Below the pieces are notes generated by a model that saw only the letters and a program-made list of their open reading frames with translations, ran no database searches and was not told the origin of the DNA. A stretch of DNA of 64,000 bases, from NCBI GenBank assembly GCA_023511795.1, contig JAIMAU010000001.1:388384-452383 (forward strand). Direction: 5' to 3'. Source of the stretch: Armatimonadota bacterium. Its GTDB lineage: Bacteria > Armatimonadota > UBA5829 > DTJY01. Shown here piece by piece: positions 1 through 64,000 of the stretch; the stretch's first letter is position 1; the number at the start of each line of letters is the position of its first letter. Both the position numbers and the translations under genes were made by a program.

Positions 1-28
1 ATTTTCCAAAAGCAAGAAACTTTTAGTT

Positions 29-1501
29 TTACTTCCTTCCGTGTGCTTGCCAGAATTCCTCGACGGCACGGCGCTTTTCTCTGGCAAGGCGGTCGCTCAA
101 CCCAACCCAATAGGTCTGAGGGTTAACCAGGCGCCTCATTTCCGCCGGGATGTGCTTGATTTGCTCCTGGGCGAAAGCTCGAATTTCTGGGACAGGTTTT
201 GGGGGGACGAGTCTCTTTCCTTGGCGCATGACAGGTTGGAGGAGAGGATGCCTCTCACAGTGGCTGGAGAATCTAAGTATTTGTTCGAACACCATGCGGT
301 CGTGTGAGACAACCTCGCCCATTTTCCAAGATTCATCATCATCTTGGAACATCACGTCCCCTGCGATGAAGCCGTTTTTGTCATAGAATCTAATTGGCAT
401 CTTAATTCCAGGGTCTGTCATTTTCTCGGGGTTATCCGTAATCTTAAACTTTGGTTCCCAACGGCCGTTTTCATAGATTGCCGCAAGTTTGTAGACTCCA
501 CCGAGAGCAGGTTCTGAGCCTCCAGTCATGAGCTTGGTGCCAACGCCCCAAGCGTTTACTTTTGCACCTTGGCGTTTGATATCAGCGATTAGCATTTCAT
601 CAAGCTCGCTTGATGCCACAATTAGAGCGTCCTCAAAGCCGGCTTCGGCAAGCATTTTGTAGGCTTCTTTGCTTAATTTTGCCAAATCACCCGAGTCTAT
701 ACGAATTCCTGGCCTGCCAGTCCAGCCTTTAGCACGAAGCTCTTTGAAGACTTTAATTGCGTTGGGCACGCCACTTGATAGGGTGTCATATGTATCCACG
801 AGCAGGATTAGATTCTTGGGAAATACCTCCGCATATGCACGGAAGGCGTCAATCTCCGATGGAAAAGACATTATCCAGCTGTGTGCTTGGGTCCCGACGG
901 CTTGGACGCTAAAGCATTTTGCCGCTTGGGTGTTAGATGTGGAGTCGCAGCCGCCGATAATTGCAGCGCGAGTTCCGCTCATTCCGCCATCTGGTCCTTG
1001 CGCTCTACGAAGGCCGAACTCGAGGACGGGGTCGTTTTCTGCGGCGTATTTTACCCTTGCGGCTTTTGTTGCTATTAGGGTCTGATAGTTGAGCCGGCAG
1101 AGAAGTAGCGTTTCAATGAGTTGCGCCTGCGCAAGGGGGGCTTGTACTCTGACCACTGGTTCATGGGGGAAAATTGGCGTGCCTTCGGGCGGCGCCCACA
1201 GGTCACCCTCGAATTTAAAGTGTTTCATCGCCTCCAGAAAGTCTTTTTGGAAAAGGCCAAGGCTCCGTAGATAGTCTAAGTCATCGTCGGAAAAACGAAA
1301 ATCGCTTAGGTCGTCAAGCAAGTCATCGAGTCCAGCGAAGATTGCGAATCCTGTGTCGTTTGGCAGTTTGCGGAAGAAATACTCAAAGACGGCGGGCTCA
1401 TTTTGTTTGTGATGGTAGTAGTAGCCTGCCATCATTGTTAATTCGTAAAGGTCTGTGAATAAAGGTCCTAATGGCGACATGCCGCAATTTCTTGGGCGCA
1501 T
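29..1501 (-). CDS. pncB: Nicotinate phosphoribosyltransferase
   Basis: Makes nicotinate mononucleotide from nicotinate and PRPP in the NAD salvage (Preiss-Handler) pathway; cytoplasmic. Seen: the family N-terminal TDLYELTM near residue 16, the GLRRAQGPDGG stretch, GGCDSTSN followed by GTQAHSW (about 203-209, active-site His region), RIDSGDL, and the C-terminal VGTKLMTGG substrate loop. At about 490 aa it is full length. The frame is open upstream to 1588, but the ATG at 1501 follows GGAG/AAGG at good distance; the ATG at 1480 (MSPLGP) is the alternative. It is transcribed away from the oxidoreductase cluster and its 3' end lies at the window edge. Confidence 0.93.
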   Translation of the reverse strand: MRPRNCGMSPLGPLFTDLYELTMMAGYYYHHKQNEPAVFEYFFRKLPNDTGFAIFAGLDDLLDDLSDFRFSDDDLDYLRSLGLFQKDFLEAMKHFKFEGDLWAPPEGTPIFPHEPVVRVQAPLAQAQLIETLLLCRLNYQTLIATKAARVKYAAENDPVLEFGLRRAQGPDGGMSGTRAAIIGGCDSTSNTQAAKCFSVQAVGTQAHSWIMSFPSEIDAFRAYAEVFPKNLILLVDTYDTLSSGVPNAIKVFKELRAKGWTGRPGIRIDSGDLAKLSKEAYKMLAEAGFEDALIVASSELDEMLIADIKRQGAKVNAWGVGTKLMTGGSEPALGGVYKLAAIYENGRWEPKFKITDNPEKMTDPGIKMPIRFYDKNGFIAGDVMFQDDDESWKMGEVVSHDRMVFEQILRFSSHCERHPLLQPVMRQGKRLVPPKPVPEIRAFAQEQIKHIPAEMRRLVNPQTYWVGLSDRLAREKRRAVEEFWQAHGRK

Positions 1502-1690
1502 TTTCCTTGTCTCCGTTGAGTTTCTCCGATGCGATTCTACCCACAATTTTCGCCTGCCATCATTTTTGCATATATGCAATACGAACAATCGCTGAAGGGT
1601 AGGGCGGTAGATTTGGCGAACATTGAAATTAAACTAAAAAATAATTAGCTTGGCAATATTTGCATTGCCGAATTAGAAAAGAGTGATGGC

Positions 1691-2929
1691 ATGGTTGAGG
1701 ATTATAAATTGAGTAGGCGCGATTTTCTAAAAGGCTCAGCGGCTACTGGGGCCGCTTTGAGCTTGGGCGTTTATGGCGGTAATGCCGCACTTGCTGAACC
1801 TAAGGTAATTGGCGCGAACAACCGCATTCTGGTGGGAATTATCGGCTGTGGAAACAAGGGGACAAGTCATCTCAGGGGTCTAGTTCAGAAATCAAAAAAC
1901 GAAGGGAAGGTTGCGGTTGTTGCGGTATGCGACATCTACGAGCGCCGAAAGCAGCGTGCAAAGGAAATCTCTGGTGCAGAAGTATATCACGACTATCGTA
2001 AGCTTCTTGAGAGAAAGGACATCGATGCCGTTGTTATTGCCACTCCGGATCATTGGCATGCGCCTATGGCGATTGATGCCATGCAAGCTGGAAAAGATGT
2101 GTACCTTGAGAAACCAATGACGTACACATGGGAGGAAGCAAAAAAGGTGGCGCAAGTTGCCAAAGAGACAAATCGCGTCCTTCAGGTGGGCGCACAATCC
2201 TGTTCTGATGATAGGTGGTGGCAGGCAAACAAGCTGATTAAAGAAGGAGCAATTGGCAAAGTGCTTTGGACTTCCGCGAGCTTCTGCCGAAACTCAGTTA
2301 AGGGTGAATGGAACTATCCAATTGACGAAGATGCTAGCCCGGACAACCTTGATTGGAACGCATGGCTTGGCCCTGCTCCAAAAAGGGAGTTCGACAAGGA
2401 GCGGTACTTCAGATGGAGAAAATATTGGGATTACTCAGGCGGGATTGCAACCGACCTTTTCTATCACACACTTTCGCATCTTCAAATTGCCCTTGGTCCT
2501 GAGTTCCCAAAGCGCGTCTCAGCTGGCGGTGGGATTTATGTCCAGCACGACCGCGATGTGCCTGATACGTTCCACATGATTATTGACTATCCGAGTGATC
2601 ATTCCATCGTGCTTTGTTCCTCCATGGCGAATAGACAAGGCATAACCGAAATGATCAGGGGTCACGAAGCAACGATGTACTTTGAGGAGCCAGGAGTAGT
2701 TATTCGCCCGGAGAATGAATTCAAGGATTTGAAGCAAGAGATTAGGGTTGCTCTCAATGAGCGGCCCAGCCATATGGATAATTGGCTTGATTGCATCAGG
2801 ACTAGGAACAAGCCTCATCTCGACGCCGATACCGCCTACAAAGTTATGGTAGCAATTGCTCTCGGGGTTGAGTCCTATCGCAAGGAGAAGGTCATGCGGT
2901 TTGATTCCGAAAAGGAAGAAGTAGTTTAG
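1691..2929 (+). CDS. Tat-exported Gfo/Idh/MocA family oxidoreductase (copy 1)
   Basis: NAD(P)-dependent sugar or polyol dehydrogenase-like protein of 412 aa. Seen: twin-arginine signal SRRDFLKGS followed by an Ala/Gly-rich hydrophobic stretch (residues 7-34), Rossmann motif GIIGCGNKG (about 49-57), VYLEKPMTY with the family EKP lysine, and the C-terminal-domain segment DLFYHTLSHLQ that carries the usual active-site His. The Tat signal means it is probably folded with its cofactor and exported. It is the first of four such genes in the cluster and is followed 7 nt later by apbE. The Shine-Dalgarno before the ATG is weak. The substrate cannot be told from sequence. Confidence 0.88.
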   Translation: MVEDYKLSRRDFLKGSAATGAALSLGVYGGNAALAEPKVIGANNRILVGIIGCGNKGTSHLRGLVQKSKNEGKVAVVAVCDIYERRKQRAKEISGAEVYHDYRKLLERKDIDAVVIATPDHWHAPMAIDAMQAGKDVYLEKPMTYTWEEAKKVAQVAKETNRVLQVGAQSCSDDRWWQANKLIKEGAIGKVLWTSASFCRNSVKGEWNYPIDEDASPDNLDWNAWLGPAPKREFDKERYFRWRKYWDYSGGIATDLFYHTLSHLQIALGPEFPKRVSAGGGIYVQHDRDVPDTFHMIIDYPSDHSIVLCSSMANRQGITEMIRGHEATMYFEEPGVVIRPENEFKDLKQEIRVALNERPSHMDNWLDCIRTRNKPHLDADTAYKVMVAIALGVESYRKEKVMRFDSEKEEVV

Positions 2930-2936
2930 AAAATAG

Positions 2937-3896
2937 ATGAACACGACGTTTGAAAAACTAAAAGCAGAAGGACAAGTCTTTGTTCGGTTGCGCCGTTGTG
3001 CGATGGGATGCCTGTTTGAGCTGGCACTTGCGGGACATGATGAAGATTATTTGACGGCTGCTGGGGCTGAAGCACTTGATCTTTTAGAGCCTTTGGAGCG
3101 CCAGCTGAGCGTCTTCATCCCCGATAGCGAGATTTGCTATATAAATGGCTGCGCTTGGAGGGAGCCAGTTAGAGTAGAGGCAAGGCTTTACAAACTGCTC
3201 AAACTTTCGGCTCATTTAAGTGAAGAAACGGACGGAGCTTTTGATATTACATCCGGCCCTTTGGTTAGGTTATGGGGATTTGCCGGTGGGGGTAGGCAAT
3301 CGCATATTCCTTCGGACAAGGACATTCAGGACGCGCTGAAATGCGTGGGTTTTAGATATGTCCAATTTGACGATGAATGGTGTACTGTTCAGTTTCTAAG
3401 GGAGGGCATGGAGTTCAACTTAGGGGGAATAGGAAAAGGCTATGCTATTGACGAAATTGCCTCCTTTCTAATGGAGCGTGGGGTTACCAGCGGCTTGATA
3501 CATGCTGGAACGAGCACCGTTTATGCGCTTGGGTGCCCGCCAGGCGAAGAAGGGTGGAAAATTGGCATCCGTTCAGGAAGTGATTCGAAAGAGATAGTGA
3601 CAACCATCACTCTGAAAAATCAGGCACTCTCAACATCTGGCGGATATGAGCAATACATCGAGTTGGACGGTTTAAGATATAGTCATATAATAGACCCACG
3701 AACAGGTTTTCCTGCAGAGGGATTACTCAGCGCCAGCGCAATAACTAGCTCAGCGACCTTAGGCGATGCTCTCTCAACGGCCTTTTTTGTACTCGGTGTT
3801 GAGGGTACACGTGACTATTGCAAAAGGCATTCGGACGTAAGCGCAGTTTTGGCGCAGAAAGATGGAAGCTGTCTACAGATTACTCATTCATCTTAG
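2937..3896 (+). CDS. apbE: ApbE-like FAD:protein FMN transferase
   Basis: The family covalently attaches FMN from FAD to a Thr/Ser of target flavoproteins. Seen (319 aa): N-terminal MGCLFELAL, GGIGKGYAID, the conserved TSGGYEQY followed by YSHIIDPRTGFP, and GDALSTAFFVLG with the metal-site Asp. Two oddities. There is no signal peptide or lipobox, although many ApbE proteins are exported. The usual GGD/GGN turn is replaced: the segment reads HAGTSTVYALG. The gene sits 7 nt after one Tat dehydrogenase and about 50 nt before another. No obvious FMN-acceptor protein is visible nearby, so its target is unknown. Confidence 0.85.
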   Translation: MNTTFEKLKAEGQVFVRLRRCAMGCLFELALAGHDEDYLTAAGAEALDLLEPLERQLSVFIPDSEICYINGCAWREPVRVEARLYKLLKLSAHLSEETDGAFDITSGPLVRLWGFAGGGRQSHIPSDKDIQDALKCVGFRYVQFDDEWCTVQFLREGMEFNLGGIGKGYAIDEIASFLMERGVTSGLIHAGTSTVYALGCPPGEEGWKIGIRSGSDSKEIVTTITLKNQALSTSGGYEQYIELDGLRYSHIIDPRTGFPAEGLLSASAITSSATLGDALSTAFFVLGVEGTRDYCKRHSDVSAVLAQKDGSCLQITHSS

Positions 3897-3949
3897 GTGA
3901 ATACTGTTGATTATTAATCTTTAAGTAAAGTACTCATCAGGAGGTAAAA

Positions 3950-5209
3950 ATGACAGAGCAGGATTCATTAAGCAGAAGAGATTTCCTTAAGGGTTCGGCT
4001 GCTGCTGTTGCGGCAATGTCGGTAGGAGTCTTTGGAGCGGCCCAGACGAAGGCAAAGGCAAGCGATGTAGAACCCGTCATTTGCGGTTTCATCGGCACTG
4101 GCAGCCAGGGGCAGCTCGATTTAGGGCGGCTCATGCGCGTTAGCGGAGTGAAAGTCGCGGCGGTATGCGATATTTATCCGCCGCACCTGAAAAAGGGGAT
4201 GGAGATAGCGCAGACGCTCAGGGGATATACAGATTATCGGTGGATGCTTGATCGAAAGGATATTCAGGCGATTTGCATTGCAACGCCCCTTTATCTTCAT
4301 GCTCAGATGGCAATCGATGCAATGCAAGCCGGAAAGCATGTCTTCACAGAGAAAATGATGGCATATTCAATTGACCAGGCAAAGGCAATGGTAAAGACAG
4401 CACGCGAGACTGGCAAGATCTTGCAGGTCGGCCACCAGCGTAGGTATAGCCCGATGTATCATCACGCTTATGATTTGGTGAAGCAAGGCGTTTTGGGCAA
4501 GATAACACATGTACGCCTGATGTGGAACAGAAATGGGAGTTGGCGTCGTGCGGTTCCAGAACCTAAGTACGAAAGATTGCTAAACTGGCGTTTGTATCGC
4601 GAGTATTCGCAGGGCCTTATGGCCGAGTTGGGCAGTCATCTACTACATGTGACGAATTGGTTTCTCGAGGCGACGCCTCTTTCTGTGATGGGTATGGGAG
4701 GCATAGACTATTGGAAGGATGGCCGCGAAGTTTACGACAACGTAAACGTCATTTGGGAATACCCGGGCGGCGTCAAAGTATACTTCCAGTCTTTGACCAC
4801 AAATCAATTTGACGGCTGCTACGAGCAGTTTATGGGCGACAAGGGCACCCTGGTATTGGGAAGCAAGGCACTGCTTTATCCCGAGCCTAAGGCAGAAAAG
4901 CTTGCGTGGAGCGATTTTGCACACAAGGAAAAAGTTGACGGCAAGGAAGCAATCCTTCTGGATGCCGGTGCTACGAAAAAATTAGACGAGCAGGCTGCTA
5001 AAAAGGGTGAGGAAATAAGCGGCCGAGAGGCGAATAAGGACGACTACCTTAGTGAGATGGAATCGTTCATTTCGTGCATACGCGAGGGCAAGCAACCAGC
5101 ATGTAATGCCGAAGAAGGACTGTGCGCCACCGTCACATGCCTTCTTGCAAACGAAGCAATGGATAAAGGCAAGAAGCTGGTTTTCACGCCCGATATGTTC
5201 AAGGCATGA
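3950..5209 (+). CDS. Tat-exported Gfo/Idh/MocA family oxidoreductase (copy 2)
   Basis: Dehydrogenase-like protein of 419 aa with a Tat signal (SRRDFLKGSAAAVAAM, residues 7-22) and Rossmann motif GFIGTGSQG. The usual EKP motif reads TEKMMAY, so the catalytic-type Lys is kept and the Pro is lost. Later segments HQRRYSP, NWRLYREYSQG and ELGSHLLHVTNW match the C-terminal alpha/beta domain with its conserved His. A clear AGGAGG lies 5 nt before the ATG. It is more distant from copies 3 and 4 than those are from each other. Probably exported, binding NAD(P); substrate unknown, plausibly a sugar or glycoside given the neighbours. Confidence 0.88.
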   Translation: MTEQDSLSRRDFLKGSAAAVAAMSVGVFGAAQTKAKASDVEPVICGFIGTGSQGQLDLGRLMRVSGVKVAAVCDIYPPHLKKGMEIAQTLRGYTDYRWMLDRKDIQAICIATPLYLHAQMAIDAMQAGKHVFTEKMMAYSIDQAKAMVKTARETGKILQVGHQRRYSPMYHHAYDLVKQGVLGKITHVRLMWNRNGSWRRAVPEPKYERLLNWRLYREYSQGLMAELGSHLLHVTNWFLEATPLSVMGMGGIDYWKDGREVYDNVNVIWEYPGGVKVYFQSLTTNQFDGCYEQFMGDKGTLVLGSKALLYPEPKAEKLAWSDFAHKEKVDGKEAILLDAGATKKLDEQAAKKGEEISGREANKDDYLSEMESFISCIREGKQPACNAEEGLCATVTCLLANEAMDKGKKLVFTPDMFKA

Positions 5210-5318
5210 TGTCAGATGAATCAGCATGCTGATTAATGGTTAATTGGCAAAAGGTAAGGTTGCCTTAAATTCAATAGGTTGATGCATATTTTAATCCAAA
5301 AAATCTTGGAGGTTGATT

Positions 5319-6560
5319 ATGTCTAAAAAAATCACACGTAGGGAGTTCATCGGCAAAGCTGCTGCAGGTGCAACAGGGCTTGCGTTGGCAAGCACAGGAT
5401 TGTTGTCTTCATCAAGAATTCTTGGGGCTAATGATCGCCTCTCAATTGGCATAATAGGCTATGGTCAGCGGTGTCGAAGTCTTGCAAACGATTTGTATAA
5501 AGTATCTAAGGAATGCAATGCGGAAATTACTGCAGTGTGCGATATTTGGACGCTCAACCTGGAGCGAGGGGCGGCAAAGGTAAAGGAATGGTGGGGCAAT
5601 GAACCACGCAAGTTCCGCTATATTGAAGACATCCTGGCGCTTGATGATCTTGACGGCGTCATCATTGCGACCGCCGACTTCCAGCACGCAAAGATGCTGT
5701 TGCAAGCAATCAAAGCAGGCAAGGACGTCTATTGTGAAAAGCCTATGGCAAATGATATGAAAGACGCAAGGAATGTGCTTAAGGCATACCGAGAAAGCAA
5801 ATGTGTTGTTCAAATTGGCACACAGCGTCGAAGCGAAGGCATCTATCCAGCTGCCGCTAGGTTTATTCAAGGAGGTGGCCTCGGCACACTCAGCAAGATT
5901 GATGTTTCGTGGAACTACTTTGGTCCGCGCTGGCGGCGAGACGATGTGAATGAGGTCAGGAAAGAGGATACCGACTGGAAACGATTCTTGATGGGAAAGA
6001 AATACCGCCCGTGGGATCCACACCAATATATGGAATGGCGCCTCTTTAGGGATTTCTCGAGCGGCATTCCCGACCAATGGTTGAGCCACATGATTGATGT
6101 TGTTCACTGGCTTACTGGGGAGAGCTATCCTACGAGTGTAGTTGCTCACGGCGGTGTCTATGTTTGGAAAGATGGTCGTGAGAATGCTGACACCTTCCAC
6201 GCACTCCTAGAATATCCAAAGGGCTTCTTGGTGAGCTATTCCACAATGTTCGGGAATTCAAGCCCCGACACATTCAAATTCTACGGGACGAACGGTACAC
6301 TTGACTGCAGGACTTGGACGGTTACTAGAGAAGGTGGCGGCGGCGACAAGAAATGGAAGGAAGAAATCAGACTTCAGAAGCAACCGGACGAAAATCATAT
6401 GAAAAATTGGCTCGACTGCATGAGAAGTCGCAAGACACCAAACGCAAGCGTCGAGGCTGGTTATTCGCATTCTATAGCTTCCATTATGGCGGCTCGGGCG
6501 CTCTGGACGGGTCGTAAAGTCATTTATGACCCCGAAGAGATGGAAATTCACGTAGTGTAG
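5319..6560 (+). CDS. Tat-exported Gfo/Idh/MocA family oxidoreductase (copy 3)
   Basis: 413-aa dehydrogenase-like protein. Seen: Tat motif TRREFIGKAA with a hydrophobic run ending near SSSRILGAN, Rossmann motif GIIGYGQRC, YCEKPMAND, GTQRRSEG, and SHMIDVVHWLTG. The ATG at 5319 is chosen because GGAGG lies 6 nt upstream; an in-frame TTG at 5313 abuts that site and is unlikely. The C-terminal third (FYGTNGT, NWLDCMRSRKTPNAS, MAARALWTGRKV) is closely alike in copy 4 at 7891, so the two are probably duplicates, each followed by a DUF6807 gene. Confidence 0.88.
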   Translation: MSKKITRREFIGKAAAGATGLALASTGLLSSSRILGANDRLSIGIIGYGQRCRSLANDLYKVSKECNAEITAVCDIWTLNLERGAAKVKEWWGNEPRKFRYIEDILALDDLDGVIIATADFQHAKMLLQAIKAGKDVYCEKPMANDMKDARNVLKAYRESKCVVQIGTQRRSEGIYPAAARFIQGGGLGTLSKIDVSWNYFGPRWRRDDVNEVRKEDTDWKRFLMGKKYRPWDPHQYMEWRLFRDFSSGIPDQWLSHMIDVVHWLTGESYPTSVVAHGGVYVWKDGRENADTFHALLEYPKGFLVSYSTMFGNSSPDTFKFYGTNGTLDCRTWTVTREGGGGDKKWKEEIRLQKQPDENHMKNWLDCMRSRKTPNASVEAGYSHSIASIMAARALWTGRKVIYDPEEMEIHVV

Positions 6561-6601
6561 AATCGAAGCCTTTAATTCCTCAGGGTTAAAAGGGACATGA
6601 C

Positions 6602-7780
6602 ATGAAGAAAGGTTTCTTGGTCCTAACTATTCTAGTGTTGCCATCTGTGTTGTTGGGGGCGGGCAGTGGTGGCAAGCTCATTAGCATTGATATTCCTTCC
6701 AGCCAGACCGGAGTAGCGATACCAGTAGCTCTGAACGTTAACATGGGTGACTGGAGATTAGAAGAATATCCTTCCGGTGGCGAAGTTCCATGCCAGCTAG
6801 ACAGAGCAAACGGTGTTTTATACTTCGTCGTTGAAACGCCAAAATCAGACAAGGTAGTTAAAAAACGTTTCAAACTGATACGAGGCCGTTCCTCAACACG
6901 CGTTGGCTTCTCGCTAGAAAATGTAAAGCACAAACAGCTCGTGCTTAGGGAGAATAATAAACCGGTTCTCGCATTCAACTACGGTATGATTCTTGCCGAA
7001 GGAGTGCCAGAAGATCGGCGCAGGTCATGCTATATTCACCCAGTTTATGGTCCGAGTGGCGAGTTGCTTAGCGATGACTTCCCTAAAGACCATTATCATC
7101 ACCGTGGCATTTTTTGGGCTTGGCCTATCGTAAAAATAGGAAATAAAACCTACAGTCTATGGTCAATAGTGGGTATTCGCCAGCGCTTTGAAAAGCTGCT
7201 TTCAGTCGACCTTGGGCCAGTCTATGGCAAGTTTAGTGTACGAGATGGATGGTATACCGACGATGGTACAAAGATTATGGATGAGGTTGTTACCGTTACC
7301 GCATATCGCACAACCACCGTAGGCAGAGTGGTTGACATAGAACTAAAGTGGACGCCGGTTTCCAAGCCAATAACATTAGATTCATCTGAAAGAGGATATG
7401 GTGGATTCAGCATGCGTTTTGCGCCGAGGAAAGATACGATTGTTTATACACCAAAAGGGCAAGAGAAAGGGGACGTTGACCGCGTACAGTTCGAATGGAG
7501 CGACCTATCTGCCAAATTTGGCGATGTGTCCGAGTTCTCCGGTGTTACAATTATCGATAATCAATCGAACCCAGTGTATCCAACGGCATGGAGCAATCGG
7601 TATTATGGATTCCTGAATCCCAGCTTTACCGGTTTGGGCCCAGTAACGATAGATTCTGGCAAAACGATTACGTACCGCTACCGCCTTTGGGTCCACAAAG
7701 GCAATGCTCTTTCAGGAAATGCAAAGGAAGCATATGAAGCCTATACAAAAGGAGTGAAAGTATACAGCGACTGCGAATAA
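6602..7780 (+). CDS. Secreted DUF6807 family protein (copy 1)
   Basis: 392 aa with an N-terminal signal peptide (MKKGFLVLTILVLPSVLLGAG). Seen: IHPVYGPSGELLSDDFPKDH followed by YHHRGIFWAW, the histidine-rich hallmark of the Pfam family formerly labelled PmoA and now DUF6807. That old name is misleading: nothing here indicates methane oxidation. The C-terminal half is beta-rich. It lies about 40 nt after dehydrogenase copy 3 and before copy 4, repeating a dehydrogenase-DUF6807 pair. The clustered His residues could bind metal or a substrate; that is inference, and no activity is assigned. Confidence 0.8.
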   Translation: MKKGFLVLTILVLPSVLLGAGSGGKLISIDIPSSQTGVAIPVALNVNMGDWRLEEYPSGGEVPCQLDRANGVLYFVVETPKSDKVVKKRFKLIRGRSSTRVGFSLENVKHKQLVLRENNKPVLAFNYGMILAEGVPEDRRRSCYIHPVYGPSGELLSDDFPKDHYHHRGIFWAWPIVKIGNKTYSLWSIVGIRQRFEKLLSVDLGPVYGKFSVRDGWYTDDGTKIMDEVVTVTAYRTTTVGRVVDIELKWTPVSKPITLDSSERGYGGFSMRFAPRKDTIVYTPKGQEKGDVDRVQFEWSDLSAKFGDVSEFSGVTIIDNQSNPVYPTAWSNRYYGFLNPSFTGLGPVTIDSGKTITYRYRLWVHKGNALSGNAKEAYEAYTKGVKVYSDCE

Positions 7781-7890
7781 GGAAGCGTTTTAGGCTGGGC
7801 AAAACGTAGAAGCAGTTGTGACTATAAAGCTCACGTCATTCTTTTTATGGGTGATTTGCTAGCCCTAGCTGTTATATTAAGGAGGATTTT

Positions 7891-9129
7891 ATGAGCGATA
7901 GTAAAATTGGAAGGCGAGAATTCCTCGTAAAATCTGCGTCGGGAATTGCCGGGTTAGCATTGGGCACAATGCTTGCGGATTCGAGGGCAATAGGCGCAAA
8001 TGACCGTCTTTCCATTGGTGTAATTGGAGCTGGTGGGAAGGGACGCGACAACATGGCACAGGCAATGCGATATTCGGATGAACTTAACCTTGAGATTACA
8101 GCAGTCTGTGATGTTTGGAAAGTAAACCTCGAATCTGCCGTGGCTGCAGTTGAAAAACAATACGGCAGAAAGCCCCGTGCATTTACTGCTTACGAAGATT
8201 TGCTAGCACTCAATGACGTTGACGCTGTCTTAATTGCAACACCCGACCATTTGCACTGCCGCATGTTAATTGACGCGATGAGAGCCGGAAAGGACGTTTT
8301 TGTTGAGAAGCCTATGGCTATGTTCCTTGACCAGGCTAATGAATCTCTTCGAGTGCAAAAAGAGACAGGCCGCGTTGTACAGGTGGGCACTCAGCGGCGG
8401 AGCGATGGGCGGCACGCTGCTGCAGCCAGGTTTATTCGTTCGGGCGCTCTTGGTACAATTAGCCGCGTGGAGGCGGCGTGGAACGACTGCGCGCCTCGGT
8501 GGCGAAAAGGTGATTTGTCAAATTGCAAGCCCGAAGACGTGGATTGGAAAAGGTTTCTCATGTGCGCCAAAACACGTCCTTTCAGTGCAAGTCGCTTCCG
8601 AGAATGGCAGCTTTACCGGGATTACACGTTGGGGCCAGTTGGCTTGCTAGGAAGTCACATGATTGACGTTGTCCATTGGTTTATGGATGACTACCTGCCT
8701 ACGAGTTGCGTGTGCCATGGCGGAAACTATGTCTGGAAGGATGGCAGGGAGCATGAGGACACTATATATGCGTTGTTCGAGTACCCCAAGGGATTCATAC
8801 TTCGATATTGCACAGGTCTTGGCAACACCTCGGGCAATGGTTGCTACTTCTATGGAACGAACGGTACATTTGACACGGCTACTTGGAAAGCCACCGGTGA
8901 TGGTGGCAGCGGGAAAGACAAAATCAAAGAAGAGATAATAATTCAAACAAGTGGCGGAGTGAACCATGTGAAGAACTTCCTCGAGTGTATTAGAAGTCGG
9001 CAGACTCCCAATGCGAGTATATTTCATGGATACGCTCATTCGGTTTGTGCAATCATGGCTGCTCGGTCGCTCCGAACAGGCAAACGCGTAACCTTTAATC
9101 CAAAGGAGCAGAAAATCTATGAGACCTAG
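7891..9129 (+). CDS. Tat-exported Gfo/Idh/MocA family oxidoreductase (copy 4)
   Basis: 412-aa dehydrogenase-like protein with Tat motif GRREFLVKSASG and Rossmann motif GVIGAGGKG. Also seen are FVEKPMAMF, GTQRRSDG, GSHMIDVVHWFMDD, and a tail matching copy 3 (CIRSRQTPNAS, MAARSLRTGKRV). AAGGAGG precedes the ATG at 7891. Its last 11 nt overlap the start of the second DUF6807 gene, so the two are translationally coupled and probably work on the same compound. Exported by Tat and NAD(P)-binding by family; substrate not identifiable. Confidence 0.88.
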   Translation: MSDSKIGRREFLVKSASGIAGLALGTMLADSRAIGANDRLSIGVIGAGGKGRDNMAQAMRYSDELNLEITAVCDVWKVNLESAVAAVEKQYGRKPRAFTAYEDLLALNDVDAVLIATPDHLHCRMLIDAMRAGKDVFVEKPMAMFLDQANESLRVQKETGRVVQVGTQRRSDGRHAAAARFIRSGALGTISRVEAAWNDCAPRWRKGDLSNCKPEDVDWKRFLMCAKTRPFSASRFREWQLYRDYTLGPVGLLGSHMIDVVHWFMDDYLPTSCVCHGGNYVWKDGREHEDTIYALFEYPKGFILRYCTGLGNTSGNGCYFYGTNGTFDTATWKATGDGGSGKDKIKEEIIIQTSGGVNHVKNFLECIRSRQTPNASIFHGYAHSVCAIMAARSLRTGKRVTFNPKEQKIYET

Positions 9130-10327
9130 CATATTCTTGCTATTATTATTAGTTTCCACAATAGCATTTGAAATACCCGGATTTGGCAAGCAGACAATAT
9201 CAGTCGTGGCAGAAGAGACGGATTACAACGAAGTGCCCGTCACTGCGCTTGTTCCAAATCCCGGCAAGACATCTGGAGTTATAGTACTAAAAACAAGTAA
9301 AGGGGAGCTTGTTCCTTGCCAGTCGGAAGTCGTTCCCGAGGGATTGCGAATTACTTGGATTGTCCGCAACCTCAAGAAAGGCGAGAGGCGAACCTATACA
9401 GTGGTCCAAGTCGATGATAGGTTTGCAGTACCAGGGAAGCTTGTGCGCCTAAGGGATACCGAAGGGTCCGTTGCAGTGTTGATAGGTGGTTCGCTCTTCA
9501 CTAGCTATATATACACGGGTGCGCCCAAGCCATATTGCTACCCAATAATTGGTCCAAGCGGTGGGCGAGTTACCCGCAACTACCCGATGCAGGTTGTGCC
9601 TGGAGAGACGACAGATCATCCTCATCACCGCTCGTTTTGGTTTGCACATGGTGATGTGAACGGTGTTGACTTTTGGTCCGAAAAGCCTGAAGCTGGCAAG
9701 ATTGTTCACCGAAAGTTCGAGGCGTTGGAAAGCGGCCCTGTCTTTGCAAAAATATGCTCCCTGAATGATTGGGTAGGTCCTGATGGAAAGAAAGTTTGTG
9801 AGGACAAGCGCGAGCTCAGATTTTACAATACCTCTAGCGGAAGGCTTATGGATTTTGAGATAACAATTCGCGCTACCGAAGGCCCTGTAAAGTTTGGGGA
9901 TACAAAGGAAGGTACGATGGGCATTCGGGTTGCCTCCTCCATGGATGTTGATAAGGGGCAAGGTCACATTCTCAGTTCGCGTGGAGAAAAAGATGGTAGT
10001 GCCTGGGGCAAGCAGGCGGAGTGGTGTGATTATTACGGTCCGGTCAATGCAAAAACTGTTGGGATAGCGGTTTTTGACCATTCATCCAGCTTCCGACATC
10101 CAACCTATTGGCATGTTAGAACCTATGGCCTGTTCGCCGCCAATCCCTTTGGCTTACACGATTTTAAAAATGACAAAAAGCTAGATGGCAGCCATACTAT
10201 CCCAGCGGGTGGTGAAATTACATTTCGATACCGCATTTTTATTCACAAAGGCGATCCTGACTCCGCTGGCGTTGCCGCCGCATACTCCGCATATGCTAAT
10301 CCACCCAAAATAGAGGTCGGAGAATGA
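9119..10327 (+). CDS. Secreted DUF6807 family protein (copy 2)
   Basis: 402 aa with signal peptide (MRPSIFLLLLLVSTIAF). Seen: PIIGPSGGRVTRNYPM, then DHPHHRSFWFAHGDVNGVDFW, the family signature His cluster. The C-terminal part WHVRTYGLFAANPFG and FRYRIFIHKGD are also typical. It starts inside the end of dehydrogenase copy 4 (11-nt overlap), with AAGGAG 11 nt upstream, and its own stop overlaps the ATG of the MFS gene (ATGA). So dehydrogenase, DUF6807 and transporter form one coupled unit. Function unknown; secreted; probably acts with the dehydrogenase. Confidence 0.82.
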   Translation: MRPSIFLLLLLVSTIAFEIPGFGKQTISVVAEETDYNEVPVTALVPNPGKTSGVIVLKTSKGELVPCQSEVVPEGLRITWIVRNLKKGERRTYTVVQVDDRFAVPGKLVRLRDTEGSVAVLIGGSLFTSYIYTGAPKPYCYPIIGPSGGRVTRNYPMQVVPGETTDHPHHRSFWFAHGDVNGVDFWSEKPEAGKIVHRKFEALESGPVFAKICSLNDWVGPDGKKVCEDKRELRFYNTSSGRLMDFEITIRATEGPVKFGDTKEGTMGIRVASSMDVDKGQGHILSSRGEKDGSAWGKQAEWCDYYGPVNAKTVGIAVFDHSSSFRHPTYWHVRTYGLFAANPFGLHDFKNDKKLDGSHTIPAGGEITFRYRIFIHKGDPDSAGVAAAYSAYANPPKIEVGE

Positions 10328-11676
10328 CCGCAAATAAAGACGGGAATACTGTCGAGACTCTATCAAAGCCATTTGTAAGACCGACGCCATCAAAAGATTC
10401 GCGGTACGAGCGGTGGCGTTATACAACGTTCGCGGTTACCTGGATTACATACGCAGGCTTTTACCTAACTCGGCAGTCGTTTTCTGCCGCCAAAGCTGGA
10501 ATAATAGAAGATCCACTTGTACATGTCAGCAAGAGCATGCTTGGCGTGGTTGATGCTGCGTATCTAATTGCTTATGCTATTGGTCAGTTTATTTGGGGAG
10601 TAGCTGGCGATAGGTTTGGTTGTCGTAAGGTTGTACTTACTGGTATCCTGCTTTCCATCGTGGCTGGGTTTGCGATGGGCGTGTCATCGGTTATCTTGCT
10701 TTTTGGAATATTTTCATTTGCGCAGGGGATAGCCCAAGCTTCGGGATGGGCGCCGCTAACGAAGAATATCGGATGCTGGTTCTCGCAGAAAGAGCGCGGT
10801 CGAATTTATGGTTGGTGGTGTTCGAATTACTCTATTGGTCCAATGATCGCCACACCTTTCGCAGGATATATGGCTGAACACTTCACAAATTGGCGTTACG
10901 CATTTTTTATTCCGGCGGCGACTTTCCTTCTTATATGGTTTTTGGCTTTGGCTTTCCAAAGAAACAAGCCAGAGGATGTTGGCTTAGTGGGAATTGAAGA
11001 GTATCATTGCGAGTGCTCGACAGACTTGGTTGCGCCAAAAGAAAATTCCGAGGACAAGGAGAGCTCCTGGGAGGGTATATGCAAGGCTTTTAAGAACCTG
11101 ATGGTTATTCGCCTTGCAGTTGTTTATTTTCTTTTGAAGCCGACACGCTATGCACTTATTCTTTGGGGACCTCTCATGGTAAAAGAGAAGCTCGGAAAGG
11201 GAATGGGCGAGTCGGCTTTGATAAGTGCTTTATTTACGGCAGCGGGTCCTCTAGGAGTGTTGTTCGCTGGCTATGCATCAGACAAGCTTTTCAACGCTAG
11301 GCGAGTACCAATTTGTGTAATAAGCCTCATTCTTCTTGCGATTATTACCTGTCTTTTTGATATTCTTACGCATAGTAGAAGTCCTTTTGTAATGGGGCTA
11401 ATGCTTTTCGCAATCGGCTTTCTTTTGTTTGGCCCAGACTCCATTCTCGTGGCGACCGCCGCTGTGGATTTTGGAACCAAAAGAGGTGCTTCTACAGCCG
11501 TTGGCTTAATCAATGGTTTTGGGTCCGCCGGGGCCGTACTGGGCGGCTCGTTGCCTGGGTTAATTTCTGAAAAGTTTGGTTGGGGGGCATTGTTTTATAG
11601 CCTGGCAGCATGTTCTTTTGTTGCAGGCGCACTCTTGCTGCCCAAGTGGAATGCCGTTCCGGCCAAGGAAGAATAG
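10324..11676 (+). CDS. MFS transporter, organophosphate:phosphate antiporter-like
   Basis: 450-aa integral membrane protein with about 12 hydrophobic segments. The first segment carries TYAGFYLTRQSFSAAKAGI, which resembles the opening of the GlpT/UhpC type (OPA) of MFS carriers, and GVAGDRFGCRKV is the loop 2-3 MFS motif. Later helices include GLINGFGSAGAVLGGSLPG. It is coupled by ATGA overlap to the DUF6807 gene and followed immediately by the UROD-like gene. It probably takes up a sugar, sugar phosphate or organic acid used by this cluster; the substrate is inference only. Confidence 0.82.
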   Translation: MTANKDGNTVETLSKPFVRPTPSKDSRYERWRYTTFAVTWITYAGFYLTRQSFSAAKAGIIEDPLVHVSKSMLGVVDAAYLIAYAIGQFIWGVAGDRFGCRKVVLTGILLSIVAGFAMGVSSVILLFGIFSFAQGIAQASGWAPLTKNIGCWFSQKERGRIYGWWCSNYSIGPMIATPFAGYMAEHFTNWRYAFFIPAATFLLIWFLALAFQRNKPEDVGLVGIEEYHCECSTDLVAPKENSEDKESSWEGICKAFKNLMVIRLAVVYFLLKPTRYALILWGPLMVKEKLGKGMGESALISALFTAAGPLGVLFAGYASDKLFNARRVPICVISLILLAIITCLFDILTHSRSPFVMGLMLFAIGFLLFGPDSILVATAAVDFGTKRGASTAVGLINGFGSAGAVLGGSLPGLISEKFGWGALFYSLAACSFVAGALLLPKWNAVPAKEE

Positions 11677-11684
11677 TGTTTGAA

Positions 11685-12779
11685 ATGAAAATGGATTCGC
11701 GAGAGCGCGTATTTCGCGCCTTGAATTTTGAGCAACCAGACAGGGTGCCGATTGACTTTTGGATGTCTAGCGGTTTCAAGAAAAAAATCCTCAGCTATCT
11801 TAGGATAGACGAAAAGTCATTTCTTGACGTATACGATATTGACTTGCGGTACATCGAAGGACCTAAATATATTGGCCCACCGCTTAGAACATTCTCCGAT
11901 GGCACAGATGAAGATATCTGGGGTGTTCGGCGTTCAACAGTAACTGTACCAACGCCTGGTGGACAGGAAACATATAAGGAGGTTGCCTGGTCTCCTCTTG
12001 CCTTTGCTAATTCTGTCGAAGATGTTTATTCCTATGACCACTGGCCTTCGCCTGATTGGTTTGATTATAGCGAGATTGAAAAACAATGCGACGAGATTCG
12101 CAATGAAGGACGAGTGGTCGTATTTATGGGAGACCGCATGAATCGTTTGGCACAACTCAAGCCAGCGATGTACCTCCGAGGAGTCGAGGAAATTTTTGTC
12201 GACATGGGTGTTTCTCCCGAAATTGCTGAGGCAATCTTCGAAAGGATTTGCAATTTCTATTGCGAATATGCGGAAAGAATATTCGAAGCGGCAAAAGGCA
12301 AAATGGATATTCTTCTTATGGGTGATGACTTTGGCTCACAGAATGGACCGTTGGTTTCGCCGGAGATGTGGGCACAATTTCTTGGCAAGGGGTTTTCTAA
12401 ATATATTTCGCTTGCAAAAGCATATGGTCTACGTGTAATTCATCATACTTGTGGCTCTGTTCGGCAAATAATACCTCTAATGATTGAGCGTGGCCTCGAC
12501 GTACTTCAATCGCTCCAGCCGGAAGCGGCGGATATGGACCCAAGAACGCTGAAGTCTGAATTCGGGAACCAACTAGCATTCCACGGGGGGATTTCTGTTC
12601 AAAGAACACTCCCTTTTGGTGCGCCTAGGGATGTAAGGAGCGAAGTCAGAGACAGAATCGAGGCACTTGCGCCTGGCGGAGGTTATATTCTTTGTACGGC
12701 GCACAATATCCAAGCAGATACGCCAGTGGAGAATGTCGTTGCACTTCTCCATGCATACATGGAGTATGGACGATACTGA
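11685..12779 (+). CDS. Uroporphyrinogen decarboxylase-like protein (possible corrinoid methyltransferase type), copy 1
   Basis: 364-aa TIM-barrel protein of the UROD/MtaA superfamily. Seen: MDSRERVFRALNFEQPDRVPIDFW at the N-terminus (split here as the family opening), HHTCGSVRQIIP, and late YILCTAHNIQ. The H-x-C plus a later C match the zinc ligands of MtaA/MtbA-type cobalamin methyltransferases, unlike true haem-pathway HemE. A methyltransferase or related role is therefore more likely than porphyrin synthesis. ATG 11685 (or 11691) is preferred; a GTG at 11676 overlapping the previous stop is possible. It lies 8 nt after the MFS gene and in the same transcript. Confidence 0.75.
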   Translation: MKMDSRERVFRALNFEQPDRVPIDFWMSSGFKKKILSYLRIDEKSFLDVYDIDLRYIEGPKYIGPPLRTFSDGTDEDIWGVRRSTVTVPTPGGQETYKEVAWSPLAFANSVEDVYSYDHWPSPDWFDYSEIEKQCDEIRNEGRVVVFMGDRMNRLAQLKPAMYLRGVEEIFVDMGVSPEIAEAIFERICNFYCEYAERIFEAAKGKMDILLMGDDFGSQNGPLVSPEMWAQFLGKGFSKYISLAKAYGLRVIHHTCGSVRQIIPLMIERGLDVLQSLQPEAADMDPRTLKSEFGNQLAFHGGISVQRTLPFGAPRDVRSEVRDRIEALAPGGGYILCTAHNIQADTPVENVVALLHAYMEYGRY

Positions 12780-12824
12780 AGCAAGAAGGGATTTACCAGG
12801 AAATCAAAGTTCAGGAGGGGGTAA

Positions 12825-14696
12825 GTGGAAAACTTTACCATATTCGACCTCATAGTAGTGCTTGCTTATCTTATTGGCATAGGCGGCATTGGAATTTACC
12901 AAGCTGTAAAGATAAAAAGTTCAGGCGACTACTTTGCCGGAGGCAGGAAGTTCAGCAAATGGCTGATGATGATGCATGCTCTTGGAACTGGGACGCACGC
13001 AGATGACCCAGTTGTTGTCACCGGTGCGGCATACAAGCACGGTCTCTCAGGAATTTGGTATACTTTCGTTTATTTATTTGTTACGCCCTTTTATTGGATT
13101 ATTGCGCCGTTTTTTAGGCGTTCGCGGTTTATAACTACTGCAGACTTTTTTAAGGTGCGTTTTGGAAGAAAAATGGCGCTCTTATATTCGGTAATGGGCG
13201 TAATTACCTTTGCGCTTTACACGGGGATGATGCTTAAGGCAACTGGTACCCTTGCCCATGCTGTCACCCAAGGCGCCGTGCCAGAGTGGGTTGCAATTGC
13301 CGCAATGACGGCGGTATTCGTTTCGTACGGGCTCGCAGGTGGTTTAGTAGCAACGGTTGTGACGGAGTCAATCCAAGGACTGCTGATTGTCGTAATGTCT
13401 TTGCTTCTCGTTCCATTTGGTTTGATTAAAGTTGGAGGATTTTCACGCCTTCATGAGCTCCTTAGTGCAGATAAGTTCAGTCTTCATGCGCCAACCGAAC
13501 TTACAATACCTTGGATTATTACGGGCTCGATTATGATGTTAATTGGCATTGTTTCTCAGCCTCATATTATGGAGGTTTGCTCGACAGGTAAGACGGAATT
13601 TGAGGGGCGAGTAGGATTCACATATGGCAACTTCGTGAAGCGGTTTTGCGCTATAGGGTGGGCGCTTACAGGCGTCATAGTGCTTGGCTTGGTGACAATG
13701 CCGCATGGCATACCGCCACTTGGGGCAGAAAGAGAGGCGGCCTTTGGAACAGCGATTCGGGTGCTCCTGCCTGCAGGATTTACAGGGTTGATGTTTGCTG
13801 CAATTCTTGCAGCACAGATGTCTACATTGAGTGCGTTTATGGTGGCGTCATCGGCGTTGCTGGCGCGGAACATCTACAAAGAGCACATCAATCCAAATGT
13901 CGACGACCGGCAGCTTCTGTGTTTGGCGCGTTGGATAGGTTTGATAGTTGTTGCAATCGGCGTCATTTTTGCGCTTTGCGTATCAGGCGTGGCGCAGGCT
14001 TTAGTAATAAACTGGGCTGTGTCAACGCTTACTGGCATCTTTATGTGGTTTGGGGTATTATGGCGCAGAACTAATGCTACTGGCACATGGGTTTCTTTTG
14101 CCGTCATGGCTGTGATTTGGTTGGTTCTTGGTCCAGCTGGCGGCGTGATTAAAAACTTTTGGCCTGCTGCACCTGCGGTTGTAGGCATTTACGCAGATAA
14201 GAGTATGCTCCAAAACTTGGGATTATCTTTTCTGCCTGCAGGTATAGTAGCATTAATTATTGGAAGTATTGTTGCTGACAGAACAAGAAGCAGATTGCCC
14301 GCGCTCATTTGGCTTGGCATAATTGCAGTTTTCTGGGCAATCGTCTTCCCTCTAAAGCTTAGTTTTGGAACGTTTATGGATTTCAATAAGGTTGCTCTCA
14401 TGATGACCAATTGTTTGTGTGCCGCAGTACTTGCTTTGTTGGTTGGAATAGTTTTCCCTAGCCACCAAGATAAACGAAAGCTGGAAGAATTCTATCTTCT
14501 GCTTAAAACGCCGGTTGGACGAGAAGAAGAATTGCGAAAAGCAGGCGTTGAGGTCGTATACGCAGGACACAGCGAAGGGCATCCGTGGGAGCTCAAGCAT
14601 CCGCGATTGGTAAACATTGGTGGGTTCTTTGTGGCGCTTGCATTTTCACTTATTGTTTTAGGTATTCTGTGGGGGATTTCACGGATAGGCGCGTAA
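12825..14696 (+). CDS. Sodium:solute symporter (SSS) family transporter
   Basis: 623-aa membrane protein with about 13 transmembrane segments. Typical SSS features are the opening DLIVVLAYLIGIGGIGIYQ, the DYFAGGRKFSKW segment after helix 1, and helices with GLAGGLVATVVTE and AAILAAQMSTLSAFM. The start is GTG at 12825 behind AGGAGG. A soluble insertion and tail near the end (EEFYLLLKTPVGREEEL, then HSEGHPWEL) precede the last helix. It is the second carrier of the cluster and most likely imports a sugar, polyol or organic acid with Na+. Downstream TIM-barrel gene starts 15 nt later. Confidence 0.87.
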   Translation: MENFTIFDLIVVLAYLIGIGGIGIYQAVKIKSSGDYFAGGRKFSKWLMMMHALGTGTHADDPVVVTGAAYKHGLSGIWYTFVYLFVTPFYWIIAPFFRRSRFITTADFFKVRFGRKMALLYSVMGVITFALYTGMMLKATGTLAHAVTQGAVPEWVAIAAMTAVFVSYGLAGGLVATVVTESIQGLLIVVMSLLLVPFGLIKVGGFSRLHELLSADKFSLHAPTELTIPWIITGSIMMLIGIVSQPHIMEVCSTGKTEFEGRVGFTYGNFVKRFCAIGWALTGVIVLGLVTMPHGIPPLGAEREAAFGTAIRVLLPAGFTGLMFAAILAAQMSTLSAFMVASSALLARNIYKEHINPNVDDRQLLCLARWIGLIVVAIGVIFALCVSGVAQALVINWAVSTLTGIFMWFGVLWRRTNATGTWVSFAVMAVIWLVLGPAGGVIKNFWPAAPAVVGIYADKSMLQNLGLSFLPAGIVALIIGSIVADRTRSRLPALIWLGIIAVFWAIVFPLKLSFGTFMDFNKVALMMTNCLCAAVLALLVGIVFPSHQDKRKLEEFYLLLKTPVGREEELRKAGVEVVYAGHSEGHPWELKHPRLVNIGGFFVALAFSLIVLGILWGISRIGA

Positions 14697-14710
14697 ATTT
14701 TGGGGGCTTG

Positions 14711-15529
14711 ATGTCGAGAATTGGCATAGCAACGTGGAACTTTGGCGAGGGACCGCTTTGCGAAAGGGTGCGAACTTTCGCAGAAATGGGCTATAACGCA
14801 GTAAGCATAAACAATAGGGCCCTCGATTTTCTTACTGAGGAAGAAGAAGGAGAGATAAGCAAAATCGCCGATGAGCATGACCTTTTGTTAACGTTTCACG
14901 GCAGTTTGGTGCCCAAGGTTGCCAATGAATCCACGATTGTTGCCCATGCCGAAAGAATGGTGAAATGGCAAAAGCGCACCGGGCGAATCAAATGCGCATC
15001 GTATGATACTCCACATGTAGCAATTGCTGAGGGAATTTACCGTGCAGATCCACAGCCCATACTAGGCATCCTAGACATGGTTCTCTCAATCTTTTCGGGA
15101 ACTGGAGTGCGTGTACTATTAGAAGACTGCCCGATTTTTCCTTGGCAAGCAGAGCGCATGAAAGAATTAGCTGAAAAACATGTTCACCTAGCCATCCTGA
15201 TGGATCTTGGCCATATGAATCTTCGCCTGCGGGAGCCGAGACATAACCCACAACCACTCAAAGCAGGGGCGGTCGAGGAATATCTCAAAGGTATCCCGTA
15301 TGAAATAGCGGAGTTGCACGTTCACAGCAACGATGGAACAAAAGATCAACATGCTCCGCCTTATGCGCCCAATGCCGACCTTGCAACTGCTGCAAAAGTT
15401 CTGCGAGAAACAGGCTTCAAAGGCATTTCCACCATTGAGCTAGTGCCAGCTTGGTGCGGAATGCAGCCTGAGGAGATTATTCCCGCCTGCAGAAAGTCAT
15501 TAGATTATTGGGCAAATCTCCTTGCTTAG
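14711..15529 (+). CDS. Sugar phosphate isomerase/epimerase-like (AP endonuclease 2 family TIM barrel)
   Basis: 272-aa xylose-isomerase-like TIM barrel. Seen: MSRIGIATWNFGEGP, metal-site style segments VLLEDCPIFPW, AILMDLGHMN, ELHVHSNDGTKDQH and ISTIELVP, giving the usual Glu/Asp/His/Glu ligand set. The ATG at 14711 follows GGGGG and begins the fold; the frame is open further upstream inside the symporter gene. It closes the carbohydrate cluster, 15 nt after the SSS gene. Members of this family isomerise keto sugars or perform beta-elimination on 3-keto glycosides, which would suit the upstream Gfo/Idh/MocA genes. Confidence 0.82.
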   Translation: MSRIGIATWNFGEGPLCERVRTFAEMGYNAVSINNRALDFLTEEEEGEISKIADEHDLLLTFHGSLVPKVANESTIVAHAERMVKWQKRTGRIKCASYDTPHVAIAEGIYRADPQPILGILDMVLSIFSGTGVRVLLEDCPIFPWQAERMKELAEKHVHLAILMDLGHMNLRLREPRHNPQPLKAGAVEEYLKGIPYEIAELHVHSNDGTKDQHAPPYAPNADLATAAKVLRETGFKGISTIELVPAWCGMQPEEIIPACRKSLDYWANLLA

Positions 15530-15620
15530 GCAAAGTAGCTTTAACAATTGCACAGTGGCAATGATTGGCATTAACGAATGCTTTCAACGCTTGCCAACAT
15601 TGCTAGTACCTCTCTGTAGC

Positions 15621-15649
15621 TTGCATTCTCGGCTATGGATGGGTATAAT
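15621..15649 (+). promoter_or_regulatory. Sigma70-type promoter for lemA-htpX
   Basis: TTGCAT (15621-15626), 17-nt spacer, TATAAT (15644-15649). Start of transcription would be near 15656, about 38 nt before the lemA ATG. Confidence 0.65.
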
Positions 15650-15693
15650 TGTGCGAGCGGGTGCACAATGGCCTGCTAGAAGGAGCTAAACAC

Positions 15694-16263
15694 ATGATGA
15701 CTTCAGCAGCAACGATGGTAATCATCGCAATATTGGGCGTAGCCGGCCTAATAATTCTTTGGCTGGTATACCTATACAACCGATTAGTTGTTTTGCGAAA
15801 TAGGATTAATAATGCCTGGTCGCAAATTGACGTCCAGCTTCGTCGGAGATACGATCTAATCCCAAATCTCGTCGAGACTGTGAAGGGCTATGCAGCGCAT
15901 GAGAAGGAGGTTTTCACAAAAGTAACCGAAGCTCGGGCCGCAATGGCTTCAGCACAGACTATCGCAGAACAGGGGCAGGCGCAAAATATGATTACTCAGG
16001 CTCTCAAATCCCTTTTTGCAGTTGCTGAGGCGTATCCAGATCTTAAAGCGAACCAAAATTTCATGATGCTGCAAGAGGAATTGTCTGGGACAGAGAGCAA
16101 GATTGCATATGCCCGTCAATTCTATAACGATACTGTGATGGCTTACAACACGCTTATCCAGTCGTTTCCGGCCAATCTTTTTGCAAAGGCATTTGGTTTC
16201 ACCGAAAGAGAATACTTCCCCATGGAAGAGGCCGCACGTGAACCCGTTCAAGTCAAGTTTTGA
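15694..16263 (+). CDS. lemA: LemA family protein
   Basis: 189 aa. One N-terminal transmembrane helix ([20 protein letters not shown]), then the LemA coiled-coil domain: [40 protein letters not shown], and the C-terminal [19 protein letters not shown] followed by FGF. AAGGAG lies 8 nt before ATG 15694. The N-terminus is expected outside and the helical bundle in the cytoplasm. It is followed by the membrane protease HtpX, a pairing seen in many bacteria and suggesting membrane-protein quality control. Confidence 0.9.
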
Positions 16264-16319
16264 TAGAAGGCGAGGAGTATTGCTTAAATAAAGGCTTTCC
16301 CATTACTAATTATTGCCCC

Positions 16320-17204
16320 ATGTATGAGCAAGTCGCTTCAAATATACGCAGGTCATACTTACTAATATTCGCCTTCATCTTATTGATTGGCGGGCTAGGG
16401 TACTTGTTTTCAGAATCCACCGGCTATCCTGAGATTCTCCCACTTGCGCTTGTTCTAGCCATCGTGAGCAGCGTAGGTAGTTACTACTATAGTGACAAAA
16501 TTGTGCTTGCGATGTCCAATGCGCGGCCAGCGACAAAAGAGGAACATGCCTTTCTAATTAACTCAGTTGAGGGGCTTGCAATTGCAGCTGGAATTCCTGT
16601 CCCAAAGATATATGTCATTGATGACACCGCACCGAACGCATTTGCAACCGGCAGAGACCCTGAACACGCAGTAATTTGCGTGACAACGGGTTTGATGCAA
16701 AAACTGAGCCGTATTGAACTAGAGGGAGTTATTAGCCACGAGATGGCACATATAAAGGGATTCGATATTCGCCTAATGGCGCTGGTTGCAGTTCTTGCAG
16801 GCACTGTTGTCTTAATATCCGATTGGTTGCTTCGGAGCATGCGGTTCGGCTTAATTCGCCGCAATAGAAACCGTGGATTGGGTGGGAATCCTTTTATGTT
16901 GGTAATTGCACTAATTGCCGCTTTACTTGCACCTTTAATCGCTCTTTTGATGCAGCTTGCTATTTCGAGGAAGCGGGAGTTTCTTGCCGATGCTCAGGGT
17001 GCATTGCTTACTCGATATCCAGAAGGTCTGGCAAGCGCTCTTGAGAAAATCGCATCAGACACAGAACCACTCGAGGTAGCAAATAAAGCAACCGCCCATA
17101 TGTATATCTACAATCCTCTGCGCTACTATGGAGGATGGCTAAACAATCTTTTTAGCACACATCCACCAATTGAAGAACGCATTCGCCGCTTGAGAAACAT
17201 GTAA
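16320..17204 (+). CDS. htpX: Zinc metalloprotease HtpX (M48)
   Basis: 294-aa membrane protease that degrades misfolded membrane proteins. Seen: start MYEQVASNIRRSYLL, two early transmembrane segments, zinc motif HEMAH (about 140-144), two more hydrophobic segments, and SRKREFLADA holding the third ligand Glu (about 219). The C-terminus has FSTHPPIEERIRRL. The ATG at 16320 matches the family start but lacks a good Shine-Dalgarno; a TTG at 16260 overlapping the lemA stop would add 20 residues. Probably translated from the lemA transcript. Confidence 0.92.
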   Translation: MYEQVASNIRRSYLLIFAFILLIGGLGYLFSESTGYPEILPLALVLAIVSSVGSYYYSDKIVLAMSNARPATKEEHAFLINSVEGLAIAAGIPVPKIYVIDDTAPNAFATGRDPEHAVICVTTGLMQKLSRIELEGVISHEMAHIKGFDIRLMALVAVLAGTVVLISDWLLRSMRFGLIRRNRNRGLGGNPFMLVIALIAALLAPLIALLMQLAISRKREFLADAQGALLTRYPEGLASALEKIASDTEPLEVANKATAHMYIYNPLRYYGGWLNNLFSTHPPIEERIRRLRNM

Positions 17205-17253
17205 TCTTGACGTTTAATTTTCGAACGTTGAGTGCCAAGTATTAAGCGCCCAA

Positions 17254-18528
17254 ATGTATGAAAGGACAGCAGCAACAAAAAACATCGGGCTCGAGCATGA
17301 CCAGCGAGAGGTCAGGAGAAGTTTTTGCCTTCTCTCGATGGATGCCATTTTCTATTTTTGTGGTCTTGCTTTAATTGATTCTCAAACCGTTCTTCCCACT
17401 TTCTTGGCGACACTTACGAAATCTCCTATGCTGATTGGCGCATTGATGGCTATTCGCCCTGCAGGTGTTTTCATCCCCCAGCTCTGGAGTGCTCACTATC
17501 TTCGGAAGCGGACGCGCCATAAAGGCTTCCTTATTAAGGTTGCCTCAATTTCGAGAATTGCCGTAACTTTCTTGGCAATAATTCTTTTCTTTGCAAACAG
17601 CGGAGATAAAGTACTCATGCTTTGGGCTTTTGTTGCAATGTATACAGCGTTTTGGTTTTCAGAGGGTGGAGTGGGGGTTTCTTGGACCGACCTAGTTGCT
17701 AAGACGATTCCCGAGCGGTTGCGCGGGCGATTGTTTGGATTGATGCAGGTAGTTGGAGGCATATTAGGAGTACTGGCTGGTGTTTTCGTGAGCCGAATGC
17801 TTTCGGAAAAAGGGCCAGATTATCCAACAAATTTTGCAGTCCTAATGGCTGTATCGGCGTTTTTCTTCTGGATGAGTTTAGCTAGTCTTTCTGCTGTTCG
17901 TGAGCCAGAAGGGCCCGCCGATGATTGTGACGGCGGCTTTCTTGAGTATATCGGCAAGCTGGGCAATACCCTCAAAGAACATAGCCAGCTTAAGCGGCTG
18001 ATTGCAGTGCAAATGCTAGCAGGACTAAGTGGACTTTCGCTTCCATTCTATATCCTATATGCGAAAGAAACATCTAAAGTCACTGGGGAAATGGTTGGTA
18101 TTTTTCTTCTTGTTCAAACGATAGGAAGTATTCTCGCTGCACTGGTAACAGGCTATCTCAGCGACCACAGAGGGCCAAAGACCGCAATAATATTGACCCT
18201 TGTACTCGGTATTTCAGCGCCTGCCACGGCTCTTGTGGTTGGTGGTGCACAGGCATGGGCGTTTGGATTCGTCTTCCTAGCGGTTGGTGGACTCTTGGGA
18301 AGCTCGTGGATTGGCATAACGAACTTCCTTCTCGAGATTTCCGAGCCAGAGGAGCGGCGAGGGTTAATTGGGTTGATGAACACTGCGAATACACCGGCAA
18401 TGCTGTATCCCCTTCTTGGCGGCCTAATAGCGCAAGAATTATCATACCGTGCCGCGTTTGTTCTGACAGCGCTGGCTACATTAATTGCCCTCCTTCTTTC
18501 ATTAGGATTAAAAAAGCAAGAAAAATGA
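17254..18528 (+). CDS. MFS transporter
   Basis: 424-aa membrane protein with about 12 transmembrane segments. Seen: DAIFYFCGLALIDSQTVLPT in helix 1, WTDLVAKTIPERLRGRLFG, which resembles the MFS loop motif, and GYLSDHRGPKTAI in the second half. It lies 50 nt after htpX. No specific family or substrate is recognisable; efflux is as plausible as uptake. Confidence 0.8.
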   Translation: MYERTAATKNIGLEHDQREVRRSFCLLSMDAIFYFCGLALIDSQTVLPTFLATLTKSPMLIGALMAIRPAGVFIPQLWSAHYLRKRTRHKGFLIKVASISRIAVTFLAIILFFANSGDKVLMLWAFVAMYTAFWFSEGGVGVSWTDLVAKTIPERLRGRLFGLMQVVGGILGVLAGVFVSRMLSEKGPDYPTNFAVLMAVSAFFFWMSLASLSAVREPEGPADDCDGGFLEYIGKLGNTLKEHSQLKRLIAVQMLAGLSGLSLPFYILYAKETSKVTGEMVGIFLLVQTIGSILAALVTGYLSDHRGPKTAIILTLVLGISAPATALVVGGAQAWAFGFVFLAVGGLLGSSWIGITNFLLEISEPEERRGLIGLMNTANTPAMLYPLLGGLIAQELSYRAAFVLTALATLIALLLSLGLKKQEK

Positions 18529-18857
18529 TAGCTCTACTAAAATTCAGCATCCAGCGCCAATTTGGTATTAGAATGCCGTGGAGTCCTAGTTCGAATTTTA
18601 AGCCTAAACTTCTAAAATTCTTTGTTTTTGGAAAAATTAGTAAGGCATGTTGGGAAATAAAGTACGATTAAAACTTGAGATGCAAGTTCGCATCTGTGTT
18701 TATCCCTTAGGTTGACTTTCCGACAGACCACTTCTTTTTAGTATAGTTGTTTTCAATTACTGGCTACTAATACAATGCGATTGCGGAAGCAGGCTTTTTA
18801 TGTTATACTATGCGGGTATACTAGGTTTGCATTCGACAGGTTGCCGGAGGGGCAATT
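18529..18857 (+). other. Intergenic region before miaA
   Basis: 329 nt without a convincing gene. It is AT-rich and holds the miaA promoter at 18781-18809. No terminator hairpin or RNA gene was recognised in the rest. Confidence 0.6.
18781..18809 (+). promoter_or_regulatory. Sigma70-type promoter for miaA-hfq-dapF-dapL
   Basis: TTGCGG (18781-18786), 17-nt spacer, TATACT (18804-18809). Transcript start would be near 18816, about 42 nt before the miaA GTG. Confidence 0.6.
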
Positions 18858-19793
18858 GTGCGGCATGGTTTGGTAGTTGGAATTGTTGGTCCCACGGCAA
18901 CGGGGAAAACTGCCGTCGGGATTGAGCTTGCAAAGCGCTTGGATGGGGAGATAATCTCCGCTGATTCGATGGCAGTCTACAAGTTAATGAATATTGGGAC
19001 TGCGAAGCCGACACCAGAGGAACTTGGCGGAGTTCGGATTCACCTAGTTGACGTTGTTTGGCCAGATGAAGAATTCAGCGTTGCGGAGTTCAAGCGGTTG
19101 GCAGAAGAAGCAATTGCAGATATTCTGTCACGAGGAAGAATGCCTTTGGTTGTTGGCGGCACTGGGCTTTACATAAAAGCGCTCACAGGCGGTTTAAGCA
19201 TTCCAAGTATAGGACCCAACCGGATGCTTCGAGAGCAGTTAAAAGCTGAGGCGGAACAGTATGGAAATGAATATTTACTTGAACGTCTTCGAGCAATTGA
19301 TCCGATTACAGCGAGCCGACTGCATCCAAATGACCTTAAAAGGATAATTCGGGCACTTGAAGTTTATGTAATTTCTGGAATGCCAATATCGCATTTTCAT
19401 GGAGTTGGTGGTGAGTACAAAGCGCTTTATGATTTTAAGCTGTTCGGCCTTACCATGAGCAGGCCTACCCTCTATGCTCGTATTGAGGAAAGAGTTGAAG
19501 AACAAATCAGGGCTGGACTTATAGAGGAAGTTCGATCACTTTTGGAGAAGAATTATAGTCCTGATCTACCTTCGATGAAAGGTTTGGGGTATAAGCAAAT
19601 TGCAGGATATTTGCGTGGCGCATATGATTTAGAAACCGCTATTAAGCTGCTCAAGCGAGATACTAGGCGATTTGCAAAAAGGCAATTTACCTGGTTTCGT
19701 GCGGATAAAAGCATACATTGGATAGATGTTGAAGGACTCAGTCCGTCGCAAGTTGCCGAGAAGGTTATCGGCCTGCTAAAGGTAAAAGTCTAG
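18858..19793 (+). CDS. miaA: tRNA dimethylallyltransferase
   Basis: 311 aa. Transfers a dimethylallyl group to A37 of tRNAs reading UNN codons. Seen: P-loop GPTATGKT (11-18), SADSMAVYKLMNIGTAKP with the catalytic-type Asp, VVGGTGLYIKAL, and the C-terminal KGLGYKQI plus RRFAKRQFTWFR. The start is GTG behind CCGGAGG. It heads a run with hfq, as in many bacteria where miaA and hfq are adjacent. Confidence 0.95.
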   Translation: MRHGLVVGIVGPTATGKTAVGIELAKRLDGEIISADSMAVYKLMNIGTAKPTPEELGGVRIHLVDVVWPDEEFSVAEFKRLAEEAIADILSRGRMPLVVGGTGLYIKALTGGLSIPSIGPNRMLREQLKAEAEQYGNEYLLERLRAIDPITASRLHPNDLKRIIRALEVYVISGMPISHFHGVGGEYKALYDFKLFGLTMSRPTLYARIEERVEEQIRAGLIEEVRSLLEKNYSPDLPSMKGLGYKQIAGYLRGAYDLETAIKLLKRDTRRFAKRQFTWFRADKSIHWIDVEGLSPSQVAEKVIGLLKVKV

Positions 19794-19843
19794 TCTACGT
19801 ATAATGCTAGGGGGAGCCCATTTAGGTACGGAGGATAAACGTG

Positions 19844-20113
19844 ATGAACAAGGGACCGGTAAACCTGCAGGATTTGTTTCTCAACCAGGTGCGCAAAGAA
19901 AACGTTCCAGTGACCATCTATTTGATTGGTGGCGTGCAACTCAAGGGAGTTGTGCGCGGCTTTGATGCCTTTACTGTGATGCTGGACAGTCCTGGCAAAC
20001 CCACACAGCTTGTGTATAAACATGCAATTGCTTCGGTAGTACCTTCAAGGCAGGTAACCATACAACAAGAGTCCCAAAAGGAAACGTCTGAAGAGCAGGA
20101 TGCAGAAGCTTGA
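19844..20113 (+). CDS. hfq: RNA chaperone Hfq
   Basis: 89 aa, Sm-fold RNA chaperone that pairs small RNAs with mRNAs. Seen: [20 protein letters not shown] (Sm1), [20 protein letters not shown] (Sm2 with the YKHAI motif). The core is 70 residues with a short acidic tail. GGAGG lies upstream; ATG 19844 is preferred to the adjacent GTG 19841. A TATAAT at 19800-19805 may give an extra promoter, but no good -35 was seen. The last 14 nt overlap dapF. Confidence 0.95.
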
Positions 20114-20942
20114 GTTTGTAAAAATGCACGGAATCGGCAATGACTTTGTTCTTGCCGATTTCGTTACAAATGGCATACCCGATATTGACTTAAAAGACCT
20201 TGCCATTCGTATTTGCGATAGGAACTTTGGCGTAGGTGCGGATGGGCTTTTACTTGTCCTGCCTTCGGAGATTGCCGACTATCGAATGCATCTCATTAAT
20301 CGCGATGGAAGCGAGGCTGAGATGTGTGGCAATGGAATCCGTGTTTTCGCAAAGTATCTTTATGACCGCGGTATGGTAGGCGAAACGGCGAAGATAGAGA
20401 CCCTTGCGGGTATTAAAACAATCCAGCTTGAAGTGAAAAATGGAAAAGCAATTGGAGCAACAGTTGGAATGGGCAAGCCACGTCTTCGGGCAGAGGATAT
20501 TCCTGTCATCGGCTATGAAGGTGAAGTTGTCAATCGGCAGCTTGATGTCGAAGGCGAAAGTTTGCAAATTACATGTGTCTCGATGGGCAACCCACACTGC
20601 GTTATCTTTGTGCAATCAACAGACAGGGTTCCTGTTGAAACACTTGGTCCTAAAATTGAGAAGCACCCCGTGTTCCCGCAGGGTACTAACGTCGAGTTTG
20701 TGGAAGTAATAGCTCCGACAGAACTAAAAATGCGTGTCTGGGAGCGCGGCGCGGGTATGACAATGGCATGTGGAACCGGTGCTTGTTCTTCAGTTGTGGC
20801 GGGAGTGCTAAACGGATTATGTGAACGGCAGGCTACAGTCCATTTGCCTGGCGGGAACTTATTCATTGATTGGCAGGAAAATGACGAAATATTTATGACA
20901 GGCCCTGCCGAGGAAGTTTTTGTGGGCAAATATATGTATTAA
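20100..20942 (+). CDS. dapF: Diaminopimelate epimerase
   Basis: 280 aa. Converts LL- to meso-diaminopimelate for lysine and peptidoglycan. Seen: start [20 protein letters not shown], first active-site Cys in [10 protein letters not shown] (C76), MGNPHCVIF, and second Cys in [10 protein letters not shown] (C224). The ATG lies 14 nt inside the end of hfq, so translation is probably coupled to it. dapL follows, so two consecutive enzymes of the pathway are adjacent. Confidence 0.96.
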
Positions 20943-20973
20943 ATTGGCATTGGAAAGTGGGACAAAAAGAGCA

Positions 20974-22161
20974 ATGGTAGAGTTCGCAAAGAGACTTCAA
21001 AGCATACCACCCTATCTATTTGGAGAGGTTGCGAAATTGAAGGCGCAGGCTCTCGAAAAATGGGGGGATATTATAGATTTTGGGATAGGAGACCCTGATC
21101 AGCCAACTCCGAGTCCTATTATTGAAGAATTAGCCAAAGCTGCTATGGACCCTACTACCCATAGATACGATGAAACAGACTATGGATTACCCGAGTTTAT
21201 CAATGCGGTGGCAGGGTGGTATGGACGAAGGTTTGGCGTGGGTCTCGAATCAGATAAGGGCGAAGTACTATTACTTATTGGGTCAAAGGAAGGACTAGCT
21301 CACCTGGCATGGGCATTTATTGACCCAGGTGATATAGGATTAGTTCCTGACCCTGGATATACGGTGTACAAGATCAATATTGCTCTTGCCGGTGGGGTGC
21401 CTTACACAATGCCGCTTCTGGCTGAGAATGGCTTTCTGCCTGATTTTTCTGCTATACCATCGGACATTGCGCGGAAGGCAAAACTGCTTTATATCAACTA
21501 TCCAAATAACCCAACAAGCGCAACTGCTACCCTTGAATTTTTCGCCGATGTAGTAGCTTTTGCGAAAAGTTATGATATTATTGTTTGTCATGATGCCGCA
21601 TATTCAGAAGTCACTTACGATGGTTATCGCGCACCAAGTTTCTTGCAAGCGCCTGGTGCAAAGAATGTAGGAATTGAAATACATTCGCTTTCGAAGACCT
21701 ACAACATGACGGGTTGGAGAATCGGTTGGGCAGTTGGCAATCCCGATATAATAAAGGGCCTAAGTAAGCTTAAATCATACGTTGATTCGAAACAATTTGA
21801 GGCGATTGACCGTGCCGCAGCATATGCACTTAATCATTTGAATGGTGTTCCTGATACTTTGGTTTTGTATAAAAAGCGGCGGGATATTCTTATAGATGGA
21901 TTAAATAGTCTCGGTTGGAGCTTGCCAAAGACAAAGGCAACGTTATATGTTTGGGTGCCAGTGCCGCCAGGTTATACGTCTGTTGAATTTAGGAACACAC
22001 TAATTGAGAAAGCTGGTGTTCTCGTAGTACCTGGTATTGGTTATGGCGAATACGGCGAGGGCTTTGTGAGATTTTCCCTTACTGTGAGCGGTGATTCCGA
22101 TGGCGAACTTGTCGCCGAAGCCATAGAAAGAATTAGGAAGAATATAACGATACGCTGGTAG
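20974..22161 (+). CDS. dapL: LL-diaminopimelate aminotransferase
   Basis: 395-aa PLP enzyme that makes LL-diaminopimelate from tetrahydrodipicolinate in one step, bypassing the acylated routes. Seen: FAKRLQSIPPYLFGEV, DFGIGDPDQPTP, YPNNPTSA, and PLP lysine in HSLSKTYNMTGWRIGW (K241). ATG 20974 fits the family start; the open frame extends back to overlap dapF. Together with dapF it suggests the DapL variant of the pathway. Confidence 0.92.
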   Translation: MVEFAKRLQSIPPYLFGEVAKLKAQALEKWGDIIDFGIGDPDQPTPSPIIEELAKAAMDPTTHRYDETDYGLPEFINAVAGWYGRRFGVGLESDKGEVLLLIGSKEGLAHLAWAFIDPGDIGLVPDPGYTVYKINIALAGGVPYTMPLLAENGFLPDFSAIPSDIARKAKLLYINYPNNPTSATATLEFFADVVAFAKSYDIIVCHDAAYSEVTYDGYRAPSFLQAPGAKNVGIEIHSLSKTYNMTGWRIGWAVGNPDIIKGLSKLKSYVDSKQFEAIDRAAAYALNHLNGVPDTLVLYKKRRDILIDGLNSLGWSLPKTKATLYVWVPVPPGYTSVEFRNTLIEKAGVLVVPGIGYGEYGEGFVRFSLTVSGDSDGELVAEAIERIRKNITIRW

Positions 22162-22265
22162 GATCTGTTTGCATATGCGAATAGTAGGCGTACTTGGGAG
22201 TAAATTAGTCTTATAGGCGAAAAACATCCGGTATGGCAATATTTGTGGCCAGTAAGGTGAAATGG

Positions 22266-22308
22266 ATTCGGCTTGCAGAATGAATTGGGAGTTTTCTGCA
22301 AGCCGAAT
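22266..22308. terminator. Hairpin between convergent dapL and lysC
   Basis: Perfect 15-bp inverted repeat, arms 22266-22280 and 22294-22308, 13-nt loop. It lies between two convergent stop codons. No long T-run follows on either strand, so it may act as a bidirectional terminator or as a 3' end stabiliser. Confidence 0.6.
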
Positions 22309-22330
22309 GTTCTTAGGGGTGGTTGATCAA

Positions 22331-22837
22331 TTAATCAATTTTTATGGTTGATGGATCTGCCTTTTCAAGTTCAAAAGCTGAGTGCAGCACTTGTACAGCT
22401 TTCTGCACGTCAGCCTTGGGAATTAAACAAGTGATGCGTATTTCGCTTGTTGTAATTGAAACTATGTTTATCCCCTCCGCTGCCAGTGCGCCAAACATTT
22501 TATCGGCATAGCCAGGATGGCTTCGTATCCCTGTGCCGACAATCGAAACCTTGGCTAAATCGGAGGAGCTTATCATTTCTTTTGCGCCAACTTTTTTGAT
22601 TACAGGTTCGAGCACCTTCTCAGCTTTTGCTAGGTCTGCAAGATTAACGGTAAAGGATAAGTCGGTTACTCCATGACTGCTGACGTTTTGGACAATCACG
22701 TCCACGTTGATATTTGCCTCAGCGAGGGCGTGGAAAATCTGGTATGCAATCCCAGGGCGATCGGGCACCGAGCAAACAGTAATCCTTGCAACATCGGTGT
22801 CGTGTGCGATCCCTCGGACGGGATTTCTTAATTCCAT
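22331..22837 (-). CDS. lysC: Aspartate kinase beta subunit from an internal start
   Basis: Within the lysC frame, ATG 22837 (residue 249 of the alpha chain) is preceded by AAGGAGG with an 8-nt gap, as strong as any ribosome site in the window. The 168-aa product would be the regulatory ACT half alone. Bacillus aspartokinase II makes such a beta chain from an equivalent position and forms alpha2beta2. Expression here is inferred from the ribosome site and position. Confidence 0.7.
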
Positions 22838-23581
22838 GCTCTCATCCTCCTTAGTAATTAATGTTCCTACTATGTCCTTAGCACTGTGGGCTACGTAAAC
22901 GTCTATTCCGTAAAGTTCGGCTAACTCAACCGCCCTTGAATGCATGACACGAGCTCCTTGTCCCGCCATTTCCAGCATTTCTTCATAGGATATTCGGTCA
23001 AGTTTTCTTGCTTGTGGTACAAGCCTTGGGTCAGCGGTGAAGACTCCGTCTACGTCGGTATAGACCTCGCATTTATCTGCATTTAAGGCCGCAGCTAGGG
23101 CCACTGCCGTGGTGTCCGAGCCACCTCGACCAAGTGTAGTAATATCAGCCCAAGTTGCGTTATCTGTGATACCTTGGAATCCTGCGACGACAACAACCTT
23201 TCCCGACTCGAGTTCTTGACGGACACGGCTAGGATCAACACTTGCGATTCGAGCTTTCCCTGGCACCTTCTCTGTTATGATGCCTGCTTGGCCTCCTGTG
23301 AGAGAAACTGCAGGGACGCCGACCTCGTGAAGTGCCATCGTCAAAAGTGCACTGCTAGCTTGTTCACCGGTTGACAAAAGCTTGTCAAGCTCGCGTTCAT
23401 CAGGGTGTTGGGTGATGGCTTTTGCCATTGCAATAAGGTCATCTGTAGTGTCACCCATTGCGGACACAACCACCACAACTTTATTTGATTCGTTGGCAAC
23501 TTTTTTTATTCGATCGGCTACTAAGCAAATCTTTTCTGTTGTAGCTACCGAACTTCCTCCATATTTCTGAACAACAATCAC
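22331..23581 (-). CDS. lysC: Aspartate kinase, alpha subunit
   Basis: 416 aa. Phosphorylates aspartate, the first step to lysine, threonine and methionine. Seen: [18 protein letters not shown] with the kinase [43 protein letters not shown], and two C-terminal ACT domains (about 265-405) for amino-acid feedback. The start is GTG at 23581 behind GGGG. It faces the dapF/dapL genes. An internal start for a separate beta subunit is described in its own entry. A TATAAT on the minus strand (23673-23668) with a poor -35 may be its promoter. Confidence 0.95.
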
Positions 23582-23885
23582 TTCGTCAAACCCCTTCCCG
23601 GCCCCTGAGTATGAAAACCAAATGATAATACTGATAAAAGGTTAAACGCCTTTATGCAATTTCCTGCATTATAGCGCCCCAAATTTTGCCATCAGGCATC
23701 TTCAACTTACTTCAAAGTATACAAAATATATTAATGATTTTGCAATATAAGATGGGAGTATTTTTAAGTTGGCGGTTAGAGTGCTTTGCTGTTGGGGCAA
23801 CAAGGTAATTGAAGCAGAAAGATATTGTGAGTCGACTATTTGGTTAAAAGCTGGGTGGTCTTACCACCCAGCTTTTGATGTGATG
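23582..23885. other. Intergenic region between lysC and the BON operon
   Basis: 304 nt without a gene. It holds the presumed lysC promoter and short leader and, at its left-operon end, the terminator at 23846-23876. The lysC leader would be only about 80 nt, too short for a lysine riboswitch. Confidence 0.6.
23846..23876 (-). terminator. Intrinsic terminator of the BON/Lon operon
   Basis: Perfect 14-bp stem (23846-23859 with 23863-23876), 3-nt loop, GC-rich top and A/T-rich base giving a TTTT tail on the minus strand. It lies 10 nt beyond the last BON gene. Confidence 0.85.
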
Positions 23886-24362
23886 TTACGCGGCTTTTGC
23901 CTCTTCCTCTGCAGGCCGGCGTGCGCGTCTTGGTACAACTTTTATTTCATTGTGAACATCTACGACGCCTGGTATCCACCAAGCATCATCTCCTGCAGCA
24001 TGTTTGATTCGCTTGCTTGGAACCTCACCGCGGAGGTAAACAGTTCCCGCCTCTACGGTGACGTCAATATTGGCATCAAACGGGATAAGCGGGTCTGCGT
24101 CAATTGCATCATAGATCATCTCTTCAATCTCGGAGTCTGTGGGCAGTCCACCATAGTAGGCAGGCGTATAAGGTGGAGCATACCCCCATGAAGGAGCTGC
24201 CCAAGGAGAATGTCTCCAAGCAGGGCTTTGCATTGGTGTCGTCCATCCTTGAGCCCACCATCCAGGGCCAGCTCCCCATGCTGGTGCCGACCACATTGGA
24301 GCACCTTGCCATCCGGTTTGTGGATTCCCACAACAAGGACATATTGCGAAACCGTTTGCCAA
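23886..24362 (-). CDS. BON-domain protein with Cys motif and Trp/Pro-rich N-terminal region
   Basis: 158 aa. Start is TTG 24362: AGGAGG lies 8 nt upstream and is inside the longer open frame that begins at 24386, so that longer start cannot use it. The N-terminus has FAICPCCGNPQ, a C-x-x-C knuckle with an extra Cys neighbour, then a Trp/Pro/Gly/Ala-rich stretch (about 15-68), then one BON domain (about 70-145: DANIDVTVEAGTVYLRGEV, PGVVDVHNEIKV) and an Arg/Glu tail. No signal peptide, so probably cytoplasmic. Last gene of the operon. Function unknown. Confidence 0.75.
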   Translation of the reverse strand: MANGFAICPCCGNPQTGWQGAPMWSAPAWGAGPGWWAQGWTTPMQSPAWRHSPWAAPSWGYAPPYTPAYYGGLPTDSEIEEMIYDAIDADPLIPFDANIDVTVEAGTVYLRGEVPSKRIKHAAGDDAWWIPGVVDVHNEIKVVPRRARRPAEEEAKAA

Positions 24363-24460
24363 TACTAACACCTCCTTTTGTAGCATTGATGCAATATTTT
24401 TATTTTCCTAATCGATGGGGTTTGAAACCAAAATTGGTGAATTTAATGTGGTTAGACAAT

Positions 24461-24760
24461 TTAGTCGCTTTGTCTTGTTTGAAGCTCACTGTGAACGTCC
24501 ACCACGCCAGGTGTACTCAGCGCGTAATTTTTTGCCACTAAAAGTTCTTTTTCTGAGTTCACAATGCCGGAAAGCGTGACTACGCCATTTTTTACTTCAA
24601 CTATGATTTCACGAGGGTCAAGTTGAGGGCTCGATTCAAACGCTTGAATTATATCTCCTCTTATTTCTTCGTCAGAACGCTCGATTCCAGCCTTGGGGCC
24701 ATATTGGGTAAATAATGGTTGATGTATGTCATAAAGTTTATTAATCTGGTTTTTATTCAT
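24461..24760 (-). CDS. Single BON-domain protein
   Basis: 99 aa. Residues 28-95 form one BON domain: SDEEIRGDIIQAFESSPQLD, IIVEVKNGVVTLSGIV, PGVVDVHSELQ. No signal peptide or membrane segment. The ATG overlaps the end of the triple-BON gene by 8 nt, so it is translationally coupled. BON domains bind membranes or, in the cytoplasmic Kbp (YgaU), potassium; the role here is not known. Confidence 0.85.
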   Translation of the reverse strand: MNKNQINKLYDIHQPLFTQYGPKAGIERSDEEIRGDIIQAFESSPQLDPREIIVEVKNGVVTLSGIVNSEKELLVAKNYALSTPGVVDVHSELQTRQSD

Positions 24761-25430
24761 AAGAATATTCTTCCTCGGCTTTTTTGATTATCAAATGATT
24801 TTCAACTTGCTGAACGCCTGGAACTGCTGAGGCAATTTCTTTTGCCAAGTCTCGTTGCTTTTCATTTGTCACTTCGCCATAAATGCGTACTACCCCATCG
24901 TGAGACTGTACGTCTAGGTTTAGAACTGTTAGCCGTGGGTCGTCGGAAATTGTCTCTGCAACGTCATTGGCTATCGTAACATCATCAATTGGTTTACCTG
25001 GTGCTATATGGATATCGGAGATAACCTCCCTGACTCCTCTCACAGATTCGGCTATTTCAATGGCATGTTTTTTAACAGCTAGGCTTGGAACCTTGCCCAT
25101 TAACACGACAGTTCCATGATAGGATCTTGCACCAACAGATATTAGGTCCGGTTCGCTAGCAAACTTTTCGCTTAATTCTTTTTCAATCTCAATGTCGGGA
25201 TGTTCGCCGTCGCTGCTAACAGTGATGTCATTTTCTACGGCCTTGACTCCTTTGATACTTTGGGCAATCTCTCCAGCAATTTCTTTTTCCTCGAGGGTGT
25301 CTACCACGCCTGACAATATTACTTTCCCATCGTGGGTCTCTACTATAATGTTAGTTTCTTTAACATATGGTGATGCGCCAAAGGCGGCTATTATTTCTCC
25401 GGTAATTTCATCATCGCTACGAGCCTTCAC
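24753..25430 (-). CDS. Triple BON-domain protein
   Basis: 225 aa made of three consecutive BON domains (about 3-70, 73-145 and 148-217), each with the pattern hydrophobic-V-x-x-x-G-x-V-x-L-x-G-x-V and a closing G-V-x-x-V. GTG start 25430 sits 5 nt after AAGGAGG. No signal peptide, so cytoplasmic by sequence. It follows lon by about 100 nt in the same direction. Confidence 0.87.
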   Translation of the reverse strand: MKARSDDEITGEIIAAFGASPYVKETNIIVETHDGKVILSGVVDTLEEKEIAGEIAQSIKGVKAVENDITVSSDGEHPDIEIEKELSEKFASEPDLISVGARSYHGTVVLMGKVPSLAVKKHAIEIAESVRGVREVISDIHIAPGKPIDDVTIANDVAETISDDPRLTVLNLDVQSHDGVVRIYGEVTNEKQRDLAKEIASAVPGVQQVENHLIIKKAEEEYSYE

Positions 25431-25528
25431 CTTGTCCTCCTTCTTTAGTAGTCAGCAATTGAAATGGGAAGGGCAGAACTTGCTGCTCTGCCCATGTTTT
25501 CATCATCTTATTGAGCACATAGCCTTCT

Positions 25529-27952
25529 TTACGGAAGCTTATTGCTCTTTTGTTTTTGGGAATCAAGTGCAATTTTGAATACTTCATCAATGCTCTCAAC
25601 GAACTCAAAATTCATTTCTTTACGCACGTCCTCGGGGATGTTTTCCTCGACGTCTTTTCGGTTGTCTGCTGGCAGTATCACTGTTTTAATTCCCGCACGG
25701 CGTGCTGCTAAAACCTTTTCCTTAATTCCTCCAACGGGCAACACTCTGCCAGTAAGCGTAATCTCGCCCGTCATCGCTACGTCAGGCTTGACAATCCTAC
25801 CCGTGAGGAGAGATGCCAGCGCAGTTGCTATGGTTATGCCTGCTGATGGACCGTCTTTTGGTATTGCTCCCGCCGGAACGTGCAAGTGAATGTCGCTTTT
25901 TGCAAAGAACTCTGGGTCAATATTTAGTTCAGACGCATGAGAGCGAATATAGGAAAGAGCGGCCTGAGCCGATTCCTTCATTACGTCGCCTAACATGCCT
26001 GTCATTGTAAGTTCCCTTTGGCCCGGCATTTTGGCAGCCTCAACAAACATTACCTCACCGCCAATCGGCGTCCATGCGAGTGCCGTAGCCACCCCAGGTA
26101 CCCGCACTCTTTGCAAGACTTCTTCATGTTGGAACCTAGGTGCACCCAGATACTCTACTAGCTTGTCAGGATCAAGGTGGACACTTTCGGTTCTGCCTTC
26201 GGCGAATTGTCTAGTTACCTTGCGACATACTGCGGCAATCTCACGTTCGAGATTTCTGACACCAGCCTCGCGCGTATATCCTCTAATTAGAGTATAGATG
26301 GCATCATCAGTCCAAATGAGGTTTTCTTCTTTCAAGCCATGCTCTGCCAGTTGTTTTGGAATAAGATGATGCTTGGCAATCATCAACTTTTCTTCTTCGG
26401 TATAGCCAGCAATTTCAAGAACCTCCATGCGGTCTTTTAGCGGCGGCAGGATTGGGTCTAGCATATTTGCAGTTGTAATGAACAGCGTACGAGACAAGTC
26501 AAATGGAACCTCGATATAGTGGTCACGAAATTCCCTATTCTGTTCTGGGTCAAGCGCCTCAAGGAGAGCTGCAGAGGGGTCACCTCTAAAGTCTGCTCCG
26601 ACTTTGTCAATTTCATCCATCATAAAGACAGGATTGTTCGATCCTGCGCGCCGGATGCCTTGAATAATTTGTCCTGGCAATGCTCCAATGTATGTTCGGC
26701 GGTGTCCGCGTATTTCGGCTTCATCGCGAATGCCGCCCAGCGACATGCGCACGAACTTTCTGCCCAAAGCGCGCGCAATTGACATCCCAAGCGATGTTTT
26801 TCCCACACCAGGTGGTCCGACAAAGCATAGAATCGGTTGCCGAACCTCGCCGGACGCCTTGAATTTTCTCACCGAAAGGTATTCGAGAATCCGTTCTTTG
26901 ATCTTATCGAGGCCATAGTGGTCCTCATCGAGTATCTTTTTAACATGTAGGATGTCTAGATTATCTTCTGTGCTTATGCTCCAAGGCAATGAAATGAGCC
27001 AATCTAAATAAGTGCGAGACATTGAATACTCAGGAGCGCCGGGCGGCATTCTTTGAAGACGGTCAAGCTCTCGATTAGCTGCCTTCTCAGCTTCGGGAGG
27101 CATTTTTGCCTTTGCTATTTTTTCCTTAAGCTCGTTAATCTCCATTGTGCGCTCGTCTATTTCGCCAAGCTCCTTTTGTATCGCCTTTAGTTGCTCGCGC
27201 AAATAGTACTCGCGCTGGGTTTTTGTCATTTCGCTTTGGATTTGCGATTGGATGCGACTACCTATTTCAAGAACTTCTACTTCGCGGGAAAGAATTGCCA
27301 AGAGTTTTGAAAGACGTTCGCGAACATCTACTGCCTCAAGGAGTTCTTGCTTTTGGGGAGTTGGGATGGGCAGATTATTGGCTATCGCGTCCGCCAAAAA
27401 ACCTGGCTTCGTTACAGTATTGGGCAACGCTTGAAGTTCATCAGGAATATTCGGCGATAGAGCGACCACGCGCTGGAAAAGGTTGCCAACATTTCGCCGC
27501 AGTGCTTCAATCTCGATTGTTTCCTCAGATGTGTAATCGGTTTTCTCTGGCAGGACCTCAACCTTCGCGCGAAGATAAGGCTCAAGCTGAGTGACTTCTC
27601 GGATTCTTATTCGCTGGATGCCCTGCACGATTAAGCGTATGTTATCGGGCAGGCGCATCATTGTATGTATGACAACGGCTGTTCCAACTGGGTATATATC
27701 TTCCTGCTTTGGGTGCTCTATTTGGGGATCACGCAGTGTGGCTACAGCAATGATTCGCTCACCACTTGTTACAGCGTCGTCTATTAATTTTATAGAACTT
27801 TCTCTTCCCACTGAAAGCGGGCTAACGACGAGCGGGAAGAGGACAGTATCGCGCAGCGGTAGCAAACGAAGCTCCTCTGGAATCGGCATCTTCGTTCGGT
27901 CTTCTGCAGAGCTTACAACATTTTCCATTATTTCAGATGATACGTCTTCCAT
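25529..27952 (-). CDS. lon: ATP-dependent protease Lon
   Basis: 807 aa, full length. Degrades misfolded and regulatory proteins in the cytoplasm. Domains: N-terminal substrate domain ([16 protein letters not shown] onward), coiled coil, AAA+ with Walker [10 protein letters not shown] (about 378-386) and Walker B FMMDEIDK, and C-terminal protease with catalytic Ser in PKDGPSAG (about 702) and Lys in [10 protein letters not shown] (about 745). ATG 27952 is preferred (GGAG 10 nt upstream); TTG 27958 is the alternative. It follows hsp20 by 40 nt. Confidence 0.97.
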
Positions 27953-27993
27953 ATGCAAATTGCTCCGTAGATTTAATGTCTTTGTAGAAAATG

Positions 27994-28476
27994 CTAATTG
28001 GACTTTTTCTCTTCCTCTGTGTGTCCTTCAATTGGTACTTTGCGCGAAGTTGGTATGTGTTCAAGCTTGGGAAGAGTTACGATTAGAAAACCTTCCTTAT
28101 ATTTAGCGCTAATTCGGTTTCGGTCAATTGAAATACCAGGAGGAAGAGGTATGTCCCGCTCAAAATGCCCAAAATAACATTCTAATTGATAGTAGCGTTC
28201 TTTGCGCCTGTTATCTACGTAGGCTTCGGACCTGTTGCCTTGAACGTTGAGAATGCGTCCGTCTGCCGACAAGGTAACGGATAACGATTCTCTTGGCACA
28301 CCGGCAATCTCAACTCGCACGACCAGCTCGCCTGGTGTTTCATATGTATCGGCTTTTGGAACCCAAAACTCGGGCTCCTCGGCTGGAAGCTCGAGTAGTC
28401 GACGCATGGCCTCAGCAGAACAACGCTGCATTTCCAATTCCATTTGTCTGATTAAGTCTTCATAGTCTTTGAACAT
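27994..28476 (-). CDS. Small heat-shock protein Hsp20
   Basis: 160 aa. ATP-independent holdase for unfolded proteins. The alpha-crystallin domain spans about 45-140: [44 protein letters not shown], and [16 protein letters not shown] with the conserved G-x-L-x-x-x-x-P. The N-terminal part is a short helical segment. It sits between GH94 and lon in the stress operon. Confidence 0.93.
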
Positions 28477-28531
28477 TTACAGACGTACCTCACTTAAGCT
28501 ATACTTTAATCTCTTAAGAATTTTGCACGGA

Positions 28532-30910
28532 TTACTTCCCCATCGTCACATAAACGTGGTGCACAGCGCCATCTTGGAACGCTGGAATTAAGTTTGAAGG
28601 ATACTCTTCCCCATCTACAACTATTTTTTTAACACCTTTATTTACGTGTTCTGGGTTTTCTACGTGTATTTCGTAAATAGCGTTCCTAAAAGTTCGTTTT
28701 ATTGAATACCTATCCCATGAGCTTGGAATGCATGGATCTATTCTTAGTCCCTCCAATTCTGGTCTAACGCCCATTATCCATTCGAGCGAGACCTTCCACA
28801 TCCATGCCGCTGTTCCAGTCATCCATGTAAATTCGCCAAGGCCAAAATCTTGCGAGTCTGGGCCGTGGACATACTCAGCGTAAACGTATGGCTCGGCTTT
28901 GTAAACATCAGGGTTTTTGCCCCTTATTATAAATGAACTCCTTTTCCAAATGTCGTAGGCTCGGTCTCCTCTTCCCAATATGCATTCTGCCATGACCGCC
29001 CATGCCACAGGATGGTTGAAAATCGTTCCATTTTCCTTGGTGCCGGGCGCGAACCGGGTAATTATTCCAATCTTGGGGTTCGGCTCGGAGTATGCCGGAA
29101 GGAATAGTACTGGGCCGTATTGGGTTTCAAGATGCTTTTCGACTGCTTGCATGCATGTTAACGCACGTTCGCCTTTGGCGACACCGCTCATCACCGCCCA
29201 GCTTTGGGCATTTAAGAAAATTTTGCCTTCAGGATTTTTTGAACTCCCGAAGACTTGACCATCGTCTCGCGTGCCTCGAACATACCATTCACCATCCCAC
29301 AGATGTTCGTTTACTGCGTCGGCAATTTCATCGGCAGCTTTTTCGTATTTTTCAGCCAATTGTTCCATACCTGCAGCTCGGAGAATCACAGATGATTCTT
29401 TCAGCATCCAGACTAAGTGCTCTGAGACCATTGTGCTTTCGCCTCTACCTTGACGACCTACATGGTCGAGGCCATCATTCCAGTCGGCAGCCTCCATCAA
29501 AGATATGTGTCGTGGGCTTAGCCTGGATAAACTATAGTCCAATGCATGGATTAGGTGCTGGCGAACAGTCTCTGCTCCGCCGTCATAGTAAGGGGCTAGC
29601 TCATCAAGAAATGATAAATCACCAGTTTCTTTTATGTATTCAACAATACCCATCACGAGCCACAGGGGGTCATCGCTGTGTCCGGTTTTTACTCCAATAT
29701 TTGTAAGCGGGTCCCAATTGTGCAGTGTGCTTCCATCAGGAAACTGGTGCTCAATAATATAAAGAGCTCGCTGGCGCGCCCATTCGGGGTTGTTCGGTAA
29801 GACGCCTAGCATATCCTGCCAGCTGTCGCGAAAACCTACTATTGAGGCGCCGCCAATGTAATAGGAATCCATCCTTGACCACCGCGAGGTAATCCAGGAC
29901 TGATATTTATTCCAGATATTAAAAGAAAGGCAGAAATCAGGGTCGGGTGTTTCACACCAAGTATGTGATATATAACCTTCCCAATATTTTTTAACCTCTT
30001 CAAGAGCATGTTCTGCTTCTTCCCACGTATCATATCGTTCTTTTGTAGTAAAGGCATCCTCTTTGCGGGGTGCTACCCCTAAGATTATTAGAAAACGCTT
30101 TTCTTCTCCTGGTTGGAGCTCAAAGTTATGTTGAAGAACACCAACAATTTCTCTTCCATTTCCTAGGCTATTTGTGCATTGCCCTTGTTCGACTACTATA
30201 GGACGTTCCCAGCCTCGGTAAACCCCTAGAAAGTTTTCCTCTAGGCAATCAAAACCAACGGGCTTGGTGTTTGATGTGAAAAAGGCATATTTATCCCACC
30301 GAAGATTTGGATTGCCGGTGCCAATTGGCGCAACGTTCCAGAACCGTGTGGTAACAACGATTGTGTCATTTTCAAAGTATACCTCATTGAAAAGTTGAGC
30401 GAAAGACGCCTCAATTAAATTGAACGCATAGTTTGCTAGCGACCACTCGATTGTTGAGAATGACGCAAGTTTCCTAGGTCTGTCGCCAACGTTTTTAACC
30501 TTTACCATCCAGATTTCGCAATCGTCGCGCCTTGGGACAAAATATGTAATCTCGCCGGCGATTTCGCTGTACTCCGATTTAAGTCTTGTATATCCTAGGC
30601 CATGTCTGGACTCCCAATTTACGTATGGTTTTTGGACCGGCTGCCAATTGATGTTCCAGTATTCCCCAGTCTCCATGTCACGAAGGTATACAAATCGGCC
30701 TGGGCAATCGCGGTACACAACAAATGGAGGGTATTCTTTGGTGATTCGATTGTAACCCGAAGTTTCATAAAATGAATACCCGCCGCCTGTTTGTGAGCAA
30801 AGGGCACAATACTTTTCGTTTGAAAGATAGTTAATCCAAGGCCGCGGGGTATCTGGTCTGTACATGATATACTCTTTTCCATCAAGCGAGAACTCACCAT
30901 ATTTACTCAT
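28532..30910 (-). CDS. Glycoside hydrolase family 94 phosphorylase
   Basis: 792 aa. The family splits beta-linked disaccharides such as cellobiose or chitobiose with phosphate, giving a sugar 1-phosphate. Seen: N-terminal GEFSLDGKEYIMYRPDTPRP, WINYLSNEKYCALCSQTGGGYS, the (alpha/alpha)6 barrel with DSWQDMLGV, and ADWNDGLDHVGRQG (about 475-487) containing the catalytic Asp, then EPYVYAEY and GTAAWMW. No signal peptide: cytoplasmic. Its ATG overlaps the stop of a BON gene (ATGA), so it is part of the Lon/Hsp20 operon, an unusual place for a phosphorylase. Disaccharide specificity cannot be told. Confidence 0.9.
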   Translation of the reverse strand: MSKYGEFSLDGKEYIMYRPDTPRPWINYLSNEKYCALCSQTGGGYSFYETSGYNRITKEYPPFVVYRDCPGRFVYLRDMETGEYWNINWQPVQKPYVNWESRHGLGYTRLKSEYSEIAGEITYFVPRRDDCEIWMVKVKNVGDRPRKLASFSTIEWSLANYAFNLIEASFAQLFNEVYFENDTIVVTTRFWNVAPIGTGNPNLRWDKYAFFTSNTKPVGFDCLEENFLGVYRGWERPIVVEQGQCTNSLGNGREIVGVLQHNFELQPGEEKRFLIILGVAPRKEDAFTTKERYDTWEEAEHALEEVKKYWEGYISHTWCETPDPDFCLSFNIWNKYQSWITSRWSRMDSYYIGGASIVGFRDSWQDMLGVLPNNPEWARQRALYIIEHQFPDGSTLHNWDPLTNIGVKTGHSDDPLWLVMGIVEYIKETGDLSFLDELAPYYDGGAETVRQHLIHALDYSLSRLSPRHISLMEAADWNDGLDHVGRQGRGESTMVSEHLVWMLKESSVILRAAGMEQLAEKYEKAADEIADAVNEHLWDGEWYVRGTRDDGQVFGSSKNPEGKIFLNAQSWAVMSGVAKGERALTCMQAVEKHLETQYGPVLFLPAYSEPNPKIGIITRFAPGTKENGTIFNHPVAWAVMAECILGRGDRAYDIWKRSSFIIRGKNPDVYKAEPYVYAEYVHGPDSQDFGLGEFTWMTGTAAWMWKVSLEWIMGVRPELEGLRIDPCIPSSWDRYSIKRTFRNAIYEIHVENPEHVNKGVKKIVVDGEEYPSNLIPAFQDGAVHHVYVTMGK

Positions 30911-31137
30911 CGATCCAACCCCCTTACCAAAAGTTCGTCAACGTTGACATGCCTGACCCCCGGTACTCCGCTAACAATAAACTGCGCGACGTCTCTTTGC
31001 TCGAGATTTTCTACATACCCTTTGAGGAAAACATTACCTGCAGAGACACGCACCTCTATTGGTAGTCCGCTTATTCGTTTGTCAGATGCAAGTGCATTCC
31101 TAACTCTGTTTGATAAAGCTTCATCTGCGACAGTCAT
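30907..31137 (-). CDS. Single BON-domain protein, first gene of the stress operon
   Basis: 76 aa, almost entirely one BON domain: DEALSNRVRNALASDKRI, VRVSAGNVFLKGYVEN, GVPGVRHVNVDELLV. No signal peptide. GAGAGG precedes the ATG. It overlaps the GH94 gene by 4 nt. A minus-strand TATAAT at 31187-31182 lies about 45 nt upstream, with no good -35, so this is the likely operon head. Confidence 0.85.
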   Translation of the reverse strand: MTVADEALSNRVRNALASDKRISGLPIEVRVSAGNVFLKGYVENLEQRDVAQFIVSGVPGVRHVNVDELLVRGLDR

Positions 31138-31539
31138 TTTTAAAACCTCTCTTACCTCGGTTATTTTGGGATGTTTGATAGATTATAAAGCAACAATATT
31201 GCGTTGAACGAGATCTATGCTTTATGAAGTTTTGCGATTCCTGTATTATATCTTCACAAACACAATATCCGGCTACAAAATGCCTACCCATGGGTGCGAT
31301 AGTTCTAAACTCAGCAGAAACAAGCACACCTAGCGCTTGATTTGCAGTTATGCACAATCTAGCCTAACAAAATGTTATTTGCATATGCTTCGGGCATCTT
31401 AGTGGAAGGTTGATTTGTAATTGGGGCTAGCCAAGACATGAAAAATGCGTTAAAATCTAGGTTGTTGTGTTTTGGAAAGGTTTAAATAAGGCTCATGCCC
31501 ACAACTCATAGCGATTAAAATAAGAAAGGAGAAACATTA
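31138..31539. other. Divergent intergenic region
   Basis: 402 nt between the BON operon (minus) and the ferredoxin (plus). It holds minus-strand TATAAT hexamers at 31187-31182 and 31250-31245, neither with a good -35. No CIRCE repeat or clear sigma32 site was seen, although lon and hsp20 lie downstream. No gene recognised. Confidence 0.5.
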
Positions 31540-31710
31540 GTGGCTTACAAGATTACTGATGAATGCACCATGTGCGGAACCTGCATTGAGGAATGCCCAT
31601 TTGAAGCAATTAAAGAGGGTGACCCCAAATACGTAATTGACCCTGATATTTGCACCGACTGTGGCTCATGCCAGGCTGTGTGCCCGACAGGAGCGATTGT
31701 AGAAGACTGA
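31540..31710 (+). CDS. 2[4Fe-4S] ferredoxin
   Basis: 56 aa, GTG start behind AAGGAG (9 nt). Two classic cluster motifs: CTMCGTCIEECP (residues 9-20) and CTDCGSCQAVCP (38-49), each C-x2-C-x2-C-x3-C-P. It is a small clostridial-type low-potential electron carrier, cytoplasmic. Stands alone with its own leader; redox partners are not identifiable in the window. Confidence 0.95.
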   Translation: MAYKITDECTMCGTCIEECPFEAIKEGDPKYVIDPDICTDCGSCQAVCPTGAIVED

Positions 31711-31824
31711 GTTTTTAAAAGATTAAAATTGCGTGAACGGCATCCAGGGATGGTTCTGTTGGTGGGTGCCGTTTTTCTTTTTCGGCTTTGGAAAGAATGC
31801 GTTGTGCGTCTGAGGAGGCAAGCA

Positions 31825-32667
31825 ATGAAGGTAGCGGTGAATGTTCGAAGTTTTGCCCTGAATTTCTATCGAGGTGAAATGGATCTTGAGAAATTTATAT
31901 GGAAGGCAAAAGAGTTGGGTGCTGATGCTGTGGAACTTAGTAGCTTTTATTGGCGAGATCGAAACGCAGAAATTGGGAAGGTCAAAGTTGCATTAAAGGA
32001 AGCTAAAATGCCTGTATGCACCTGGGCTGTATGGAATAACTTTGTGAATCCAGAACGTGGTAAGCGTGAGGAAGCTCTAAACAGTATCTACAATGGCATT
32101 GAAGAAGCAGTGAACCTAAACTGCGGTGTAGTTAGGGTTTTATTGGGTACTGTTGCTGATGGGGTTTTGTTTCAGACTGCTCTTGATTGGATAGTTACCG
32201 GGTTGGTGGAAGCAGTTAAATACGCGGCGGTACATGGGGTGGTGCTTGCTATTGAAAACCATGGATTTTTGGTTGGTAAGTCTGAGCAAATCGAAGGGGT
32301 AATTAAAACTGTGAGCTCACCTATACTGCGTGCAAATGTTGATACAGGCAATTTTCTTCTTGTAAACCAATATCCTGCAGATGCAATTAGAAGGTTGGCT
32401 CCTTGGATTGTCTCTGTGCATTTGAAGGATTACAAAGAGGTTCCTATTGGTTACCAAGGAAATGCTTGCATTGCAGCAGATGGTAGGAAATATATGGGGA
32501 CAGTACTTGGTGAGGGCGATGCAGATATCCAGGAGTGCTTGAAGGTGTTAAGAGAAACAGGTTACAAAGGCTATCTTAGTATTGAATACGAGGGGGATGA
32601 AGATCCTTTCGGTGCTGTTTCAAAAAGCATTTCCTACGTGCGTTCACTCATAGCTGCACCTAGTTAA
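31825..32667 (+). CDS. Sugar phosphate isomerase/epimerase-like TIM barrel (second)
   Basis: 280 aa, AP endonuclease 2/xylose isomerase-like fold. Seen: MKVAVNVRSFALNFYRG, GADAVELSSFYW, VVLAIENHGF (first metal Glu), ANVDTGNFLL (Asp), VSVHLKDYKEV (His) and LSIEYEGDEDPF (last Glu). ATG 31825 follows GAGGAGG; an upstream in-frame start at 31729 has no such site. Similar in type to the protein at 14711. Likely acts on a ketose or its derivative; substrate unknown. Confidence 0.83.
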   Translation: MKVAVNVRSFALNFYRGEMDLEKFIWKAKELGADAVELSSFYWRDRNAEIGKVKVALKEAKMPVCTWAVWNNFVNPERGKREEALNSIYNGIEEAVNLNCGVVRVLLGTVADGVLFQTALDWIVTGLVEAVKYAAVHGVVLAIENHGFLVGKSEQIEGVIKTVSSPILRANVDTGNFLLVNQYPADAIRRLAPWIVSVHLKDYKEVPIGYQGNACIAADGRKYMGTVLGEGDADIQECLKVLRETGYKGYLSIEYEGDEDPFGAVSKSISYVRSLIAAPS

Positions 32668-32794
32668 TAGATTGGAAATGAAATAATTGCCGCAATAATA
32701 GCTTCCTAGGGGTTAGCCAACTGTAGTTTTTATTTAAGGTAAAAGTGTCATAATAATTTTGGAGATAATTGGTTGCAGATAATAAGGTAGCATT

Positions 32795-35137
32795 ATGCCT
32801 TCAACTAACAGAAGGATAAGTTTAAAAATCAGGTTATTAGTTGTACTCCTTGCCGCTGTGATTATCCCTTCGGTAGTGATTGCAGGAATTCTAGTGCGCA
32901 CGGGTGCCGAAAGAGAGCAACGCCGAATCTTTGCTGAGATGCAGGCGGTTACAGAAGCGGTTTCAGACGACATTAGCGAATTTATGGGCAATGTGCAATC
33001 GATCTTGGTAACGGCTAGCCTTTCTCACGCTTACTGGGTTTCTCGACGACAAGCCCTAAGCGATCTCCAAAAGAAATTCCCCTTTTTCGAGCAATTAGCA
33101 ATCTATGATTTTTCAGGCCATGCCCAAATTATAGTTCGACAAATGGGTACCACTTGGCAACCCCCACAAGTTCTGACGAGACTGGCAATAAAAGAAGCAA
33201 TGGCGGGGCGAAATTATACTAGTGATGTTCAGTTCGTCATGCCTCACTCCCCTTTAGTTCTTGTTGCTGTGCCAATTGGTCAGCCAGGAGAGCCTCCATC
33301 AGAGGTGCTTTTTGGCGTTGTCAGCCTTGAGACCTTGGAAGACATTATAAGCAAGGTTCGCATGGGGCGGGGGGAATATGTTTTCGTTGTCGATAAAAAG
33401 GGGCGAGTTATTGCCCATCCCCTAGAACGCATGCACTTAATAGGTGCCGATTTCTCACGTCTTGGCCCCGTGCGACAAGCTCTTCAAGGAAGAACTGATA
33501 CTGCTCTTGCGCGAGAAGATATTTTTATAGACCCGTCAGGGAGGGAAGTTGCAGGAGTTTTTCGCCGGGTTCCCAATCTTGGTTGGATTGTGGTTGTTCA
33601 ACTTCCGGTAAGCGAAGCTTTTGGATCTCAGGCTGGAACGTTTGCAATAGCATTGGCTTGGGCATTTTTATTTGCTGTTCTTTTTGGTTTATTTGGGTTG
33701 TATTTGGTTCGGCGAGTAACCATCCCTATATCGAAGCTCAAAGAGGGAGCCGAAGCTATAGGCTCCGGAAATCTTTCTTGGCGCATTAATGTTCGAACGC
33801 AAGATGAATTAGAAGACCTTGCGGACGCTTTGAATCAGATGGCGGAAAACTTAGAGGTCTCCAGACGCCAACTTGAGGAAGAGCATGATCGAGCTGTTAG
33901 GGCCGCAAGAGAAGCCAACATATTGTTTAGGGTATCCCAGTCGTTGGTGTTTTCCATGGGCCTTGAGCACCGGCTGATGGTTGTAGCCAGAAACCTTGCT
34001 GATGTGTGTGATGCAAGCAAAGCCGCACTTTGGCTAGTAGAGAATGAATACTTGAAGCCGGCGATATCTCATGGTTTATCTGCCGAAGAAAAAGAGTTTT
34101 ATGCTAGCTGGAGCTTGCCTCTTTCAACGGCTGATCCAATGGTGAAGGAGGCTGTGGAAAGACGAAAACCAATTGTTATACACGATGCGGCAAATGACCC
34201 TCGTGTACCGCCCGAGTTTGCCGCAAAGCTCAAATTGCGGTCGGTGCTTGCGGTTCCCCTCGTATTTCATGAAAATGTGATTGGCTATGGAATAACTTTT
34301 ACTCAGGATGAATTGCGAAGATTCACACGGCGCCAGGTAAGGCTTGCACAAGCTGTAGCTGCACAAGGTGCGGTAGCAATAGAAAATGCACGCGCTTACG
34401 AGCGAGAACGTCGAATATCAGAGACACTTCAGAGGTCCTTCCTGCCTGAGGTGCCAGAGGTAATTGGTAGCTTCCAGTTTGCTGATAGATACGAGGCGGC
34501 TTTGGCTGAAGCACAAATCGGCGGGGATTTTTATGACGTAATAGAAATCTCTCCTGATAAGGTAGCTTTGGTTATGGCTGATGTATCAGGTAAAGGGCTG
34601 AGCGCAGCAATTCATACGGCTCTGATAAAATATACTGTTCGTGCATATGCGATCGAGGGTCTCGATCCAATAGGCCTTATCACAAGATTAAATAAGGCAG
34701 TGTATAAATTTATTGGTGGCCAAGTCTTCATTACTTGCTTCTATGGTGTGCTTGATACAGTCTCTGGCGTGCTTGAATATGTGAATGCTGGTCATGAATT
34801 GCCACTTCTCAATAGCAGCCAACGTAGGCTGTGTATGTCGCTGGCTACTACAGGCACAGCGCTTGGGATTGTTGAAAGTTTTCCATTTACTTCAAAGAGC
34901 ATCAAGTTTGAGCCTGGGGACGTCCTTCTCTTATATACAGATGGCGCAACAGAGGCCCGGCGTAATGGGCAATTCTTGGGCATAGAAGGGCTTGAAGAAA
35001 TGTTTTGCCAGCTCGCTCATGAAGATGCGCTGTATATCGTAGATCAGCTAGATTTACGCATCCGTGAATATGCAAAAGGCGTTCTCCACGATGACCTAGC
35101 GTTGCTTGTTGTAAAGGCAGGGCAAGAGCTGAAATAA
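32795..35137 (+). CDS. Membrane sensor phosphatase: Cache-HAMP-GAF-SpoIIE (PP2C)
   Basis: 780 aa, RsbU-like signalling protein that would dephosphorylate an anti-sigma-factor antagonist. Order: transmembrane helix (about 10-30), extracytoplasmic Cache-type sensor (35-280), second helix (about 283-308), HAMP (308-360), coiled coil, GAF (about 385-535) and SpoIIE/PP2C phosphatase (560-778) with metal motifs QIGGDFYD, VMADVSGKG, LYTDGATEAR and HDDLALLVV. Full length for this architecture. The RsbW-like protein encoded 375 nt downstream is a plausible partner. No antagonist (STAS) gene was seen in the window. Confidence 0.92.
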   Translation: MPSTNRRISLKIRLLVVLLAAVIIPSVVIAGILVRTGAEREQRRIFAEMQAVTEAVSDDISEFMGNVQSILVTASLSHAYWVSRRQALSDLQKKFPFFEQLAIYDFSGHAQIIVRQMGTTWQPPQVLTRLAIKEAMAGRNYTSDVQFVMPHSPLVLVAVPIGQPGEPPSEVLFGVVSLETLEDIISKVRMGRGEYVFVVDKKGRVIAHPLERMHLIGADFSRLGPVRQALQGRTDTALAREDIFIDPSGREVAGVFRRVPNLGWIVVVQLPVSEAFGSQAGTFAIALAWAFLFAVLFGLFGLYLVRRVTIPISKLKEGAEAIGSGNLSWRINVRTQDELEDLADALNQMAENLEVSRRQLEEEHDRAVRAAREANILFRVSQSLVFSMGLEHRLMVVARNLADVCDASKAALWLVENEYLKPAISHGLSAEEKEFYASWSLPLSTADPMVKEAVERRKPIVIHDAANDPRVPPEFAAKLKLRSVLAVPLVFHENVIGYGITFTQDELRRFTRRQVRLAQAVAAQGAVAIENARAYERERRISETLQRSFLPEVPEVIGSFQFADRYEAALAEAQIGGDFYDVIEISPDKVALVMADVSGKGLSAAIHTALIKYTVRAYAIEGLDPIGLITRLNKAVYKFIGGQVFITCFYGVLDTVSGVLEYVNAGHELPLLNSSQRRLCMSLATTGTALGIVESFPFTSKSIKFEPGDVLLLYTDGATEARRNGQFLGIEGLEEMFCQLAHEDALYIVDQLDLRIREYAKGVLHDDLALLVVKAGQELK

Positions 35138-35511
35138 AGAACTCTAGGGCTAAAATTTAGTAGGTTTATGCATTTCGCAATTATGTCTAATTTTTGAGCA
35201 CCAAGGGGAAATCTCTCTGAATTATGTGACTATGTCGTAACAAACTGCATTGAGAAAACTCTTGATTTTCCTAGATTTAACGTGTACTTTTGGCCTTTCT
35301 GCATGCCAAATTTATGGCTGAAAAATAACATTTCTGACCCTTCAAATTTCATTGACGCCCTGGTGGCCCCATGGTAAATTTTCTGCTGTACCTATAAACC
35401 AATGCCGATTTTAGGATTGCCTAGTGGCGGAATCGGCAATGACAGGCTTGTTTTCCTCACGACAAGATCTTTGCAATTTCTGACAATGCACATGGATGGA
35501 GAGTAAAAAGC
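35138..35511 (+). other. Intergenic region before the RsbW-like gene
   Basis: 374 nt without a gene. It carries the promoter at 35352-35380 and, in the resulting leader, an inverted repeat TGCCGATT (35403-35410) / AATCGGCA (35431-35438) with a 20-nt loop, which could regulate the RsbW-like gene. Confidence 0.55.
35352..35380 (+). promoter_or_regulatory. Sigma70-type promoter for the RsbW-like gene
   Basis: TTGACG (35352-35357), 17-nt spacer, TAAATT (35375-35380). The leader would be about 125 nt. Confidence 0.6.
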
Positions 35512-35979
35512 ATGACCACGGAAGTTCAAATAAGAAAAAGCCATCGCTACCTGCCGCAACTGCGCAAAATTGTTGCCTGTCTTGCCGCAAAGCTGGGGAT
35601 GAGTTGGAAAGATATTGCTGATACTGAGGATGCAGTAAGCGAAATATGCTCAATCTCCATAGACAGAGCAAATGGAAAATGTGAGGAAAACCTTTTTATC
35701 AAATTGGTTGTTTATGGCACATGCATGACGGTGGAGGTAACTGACCCTTCCAAAGCTATTGACCCGAAATGTTCTGCCAATGGGTGCCAGAATGAGTATC
35801 GGCAGGTATTGGAATGGGATAGGCTTTTGGAGCTTGCAGACAATGTTGAGCTCATCCGTGGGGATGAAGGTACTACCATTAGAATTATCAAATATGCAGA
35901 TAGACTTAGGAATACTCGACTAGCCGAAGAATCGGCTCATTTATCTGCCGCATCTGAGACCGCCAATTTGCATGCTTGA
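35512..35979 (+). CDS. RsbW-like anti-sigma factor / histidine-kinase-like ATPase
   Basis: 155 aa. Resembles serine kinase anti-sigma factors: HRYLPQLRKIVACLAAKLG, DTEDAVSEICS, VEVTDPSKAID, LLELADNVELIRGDEGTTIRII. The N-box normally reads E-x-x-x-N; here the Glu is followed by ICSIS, so the metal/ATP Asn is missing. ATP binding may be lost or changed. Follows the SpoIIE phosphatase gene, with its own promoter. Its last 43 nt overlap the convergent CFI-box gene. A target sigma factor is not in the window. Confidence 0.72.
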   Translation: MTTEVQIRKSHRYLPQLRKIVACLAAKLGMSWKDIADTEDAVSEICSISIDRANGKCEENLFIKLVVYGTCMTVEVTDPSKAIDPKCSANGCQNEYRQVLEWDRLLELADNVELIRGDEGTTIRIIKYADRLRNTRLAEESAHLSAASETANLHA

Positions 35980-37130
35980 ACGAAGGGTTTGAGCAATTTC
36001 CTCACGATGGTACGGGCATTCTCGTGGTTGGCTATAAACCTTGCAATAGGCGGGCTTATTTTGTAATACGCGGCTATGATAGTTCTTCCTGGTGAATTCG
36101 TGAGGAGATAATCATCCCTAAACTTTCGGAGTATTACCACTTCTTTTGCCATTGGTGTTCCATATGCAGCCGTGGCAATAAAGCATTGTGGAGCGCCGAA
36201 ATCCGTCTTTCGAAAGTCTATTTGCTCAATTACCCATCTATTACGCGTCTTGGTAAGATAATAGGCCAAATAGGCGGTGCGTGTTCGATGATCAGGACCA
36301 ACAAAGACGTGCTTTGCCCTTGCAATTGCTTCATCCCCATGAAATTCAACGGTGGTGAACCTGAACTCAGTTGTGTCTATTTGGTCTAAAGCTTCGGCAG
36401 TAAGCTTAAATATTTGGCGTGGGGTAAGAGCATGAGAGTACCTACCTTTATAGTAAATGCTTATTTCTCCATAGGTGTCAACATGCCACATTAAGAACTC
36501 GGGGTCTTTTTCCCGCCAAGTTGCCTGAATATCTACAAGTGCTTCCTCAAGTGACCCTGGGGGTGGTTCCCTATATTCGTAAGTTTGTTGCCAGGGTTTA
36601 TGCTTTCGCTCCCGATAATCATGGGTTATTACAATCGCACCGATGTCATAGTAAGGGTAAAACCTATAACAGTGCTCATCATAAGGATAGAAAAAGTCAT
36701 CGTGAAAATGTCGGCGGAATTCGTAAAGAGGGTCGCGCTGCTTGCTTCGTTTTTGAATTTGACTGCCAAGATCGCGCGTTGCAGGTCCCCTCTGGGCTGG
36801 TGAAGGATAGGGGATGCCTCTGCGTTCCTCATTTCTACGATAAAGCTCGTCATTTGATTGTTCAGAGGGTCTTGATTCATCCCTTCGTTCGGACTTCTTT
36901 TCCACTGGCGGAGGGAGAGGCGGAGAAGGCTTGGGACTTTCTGACGATTCGGTTTTGTTTTCCTTTTCCTCACTTGAAGTTTCAGACGAATCAGTATTTG
37001 GCTTAGTCTTGGTAACACCTTTGGCAACTGCAGGTTTGCTGAAGGGCGGCACGTTAATATAAACAGCGGTCATGACAAATGCTGTTAGGAGAACCGCGCA
37101 GAAAAACCTTATGGAGAGTTTTGCTCCCAT
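35937..37130 (-). CDS. Secreted protein with NTF2-like domain and CFI-box C-terminus
   Basis: 397 aa. N-terminal signal or anchor helix (about 7-28), then AKGVTKT (36-42), a Ser/Glu/Lys/Pro-rich low-complexity region (43-125), an Arg/Tyr-rich segment, an NTF2/SnoaL-like domain (about 190-310: VDIQATWREKDPEFL, ISIYYKGRYSHAL, AYYLTKTRNRWVIEQIDF), and a C-terminal CFI-box (QCFIATAAYGTP onward, to about 385). The CFI-box is a recurring C-terminal domain of exported proteins. AGAGGAGAG precedes the ATG. Paralogue of the next gene. Function unknown. Confidence 0.75.
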   Translation of the reverse strand: MGAKLSIRFFCAVLLTAFVMTAVYINVPPFSKPAVAKGVTKTKPNTDSSETSSEEKENKTESSESPKPSPPLPPPVEKKSERRDESRPSEQSNDELYRRNEERRGIPYPSPAQRGPATRDLGSQIQKRSKQRDPLYEFRRHFHDDFFYPYDEHCYRFYPYYDIGAIVITHDYRERKHKPWQQTYEYREPPPGSLEEALVDIQATWREKDPEFLMWHVDTYGEISIYYKGRYSHALTPRQIFKLTAEALDQIDTTEFRFTTVEFHGDEAIARAKHVFVGPDHRTRTAYLAYYLTKTRNRWVIEQIDFRKTDFGAPQCFIATAAYGTPMAKEVVILRKFRDDYLLTNSPGRTIIAAYYKISPPIARFIANHENARTIVRKLLKPFVQACKLAVSDAADK

Positions 37131-37162
37131 TTTTCAAACTCTCCTCTTGTGTTTTATCACCA

Positions 37163-38362
37163 TTACCATGGGTACGAAGTTGAACATCCGACCTCTGTTA
37201 TATACCAATTGCTTCCAAATCGTTCAAGCGTGTAAGAAACGTATACGGTTTTCACAAAACCACTATCTTCATCGACGTAAATATGAGTTCCAAATGCAAC
37301 AACACAATCGGAAGAACGTTTGTGAATCCTGTCAAACATAAAACTGCGCGTTCTTATGTTTCTCATAGCGTCACGCGTCATATCGTAATAATCTTCGGCG
37401 TCGATGGAATAAGCGTATTTGCCGTTCAAATATACCGCAATGCGTGAATTGAACCTAAGGTAGTCTCTTATAAGGTATTCATCGCCTCTTTCCCACGCTC
37501 GCTGTATGCGAGTTAGGGTTTCCCGCAATCTGCGGCCGTAGGCGTCACAAAGATAGTAGTCATCGTTCCAGTTGATAGCGATTGGGATTTGAACGCAGAT
37601 GTGTCGGTTTGCAAACGTTGGGATAAATACGATGCGTGGCCCAAAGATATATGGTGGAAGAGCTCCATAGTAGAAGTATATTGACGGCCAGCAGTAATCT
37701 TTTCTATAGGTATAACAGTAATTTGGGTAAAAGAAGTGCCGAGTTGAATAAGAAATAATGTAGGGGTTATAATCGCCTCGTTTGTATTTGTGCGTTTCCG
37801 TGCGCTCGTTTTTTCTCTCCCAGTCAGGTGACGTGTCCCGTTTTTCAGTGCGACCGGACCAGATTTTTCCTATGCTCGAATACTCTTTTCTTGTTGAGCC
37901 GTTAGAGGATTTGTTTGAATTAAAATTAACACTTTGCTTATCGCGTTGTGTGGTTGAGCTTCGCGATTCCCACCGACCATTGATGCTTAGGGGCGACCAA
38001 CCACTGCCTTTTGATGTTGGTGGGGAAGACTTTTTGAGTACAGGGTTTCCGGGCGAAAAGGGCTTTGTTGAAGATAAGTTTAAGGATGTTCCACCCCAGG
38101 ATGCAGTGCCCCTGTATGATGGGCTCAACCTGCTGTTTTCGGATCTATTACTATTCCAACCAGTACTAATACTAGACCTATTAATAGTAGGCCGTGGGAT
38201 ATTCGCACGAGAATTCGCCGAGCCCCAAAAATTAAGACTTGATTTTTCGGTCTTGGTTACTCCTTTTGCATAGGAAGCATTTTCCATTGCAAGTGCCAGG
38301 AATGCGAAGATGAATACTGCAAGAATGGTAATTACGAGGAGCTGTCTAGCTTTTATGACCAT
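37163..38362 (-). CDS. Secreted paralogue without the CFI-box
   Basis: 399 aa. ATG 38362 is chosen because GGGGTG lies 6 nt upstream; the ATG at 38380 has no ribosome site. A signal helix is followed by AKGVTKT, the same heptapeptide as in its neighbour, then a Ser/Asn-rich low-complexity region, a Tyr-rich segment (HFFYPNYCYTYRKDYCWPS) and the shared NTF2-like domain (TRIQRAWERGDEYLIRDYL, IAVYLNGKYAYSID, ERFGSNWYITEV). It ends just after this domain at CSTSYPW, where the paralogue continues into its CFI-box. Exported; function unknown. 32 nt separate the pair. Confidence 0.72.
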   Translation of the reverse strand: MVIKARQLLVITILAVFIFAFLALAMENASYAKGVTKTEKSSLNFWGSANSRANIPRPTINRSSISTGWNSNRSENSRLSPSYRGTASWGGTSLNLSSTKPFSPGNPVLKKSSPPTSKGSGWSPLSINGRWESRSSTTQRDKQSVNFNSNKSSNGSTRKEYSSIGKIWSGRTEKRDTSPDWERKNERTETHKYKRGDYNPYIISYSTRHFFYPNYCYTYRKDYCWPSIYFYYGALPPYIFGPRIVFIPTFANRHICVQIPIAINWNDDYYLCDAYGRRLRETLTRIQRAWERGDEYLIRDYLRFNSRIAVYLNGKYAYSIDAEDYYDMTRDAMRNIRTRSFMFDRIHKRSSDCVVAFGTHIYVDEDSGFVKTVYVSYTLERFGSNWYITEVGCSTSYPW

Positions 38363-38614
38363 TTCGGTCACCCCTTTCATGGGAGAACGTTTGTTTGCTT
38401 TGACGAATAGGGCAGATTTTTAGTTTCTTTTTAATATAATTGACGTAAGTCTATAACCAAAAGTTTCATAACTATCTCGAAATCGAAGCGGGATTTCAAA
38501 CATATGTTCTGGAAATAATCAGACGAACTTCTCAGGTAAGTTTGCTAGTCTAAAAGAAGAACCCATCTTTTAGAGAAGCAATTAAATTATTAATTGAAAC
38601 CATCTGCTCAGGAG

Positions 38615-38635
38615 TCCACTGATGATATCAGTGGA
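38615..38635 (-). terminator. Small hairpin just after the S1-domain gene
   Basis: Perfect 9-bp stem with 3-nt loop (38615-38623 / 38627-38635), 3 nt beyond the stop. No T-run follows, so it may be a 3' stabilising hairpin rather than an intrinsic terminator. Confidence 0.4.
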
Positions 38636-38637
38636 AA

Positions 38638-39093
38638 TCAACGCCTTCTATTATTGCCACGCTTGCTTTCTATATTGCGTTTCAACTGAAGCAGCCGTTC
38701 TTCACTTTCTTTAACAAAACGTGATAGCCTTTCCTCGAAACTTTGGGCTACTGCTGTTGTTTCTAGTTCGCTCTCTGGTTCAGGGCCGAGATTGATTTCT
38801 TCGGTAGGGCGCTCAATGGATTTTTCGCGCTCGCGAGGTTCCGGAGGTTCCTGAGGAGGCTGCTCAACTTGCTTGGTTGAGAGTTCATAGCGCCCTTTGC
38901 TGTTGACGCTCAAGACCCTTACTCTAACTCGGTCGTGCTCTTTGAAATAATCCTTGACATCCCTGACAAACGTATCTGCAATCTCGGAAATGTGGATTAA
39001 GCCGGTCTTTCCACCTTGCATCCTGACGATAGCACCATACTCAGTTACCTTTACAACTACTCCGTCGACGGTGCTTCCGATTTCTATAGCCAT
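38638..39093 (-). CDS. Small S1 RNA-binding domain protein
   Basis: 151 aa. Residues 5-75 form one S1 domain: GSTVDGVVVKVTEYGAIVRM, KTGLIHISEIADTFV, VRVRVLSVNSKGRYELSTK. The tail is charged (Glu/Arg/Pro-rich) and probably unstructured. Similar in plan to Firmicute general stress protein 13 (YugI) and to the S1 module of polynucleotide phosphorylase. Cytoplasmic RNA binding is likely; exact role unknown. Confidence 0.83.
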   Translation of the reverse strand: MAIEIGSTVDGVVVKVTEYGAIVRMQGGKTGLIHISEIADTFVRDVKDYFKEHDRVRVRVLSVNSKGRYELSTKQVEQPPQEPPEPREREKSIERPTEEINLGPEPESELETTAVAQSFEERLSRFVKESEERLLQLKRNIESKRGNNRRR

Positions 39094-39424
39094 TAGACCT
39101 TTGCGCGTTCCTCCTTACGTTTTCCACCTTGATAAAAAACCGTAGGTGGAGATTCTGCAATTATTGACTCTTAAATTGTTTAGCACATGACCATAGCACG
39201 TTGGTGCGTGATTGCTTGCACAGCGTGCGCTATGTATCGGCACTCAGTATATCGGGGCGAATTTTCTTTGTCAACAGGTATTTTTACCTGTAACCTATTA
39301 ATTTTTAATATGGACATCTTGAAAAAATGAAACCTATTAATGTTAGCAAAAGCTTTTTTGTTATAATGTCGGTCGGATAGCAATTCTTTACCTTGCAAAA
39401 TTGGCTTGTCAAGAGGTGGAAAAA
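39094..39424. other. Divergent intergenic region
   Basis: 331 nt without a gene. It holds TATAAT at 39362-39367 for the FAD oxidoreductase (no clear -35) and two copies of the nonamer CCTATTAAT about 40 nt apart (near 39293 and 39332), possible operator repeats. Confidence 0.5.
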
Positions 39425-40774
39425 TTGAATATTGACAATAATTTCGATGTTATTGTGGCAGGTGGTGGCGTTGCAGGTATTGCCGCTGCCGTTTGTTCGT
39501 CAAGAATTGGAGTCAAGACGCTCCTAATTGAACGCTATGGATTTTTGGGTGGTCTTGGGACAGCTGGACTGGTTAATCCTTTTATGAGCTCCTGTACTTC
39601 GAGGGGCGAACAGCTTGTTGGAGGTTTCTTTAAAGAAATTTGCGACCGAATGGCAGATATGGGTGGTATGTTTGGAAGAGCATTCGACCCAGAGGCGATG
39701 AAGTTTGTCGCACAGGAAATGTTGCTCGAATCGGGCGGACACCTTCTTCTTCATTCTTGGATAACAGGGGTTCGTGTTGTTGGGAAAAGGGTTATCGGCG
39801 TTGAGGTTTTAACAAAAAGCGGGATGATTAACCTTGATGGCGCAGTTACAATTGATGCTACTGGAGATGGTGATGTTTCAGCAATGGCAGGCGCACCATT
39901 TGAGATGGGAAGCCCAGAGCATGGAATGACTCAGGCGATGACTCTTATGTTCACAATCGGTGGCGTTGATATTCGCAAAGCGCTAGTGTATGCCAAGGAC
40001 AACCCGGACCAAATGCGCTTTCCAAAGCCGCAAACCGATGCGGATGTGGAGCGTCTGTTGAAAACATCTGTTGGAGTTGCGGGCTTCTATAAGGAAGTTG
40101 ATGAAGCACGTAGTAAAGGCGAGTTTCCACTTCCGCAAGATATGGTTTTCTTTATAGCATTACCAACGCCTGGTCACGTCGTGGTGAACACGACGCACAT
40201 TGGAGGATTGGATGGCACTCGTTCGGAAGATTTAACGCAGGCAGAGATTGAGGGGCGGCGACAAACGATGGCTTTGATGAAATTCTTCCGCAATTATGTG
40301 CCGGGTTTTGAGAATGCTTACCTAGTTCAAACCGCAACCCAAATTGGCGTAAGGGAGACACGTCGCATTTTAGGCGAGTATGTCTTTACCGCAGAAGATG
40401 TAGTAACTGGAAGAAAATTCCCTGATTCTGTGTTGAGGTCTGCGTATCCAGTGGATATCCATCGGCCTACTGGCATTGGTTATTCGCGGGCGGACGATGG
40501 AAAGCCAACAAATGCTCCTCCGCCAGGTGATTGGTATGAGGTTCCCTATCGGTGTTTGGTGCCGCGTGAAATTGAAAATCTTCTCGTTGCAGGCCGATGT
40601 CTTTCAGCAACCCACGAGGGTCAGGGAGCAGTTCGAATAATGCCGAATTGCATGGCACTTGGCCAGGCCGCTGGTGTAGCTGCTGCGCTTTGTGTTAGGG
40701 AAGATGTGACCCCTCGGAAGCTGGACTATAAACTCCTAAGAGATTACCTGCTTGATCAGGGAGCAATTATCTAA
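39425..40774 (+). CDS. FAD-dependent oxidoreductase
   Basis: 449 aa. Seen: dinucleotide-binding motif VIVAGGGVAGIAAAVCSSRIG near the start, LIERYGFLGGLGTAGLV, IDATGDGDVSAMAGAPFE, and the C-terminal VAGRCLSATHEGQGAVRIMP with GQAAGVAAAL. This is the FAD-dependent oxidoreductase family (Pfam FAD_oxidored) seen widely with unknown substrates. Start TTG 39425 follows AGAGGTGG; a TTG at 39401 lies upstream of that site. The gamma-glutamyltransferase-like gene follows by 56 nt. Confidence 0.85.
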   Translation: MNIDNNFDVIVAGGGVAGIAAAVCSSRIGVKTLLIERYGFLGGLGTAGLVNPFMSSCTSRGEQLVGGFFKEICDRMADMGGMFGRAFDPEAMKFVAQEMLLESGGHLLLHSWITGVRVVGKRVIGVEVLTKSGMINLDGAVTIDATGDGDVSAMAGAPFEMGSPEHGMTQAMTLMFTIGGVDIRKALVYAKDNPDQMRFPKPQTDADVERLLKTSVGVAGFYKEVDEARSKGEFPLPQDMVFFIALPTPGHVVVNTTHIGGLDGTRSEDLTQAEIEGRRQTMALMKFFRNYVPGFENAYLVQTATQIGVRETRRILGEYVFTAEDVVTGRKFPDSVLRSAYPVDIHRPTGIGYSRADDGKPTNAPPPGDWYEVPYRCLVPREIENLLVAGRCLSATHEGQGAVRIMPNCMALGQAAGVAAALCVREDVTPRKLDYKLLRDYLLDQGAII

Positions 40775-40830
40775 AGTTAGTACATGAGCCGCCGTTTTTA
40801 ATATTCCCAGAGGGCATTTTGGAGGGTGAA

Positions 40831-42429
40831 ATGGGCAAGGCTGTTGATGTTGTTAGTAAGTTTGGCATGGTTGCTTCAGACAATGCGCTGGCTTCTCAGG
40901 TTGGGCGCGATATACTTCAAGCAGGCGGGAATGCCATAGACGCGGCGGTTGCGACCGCTCTAGCGCTTTGCGTAGTCAAACCTGCGTCTAACGGAATCGG
41001 TGGTTATGGAGGGCAGATGGTTATTTATCTTTCGAGTAAAAAACGAGTTGTCTCTATTGACTACAATACCCGTGCGCCAAAGGCGGCAACCGAAGGTATG
41101 TTTGAAATCGAGAATAATACAAAAAAGTATGGTTTGGGGGAGTTTGCCCCTGTTGTTAACAATGCTAATTTCGTAGGCCCTCTTGCCGTATCCGTTCCCG
41201 GAACTGTAGCAGGCCTTTCTCTTGCCGCGGAGAAATTCGGCCGCCTTGGGTGGGGTAAAATTATGGAGCCGATTATCCGCCTAGCGGCTGATGGGTTCCC
41301 AGTTTATCCGGGGTTGGCTGTGCAACTCGAAGGACTGAAGAATGGCGCAGACGAAGATTCGATAGCAACAATGTTTCCCGATGGCAGCATACCACAGGAG
41401 GGCGAAATCTGGGTGCAATCGGATTTGGCTCGCCTATTGGAGACGCTAGCCTCCGATCCTCATTCTTTCTATGTTGGGGAAATTGCAGAAAGAATTGTAA
41501 ACCGCGTTCAATCATTGGGTGGTATACTCACTTTAAATGATATGGCAGAATACAAGGCACAGGTCTGCAAGCCATTAGTTCTTGAATACAGAGGAAAACA
41601 AGTTCATGCTTGTCCAGCACTATCAGGCAGTCCAACCGCACTTGAGATTCTGTCGGTACTTAAGGTGTTGAGCCCAGAGCCATACTCGCCGGACGATCCA
41701 AAATACTGGGCAAATCTCGCAGATACGCTAGTCCTAGCTTGGAGAGATCGGTTCAAATATATCGGCGATGTTCCTGGCATTGAGCGAAAAATTCGATGGT
41801 TGATTTCCAGTAAACATGCTGGCAAGCTCGCTAGAAGGATTAAAAAGGGGCCAGTTGCTCGCCGACGGCGCCAATCTGAAATAGTGGGCTGCACGGTAAG
41901 CCTGGTGGCTTGTGATTCCGAGCGTAATATGGTTGCCCTAACGCAGACTCATGGTGGTGGATGGGGTGCGAAGGTTGGCGTTCCTGGCCTTGGTATTGTT
42001 TTAAACCATGGAATGTCGCGTTTTGATCCGAGGCCAGGGTTTCCAAACTCTGTCGGCTCAGGGAAGGCCGTGATGCATAACATGTCGCCGCTAATCGTTA
42101 CTAGCAACGGTAATCCAGTTGCAGCTTTTGGACTTCCAGGGGGCCGCATGATACCCAACATGGTGGCTCAGTTTGCGGTAAATATCATCGACTTTGATAT
42201 GACACCTGCGGAAACACTTAATCGCCCGAGGATACACACTCATCTTGCAGGAATGCTTGTTGAGAAGCATCTGCCGGAGACTGCGAGGGAGGCGATGAAG
42301 GCACGTGGGCATGTGCTGGAGGAGCGCGAAACGCTTGCCGGCCTCGCTTCATGCGTACGAATAGATGGCAGTCAAATTGTAGGTGCTTCGGGCGCTGGGG
42401 TGGAGGGCGCAGCAGGGGTTCTGGAATAA
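40831..42429 (+). CDS. Gamma-glutamyltransferase-like Ntn hydrolase
   Basis: 532 aa. The family cleaves itself and transfers or hydrolyses gamma-glutamyl groups. Seen: MVASDNALASQVGRDIL, GGNAIDAAVATALALCVVKP, NGIGGYGGQMV, and near the cleavage point IVGCTVSLVACDSERNMVAL. The Thr there would be the nucleophile, but the usual T-[TS]-H is replaced. LNHGMSRFDPRPGF and FGLPGGRMIPNM complete the small subunit. No signal peptide, so cytoplasmic, unlike most GGTs. GGAGGG lies just before ATG 40831. Could act on another amide. Confidence 0.83.
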   Translation: MGKAVDVVSKFGMVASDNALASQVGRDILQAGGNAIDAAVATALALCVVKPASNGIGGYGGQMVIYLSSKKRVVSIDYNTRAPKAATEGMFEIENNTKKYGLGEFAPVVNNANFVGPLAVSVPGTVAGLSLAAEKFGRLGWGKIMEPIIRLAADGFPVYPGLAVQLEGLKNGADEDSIATMFPDGSIPQEGEIWVQSDLARLLETLASDPHSFYVGEIAERIVNRVQSLGGILTLNDMAEYKAQVCKPLVLEYRGKQVHACPALSGSPTALEILSVLKVLSPEPYSPDDPKYWANLADTLVLAWRDRFKYIGDVPGIERKIRWLISSKHAGKLARRIKKGPVARRRRQSEIVGCTVSLVACDSERNMVALTQTHGGGWGAKVGVPGLGIVLNHGMSRFDPRPGFPNSVGSGKAVMHNMSPLIVTSNGNPVAAFGLPGGRMIPNMVAQFAVNIIDFDMTPAETLNRPRIHTHLAGMLVEKHLPETAREAMKARGHVLEERETLAGLASCVRIDGSQIVGASGAGVEGAAGVLE

Positions 42430-42446
42430 TTACTAGTCATTGGCTT

Positions 42447-42854
42447 CTAATAAATTAGCCAAATAGCAATAAGTGAAAGAATGACCCCGAGCCACTGGCT
42501 GTGCGAAAGTTTTTCTTTCCATGCGACCATAGAGAGGGTTGCCGTAAGAACTAGGTTGCCAAGGTTCCTTACAGGGAAGGCAACTATTCCAGGGATGTGC
42601 TGAAGCGCAATCAAGAAAAAGAGCAAGCTTAGTGCACCGCTAAATCCCATGAACAAACCTATTTTTCGGTCGGTCATTGTTGTTTTTCCGCCTTGCATCT
42701 TTAGGAGAATCAACCCCATTGTCATTGGAACTGCGTAGTACATTAGCATATATAAATCACGGTAGGCGTCCAACCTGCATTCATGAAGCGCTTTGTTTGC
42801 CACATGGAGCAGACCTGTCAGCATGAATGCAACCATGAGGAGAAGAAAGCTCAT
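42447..42854 (-). CDS. Half-size EamA/DMT transporter subunit B
   Basis: 135 aa with about 4-5 transmembrane helices; HIPGIVAFPVRNLGNLVLTA, then WKEKLSHSQWLGVILSLIAI is the typical end of one EamA repeat. Its ATG overlaps the stop of the upstream half by 1 nt. A normal EamA carrier contains two such repeats in one chain, so the two genes probably form one heterodimer. Confidence 0.8.
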   Translation of the reverse strand: MSFLLLMVAFMLTGLLHVANKALHECRLDAYRDLYMLMYYAVPMTMGLILLKMQGGKTTMTDRKIGLFMGFSGALSLLFFLIALQHIPGIVAFPVRNLGNLVLTATLSMVAWKEKLSHSQWLGVILSLIAIWLIY

Positions 42855-43282
42855 TAACCCATGCCTCCATTTCTTGTTTCGTGCCTGCCAAAAAGAATAA
42901 GTGCCAAAGCAATTAGCACAAGGCCAACAATCTGCTTGTGATTCGGTTGCTCGTGCCAGACGAAGATAGAGGCCAATACGGGAAATGCTATCGCCAGGCT
43001 GATAACTGTCCAGGATGTTGAAAGCTGACCGTAGCCTATGTGATAAAAAAATGCCAAAGTTGCAAAGAAAACCATAAACCCTGAAATTGAACCTAAAATA
43101 ATAGCCTGAATGTTTAGCGACAATTCATGCTTTATAAGAGTATAGGTGATTACGGTTAGGGTAGAGCCAATGTACATCCAAACGTTTACGGCTTGGACAT
43201 TCGAATTTCGGCGTGTTGCTATCTTGTAGCTCATAGCAAAGCCAGTGTTGAAGATGATTGATAAGATCAAGAATAAAACCAT
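42854..43282 (-). CDS. Half-size EamA/DMT transporter subunit A
   Basis: 142 aa, about 4-5 transmembrane helices ending HEQPNHKQIVGLVLIALALI, the EamA repeat signature, then a short basic tail. First gene of the split pair, stop/start overlap TAATG with the partner. Substrate unknown; DMT proteins carry metabolites, drugs or sugars. Confidence 0.8.
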   Translation of the reverse strand: MVLFLILSIIFNTGFAMSYKIATRRNSNVQAVNVWMYIGSTLTVITYTLIKHELSLNIQAIILGSISGFMVFFATLAFFYHIGYGQLSTSWTVISLAIAFPVLASIFVWHEQPNHKQIVGLVLIALALILFGRHETRNGGMG

Positions 43283-43479
43283 GATAGATTTTTCTGATTA
43301 GTTATTTATTCGCATTTAGCGCTTTTTCTCTTGCCATATGGAAGAAAAAGGGCTATTTAGAGTTGGGATCTCATGCCACCATTGTAAGCGCCCCAAGTAG
43401 TAAATGGCAAGATGTGAAAGAAGGTTAGCTCAGCAGTATAACGGGTAATATCTTGAGTGGCGATTTCTTAGCATTTTAA

Positions 43480-43509
43480 TTGCCGAAACGAAGCGGCCCA
43501 TGCTAGAAT
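43480..43509 (+). promoter_or_regulatory. Sigma70-type promoter for manC
   Basis: TTGCCG (43480-43485), 18-nt spacer, TAGAAT (43504-43509). Leader of about 38 nt containing AAGGAG. Confidence 0.5.
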
Positions 43510-43553
43510 AAATGAGCATTGGGCCAGGTTACATTTTGAAGGAGAAGAGCAAT

Positions 43554-44627
43554 ATGGAGATGTATGGCATTGTCATGGCAGGCGGCGGAGGCACACGATT
43601 GTGGCCAAAGTCTCGAGAAAACTTCCCTAAGCAGATACATCCTCTGGTGGGAGAGAAGCCGCTTGTGCAGGCTATGACAGATAGATTATCCGCAATTCTT
43701 GGCGAGGACAAGGTCTACATTATAACTAATGCCCATCATGTAGATTTAATCTGCGAAGCAACCGCGCGGAAGCCCGATGTGGTGTTTATCGATCCTTATA
43801 GGCGCGATACAGCACCTTGCATAGGCCTTGCGGCAGCATATATAAGCCTAATAGACCCAGAGGCAATTTTAGGGGTTTTCCCGTCAGACCATTATATTTC
43901 GGGTGATGAAGAGTTTGCACAAACTATACTGGCTGCGAAAAAGCTAGCGGAAATGGGAAAAGTGGTCACAATTGGTATACCTCCGACAGCCCCTGAAACA
44001 GGATATGGTTATATTCAAATAGAGCCCGAGTACGAAGTCATTAAAGGATGCGAGGTTCATAAGGCAAAACGATTTGTTGAAAAGCCTGACCTTCCGACTG
44101 CTAAACGATATGTTGAGAGTGGTGATTATCTTTGGAATAGCGGCATGTTTGTATGGAGTGTGCCAAAAATTATGGAGCTCTTTGCTCTTCATTTGCCGGA
44201 TATTCATGAGCGGTTAATGCGAATAAAAGATGCCGTCGGCGGAGAAAATGAAACCGACGTCCTTCATCGTGAGTATGAAGCAATGCGTCGGATTTCCGTT
44301 GATTATGGAATAATGGAGAAACTCGACGATATTATGGTCGTGCGGGCAACGTTTGGTTGGAATGACATTGGTAGTTGGACGGCAGTAAGCGACATAATGC
44401 CAAAGGACGAATACGGAAACGCAGTTAACGCTTTTCACATAGGAGTAGATACGACCAATAACTTGGTTGTTGGTTCGGAGGACAAGCTAATTGCAACCAT
44501 TGGGCTTGATGATATGATCATTGTTGATACCGAAGACGCGCTCCTTGTTTGTCCGAAAGACCGTGCGCAGGATGTGAAAAAGTTAGTAGAGTTATTGAAA
44601 GAGCGGGGTTTGGAGAAATATCTGTGA
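43554..44627 (+). CDS. manC: Mannose-1-phosphate guanylyltransferase
   Basis: 357 aa. Makes GDP-mannose for surface glycans. Seen: nucleotide motif IVMAGGGGTRLWPKSRENFPKQ at the N-terminus (read as two pieces: GGGGTRLWP and RENFPKQ), FPSDHYI, RFVEKPDLPTAKRYV, LWNSGMFVW and FGWNDIGSW. It lacks the C-terminal isomerase domain of the bifunctional type, so it is the short form. ATG 43554 follows GGAGAAGAG. Confidence 0.93.
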   Translation: MEMYGIVMAGGGGTRLWPKSRENFPKQIHPLVGEKPLVQAMTDRLSAILGEDKVYIITNAHHVDLICEATARKPDVVFIDPYRRDTAPCIGLAAAYISLIDPEAILGVFPSDHYISGDEEFAQTILAAKKLAEMGKVVTIGIPPTAPETGYGYIQIEPEYEVIKGCEVHKAKRFVEKPDLPTAKRYVESGDYLWNSGMFVWSVPKIMELFALHLPDIHERLMRIKDAVGGENETDVLHREYEAMRRISVDYGIMEKLDDIMVVRATFGWNDIGSWTAVSDIMPKDEYGNAVNAFHIGVDTTNNLVVGSEDKLIATIGLDDMIIVDTEDALLVCPKDRAQDVKKLVELLKERGLEKYL

Positions 44628-44724
44628 AGTTATTTCCAAGTAGACATAAAAGTCCTAGTTTCAGCGCAAAGCTTGCAAGGCTTCTAATCCTCTAATAATG
44701 CAAAGGTAAACTCTGGCCGTAAAA

Positions 44725-45243
44725 ATGGACATCCGCAAGGGCATTGTACAAGTTTATACGGGAAATGGAAAAGGTAAGACAACCGCTGCGTGGGGACTTG
44801 CGCTTAGAGCTATTGGGCGTGGGCTTAGGGTGGCAGTTGTGCAATTTCTGAAGCCTGGTAAATCAGGAGAGGTTTTAGCCGCAGAGCGCCTTGGGTCAGC
44901 AATTTCAGTTTTTGGACGAACATCGCCTTTTGATCCGAATGTCAACCAACGTGAATCAGCAGTCCTTCGTGAGGAAAGCCGTCAAAATTGGGCGCAGGCG
45001 GTTGAAATAATCGAATCTGGCGAGTATGACATGGTCATTTTGGATGAAATGTGCATAGTGCTTCATTATGGTTTTGTCAATACTGAGGAAGTATTAGCAA
45101 TTCTCAATCGGCGTCCACCTTGGGTCGATATCATTTTAACAGGTAGGTATGCGCCTAAGGAGCTTGTGGATGCCGCCGACCTTGTGACAGAAATGGTTGA
45201 AATAAAGCATCCTGGAAATTCAAGACAGGGGATTGAATATTAG
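44725..45243 (+). CDS. cobO: Cob(I)alamin adenosyltransferase, CobA/CobO type
   Basis: 172 aa. Adenosylates corrinoids to give adenosylcobalamin precursors. Seen: P-loop GNGKGKTTA (13-21), VAVVQFLKPG, MVILDEMCIVLHYG and ILTGRYAPKELVDAADLVTEM, the conserved blocks of this family. Full length. The next gene is a UROD-like protein, which may point to corrinoid chemistry, but other B12 genes are not in the window. Confidence 0.92.
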   Translation: MDIRKGIVQVYTGNGKGKTTAAWGLALRAIGRGLRVAVVQFLKPGKSGEVLAAERLGSAISVFGRTSPFDPNVNQRESAVLREESRQNWAQAVEIIESGEYDMVILDEMCIVLHYGFVNTEEVLAILNRRPPWVDIILTGRYAPKELVDAADLVTEMVEIKHPGNSRQGIEY

Positions 45244-45271
45244 ATAATAAGCAAGAGGAGCTATAGGCAAA

Positions 45272-46354
45272 GTGACAGGCAGAGAGAGGTTTCTGACTGC
45301 TCTTAGGCGGGGGCAGCCTGACAGGGTTCCAATTTGGGAGCTCATTATAAACGAACCCACACTTTCTGCACTCTATGGGAATATAGGTTATTTTGCTTTG
45401 GCCGAGAAGCTTGACTTAGATGCAATTACGGTTTTTGAAGATCATCACCGGGAGGATTTGGGCGGCGGCTATTTCCGCGACGAATGGGGCATTGTGTGGG
45501 GAGTGGAGCCATGTGGAGTCGCTTATCCAGCTGGCCATCCGCTGAAAAGTCCAGCGGACCTAGATTCTTATAAGCCCCCCGACCCTTATGCTGACCACAG
45601 GTTGAAAACAGTTTCTGAGGCTGTTCGTCGCTTTAAAGGCGAAAAAGCTATTGTCCTCTGTGGACATGAGGCTTTCGAGTTTTCTCATTACCTTATTGGT
45701 CTTGAAAATCTCTTCGCCGCCTACATTGAGAACCCGGAGTTTGCCCATCGTCTGGCAAGAATGATAGTTGATTATAAGAAGGCAGTGCTTCAACGAGCGA
45801 TTAATGAAGGGATAGATGCCGTAGTATGTGGAGATGACTATGCTTACCGAACAGCGCCCTTGATGTCTCCTGCTTTCTTTGAGGAGTTTTGTGTTCCTTA
45901 TATAAAGGAAATGGTAAACACAGCTCATCAAGGTGGAGTTCCCCATATAAAGCACACCGATGGGAATATTTGGCCGATACTTGATATGATTGTTGCGACA
46001 GGGACAGATGCAATTGACCCACTCGAACCAATTGCTGGGATGGATATCGGGGAGGTTAAGGCAAAGTATGGCGACCGCGTTGCCGTTGTAGGAAATGTCG
46101 ATTGTACTGAGGTCCTCCCGCACGGCACGCGGGAAGAGGTCATTGATGCAGTAAAGGAAACAATAGCGAAAGCTTCGGTTGGGGGCGGTCATGTAATTGC
46201 ATCGAGTAACAGTATTCATCCCGGGGTTAAGCCAGAAAACTACTTGGCCATGGTTGAAGCAGCAAAGCAGTTTGGGCAATACCCTCTTGACGAGAAAATG
46301 GTATCGGAATACAAAACACATAAATATATCGCGAAGTATCTTCACAATAGCTAA
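45272..46354 (+). CDS. Uroporphyrinogen decarboxylase-like protein, copy 2
   Basis: 360 aa, UROD/MtaA superfamily TIM barrel. Seen: TGRERFLTALRRGQPDRVPIWE, VVCGDDYAYRTAPLMSP, IKHTDGNIWPIL, DPLEPIAGMDIGEVKAKYGD and VGNVDCTEVLPHGT. The zinc-type H-x-C of copy 1 is here H-T-D, and the late Cys is absent (HVIASSNSI), so the metal site differs. GTG start 45272 with GAGGAG somewhat far upstream. It sits 28 nt after cobO. A demethylase, methyltransferase or other role is possible; not true HemE by motifs. Confidence 0.75.
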   Translation: MTGRERFLTALRRGQPDRVPIWELIINEPTLSALYGNIGYFALAEKLDLDAITVFEDHHREDLGGGYFRDEWGIVWGVEPCGVAYPAGHPLKSPADLDSYKPPDPYADHRLKTVSEAVRRFKGEKAIVLCGHEAFEFSHYLIGLENLFAAYIENPEFAHRLARMIVDYKKAVLQRAINEGIDAVVCGDDYAYRTAPLMSPAFFEEFCVPYIKEMVNTAHQGGVPHIKHTDGNIWPILDMIVATGTDAIDPLEPIAGMDIGEVKAKYGDRVAVVGNVDCTEVLPHGTREEVIDAVKETIAKASVGGGHVIASSNSIHPGVKPENYLAMVEAAKQFGQYPLDEKMVSEYKTHKYIAKYLHNS

Positions 46355-46370
46355 TGTCAATTGCTATAAT
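46341..46370 (+). promoter_or_regulatory. Sigma70-type promoter for panD
   Basis: TTCACA (46341-46346), 18-nt spacer, TATAAT (46365-46370), overlapping the end of the UROD-like gene. Leader of about 15 nt. Confidence 0.5.
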
Positions 46371-46390
46371 AATAGTAAGGGGCGAAAGAA

Positions 46391-46738
46391 ATGCGACTTC
46401 TGACACTTCTAAAAAGCAAAATCCACCGAGCAACTGTTACGGACGCTGATGTCAATTACATAGGAAGTATTACAATTGACCAAGACTTGATGGAGCGTGC
46501 AGACATAAAGAAGGGTGAACTTGTGCATGTCTGGAACGTTACCAATGGTCAACGGTTTGAAACCTACGCAATTCCCGCGCCGAAGCGGTCTGGAGTCATC
46601 TGTGTAAATGGAGCCGCGGCACATCTTGTAAAGAAAGGAGATAAGGTAATAATTGTCTCCTTTGCCATTACTGATGAGGAAGTAACCCCCAAGCTTATTT
46701 TAGTCGACGAAGAAAACAAATTTCTAAGGTACCTTTAG
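46391..46738 (+). CDS. panD: Aspartate 1-decarboxylase
   Basis: 115 aa. Makes beta-alanine for pantothenate and coenzyme A. The proenzyme cleaves itself between Gly25 and Ser26 in YIGSITID to form the pyruvoyl cofactor. Lys9 in LLKSKIHRA and [10 protein letters not shown] are also conserved. No panB or panC is nearby; coaE for the end of CoA synthesis lies at 53046. Confidence 0.96.
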
Positions 46739-47009
46739 CAAAATTTAGTTTTTGCTACGAATCTTAATTTACTTGACATGACCTCGTAATTGCCTCGTTC
46801 ACTTGTTGATTGCTGAAGTTCAAATAAGCATTTGTCCGCGGTTACCCATGCTTTTTGGGTGAGTAGTTTTCCAAATTTGGTCGGTTTAGATGATTAGGAA
46901 TTCCTGTCTCATCGGGTGGAGTCTGGCGAGGTAATACAAAGGATTGCAAATTGACACAGCCATGAACGAATTGCTACAATAAACCGTTTAAAAGGGAATC
47001 CTAATAAAA

Positions 47010-47096
47010 TGGTGCCGAAGGTCGGGGTCGAACCGACATGAGGTTGCCCTCACCGGTTTTTGAGACCGGCGCGTCTGCCAATTCCGCCACTTCGGC
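47010..47096 (-). tRNA. tRNA-Leu (anticodon CAA)
   Basis: Reads GCCGAAG acceptor, D-arm GGCGGAATTGGCAGAC, anticodon stem CCGGT with loop CTCAAAA (anticodon CAA), long variable arm TGAGGGCAACCTCA, T-arm GTCGGTTCGACCCCGAC, acceptor CTTCGGC, then A and encoded CCA. 87 nt including CCA. Long variable arm confirms class II Leu. Confidence 0.96.
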
Positions 47097-47105
47097 ACTG
47101 AGCAA

Positions 47106-47134
47106 ATTATAACCCATTTCACGTCGGTTGTCAA
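47106..47134 (-). promoter_or_regulatory. Consensus sigma70 promoter for tRNA-Leu
   Basis: On the minus strand TTGACA (47134-47129), 17-nt spacer, TATAAT (47111-47106): a perfect consensus. It sits in the 55-nt gap to sppA, so it overlaps the leader of that divergent gene. Confidence 0.85.
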
Positions 47135-47151
47135 TGAGGAGGCCGCCCTTT

Positions 47152-48111
47152 ATGAAAAAAACAATTGCCGTTGCTTTGATTATTGTGTTGGTGCTTGTTC
47201 TTGTTTTTGTTTCCTTTGTGATTATTGCGCTGACGGCAGGTAAGGGTGGCACCATACCCAGATTTGGATACAAGGTTGGATTAGTTCGAATTGAGGGAGT
47301 AATTTTCTCGGGAAGTGGTCAGGGGGGACTTTTCGGTGATCAAGGTGCAGCTTCGGAAAGAGTGATTCGGGCGCTTGAGCGTGCGAGAAAAGACAATTCC
47401 ATAAAATCGCTCGTCATCAGGATTAATAGTCCTGGGGGAAGCGCTGCAGCCTCACAAGAGATATACAACGAGATTTTACGCGTTCGACGGTCAGGCAAGA
47501 AGGTTACAGTCTCGATGGGCGATGTTGCTGCTTCTGGAGGATACTACGTTTCGGCTGCTGCAGACCGAATATATGCTAACCCTGCAACTATAACTGGCAG
47601 CATTGGGGTAGTCATGGAAATCGCCGATCTCCATGTCCTTCTTAATCGTTTGGGAATTGAATTGGGATCAATTAAGAGCGGGAAGCACAAGGATATGGGG
47701 AGTATATCGCGTCCCCTTACTCCTGAAGAGCGGAAAATTCTCCAGGGGTTGATAAACGATGTTTTTGAGCAGTTTGTAAGAGACGTTCACAAAGGCCGGA
47801 AACTTCCACTTGAAAAGGTAAGAGAACTTGCTGACGGGCGCATTTTTACCGGCAGTCAGGCGAAAGCATTGAAGTTGGTGGATGAGCTTGGCGGTCTCGA
47901 GGATGCGCTCAAGGCAGCGGCGCGCGATGCGGGAATAAAGGGGGAGTTCGAGGTCAAAGAGTATTATGAACAAAGAGGTCTCTTGGGTCAACTAATAAGT
48001 GAAGCAGAATCAAGCTTTACCAGCCAGTCTCGCGCTAAATTTCTTATGGGATTAGCGCGAAGATTACTGCGCGTGGATAATTTCAACTCGCTATCCCATC
48101 CTGATTACTGA
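47152..48111 (+). CDS. sppA: Signal peptide peptidase SppA
   Basis: 319 aa, short (Firmicute-like) form. Degrades leftover signal peptides at the membrane. One N-terminal transmembrane helix (about 4-28), then the Clp/crotonase-like fold: INSPGGSAAAS, SMGDVAASGGYYVS with catalytic Ser128, and KSGKHKDMGS with catalytic Lys180 (spacing 52, as in Bacillus). AGGAGG lies 9 nt before ATG 47152. Confidence 0.94.
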   Translation: MKKTIAVALIIVLVLVLVFVSFVIIALTAGKGGTIPRFGYKVGLVRIEGVIFSGSGQGGLFGDQGAASERVIRALERARKDNSIKSLVIRINSPGGSAAASQEIYNEILRVRRSGKKVTVSMGDVAASGGYYVSAAADRIYANPATITGSIGVVMEIADLHVLLNRLGIELGSIKSGKHKDMGSISRPLTPEERKILQGLINDVFEQFVRDVHKGRKLPLEKVRELADGRIFTGSQAKALKLVDELGGLEDALKAAARDAGIKGEFEVKEYYEQRGLLGQLISEAESSFTSQSRAKFLMGLARRLLRVDNFNSLSHPDY

Positions 48112-48189
48112 ACTACAGATATAAAACCAATATTTGATTGTTCTGGCTAATTGGGGTTGGGAATTAATCTTTTTTGTTTGGCGTTAGAT

Positions 48190-50883
48190 ATGAGTTTTAA
48201 AATGAGCAAAGGTAAGGTCATTCTTATAGACGGAAACAGCCTTCTATACAGAGCTTTCTTTGCCCTACCACACTTTTCTACATTGGAAAATCAGCCAACG
48301 AATGCAATTTACGGGCTTGCAATGATGCTATTGCGCCTCCTAGAAGAGGAAAAGCCCGATATCGTTATAGTATCTTTCGATGCCCCTGAAAAAACTTTTC
48401 GGCATGAAGAATACGTAGAATACAAAGCCCATCGAAAGCGGGCCCCCGATGAACTTCGTTCCCAGGGGCCTATTGCTCGCGAGATGATTGAAGCCTTCAA
48501 TATTCCTATTCTTGAGGTTCCAGGCTATGAAGCTGACGATGTTGTTGGCACAGTTGCTAGAAAAGCCGAGTCAGAAGGCTATGACGTAATCATTGTTACA
48601 GGTGACCTAGATGCTCTGCAACTTGTGGACAGCAAAGTTAAAGTAATGACTACCGTAAGGGGTGTTACTGAGACTGTCATCTACGATGAGAAGTCTGTTG
48701 AGGCTCGCTATAGCCTTAAGCCTAAGCAACTTATTGATTATAAAGCTCTTAAAGGTGATCCTTCGGACAATATTCCGGGCGTGCCGGGCATCGGCGATAA
48801 AACAGCTGTAAAGCTTATTAAAGAATTCGGTAGCCTAGAGAACATCCTTGCGCATATTGATGATATACAAGAAGCGCGGCTACGTGAGCAAATACGAAAT
48901 TCGATTGACCAAGCGTTGCTCTCAAAGCGATTGGCAACCATTAAGACTGATGTCCCCATTAACATTAACCTTGAGCAATGTAGGCTTCGAAAGCCAAACC
49001 TGCCAAAGCTTCGAGAGCTTTTCAAGCGTTTGGAATTTCGTTCGTTGTTGAAGCGGCTACCCGAGGATAATGCCCAGCCTGTTCTTGAATTTGAGTCGGA
49101 CGCCAAAGTAGAGGAATTGTCTGAATACAAACTCGTTTGCAATAGACCCTCTTTAGAAGCATTATTGGTACAAATTGAAAAAGCCGGGGGTTTTGCTTTT
49201 AGGATTCATGGAACAGCCGCACACCCAATTAATGCAGATGCGCTGGGTGTCGGGGTTTCTGTTGCCCCTGGTAAAGCGTATTATGTGCGCTTTGGCGAGA
49301 ATAGCGGGCTGAGTCTCCTGGATTTCAGGAAGTTATTGGAGTCAGAGAAAATAAAAAAATTCGGCCATAACCTCAAGTACGAATATGAAATAGCGCGAAA
49401 AGTTGGCATCGACATACAAGGTCTTGAGTTTGATACCATGCTTGCCGCATACCTAATAAACAGCTCACGGAATGTTCAGAAGTTGTCAGACGTCGTATTT
49501 GATTATCTATCAAGTGAATTCCCAGGCAAAGAGGGGACACAAGAAACTGAGCAAGAGCGGCTATTTGCGGCAGAGGCAGATGCGGCTATGCGTCTGGTCA
49601 GTATTCTCACGGATCACTTGGTGAAAGATAACATCGAGCTATTGATGTATAACATCGAAATGCCACTGGTGCCCATACTTGGGGATATGGAATTGACGGG
49701 CGTTGCCGTAGATAGTGCTTGGCTGGGGATTTTATCTGAAAAGTTAAGTGAACGGATTAATAACCTTCAAAAAGAAATATACACGCTTGCTGGGATGGAG
49801 TTCAACATTGGTTCTCCCAAGCAGCTTTCGTTTGTGCTTTTCGACAAGCTGGGCTTACCGGCAGAGAAAAAGACAAAGACCGGTTTTTCGACAGATGCTG
49901 ATACTCTTGTGGCCCTGGCACCAGCGCACGAAATCGTAGAGAAAATTCTAGAGTACCGAGAACTTACAAAGCTAAAGTCAACTTATGCAGATACCCTTCC
50001 CAAGCTAATCAATCCCAAGACGGGTCGGATACACACTACACTCAATCAAGCTGTCACTACGACGGGACGGCTGTCTAGCAGCGAGCCAAATCTGCAGAAC
50101 ATTCCCATTAAGACAGAGACAGGAAGGGAAATTAGACGAGCGTTTATCGCAGCTCCTGGCAATTTGCTTGTTTCGGTAGACTATTCACAAATCGAACTCC
50201 GCATCTTGGCGCATGTAAGCCGCGATGCTGAGCTACTGCGTGCTTTCAGGGAAGGTGAGGACATTCATACAACTACCGCTACTAGGTTGTTTGGCGTTTC
50301 AGCAGATGAAGTGACGCCAGAAATGCGGCGTCAGGCTAAAACCGTAAACTTTGCGGTTATTTATGGTATGAGCGATTACGGTCTTTCAAGGGAGCTGAAT
50401 ATTCCGACTGGGGTGGCAAAGAAATATATCGAAAGCTACTTCCAGCAATATCCCGGAGTGCGGAAGTACGCAAGCGAAACTCTTGAAAAAGCTCGAATAA
50501 ATGGCTACGTAGAAAGCTTGATGGGGCGACGTAGGTATCTTCCGGAATTGAACAGCGCTAATAGGGTCTACAGGGAGTTTGCCGAACGTGCAGCGGTAAA
50601 TATGCCGATTCAGGGGACAGCTGCGGATATTATTAAGCTGGCGATGATTGCAGTGAACGAGCGACTCAAGAAAAGCAACTTAACAGCAAATATGGTGCTT
50701 CAAGTCCACGACGAACTAGTCTTTGAAGTTCCTGAAAATGAGGTCGACGAACTCCTAAATTTGGTACTCCCGGCAATGCGGGATGTATATCCTTTGGATG
50801 TTCAGCTTGAAGTGGAAGCAAAAGTAGGAAAGGATTGGTGTACGGCTCAACCAGTATCTGTCGAGGAGCATATTGGTGCCTGA
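48190..50883 (+). CDS. polA: DNA polymerase I with degenerate proofreading domain
   Basis: 897 aa. Repairs gaps and removes Okazaki primers. Domains: 5' nuclease (1-290: ILIDGNSLLYRAFFALP, EADDVVGTVARKA, GDPSDNIPGVPGIGDKTA), 3'-5' exonuclease fold (about 320-480) and polymerase (490-897) with motif A SVDYSQIELRILAH, motif B RRQAKTVNFAVIYGM and motif C QVHDELVFE. The exonuclease metal residues (normally D-x-E) are absent: the segment reads FAFRIHGTAAH. So no proofreading is expected, as in Thermus and Bacillus enzymes. Start ATG 48190 (or 48202); no strong ribosome site. Confidence 0.95.
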   Translation: MSFKMSKGKVILIDGNSLLYRAFFALPHFSTLENQPTNAIYGLAMMLLRLLEEEKPDIVIVSFDAPEKTFRHEEYVEYKAHRKRAPDELRSQGPIAREMIEAFNIPILEVPGYEADDVVGTVARKAESEGYDVIIVTGDLDALQLVDSKVKVMTTVRGVTETVIYDEKSVEARYSLKPKQLIDYKALKGDPSDNIPGVPGIGDKTAVKLIKEFGSLENILAHIDDIQEARLREQIRNSIDQALLSKRLATIKTDVPININLEQCRLRKPNLPKLRELFKRLEFRSLLKRLPEDNAQPVLEFESDAKVEELSEYKLVCNRPSLEALLVQIEKAGGFAFRIHGTAAHPINADALGVGVSVAPGKAYYVRFGENSGLSLLDFRKLLESEKIKKFGHNLKYEYEIARKVGIDIQGLEFDTMLAAYLINSSRNVQKLSDVVFDYLSSEFPGKEGTQETEQERLFAAEADAAMRLVSILTDHLVKDNIELLMYNIEMPLVPILGDMELTGVAVDSAWLGILSEKLSERINNLQKEIYTLAGMEFNIGSPKQLSFVLFDKLGLPAEKKTKTGFSTDADTLVALAPAHEIVEKILEYRELTKLKSTYADTLPKLINPKTGRIHTTLNQAVTTTGRLSSSEPNLQNIPIKTETGREIRRAFIAAPGNLLVSVDYSQIELRILAHVSRDAELLRAFREGEDIHTTTATRLFGVSADEVTPEMRRQAKTVNFAVIYGMSDYGLSRELNIPTGVAKKYIESYFQQYPGVRKYASETLEKARINGYVESLMGRRRYLPELNSANRVYREFAERAAVNMPIQGTAADIIKLAMIAVNERLKKSNLTANMVLQVHDELVFEVPENEVDELLNLVLPAMRDVYPLDVQLEVEAKVGKDWCTAQPVSVEEHIGA

Positions 50884-50901
50884 GTTATTGCCCATGCGGT
50901 A

Positions 50902-50931
50902 TTGGCATGTATCTAAGTTATGTGTTATAAT
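50902..50931 (+). promoter_or_regulatory. Strong sigma70 promoter before the rpsA leader RNA
   Basis: TTGGCA (50902-50907), 18-nt spacer, TATAAT (50926-50931). Transcription would begin near 50938, giving a leader of about 245 nt before rpsA. Confidence 0.75.
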
Positions 50932-50937
50932 ACTGAG

Positions 50938-51128
50938 CAACGACATGCGGAAGCGGTCCTAAAGTAGCATGAACAAGCTGGACCTGCCGGGACAATTAAG
51001 GTGCCGCGCAGGGAAATTTAAAGCAGTAGAGTTCCCACCTACCTACTGCTAAATTCCAAAAACATGCACGACTGGGCGGATGTGGGATGCTACGTCCAAA
51101 TACTTTGAACGGACAGCAATATTGTCCG
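50938..51128 (+). ncRNA. Candidate structured RNA (independent ncRNA or rpsA leader)
   Basis: No coding frame. Begins at the promoter above. A closing 7-bp stem (GTAGCAT 50964-50970 with ATGCTAC 51087-51093) encloses a long central hairpin: GGAA/TTTA/GCAGTAG (51012-51029) with CTACTGC/TAAA/TTCC (51043-51057), loop 51030-51042. A further stem follows (51110-51115 with 51123-51128). The plan of a long rod with an internal bubble recalls 6S RNA, but I cannot match a consensus, so the identity is open. No B12 box or other riboswitch core was recognised. Confidence 0.5.
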
Positions 51129-51130
51129 TA

Positions 51131-51166
51131 CTAGGCGTTCAATTGAGTAAAGCAATTGACGCCTAG
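51131..51166 (+). promoter_or_regulatory. Hairpin immediately before the rpsA ribosome site
   Basis: CTAGGCGT and CAATTG (51131-51138, 51140-51145) pair with CAATTG and ACGCCTAG (51153-51166), one bulged T, loop 51146-51152: 14 bp. It ends 3-4 nt before AGAGGAG, so it could control translation or terminate transcription of the leader. No T-run follows. Confidence 0.55.
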
Positions 51167-51185
51167 AAGAGAGGAGTATTTAATC

Positions 51186-52916
51186 ATGACTTACGACAAA
51201 GAGGCTTACGAAGCCACCCCGCTAGAGAAAACGGGCTCCAACAAGAGCGAGGCCAAATCAGAGGATTTGGTCATGAATAATGAGCAATTGACGGAATCAG
51301 AAGTAAGCGAACCAGCTACGACATTTACAGAAGGAGCAGAGAAAAAGGCAGAAGTTTCGGTGGAGGCCGAGACAAAAGCAGAGGAGAAAGCTCCTGAGCC
51401 TGATAGTGCTGCGACATCTGCTGAAGAAGCCGAGCCCCAATCCGTGAAGAAAACCTCAGAACGTGGAGATCATTATTCGGAAACGTTTCGATCGTTGTCT
51501 GAGGGCGACCTAGTGGACGGAGTCGTGGTCCATATCGATAAAGATGGGGTGCTCGTGGATGTTGGCACAAAGTCAGAAGGCATAATCAAAATGACGGAGC
51601 TAGCACAGGAGCCGTTTCAGTCGCCGGAAGAAGTAGTTTCCGTTGGCGACCGAATTAACGTATATGTGATGGAAACGGAGAGCCAGGATGGCAGCTTGCT
51701 ACTATCAAAGAAACGCGCCGATTTCGAAAACGCATGGAATAGGGTAATCCAACACTACGAGGAAGATAAACCAATTACCGCAATGGTAACCGACCGCGTA
51801 AAGGGTGGTTTGGTAGTAGACCTTGGGGTTAGGGGTTTTATCCCAGCGTCTCATGTCGGTAGCGGGAACGTTAAAAACCTTGATAAATATATCGGCCAGT
51901 CGCTTCCCCTTAAAATTATCGAAGTTGACCGAGACCGCCGAAAAGTAGTTTTATCGCATAAACTTGCAGTAGAAAGCGAACGGGAGAAGCGGCGTGCCGA
52001 AACCATAAAGTCACTGCAAGAGGGCCAAATTCGCGAAGGTATTGTGCGACGCATTACCGACTACGGTGCGTTCATTGATCTTGGCGGTATTGATGGGCTT
52101 CTGCACGTTAGTGAAATGTCATGGACGAGAATAAACCATCCGTCGGAAGTGGTAAAAGTCGGCCAAAAGATTCAGGTGATGGTTTTGAAGCTGAACCTCG
52201 AGGCCGACAGGATATCACTCGGGCTGAGGCAAATTCTGCCCGACCCATGGGCGGATATCGAAAGTAAATATAGTGTCGGCCAGGTAATCGAAGGTGAAAT
52301 TTCGAGACTAGTGCCGTTTGGCGCTTTCGTTCGGTTGGACGAAGGTATTGAAGGGATAATTCCAAATGTTGAGCTGAGCAGAAAACGGGTTAAAAAGCCA
52401 GAGGATGTAGTTAAAGTTGGCGATCATGTAGAAGCAAGGATTGTCGAGCTCAAACCCGAAGAGCGGCGTATGACTCTAAGCATTCGCCAGATCCTTGAGG
52501 AAAAAGAAAAATCGGAATATGAGACTTATCGCCCAGCCCAAGACGAAGGCCGCATGACACTGGGCGACCTGGTTGGAGATAAACTTAGGGAGCTTCGAAG
52601 TGTAGTCGAGGAGGTAGAGGATCAACCTTCTAGGAAGCGAAAAAAGAAACAGCATATCAAAGCAGATGAGGAAGATTTTGAAGCTGATGTTGCGGGACCT
52701 TCCTTTGCCGAAGAAACTCTATCAAAAAAAGACGACGAAGCTGAAGCTGAGATAAAAGCGGTTGCTATCGAAGTCGAGGGCGTCCAGACCGAAATTCAAG
52801 AAGCATGCGAAGAAGTTAATTCCTCAACTAATGAGGCAGTTTCTGAAATATCTTCGACCGAAGAGGCAATGAAGCAGTCAACTACTGGGGCGGAAGAAGA
52901 GCCTGGTGAAGAATAA
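51186..52916 (+). CDS. rpsA: Ribosomal protein S1-like, four S1 domains
   Basis: 576 aa. Binds mRNA on the 30S subunit. An acidic, disordered N-terminus (1-100) is followed by four S1 domains (about 105-175, 192-260, 278-350, 363-436), the third and fourth being the most canonical (TDYGAFIDLGGIDGLLHVSE, VPFGAFVRLDEGIEGIIPN). The tail (437-576) is highly acidic. Four domains instead of six are usual outside Proteobacteria. AGAGGAG precedes ATG 51186. Preceded by a structured leader, which may allow autoregulation. Confidence 0.88.
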   Translation: MTYDKEAYEATPLEKTGSNKSEAKSEDLVMNNEQLTESEVSEPATTFTEGAEKKAEVSVEAETKAEEKAPEPDSAATSAEEAEPQSVKKTSERGDHYSETFRSLSEGDLVDGVVVHIDKDGVLVDVGTKSEGIIKMTELAQEPFQSPEEVVSVGDRINVYVMETESQDGSLLLSKKRADFENAWNRVIQHYEEDKPITAMVTDRVKGGLVVDLGVRGFIPASHVGSGNVKNLDKYIGQSLPLKIIEVDRDRRKVVLSHKLAVESEREKRRAETIKSLQEGQIREGIVRRITDYGAFIDLGGIDGLLHVSEMSWTRINHPSEVVKVGQKIQVMVLKLNLEADRISLGLRQILPDPWADIESKYSVGQVIEGEISRLVPFGAFVRLDEGIEGIIPNVELSRKRVKKPEDVVKVGDHVEARIVELKPEERRMTLSIRQILEEKEKSEYETYRPAQDEGRMTLGDLVGDKLRELRSVVEEVEDQPSRKRKKKQHIKADEEDFEADVAGPSFAEETLSKKDDEAEAEIKAVAIEVEGVQTEIQEACEEVNSSTNEAVSEISSTEEAMKQSTTGAEEEPGEE

Positions 52917-52991
52917 AAACACGGCAAAATCATATGGTGTCCTTCGTCAAATATCAGAGGTCGTATGAGCGAAGGTCAGGATAAAAAGGTA

Positions 52992-53034
52992 GGACCGGTC
53001 TGCAAAGAGCAAACAATGCGGACCGGCCCTTTTT
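52992..53034 (+). terminator. Intrinsic terminator after rpsA
   Basis: 12-bp GC-rich stem (52992-53003 with 53018-53029, including G-T pairs), loop 53004-53017, then CTTTTTG. It lies inside the longer open frame of coaE, arguing that coaE starts downstream. Confidence 0.8.
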
Positions 53035-53045
53035 GTGGCCGGAAA

Positions 53046-53657
53046 GTGCTTATTGTGGGACTCACCGGCGGTGCCGCTAGTGGAAAGTCCACTGTTGCAA
53101 AAATGCTCGCTGACCTTGGTGCACGCGTAATAAGTGCAGACGATATGGTGCACGGCCTTCTGGATAACGATCCTGAAGTTCAGAAGGAAATAATTCAGGC
53201 GTTTGGTAAAGACATTCTGAACGAGCAGGGGCGGATAGACCGTAGAAAACTCGGCAAAATAGTTTTTAAAGACGCAGAGAAAAGAGCCCGTCTTGAGAAA
53301 ATCATACATCCACGCGTATTAGCCCAAATAGAATCCGAGATAAATAATTTTCGTAAGCAATGCGAAGGAGTACTAGTGGTTGAAATTCCATTACTAATAG
53401 AAACGTCATCGGTTCGAATGGTTGATAAGGTTTTGGTAATTAGTGCGGAACAAGAGACGCAGATAGAGCGTCTACAAAAGAGATACGGAATCTCTCGCCG
53501 TGAAGCACTTCAACGCATCACGGCGCAGTTACCAATGGCTGAAAAAATCAAGCATGCTGATTGGGTAATTAGCACTGAGGATACTTTCGAAAAAACGAAA
53601 GAGCAGGTAAATTCTGTGTGGCATGCAATGCAAGAATTGCTTGCACAACAAAAATAG
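53046..53657 (+). CDS. coaE: Dephospho-CoA kinase
   Basis: 203 aa. Last step of coenzyme A synthesis. Seen: GLTGGAASGKSTVAKML with the P-loop, ADDMVHGLL, QGRIDRRKLGKIVF, EIPLLIE, and RRYGISRREALQRI-type lid (here QKRYGISRREAL). The open frame begins at 52965, but a terminator lies in that extension, so GTG 53046 (or GTG 53055) is preferred; both give the normal family length. Its end overlaps the promoter of the next operon. Confidence 0.92.
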   Translation: MLIVGLTGGAASGKSTVAKMLADLGARVISADDMVHGLLDNDPEVQKEIIQAFGKDILNEQGRIDRRKLGKIVFKDAEKRARLEKIIHPRVLAQIESEINNFRKQCEGVLVVEIPLLIETSSVRMVDKVLVISAEQETQIERLQKRYGISRREALQRITAQLPMAEKIKHADWVISTEDTFEKTKEQVNSVWHAMQELLAQQK

Positions 53658-53669
53658 CTGTGCTATAAT
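53641..53669 (+). promoter_or_regulatory. Sigma70-type promoter for the secreted-protein cluster
   Basis: TTGCAC (53641-53646), 17-nt spacer, TATAAT (53664-53669), overlapping the coaE stop. Leader of about 320 nt. Confidence 0.7.
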
Positions 53670-53996
53670 CGGGGCGTTGTTTGCACAATTAGAAATACTG
53701 GTATGAGCCTCTACTGCGAATGGAATCAGGCGCAGAGCATTGATAGGGGTAGTTTATTGGTTTAAATCTGCTGGGGGCAGTCGTGAGATATCCTCAATCC
53801 AAATTAGGACTAAATGAAAAAGCGTGAACTCATGAAAGTTATTTATCTACTTTCCACTTTGGATTATAGCGCTCCTCGCGTGATTTCATTCTGCAGCATA
53901 TACCAGTTTCGTAAAGGCAGTAATTTAAAAGAATAGTTTGGCGTTAATTCGACAGCACGCCAGCAAGACAAGTATTTCCTAGGAGGAAACACTGTT
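53670..53996 (+). other. Long leader of the secreted-protein cluster
   Basis: About 320 nt between the promoter and the first gene. It has no convincing gene; a 40-codon frame at 53814-53936 lacks supporting similarity. No known riboswitch core recognised. Confidence 0.5.
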
Positions 53997-55895
53997 GTGA
54001 AAGCGTTTAGGGTAAGAGACACGCGTTTACCAGTAAGTTTGCTGTGCATTGTTGCCATCCTAACATCCATTGGCTGCACGGCGTTCATCCCCGGAGCAGT
54101 GTTTGGCCAAGGGAGGATAATCGAGGTTGCCGTAGTTGATTTCCTGAATACCAGCAAGATGCCAGGCAAAATGTTTGGCAAAATGGCAACCGATGCGGTT
54201 GTCGTCGAGCTATTCCGTTCAGGGAAGTTCAATGTTACCTCTGGTGACACTCTCCAAGCCAAGATGCAGGAGCTTGGATACTCAGTTCCTCTCACTCCTG
54301 GTCTTTCGCAGAGACTAGGTCAAGAAGTTGGCGCAAACTGCATTATTAGTGGGGAGCTAGATCATATCAAAGTTGACAAGGATAAAAATCAAGCTGAAGT
54401 TCGCCTTAAAGTCGCTATGCGTGATGTTGCGTCTGGGGAACTAGTTAACGGCGCAATTGCAGTTGGCAGGAGTTATCCGCACGTAGGATATACCGCTGAT
54501 GAAGACAAGCTCCTGGTTGAAGCAATAAGCGACGCAGCTCGAATCGCTGTAGAGACAATGGTTCAATACATACTCCCCGAAGCCACCGTCCTCAGCTCAG
54601 TTGGAACAACCCAGGTCTTGCTAAATAAGGGATCTCAAGAAGGCATCGAAGTTGGTATGGAAATGATTGTCCTGCGACGCGGCGAAGGCGGGCAAGACGA
54701 GGTTGTAGGCCGAGTTAAAGTCTCAAAGGTCACCGATACAGACTCAATCGCTACAGTCATACGCGCACCAAAAGGCGTGAAGCCTGAAGACCGCGTGAGA
54801 GCTATTTTCGAAATGCCCTCTGCAAAGGATGTAACATCTAGCCAACTACCAGTACGACCTAGTGAGCAGAGAAAACAAATCTCTCGTGGGAGCCGATTGG
54901 CTTGGGCAATCGTAGGTCTTCTAGCGATAGGTGCACTTTTTAAAGGCGGCGGTGATCAAGCTGAGACAGTACCAGGAGTCACAGCCCAGGCTGGGGCACT
55001 GCCCGATATAAATCCACACGAAAGCGACGTAGGCATATTGATAACATGGAACGCACCTAGAAATATTGGCTTGGTAAACATTAGAGAGTTCCATGTCTGG
55101 CGCGATAATTGGGGAAATCCAACCTCAGGAGGCCAGGGTACTATGGCACCTGTACTGGCGCCGGGCGTCAATACAATTGGACCAGTTGCTGGGTTCGACT
55201 ATGGAGTAGTTGATGAACCCTCACCTCGAACCGTGGATGCTTGGCATTATCCATCTCTTGACCATACAACATTGGAAGAAGCAGATATGAGCATGAGCGG
55301 CATTTCTATTGGTAGGCCGCATAGATATTATGTCTCTTGTGTTTATCAGCGTGTCAATCCGACAACAGGAAACATAACCTATTGGGAGACACCTCCTGTT
55401 GCGGCAGGTATTGCAACTGCTTTGAATAGGCCTATATGCCAGCCTATAACCATGGGCATGGGAGACCTTAACGATATTACTTTTGAGTGGGAAAGCTCGG
55501 GAGGCGCCGATACATATTGTATTGAAGTATCAAAGAGTCCGAATTTTGAGCGAGATGTTACATGGGTACATCAATTTGTTCAGCGTACTTCGATGGATGG
55601 AGTACTCATGTCAAAGACGTTCACGAATGTTTTAAGAGACCGCAATGGCAATTTAGTTCCCGAGCTGCAGGGTATTCAAAACGGCGATACTCTATACTGG
55701 CGCGTTGGTGCAAGAAACAGTGCTGACAGGCCGGGCCCAATCCCCGCTGGACCGTCTCCGCAGAAAGACGGCCCAAAGAATACCAGATATATTTATAGTT
55801 TAATGGAGCAGTTTACTGTTGAGCTCCCACCAAGCCCGCCTGGCGTTGAAGACGGTGGAAGTGATGGTGGAGGAACGCCGCCAACGCCCTTCTAA
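53997..55895 (+). CDS. CsgG-like secreted protein with C-terminal fibronectin-like region
   Basis: 632 aa. Signal peptide (to about 37) with Cys in LTSIGCTAF, a weak lipobox, or signal peptidase I cleavage near VFGQG. Then a CsgG-type domain (about 40-190: VAVVDFLNTSKMPGK, VVVELFRSGKFNVTSGDTLQ, ANCIISGELDHI) and a FlgT-C-like beta domain (200-275: LLNKGSQEGIEVGMEMIVL). A hydrophobic helix (about 300-318) and beta-rich repeats follow, ending in GGTPPTPF. Start GTG, GGAGG 10 nt upstream. CsgG itself forms the curli pore; this is a fused relative, not shown to be a pore. Leads the secreted cluster. Confidence 0.72.
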   Translation: MKAFRVRDTRLPVSLLCIVAILTSIGCTAFIPGAVFGQGRIIEVAVVDFLNTSKMPGKMFGKMATDAVVVELFRSGKFNVTSGDTLQAKMQELGYSVPLTPGLSQRLGQEVGANCIISGELDHIKVDKDKNQAEVRLKVAMRDVASGELVNGAIAVGRSYPHVGYTADEDKLLVEAISDAARIAVETMVQYILPEATVLSSVGTTQVLLNKGSQEGIEVGMEMIVLRRGEGGQDEVVGRVKVSKVTDTDSIATVIRAPKGVKPEDRVRAIFEMPSAKDVTSSQLPVRPSEQRKQISRGSRLAWAIVGLLAIGALFKGGGDQAETVPGVTAQAGALPDINPHESDVGILITWNAPRNIGLVNIREFHVWRDNWGNPTSGGQGTMAPVLAPGVNTIGPVAGFDYGVVDEPSPRTVDAWHYPSLDHTTLEEADMSMSGISIGRPHRYYVSCVYQRVNPTTGNITYWETPPVAAGIATALNRPICQPITMGMGDLNDITFEWESSGGADTYCIEVSKSPNFERDVTWVHQFVQRTSMDGVLMSKTFTNVLRDRNGNLVPELQGIQNGDTLYWRVGARNSADRPGPIPAGPSPQKDGPKNTRYIYSLMEQFTVELPPSPPGVEDGGSDGGGTPPTPF

Positions 55896-55911
55896 CTGAC
55901 GTAAAGAAAGG

Positions 55912-58900
55912 ATGCGGAGCAACATGTTTGGTAGAGCAATGGGACGCCGTAAATCCCTTTGGGTGCCATATTTGATAGCAATAGTGTGGGTACTGGCTGG
56001 AGTCGTGCCCAGTTTCGCCGAACCTTTTGGAACCTGGCTAGTGAATTCCCAGCGCCCAAAGTACGTGCCAAACGAAATCTTGGTTTCGCTACATGAAGGA
56101 AAAACCGACGCTGATCTTGCGGGTTTTAATGCTGAATACAAAACACGCTTAGCTCGCAGAGTCAATTTCGGCAATATCGTTGTGCTCGACCTTTCAGGTA
56201 GCGGAAATACACCTGACGGGATAATTAACAACCGTGAAGCGATTCTCAAAAAATACCCGGCTATCAAATCCGTCCAATACAACTACTACCGCTACCCTTT
56301 GGATGTTCCTAATGACCAATTCTACCCAGCGCAGATTAACCCAAGAAATCCGAATTTTATATCTGGCCAATGGCCTTTGCAGCCGCACCCAACTAGGCCT
56401 GAAATCCTTCACATTCGTGCGCCAGAGGCGTGGGATATCGAAAAAGGTAGCAATCGCGTTGTGGTAGGTGTAATAGATACTGGTGTTAGAGATAGGCTTT
56501 CTTTTGACGATCAAGGACAAATAATTCGGCGGCCGCATCCTGATTTGGAGGACCGCATCCTCAAAGGAGAAGGCTATGATTTTGGAGATTTTGATTCGGA
56601 CCCCTCTCCATCTGAAAACGACCAAGTTCCATCTGGTACAGTTACACACGGCACACACGTAGCGGGGATAATTGCAGCACAGGCGAACAATACAATTGGT
56701 ATTGCAGGCCTATGCTGGGATGGAGTGTGGATACTTCCTGTAAAAGTAATGCCTGATGGCGACCCCGGGCTTCCTTTGGATGCAATTATCAACGCAATCT
56801 ATTATTGTGCAACATGGGAAGGCAAAGACCCAAACACCGGTGAGCCGCTCAAGTGCAACGTCATAAACATGAGCTTTGGCAGTCAAAGCCCGACGGAAGA
56901 GGAAGAAAGAGTATTGGAGTATGCAGTAAGTAAGGGTGTCGTTCCAGTTGCGGCTGCAGGTAATTCATGGGAAAATGGCGCTCCACCACCAGGATATCCT
57001 GCCTCTTATGATTGTGTAATTTGCGTAGGTGCCACGGGATATCTTGATGACGTGACTAGCTTTTCCCAAAGAGGACATGTGGTAGACATTGCAGCGCCAG
57101 GCTATGAAGTTCTGAGCACAGTTTGGTATAGGGCTTTAGCAACAGGTCCTGCACAACCTCCTGGCGGCGGTGGTACAACTCCACCCACACCTGGTTCGGT
57201 AGTTCAGCAGGAACCGCCTTCTCAGACATGGCCTGACCCGACAGGTAACGCATTTAGTTACATGTCGGGGACCTCAATGGCGTGTCCTCATGTGGCTGCT
57301 GCTGCTGCACTGCTTATTTCTCGAGGCGTGCCCTCTTATGATGTACAGGAAATCCTCTGCAAAAGCGCTACCCCAATGGGATTTGGCCGTCCGAATGATA
57401 ACTATGGCTGGGGTTTGCTGAATGTCTATGAGGCTTTAAAGAAAGCTACCATTGACGTGGAGATAACTTCGCCTCAAAACGGCAACGAAGTCGGCACCTT
57501 GCGTCCAAAATGCCGCATAGACTTTCGACATGCCAAACAAGATACAATTCGTGTTTGGGTTGACGATAAACTTGTAATAGGTCCGGCAGGTGCAAGTCCC
57601 GACATCATTCCGAATTGGGAAACGGGCTATCACGTTCTGGACGAGAATGCAGGCACAACATATCTAATATTTGAGGTACCGCTAGCCAGCGACCGCACAC
57701 TTCACTCAATCAAGGCTTTTGCCGAAACCGATAATCCACCGGACGTTCCTCAGGCCATACCGATGTCTGATGAAGATACTCATTATTTCAGGGTTCAGAC
57801 GCGCAAATTCGCGGCTGGCTGGAACTTGATTTCCGTGCCATATCAGATTGACCAATCAATTGCTCCTGAGGCGTTGTTTGGCGATGATCAAGCGCTTTGG
57901 CGATATTCCTATGCCGATGGGAGCACAGGAAGATATTATGCGTACTGCAAAGCTGGCGATAGATATGACAATGAGGCAACGCTAACGCCGGAAAGCGTCT
58001 TAAGGAATCTTTTGGTGTGCCCAATCTCATCGCTATCAAGCCCAACAGCACTGGCAACAGCGCCCGCAGGTCTTGGTTACTGGCTTTATGTCGAAGATCC
58101 CAGCGGATATACAATACCTGAAAGCTTTGGAGCTCCTGTTCCTGAAGAACCCTATACTATAGGGTTGTATAGAGGATGGAACATGGTCGGATGTCCATTT
58201 ACGTACCCGGTGCAATGGGCAAACGTGACTGTCGAGTGCGGTGGTAATTATCTGCGGGCGACCGAAGCTGTTGAAGCAGGGTGGATATCTCCGATTATCT
58301 ATACCTACGATTCATTCTACAAACAATACAGATGGCAGCGAATCGAAAAAGCCGTTTTGAGACCTTGGGAAGGTCAATGGATTAGGGTTGTTACTTCGGG
58401 GCCCAGGCCGCCTGATGTTTCAAATGGTGAGTTTTCTGTGAACATTGCGTCGCCTAGTGACATAGCTGATGATTGGGTAGCCTACGACGTTGGAGCTGGA
58501 AGCAGTTCTTACTCCCTTGCTAATGTTCCAAATCATAGTGGTTACCCATCACAGGCGCAAAGGATAAGCATTAGAAGTGTTGCAGAAGGCGTTCCATACT
58601 CTGCTGGAATTTACCAGCGTGTACAGTGCCAAGAAGGCACCAGATACGTGTTTTCAGTTTGGACCTACCGCAATAGCTCTGGCGATACAACCGAATGCAC
58701 AAAGGTCGGGATAGATCCCTACGGCGGTGTAGACCCAAGTGCGGCGGTATGGTCTGCTGAACAATACTCCGTGGGGAATTGGACTCGGCAGATTGTTTAT
58801 TGTACTGCACAGAGCTCTCATCTGACCGTGTTCATACAAGCGACTACTAATAATGCTACCGTACCGAATACCGTCTATGTGGATTTGGCTAGGTTGTCTG

Positions 58901-58956
58901 GTGGGCGCGATGTAACTTTAATAATTCCGCCGACGCCTTGTGGTTCTATGTACTAG
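55912..58956 (+). CDS. Secreted subtilisin-like serine protease (S8)
   Basis: 1014 aa. Signal peptide (about 12-36), propeptide (YVPNEILVSLHEG), then the S8 domain with Asp189 (VVGVIDTGV), His246 (HGTHVAG), oxyanion Asn351 (AAAGNS) and Ser455 (SGTSMACPH). A Gly/Pro-rich insertion with PPTP lies at about 413-445, just before the Ser strand. Then a beta domain, two copies of a W-x-(L/M)-(I/V)-x-x-P module (about 633 and 752), PWEGQWIRV (819), a carbohydrate-binding-like C-terminus and an IPPTP end. ATG 55912, or ATG 55924 with GGAG closer. Likely processes or anchors surface proteins. Confidence 0.9.
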   Translation: MRSNMFGRAMGRRKSLWVPYLIAIVWVLAGVVPSFAEPFGTWLVNSQRPKYVPNEILVSLHEGKTDADLAGFNAEYKTRLARRVNFGNIVVLDLSGSGNTPDGIINNREAILKKYPAIKSVQYNYYRYPLDVPNDQFYPAQINPRNPNFISGQWPLQPHPTRPEILHIRAPEAWDIEKGSNRVVVGVIDTGVRDRLSFDDQGQIIRRPHPDLEDRILKGEGYDFGDFDSDPSPSENDQVPSGTVTHGTHVAGIIAAQANNTIGIAGLCWDGVWILPVKVMPDGDPGLPLDAIINAIYYCATWEGKDPNTGEPLKCNVINMSFGSQSPTEEEERVLEYAVSKGVVPVAAAGNSWENGAPPPGYPASYDCVICVGATGYLDDVTSFSQRGHVVDIAAPGYEVLSTVWYRALATGPAQPPGGGGTTPPTPGSVVQQEPPSQTWPDPTGNAFSYMSGTSMACPHVAAAAALLISRGVPSYDVQEILCKSATPMGFGRPNDNYGWGLLNVYEALKKATIDVEITSPQNGNEVGTLRPKCRIDFRHAKQDTIRVWVDDKLVIGPAGASPDIIPNWETGYHVLDENAGTTYLIFEVPLASDRTLHSIKAFAETDNPPDVPQAIPMSDEDTHYFRVQTRKFAAGWNLISVPYQIDQSIAPEALFGDDQALWRYSYADGSTGRYYAYCKAGDRYDNEATLTPESVLRNLLVCPISSLSSPTALATAPAGLGYWLYVEDPSGYTIPESFGAPVPEEPYTIGLYRGWNMVGCPFTYPVQWANVTVECGGNYLRATEAVEAGWISPIIYTYDSFYKQYRWQRIEKAVLRPWEGQWIRVVTSGPRPPDVSNGEFSVNIASPSDIADDWVAYDVGAGSSSYSLANVPNHSGYPSQAQRISIRSVAEGVPYSAGIYQRVQCQEGTRYVFSVWTYRNSSGDTTECTKVGIDPYGGVDPSAAVWSAEQYSVGNWTRQIVYCTAQSSHLTVFIQATTNNATVPNTVYVDLARLSGGRDVTLIIPPTPCGSMY

Positions 58957-58987
58957 AATGGATGCTGAGCGGATAAGGAGGATTGAG

Positions 58988-61063
58988 TTGAAAACCTTTA
59001 ACGAATGGTCAGCACTCCTGTTAGCTATAATATTTGTATTACTTACATGCTGGATTACTGTGCCTGCAAGTGCCGGATTTGTTTCCGTTCAAAATACGCA
59101 CATAGGCCTATCAGTTGGAAGAGATGATGAATGGGACCTTCAAATAGCGCATTCATTAATTCCAAATCAGCCTATAGCAGGGCGTTTCTGCATTTGGGCT
59201 GTCGGTGGCGACCCAACGGTTGGAGAAGATGACTATTCCGATATAATATGGCAGCCATTTGGGCCCGGTGCTGGTGCTCCCGGTGATAAATGGGGCGCTG
59301 TCCAAATAATGGTTGATGGTTATGATGACGAGGGCAATCGCATGTGGGCGCCTTTTGAAGTTGGAGGTACATCCGGCATTTGGGGAGATGAAAACGACGG
59401 CATATGGGACGTCATGCCGCATATTCGAACGGATAAACATAACATGATTTATGGGTCATGGTATCCGGTGTCGACCGAAGACCCGCCTGGTTTAATTCCC
59501 ATAAAATGTGAGCAAACAGCCAGATTGATGCATAATACCGTGCGTTTCGAGTGGAAGCTTACAAATGAAGATATAGTGGACCATTATGTAGGAATGCGCA
59601 TATATTGTGACTTTACACTTGGCGATGGTGATTACGGAACACGTGACCGTTTAATGGTTGTAAGTATTCCAGGTTATCCAATAATAGAAGAGAAAACCCT
59701 TTTGTCCGTCGGTCAAATCCCGCCAGTAATCGAAATGTTTGATTCGGTGACGAATCCCTTAAGATCAATTAGGGTTACTTTCCAAGGAAGCGGTGCTACT
59801 ATGCCTGATAAGGTCGGCATTGATGATTGGCCCGATGTAGCCGGTTCTGGTTGGACTTACGGTTACGCGCTGGGCCAGGGTGGCGACCCATGGTTAGCAT
59901 GGCTTTATGAGCCAATAAAGCATACATATATAAATGATGTGGCGTATGGTGCTTTTTGGAAGCCGCGCCGTTTAATGCCCGGACAGTCGAGAACAATAGT
60001 ACACTATATTGGCCTTGCCTGCTCAAGCGCTCAGATGTCAGAACCGAGCGAAAGAAATATTCAGTACTGTGCAGCCGTTCATTCGCCTAGGTGCCTGAAA
60101 TATATAGGGGCAGGCTCATCCGGCATGGTCTATCCAGATCCGTTTACTATAACTGCTTATCTTGAAAATCTAGAGCCACACATGGATTTCACGAATGCCA
60201 GCTTTACTTTAATACTTCCTCCAGGTCTTGAACTAGATCCATCAGAGAACAACCACTATACCAAGACATTAGTTCGCGTTCCTGCAAAAAAGGAGGCATC
60301 TGTTTCTTGGAAAGTGCGTGTTACTGGGTCGCCAAGAGGCATCATGAACTTCTCAGTTGCATTTAGTGCATATCCCGGTGTTGGTACAACAGTTACACGA
60401 ACAATCAATATTCCTGCTGCGGAAAAGCAACCGCTCTCGTGGCGGTGGCAAATGATATCGGTGCCGTTTGAGCTGATGAATAGCGAGCCAAAGACTGCGC
60501 TCGGGTTAGTCGGCGAAGAATGGACACCGGAAAACCGCGATGGGAGCTGGCGGCTTCTTGGATACGACCCAGTGACTATGCAATGGGAGGAGCCGGTGAA
60601 TAACCTAGTGCCAGGGAAGGGCTACTACCTCTGGCTTGCACGACCTCAGACTGTTTCTCTGACGCCAGGCAATTTTGTGCCACGCGAGTGGGCGGGTACT
60701 AAGGGTTTTCATATCCCTCTAAAGCAAGGCTGGAATATGGTTGGTAATCCATACATATACGCAATGACGTTTGGAGAAATACGGTTCTACCACGCAGATT
60801 GCGGCGTACTAGACTATGATGAAGCAGTAGCCAAAGGCCTAATTTCGAGAACAATTTTCTCATGGAACGCAACATTCCAAAGATGGGATATGTATAGCAA
60901 GCGGGATGCTCAACTAAAGCCTTGGCAAGGCTATTGGATACGCGCATTAAGGTCTGGCGTAGATATGATAGTGACGCCTGAGGCACAAATCGGCGCCGGC
61001 ATTGGCGGCGAGATACCACCGGAAGATACGGATGGAGGCCCAACGCCGCCGCCAACTCCATAG
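58988..61063 (+). CDS. Secreted beta-rich protein with duplicated C-terminal module
   Basis: 691 aa. Start TTG 58988, 6 nt after AAGGAGG; the open frame runs back to 58940 and overlaps the protease gene. A signal peptide (KTFNEWSALLLAIIF onward to SAG) is followed by a large beta-rich region (about 30-390), a CARDB/DUF11-like domain (about 395-475), then the same duplicated module as the protease: RWQMISVPFEL (484), GKGYYLWLARP, GWNMVGNPYIYA (580) and PWQGYWIRA (645). The end is Gly/Pro-rich (GGPTPPPTP). Exported; no enzymatic motif. Probably a surface or matrix protein acting with the protease. Confidence 0.72.
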   Translation: MKTFNEWSALLLAIIFVLLTCWITVPASAGFVSVQNTHIGLSVGRDDEWDLQIAHSLIPNQPIAGRFCIWAVGGDPTVGEDDYSDIIWQPFGPGAGAPGDKWGAVQIMVDGYDDEGNRMWAPFEVGGTSGIWGDENDGIWDVMPHIRTDKHNMIYGSWYPVSTEDPPGLIPIKCEQTARLMHNTVRFEWKLTNEDIVDHYVGMRIYCDFTLGDGDYGTRDRLMVVSIPGYPIIEEKTLLSVGQIPPVIEMFDSVTNPLRSIRVTFQGSGATMPDKVGIDDWPDVAGSGWTYGYALGQGGDPWLAWLYEPIKHTYINDVAYGAFWKPRRLMPGQSRTIVHYIGLACSSAQMSEPSERNIQYCAAVHSPRCLKYIGAGSSGMVYPDPFTITAYLENLEPHMDFTNASFTLILPPGLELDPSENNHYTKTLVRVPAKKEASVSWKVRVTGSPRGIMNFSVAFSAYPGVGTTVTRTINIPAAEKQPLSWRWQMISVPFELMNSEPKTALGLVGEEWTPENRDGSWRLLGYDPVTMQWEEPVNNLVPGKGYYLWLARPQTVSLTPGNFVPREWAGTKGFHIPLKQGWNMVGNPYIYAMTFGEIRFYHADCGVLDYDEAVAKGLISRTIFSWNATFQRWDMYSKRDAQLKPWQGYWIRALRSGVDMIVTPEAQIGAGIGGEIPPEDTDGGPTPPPTP

Positions 61064-61107
61064 AGGAGCAATTTCTTGGTAATTGTAGCGCTTAGGAGGT
61101 TTTTATT

Positions 61108-64000
61108 ATGAACTATAAAGGGACAATGGCGCTAAAATGTGCAATCATTGGACTATTATTTGTAATTGCAATTGCTTCCCAGTGCCATGCCCAAAGCATT
61201 GGAAGTGTAACAATAGACCCAGTCGAAGCAACTTCAAATAGTGTCTATAAGGTGCAATTCGTCTGGACTTGTTCTGAAGCTCCATATTTCCCTGATGCGG
61301 GTACACTCAGGCTTGAATATCTTTCTGACCCATATGGTGGGTCGGCGGTTACTTGTCCGGTCCCTGAGGAGTGTGGCAGAGGACATCCAATAACGGGGCG
61401 GCTTTATACCATTTGGGTTAGCGCAGGTCTTAACCTTGAAAACGAGTCTCCTCATCCCAAAATGGAGCATTTGTATTTATTTGAGGCTTTAAAAGCCAAT
61501 CCGGATGGGTCTCCACGGTCAGTAACTTTCCAAATCAAGGCCACATTTACACAACCGCCTGAGAATGAAGGTGACGAGCCAACAGTTACTGAGGTTACGG
61601 CTGACGTAGGGCCGGTAACTGTCCATGACTCCCATCCTTGTAGTGCAAATCCGAGGTATGGGGGCGTGAAATGGGACCGCGATTGGCTGACAGGCTATGT
61701 GTTATATCCTGATCCTCTTACTCTTGATCCACTTTTTACAACGGGTTACGAGGGTCAGTCTCCAGAAGATCCAGAAAATCCAGATGATGGAACTACTTCA
61801 AGCACTTACACCTTCCGCATAAAATACAACAACGACGACAGTCGTGCGCCTGAGCCTTGGCACAGGTCTTATGGGAATAGTACAGCTTTCCTTACAACGC
61901 GACCAGGCATTGACCCGTCGGGCGTGGTGTTATATGTTTACGATCCCTATGCCAATAGCGGGAGTGGCGCATACACAAACCTGCCAATGCAGCCCAACGC
62001 AGAACTTGGCGATGGGGTATATGAGTATATAATCCGGCCAGACCGGTGGAACAGCTATAGGGCTTTAAGAATAGGCAATTATAGGTACTTCTTTGGATGT
62101 TCTGATGATTATATTCGCGATATGAATGGCGAAATTCCAACTTGGGCAGAAGAGCAGCCGTTTTCATATGGACCTTTATCTGGCAGCTGTCTTTCCCACA
62201 ATAAGCCATCGCCTGAGTTCGGCAATGTATATAACATGGGTATTTATGTCTGTCGCCCAACTTTCGTGCCAGGGGTAACCACTGTTTATCCGTGGAGCGC
62301 AAATGAACATCCCAAAGTAACAGTTGGGTTGTGGAGCCCGAAAGAGTGTGGATATCATACTCATATGTATACGATTGACCCGTTATATCAAATGCACAAC
62401 CCAAATGGACAAGCTACAACGGGTGCTACAACCAATGACCGGCTTAGTTTCCAGATAGTATATGGGCAGATTGACGGAATTCCCCCACAAGAGATTAGCG
62501 TTTGGATTTATAAAGGCAATAATACCAATGGTCCTCTTGAGCGGCGAATTACGCTTGAGCCCACGGAAGCAGTAACTTCATCCAAGATAAAGGCTGGCTT
62601 GCTTTATCGAACTCCTTCACCTATTTCGCTTGAAGCTGGCCCGCACGTCTGCTACTTCACAGCTTCGGATGGAAAAAAGAGAGTAAAGTGGCCTGTTAGA
62701 GGTGGAGATGATTGGATTTGGGGACCGTATATCAACCATAGGCCTGAGCTTTTAGATGCAAAGGTAGAGCCAAAAATCGGCACCGCCGGAGATAATTTCC
62801 GTTGGACTGTAACCTATAGGGATGCCGACAACCAAAGGCCATACCAGGCGCATCTCATTATTCAATTGCGCGATGGCGGAACCCTAGAAAACGGCGGCGC
62901 TGTAAGGGTCGTCATGGAGAAACTTGACAAAAGTGACAATACTTACGATGACGGCGTAGTTTACAAGTTTGATTCTGCAAATTTAGAACACGTCTTGCAG
63001 CCTGGCCAGCGGAAATTCTATTTTGAATTTGTCGATGACTGGGGAATAGTAACAGACCCCAATGAAAGAATATATGGTGAAAAGGTTTGGTATCCACCTC
63101 GGTCCGGAGATGTGCCAAACTGGATAGATGGACCGTTTATAAAACCGAACACTAAGCCGATTCTCTCATTAGGCAAAGTTGAATCAACGGACGGAACAGC
63201 GAATTCAGCAACATTGTGGAGATACTCAGTCCGCTATACAGATGCGGACAACCAGCCACCAACCTATGTAATAGTCTATATTGGAACAGTGCACGCGGAT
63301 GGAACGATTACCTGGGATGGTGGTCACGCAATGTTGCCTACCAACCCATCGGATGTAGTATATACCGATGGGAAAGACTACAGCTTCCTCACGCGGTTGG
63401 GCGGCGATCCCACGGCAGTCAGTTATTACTATTGTATGGTAGCTGCAGATGGTATAGATCCGGCTGTTTATGACCCATCTACCGGCAGCACGAGCGCTCA
63501 TACAATTTGGAATCCGATGGAGACCCTCACATCATCAACGCCAACGGATACTTTCTTCACAACTCATAAACCGCTAGTAGCAGGAGTGCCAACAGGTGGG
63601 GGAGTTAGAGACCAATATTACGATAGCGAGAACTGGCCGTTATATGAATATCCATTGGTTTATGACGCTTCGAATAAACCCTTAAGCTATGATATTGAAA
63701 ATTCGGACTTCGAGAATGGCGTAATCAAGCTATACACAAGTGCTACGACGATTAAAATGCAATATTGGTTTGGTGTTCCTGGCCCAACCTCGGTTGGGCT
63801 GAACACCCCTCCAAGATTGACTGCAGGGCAAGTTTCCCCTAACCCTGGCACAACCCAAACTACATTTCGGTTCTCGGTGGTGTATTCGGACCAAGATGGA
63901 CCGCAAGGGCAGATGCCTTCGTTTGTTAGGGTAAAGGTTGATGATGTGCCATATGACCTTTCTCCTGTGTTCGTTGGGACGCCGAACTACAAGATTGGCG
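61108..64000 (+). CDS. Large secreted Ig-like repeat protein, partial (runs off window)
   Basis: Open from ATG 61108 (AGGAGG 8 nt upstream) to the end with no stop, at least 964 residues. Signal peptide: KGTMALKCAIIGLLFVIAIA, cleavage near CHAQS. Contains at least three similar beta units late on: NHRPELLDAKVEPKIGTAGD with VTYRDADNQ; NTKPILSLGKVEST with VRYTDADNQ; NTPPRLTAGQVSPNPGT with VVYSDQDG. These are Ig/cadherin-like repeats with Asp residues (possible Ca sites), typical of adhesins or surface layers. Fourth and last gene of the cluster in view. C-terminus unknown. Confidence 0.78.
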   Translation, partial: MNYKGTMALKCAIIGLLFVIAIASQCHAQSIGSVTIDPVEATSNSVYKVQFVWTCSEAPYFPDAGTLRLEYLSDPYGGSAVTCPVPEECGRGHPITGRLYTIWVSAGLNLENESPHPKMEHLYLFEALKANPDGSPRSVTFQIKATFTQPPENEGDEPTVTEVTADVGPVTVHDSHPCSANPRYGGVKWDRDWLTGYVLYPDPLTLDPLFTTGYEGQSPEDPENPDDGTTSSTYTFRIKYNNDDSRAPEPWHRSYGNSTAFLTTRPGIDPSGVVLYVYDPYANSGSGAYTNLPMQPNAELGDGVYEYIIRPDRWNSYRALRIGNYRYFFGCSDDYIRDMNGEIPTWAEEQPFSYGPLSGSCLSHNKPSPEFGNVYNMGIYVCRPTFVPGVTTVYPWSANEHPKVTVGLWSPKECGYHTHMYTIDPLYQMHNPNGQATTGATTNDRLSFQIVYGQIDGIPPQEISVWIYKGNNTNGPLERRITLEPTEAVTSSKIKAGLLYRTPSPISLEAGPHVCYFTASDGKKRVKWPVRGGDDWIWGPYINHRPELLDAKVEPKIGTAGDNFRWTVTYRDADNQRPYQAHLIIQLRDGGTLENGGAVRVVMEKLDKSDNTYDDGVVYKFDSANLEHVLQPGQRKFYFEFVDDWGIVTDPNERIYGEKVWYPPRSGDVPNWIDGPFIKPNTKPILSLGKVESTDGTANSATLWRYSVRYTDADNQPPTYVIVYIGTVHADGTITWDGGHAMLPTNPSDVVYTDGKDYSFLTRLGGDPTAVSYYYCMVAADGIDPAVYDPSTGSTSAHTIWNPMETLTSSTPTDTFFTTHKPLVAGVPTGGGVRDQYYDSENWPLYEYPLVYDASNKPLSYDIENSDFENGVIKLYTSATTIKMQYWFGVPGPTSVGLNTPPRLTAGQVSPNPGTTQTTFRFSVVYSDQDGPQGQMPSFVRVKVDDVPYDLSPVFVGTPNYKIG

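Follow-up and report, generated by a model that had tools for sequence, protein, structure and literature searches.

A conserved RNA leader with a predicted fold and promoter upstream of rpsA in Armatimonadota

What is encoded in the gap between polA and rpsA of an Armatimonadota bacterium, and does it act on the synthesis of ribosomal protein S1? In the window, i.e. the whole stretch of 64,000 nucleotides that was analysed, polA ends at 50883, and rpsA, encoding ribosomal protein S1 with four S1 domains, occupies 51186 to 52916 on the + strand (start codon at 51186). The first-pass annotation had placed a near-consensus promoter ahead of an untranslated stretch in this gap, and such an arrangement was indeed found. 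A sigma-70-type promoter, TTGGCA-18-TATAAT with TG before the -10 box, begins at 50902 with TTGGCA and, after a spacer of 18 nt, ends at 50931 with TATAAT (+ strand; 11 of 12 positions match the consensus). With the start placed from the -10 box, the untranslated leader of rpsA would extend from 50938 to 51185 on the + strand (248 nt), and no intrinsic-terminator-like site was detected on the + strand between the promoter and rpsA. The promoter site of the window proves nothing alone, since 0.9 sites of such quality are expected by chance in the 701-base region scanned. The rpsA leaders of the class were located via the rpsA protein, which was matched in 24 of 28 genomes at E <= 1e-60. Over 22 leaders of the class, the top promoter score averaged 9.32 of 12 versus 7.53 for shuffled sequences, and none of 200 shuffle sets reached so high a value. 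A promoter-like site was present in most class leaders, the best one lying 142 to 311 nt upstream of the start in those outside genus g9; the scores of L045, L049, L053 and L055 were individually unremarkable.

The predicted fold of the leader (50938-51185) had an energy of -89.8 kcal/mol as compared with -61 for shuffled sequences (z = -5.88), with 0 of 200 shuffles folding as low, and the 3' 111 nt on their own gave a z of -7.91. When the 5' regions of 44 window genes called by a simple rule were ranked, the 248 nt before rpsA showed the lowest z (-6.07); the second lowest (-3.68) was that of the region before polA, which is mostly coding sequence. The closing stem, central bulged hairpin, further stems and 14-bp hairpin by the ribosome site that had been noticed at first pass all appear in the predicted fold. 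The fold starts with a 5' domain (50956-51077), in which a bulged closing stem (50956-50971 with 51063-51077) surrounds two hairpins, one at 50983-51012 and a central bulged one at 51022-51050. Hairpin P0 (51078-51097), the A/U-rich linker AAAUACUUUGA (51098-51108), hairpin PA (51109-51129) and the 14-bp hairpin PB (51131-51166) follow on the same + strand, and PB ends 2 bases before a strong Shine-Dalgarno (SD) sequence, GAGAGGAG, at 51169-51176. The same or similar SD sequences occur in the class leaders. PB was the best SD-adjacent hairpin among 31 window genes, the second best being a hairpin of -17.1 kcal/mol that ends right at the SD of the gene at 43554-44627 (+ strand). Elsewhere in the window, an 84-base tRNA lies upstream of sppA (47013-47096, - strand).

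The minimum-energy fold of the window's leader contains an extra helix in which AAAUACUUU (51098-51106) pairs over the SD. Sequestration of the SD by the A/U linker, while strong in this fold, was rejected: a substitution (column 240) in the nearest relative, G001, breaks the pairing, so that the SD-covering helix is not conserved, and no pairing partner of the SD was shared across 23 leaders. The linker may pair with the SD in the window genome, G000, only. In the predicted folds, the linker stretch was mostly paired in G000 and mostly unpaired in G001, and the SD was mostly open in G001 and many relatives. The linkers between hairpins differ in sequence: the window has AAAUACUUUGA, G002 an A-run and G004 GAAAGGUUGGA. 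Between PA and PB, GACUA is common to the leaders of family f3 (8 of 8 compared), and by eye GACUG stands at the equivalent place in several leaders of family f27.

A DNA-level search of 61 genomes, including the window's own, gave a single other clear match, in the same-genus genome G001 (94%), which differs from the window's leader by 13 substitutions and one 2-base gap. In the closing stem, A26-U136 (A50963-U51073) is jointly changed to G-C in G001; the pairing favoured in the window near there is slightly different (G27-C132 and U28-A131) and is impossible in G001. Two further pairs, C173-G191 and C199-G224, become U-G. The predicted 5' domain is backed by one close relative only, with one compensatory pair.

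Covariation was more widely seen in the 3' hairpins. In family f1, to which the window genome belongs, a MAFFT alignment of four genomes that was not fitted to structure (A4) had 44 of 44 cells paired in PA and PB, the 6 basal pairs of PA and the 5 basal pairs of PB being held in 4 of 4 genomes, and three pairs were changed on both sides (one in PA and two in PB); PA and PB were chosen for this count after inspection of all three hairpins. Slid controls were 11-44% paired, and the paired share and the covariation score were each reached in 7 of 500 shuffles. The pairing of P0 was out of register in G003 and G002 in this alignment, the sixth pair of PB did not keep register either, and in the fifth f1 genome, G004, which stands outside A4, the register of PA was broken on alignment A8. 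In the seven sequences of family f3, 92.9% of PB cells were paired, with two double-changed pairs, and 70.4% of PA cells. For f25, another family of the phylum, a gap-free alignment of five of the seven genomes revealed at the equivalent place a hairpin of 7 bp that stands five bases ahead of GAGGAG, with 33 of 35 cells paired, double changes in 4 pairs and a covariation score that 0 of 500 shuffles matched; G052 and G105 were excluded from this count because their hairpins differ. These sets are small (4, 5 and 7 sequences) and the support that they give is modest. An 18-leader MAFFT alignment (A1) had its helices out of register and was unused for counts. Besides, in f25 (L089, L090, L091, L094 and L097) the SD lies inside an invariant UGCU-GAGG-AGCA mini-hairpin before rpsA. 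Compensatory changes in the relatives' gaps, which the first-pass annotation had proposed as a check on its structured RNA, were found in PA/PB of f1 and in the f25 hairpin, and the lack of covariation that it had set against itself did not occur.

The 23 class leaders that were folded had a mean z of -2.46, so that their folds were on average stronger than those of shuffles. For 8 of the 23, 0 of 60 shuffles folded as low (z -5.65 for the window and -7.54 for G002), and the leaders of L045, L057, L062, L065 and G019 had z values above -1. Genus g9 (L065 and L066) has a leader of just 81-84 nt from which the fold is absent; its S1 is the most divergent in the class (37-43% identity), and the long N-terminal tail is absent from the L065 protein. 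A joint loss or replacement of the leader and this tail may have taken place in this genus. Of the 21 class leaders outside g9, 20 had a hairpin of <= -9.6 kcal/mol ending within 5 nt of the SD, as compared with 4 of 30 other SD-bearing window genes; in G004, the hairpin recognised by eye sits slightly farther from the SD. Against shuffles, the energy signal of these hairpins was modest (214 of 840 shuffles equalled it), and four of the 21 leaders (L045, L051, L056 and G004) failed to beat half of their own shuffles. In other families of the phylum, an SD-adjacent hairpin was found in 21 of 33 usable loci, whose start codons were chosen by rule and are surely wrong in some cases; shuffles often equal these hairpins because many of the loci are G+C-rich. 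Hairpin sequences vary freely among the class leaders while the position stays. By eye, a GCCGG-ACAAUU stretch is common to L048, L050, L051 and the 5' domain of the window.

A covariance model (R1) built from the leaders of seven f3 genomes was used to search 261 genomes. Five non-training genomes were matched at E <= 1.4e-3, and in four of them (G017, G012, G019 and G004) the match lies upstream of rpsA; the fifth, G080, is a strong match (3.6e-4) away from rpsA. In G019 and G004, rpsA is truncated at contig ends, and the protein search had overlooked the gene or detected its 3' part only; in both, the 5' end of rpsA was found in the DNA downstream of the R1 match. Weaker matches (74 of 261 genomes at E <= 1) were mostly not at rpsA. 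R1 matched the window with 19.3 bits, mainly via the stretch from SD to start and not via helices; since this stretch dominates outside the model's own family, the match speaks for gene context only. No polA was found within about 1.4 kb upstream in the f3 loci L047, L050, L051, L057 and L059, which indicates that the leader goes with rpsA, not with polA. The evidence for a conserved position, for promoter-like sites, for the fold, for compensatory changes and for the tie to rpsA is all computational; as judged from sequence, the rpsA leader is a real, conserved folded RNA with its own predicted promoter. The first-pass suggestion of a new leader class gains from the conserved position, the promoters, the compensatory changes and the absence of such a leader from Rfam.

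What, then, might the leader do? In the account of Eckert and Weinberg 2020 (PMC7247131), a structured, covarying leader with a constant place ahead of a single ribosomal-protein gene is generally regarded as a feedback element, and 20 ribosomal leaders of this kind are described there. In its Table 1, 0 of the 20 leaders are listed with the ligand S1 or the gene rpsA, and the terms rpsA and Armatimonad are absent from its main text. Since covarying single-gene ribosomal leaders are generally held to serve feedback, S1 feedback by a route other than that of E. coli appears to be the most likely function. We therefore favour, with a probability of roughly 0.5, the reading of this region as a 5' leader of rpsA that is expressed from a promoter of its own and acts in cis on S1 translation, most likely as an S1 feedback element. 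The leader probably tunes the amount of S1, and it is another example of a familiar type of ribosomal-leader control, from a new setting.

According to PMC10931766, S1 self-control is known in detail from gamma-proteobacteria only, and our searches of open-access papers turned up no S1 leader outside gamma-proteobacteria. By description, the gamma-proteobacterial RNA resembles the present leader in its place upstream of rpsA, its conserved fold and possibly its A/U-rich single strands by the start, which in the present leaders vary as given above. E. coli rpsA is described as having no canonical SD, with repression abolished by a canonical SD and dependent on S1 domain 6 (PMC10931766, PMC3296737). 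The window's leader, in contrast, carries the strong SD GAGAGGAG, and strong SDs are present in the class leaders too. The window's S1 differs as well: it has four S1 domains, scored above the cut-off of NCBIfam PRK06676 (30S ribosomal protein S1; 423.9 versus 368 bits) and aligns with the E. coli S1 chain over residues 19-304 only, so that E. coli domain 6 is missing. Since both the weak SD and domain 6 are wanting here, the E. coli mechanism as such is unlikely. We infer transcription of the region as a single leader, with S1 as its ligand and repression as the outcome of binding. In this scheme, the 5' domain would be followed by hairpins with short single-stranded linkers between them, the last hairpin, PB, abutting the strong SD. 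S1 in surplus over 30S subunits would bind at the single-stranded linkers and at the junction of hairpins next to the SD, and bound S1 would hinder ribosome entry. When S1 is scarce, the hairpins would hold the SD open and allow efficient S1 synthesis.

Close behind S1 feedback stands a purely structural role, in which the hairpins would keep the SD free in a gene with high expression, protect the 5' end of the mRNA and give ribosomes a standby place. The strong conserved SD directly after PB, the hairpin sequences that change freely while their position is held, and the mostly open SD in G001 and many relatives are all consistent with this serious contender. However, a leader of 140-310 nt with a 5' domain exceeds such a need, and PMC7247131 takes covarying leaders that are fixed ahead of a single ribosomal-protein gene to be feedback elements.

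It is unlikely that the leader answers a different ligand, such as a ribosomal protein other than S1, a small RNA or a metabolite. The 5' domain, by its size and shape, and the short shared linker (GACUA in f3, with GACUG in several leaders of f27) would suit such a ligand, but rpsA is the sole common downstream gene, the region has no terminator-like site on the + strand, and no riboswitch or leader of Rfam was matched. The first-pass annotation could not match a known family, and the Rfam covariance-model search agreed: no family matched in the window region or in the loci of 20 relatives. The one weak match, to flg-Rhizobiales on the opposite strand, was dismissed as chance (16.5 bits versus a cut-off of 55).

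It is very improbable that the region encodes an independent small RNA, whether 6S-like or of another type, that happens to lie before rpsA. Its promoter and strong fold would fit, and 6S RNA (RF00013) is likewise a promoter-driven folded RNA of similar size. The 6S-like option raised at first pass was nevertheless abandoned: RF00013 finds nothing at the rpsA leader, and the genome's true, full-length 6S is on another contig (L031, G000:C2:143182-143376, - strand; 90.5 bits). The fold also reaches the SD, a terminator-like site is absent, and the element is conserved together with rpsA. Chance folding of an intergenic stretch is scarcely credible, since, although L045, L057, L062, L065 and G019 fold no better than shuffles, it is contradicted by the compensatory changes seen in f1 and f25, the class fold mean and the top rank among 44 genes.

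Returning to S1 feedback, a wider form of this reading is doubtful but worth stating: S1 feedback leaders throughout the phylum might use a strong SD and a four-domain S1, with S1 gripping both hairpins together with the GACU(A/G) linker next to the SD and clamping the ribosome site shut, unlike the competition at a weak SD in E. coli. If S1 feedback is the true function, it would have arisen more than once or have more than one mechanism, since the E. coli mechanism should not work with the features found here. This rpsA leader, conserved in a phylum other than that of E. coli, offers a concrete RNA for testing S1 feedback.

Follow-up and report, generated by a model that had tools for sequence, protein, structure and literature searches.

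We propose, at about even confidence, that a gene cluster found across the Armatimonadota is a dedicated outer-membrane system for displaying or anchoring large surface proteins. The system would comprise the proteins that we will call G1, G5, and G7, together with their clients, which are large exported proteins with a common C-terminal tail. This is our best reading because the genes are co-conserved, because they include an intact secreted protease, and because the shared tail marks exported proteins. An earlier note on this DNA had suggested a dedicated system for secretion, processing, and display, with a CsgG-type protein as the pore; we retain the display part and abandon the pore.

The Armatimonadota are a deep, mostly uncultured, and little-studied phylum of diderm bacteria within the Bacillati, and to our knowledge their envelope is almost undescribed. 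A near-universal cluster centered on a putative LptD paralogue offers a concrete way into protein display in these bacteria, and it would allow a test of whether LptD-type barrels can serve the surface display of proteins besides the export of lipids. Published work describes the phylum as diderm and reports LPS genes and BamA in it (PMC5629042). We found no description of the cluster in the open-access literature that we searched, which covered LptD, T9SS, and the cell envelope in Armatimonadota.

Extent and conservation of the cluster

The window is a stretch of 64,000 nucleotides (bases 388384-452383 of a contig in a 3.09-Mb draft Armatimonadota genome). The genes are on one strand in the order coaE–G1–G2–G3–G4–G5–G6–G7–uvrB, and the string continues beyond the end of the window. 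The intergenic gaps from G1 to uvrB are all at most 136 bases. The gene for dephospho-CoA kinase (coaE, 52965..53657, + strand) was recognized by the motif GLTGGAASGKST and by its conserved position; it is often the cluster's upstream neighbor. On the same strand are G1 (53997..55895, 632 amino acids), G2 (55912..58956, 1014 amino acids), G3 (58940..61063, 707 amino acids; the ATG at 58958, directly past the stop of G2, is the likelier start), and G4 (1998 amino acids), whose in-window part is 61108..64000 and which extends 3.1 kb beyond the window. For the rest of the cluster, we give positions within locus L002, which covers the whole stretch (adding 52617 to an L002 position gives the window position). 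All of G4 is at 8491-14487 of L002, followed on the + strand by G5 (14534-15331, 265 amino acids), G6 (15357-16118, 253 amino acids), the LptD-like G7 (16254-18227, 657 amino acids), and uvrB (from 18258), which is the downstream flank of the cluster.

The earlier note's four genes for exported proteins are indeed there, closely packed on the + strand, and all four proteins (G1–G4) have an N-terminal hydrophobic segment that resembles a signal peptide. But the cluster does not stop at four genes: in the sequence beyond position 64000, we found the rest of G4 and then three more genes for exported proteins (G5, G6, and G7) before uvrB. Since the key gene, G7, is among those beyond the window, the earlier interpretation was incomplete. 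A single promoter for the cluster, which had also been suggested, is unproven. There is an extended -10 promoter-like site (TGCACA-16-TATAAT, 53642..53669, + strand), but such sites are no more common than expected by chance (31 found versus 29 expected, with no enrichment over shuffled sequences), and the scan for promoters and terminators shows no excess. The dN/dS ratios of G1–G7 relative to a congener (genome G001) are 0.06–0.12 (for G4, over the first 507 codons only), so these genes are under purifying selection.

G1 is present in 140 of 151 Armatimonadota genomes and G7 is present in 147 of 151; if we consider the good genomes only, each is present in 113 of 116. Both genes are on a single contig in 84 genomes, and in 81 of these, G7 lies within 30 kb downstream of G1 in the same orientation. 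The cluster is co-conserved across the phylum, and the concern that its genes might not be is excluded. The named public records that carry G1 are from Armatimonadota. Scans of genome contigs found 19 loci with a subset of G1 proteins and no matches with a single G3 protein.

The stable pair of the cluster is G1–G7. These two persist while the client content changes between lineages, with none to several clients between them. For instance, a G3-like protein is the only client in some families (L069, L078, L080, and L082). In some others (L055 and L068), there is no client between G1 and G7, and a tail- or module-bearing giant is encoded just upstream of G1. In other families, the upstream giant combines the same tail with CarboxypepD_reg domains and, often, with PD40 beta-propellers.

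The proposed clients and their C-terminal module

G2 is a secreted subtilase. It matches PF00082 (E = 1e-49), and its D, H, and S catalytic motifs are intact. We also considered that G2 might belong to a dentilisin or mycosin complex, but its NCBIfam matches reflect the similarity of the subtilase domain and are far below the cut-offs for mycosin and dentilisin PrtP. G3 has an N-terminal supersandwich of the galactose-mutarotase/GH94 type (best Foldseek match around 1e-6; TM-score of 0.55 on the target for 3dcd), followed by an Ig-like domain, a C-terminal module, and a PTPPPTP tail. G4 is an exported giant with an array of Ig-like domains. The PPTP tails or insertions that had been reported for three proteins are present at the C-terminal ends of G1, G2, and G3 and within the catalytic domain of G2.

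The module that the earlier note saw in the protease and its neighbor is a domain of about 170 residues with two homologous halves in tandem (hhalign of the halves: 97%, E = 2e-11). The duplication was correctly seen, but the module is not confined to two proteins: it is in G2 (57802..58401, + strand, approximately amino acids 631–827), in G3 (60425..60997, + strand, with W-x-M-I-S-x-P ... PWxGYW), and, past the end of the window, in G4 (amino acids 1661–1837), or three of the four window genes. In relatives, the module is followed by a domain that we call CTD0 and then by a FlgD-type Ig domain. G2 and G3 carry the module without the full tripartite tail, and G2 has a C-terminal extension of about 185 amino acids beyond it. 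The module of G4 is followed by CTD0 (amino acids 1868–1978, also beyond the window). In the loci that we fetched, which are biased towards the cluster, 66 of the 67 proteins with a FlgD-Ig tail have the module, and the tail ends 0–17 residues from the C-terminus. Among the module proteins in this same cluster-biased set, the module is followed by CTD0 and FlgD-Ig in 65 and by fewer than 60 amino acids in 40.

The module occurs 15 times in this genome: three times in the cluster and 12 times elsewhere. All 12 of the non-cluster proteins have the module at their extreme C-terminus and a signal-like N-terminus, and two of them are little more than a signal and the module. Across 31 Armatimonadota genomes, there are 0–21 copies per genome, with 1–21 copies in 29 of them. 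The earlier note had allowed that the module might be ubiquitous filler. It is widespread, but because the non-cluster copies in this genome are strictly C-terminal, we rejected random filler: the module recurs as the C-terminal domain of exported proteins, and it is not exclusive to the cluster.

Since many module proteins are encoded away from the cluster, the tail might serve as a general-purpose adhesive domain. When we compared the module's profile to the PDB, there was no significant match, and the only similarities were to the T9SS adhesins RemA and RemZ (E about 0.04), which are a weak lead only.

G7 and the LpoB/CsgG/TolB-N-type proteins

G7 has an N-terminal invasin-type Ig domain, followed by an LptD-like jellyroll and barrel. 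The Ig domain (Invasin_D3/Big_1) is present in all nine of the G7 proteins that we examined. The G7 profile matches LptD (7omm, E = 3.4e-10) across the jellyroll and the beginning of the barrel. In the nine proteins, Pfam's LptD family models, including LptD_N, had no match above the cut-off. Eight of nine aligned G7 sequences have a C-terminal Phe. An AlphaFold model of G7, built with three sequences, has a pLDDT of 47, with reasonable confidence limited to the Ig/jellyroll part and the last hairpins; for this low-confidence model, the top nine Foldseek matches are LptD, followed by pilus ushers and the Ig domains of intimin. G7 is plausibly an LptD-like outer-membrane protein, and the outer-membrane component of the system is more plausibly G7 than G1.

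The same genome encodes LptF/G twice. One copy adjoins a 778-amino-acid LptD-type protein (on contig 15), and a 487-amino-acid OstA-type protein is encoded elsewhere. G7 is not adjacent to LptF/G. Given that the genome already has an LptF/G-linked LptD, G7 is an additional LptD-like protein.

G1 has a domain of the LpoB/CsgG/TolB-N type (at about residues 62–190), a barrel similar to those of FlgT-C, TsaP, and MreC (200–262), a hydrophobic, putatively transmembrane helix after the barrel (301–320), two FN3-like domains, and a tail ending in GGGTPPTPF. In Pfam, G1 from the window matches LpoB, DUF3280, and MreC only. It exceeds the Pfam cut-off for LpoB (28.3 versus 22.3 bits), and it scores 24.4 bits against the NCBIfam LpoB equivalog, whose cut-off is 110.55 bits. 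In relatives of G1, the LpoB-type stretch also matches CsgG, TolB_N, and LptE, and the adjoining stretch matches the MreC barrel and FlgT_C. When compared to solved structures, the G1 profile matches LpoB (E = 1e-5), the FlgT-C-like region of TsaP (E = 6.5e-4), and FN3 domains. From inspecting the signal sequences by eye, we found no consensus lipobox in G1 and no conserved Cys among its relatives; instead, the relatives have a signal-peptidase I site of the AxA|Q type, with an invariant Q38. The earlier description of G1 as CsgG-like was loosely right, in that it has a domain of this superfamily, but the window's G1 has no match to Pfam's CsgG model (PF03783) and lacks a consensus lipobox.

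G5 and G6 share this domain with G1 (hhalign 99.2%, E = 6.5e-20), and both continue with a membrane helix and end in a Gly-rich stretch. The G5 profile has matches in 87 of 101 genomes, which overstates the presence of true G5 because the profile also matches G1; some families appear to lack G5. In three loci (L035, L073, and L083), G5 seemed to be fused to a G7-like barrel, which would have been direct evidence for a complex of G5 and G7, but the matches to the G7 profile there are only Big_1/Invasin_D3 Ig domains, so we rejected this fusion.

Proposed role, alternatives, and known systems

We propose that the core of the system is G1, as a periplasmic or envelope protein, and G7, as a second LptD-like barrel, with G5 included in most lineages. 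The clients would be the tail-bearing exported proteins: here G2, G3 (which may bind sugars), and G4, and elsewhere the giant encoded upstream of G1. Their tail would be the module, with or without CTD0 and the FlgD-type Ig domain. The clients would cross the inner membrane via Sec and, if transport runs in the direction that we infer, their C-terminal tails would then dock to an assembly of G1, G5, and G7 at the outer membrane. The clients would then stay anchored at this membrane, perhaps by way of an LPS-like glycolipid that G7 supplies, and G2 might trim or mature them. A more specific version of this proposal is that G7, as an LptD paralogue, works with G1 and G5 to translocate or anchor proteins with the module, CTD0, and FlgD-Ig, while the subtilase takes the role of PorU. 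This would be an undescribed secretion or surface-attachment system, specific to the Armatimonadota as far as we searched. In this specific form, we think that the proposal is unlikely.

The main rival is that G7, along with G5 or G1, is primarily a second export complex for LPS or another glycolipid, of the Lpt type and serving a special envelope glycan. The large proteins would then be a surface layer that binds this glycan, and the tail would be a domain for adhesion to glycans or the surface instead of a sorting signal. This would fit with the LptD-like jellyroll and barrel of G7 and with the supersandwich of G3, which is typical of sugar-binding proteins. Also, five of 18 G1 proteins match LptE weakly (best E = 2.5e-4), and we did not detect LptE in 13 relatives, with positive results in control genomes. 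However, the genome already has its LptF/G-linked LptD, and the cluster contains no glycosyltransferase or Lpt inner-membrane genes. Glycolipid export on its own also explains the protease and the tail-bearing giants poorly, and we consider it possible but rather doubtful.

The gene order might also be conserved without a common function, if these are abundant envelope genes in an ancestral coaE–uvrB region. Because coaE and uvrB flank many copies of the cluster, inheritance of an ancestral order could account for some of the synteny, and the module is common elsewhere in the genome too. But G1 and G7 stay close together where the clients between them change or vanish, or where coaE or uvrB is not adjacent, and the clients within one cluster have a multi-domain tail in common. 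We think that inherited order is quite unlikely to be the explanation. The earlier note's model, in which G1 is a CsgG-type pore that exports its neighbors, as in curli and related fibers, seems very improbable. In its favor, LpoB, CsgG, and TolB-N are in a common superfamily, and eight of 18 G1 proteins match the CsgG model with E ≤ 0.1 (best 2e-8). This model seems inconsistent with the window's G1 matching LpoB and not CsgG, with the type of signal-peptide cleavage site in its relatives, and with G1's barrel, membrane helix, and FN3 domains, which are absent from the CsgG model. Nor does the cluster have matches to CsgE, CsgF, or CsgA, or any partner genes for curli or PBP1b.

Returning to the display system that we favor, several of its parts are similar to something known. 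G1 and G5 each carry one domain of the CsgG/LpoB/TolB-N/FlgT superfamily, and the barrel of G1 is similar to those of TsaP, FlgT-C, and MreC; G1 differs from the CsgG family in its signal sequence and in its membrane helix and FN3 domains. The catalytic domain and motifs of the subtilases (MEROPS S8) are complete in G2, which differs in that it carries the cluster's C-terminal module. G7 is like LptD in its jellyroll and barrel, by both profile and fold, and in its terminal Phe. It differs from LptD by its invasin-type Ig domain, by the lack of a match to Pfam's LptD_N, and by its location away from LptF/G, in a genome with another LptD beside them.

The T9SS attachment complex fixes its clients to anionic LPS by means of a protease and a beta-propeller protein, each of which has an Ig-type domain at its C-terminus, working together with barrels in the outer membrane (PMC8545088, PMC11285876). 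We did not adopt homology to the T9SS. The FlgD-Ig tail of relatives matches PorU and PorZ weakly; in relatives, FlgD_ig matches are strong, and TIGR04183 matches are weak and limited to two of 19; and the T9SS C-terminal domain has no match in the window's G3. SprA_N had no match in 61 genomes, nor in the control genomes. Furthermore, the cluster's protease is from family S8 instead of C25, and its barrel is LptD-like instead of PorV-like. Still, the cluster appears to resemble the attachment complex (PorU-PorZ-PorV-PorQ; PMC8545088) in its logic, without demonstrated homology: both have a protease with a C-terminal Ig-type domain and an outer-membrane barrel, the upstream giant of other families parallels the beta-propeller protein, down to a C-terminal domain of the same kind, and both have tail-carrying clients encoded elsewhere in the genome.

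Variants of the cluster proteins

The subtilase encoded by the second gene of the cluster, G2, has relatives with diverged or interrupted catalytic domains at three of the loci that we fetched (L038, 14646-18155; L074, 9064-12582; and L083, 3672-7208; coordinates here and below are each locus's own unless the window is named). These homologues are possibly inactive, or they may carry large insertions. In one relative, the homologue of the giant protein G4 contains a second subtilase domain internally, and this domain is intact (L026, 5365-13923). The supersandwich protein G3 is encoded in one relative by two overlapping ORFs (L079, 6871-9544), with CTD0 and the FlgD-Ig tail in the second ORF; this is either a frameshift or a genuine split.

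The LpoB/CsgG-type protein G5 is fused to 4-6 Big_1/Invasin_D3 Ig domains at L035 (3-4532), L073 (12127-16059), and L083 (7353-11807). G7, the LptD-like protein of the cluster, has an Ig domain of this family at its N-terminus.

LptD-type proteins and the tRNA of the window

Besides G7 and a 778-aa protein beside LptF/G, the source genome encodes a third LptD-type protein, an OstA/LptD-like protein of 487 aa (L067, 4192-5655), whose gene adjoins that of a HerA-like ATPase. The sole tRNA within the 64,000-nt window is a tRNA-Leu (caa) on the minus strand (window positions 47010-47096).

Module-bearing proteins elsewhere

A second locus in the source genome (L084, G000:C1:88001-107000) encodes five exported proteins of 666-1314 aa, each of which ends with the tandem-duplicated module. 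Two small exported proteins comprise barely more than a signal peptide and the module (L087, 2874-3527, 218 aa; and L088, 2449-3126, 226 aa). Close to module-bearing proteins, we also noticed two short exported proteins with PEP-CTERM-like ends: one has a PEP motif, a hydrophobic stretch, and a basic end (L065, 9453-10678), and the other has a hydrophobic stretch and an RRRR terminus (L086, 1013-1765).
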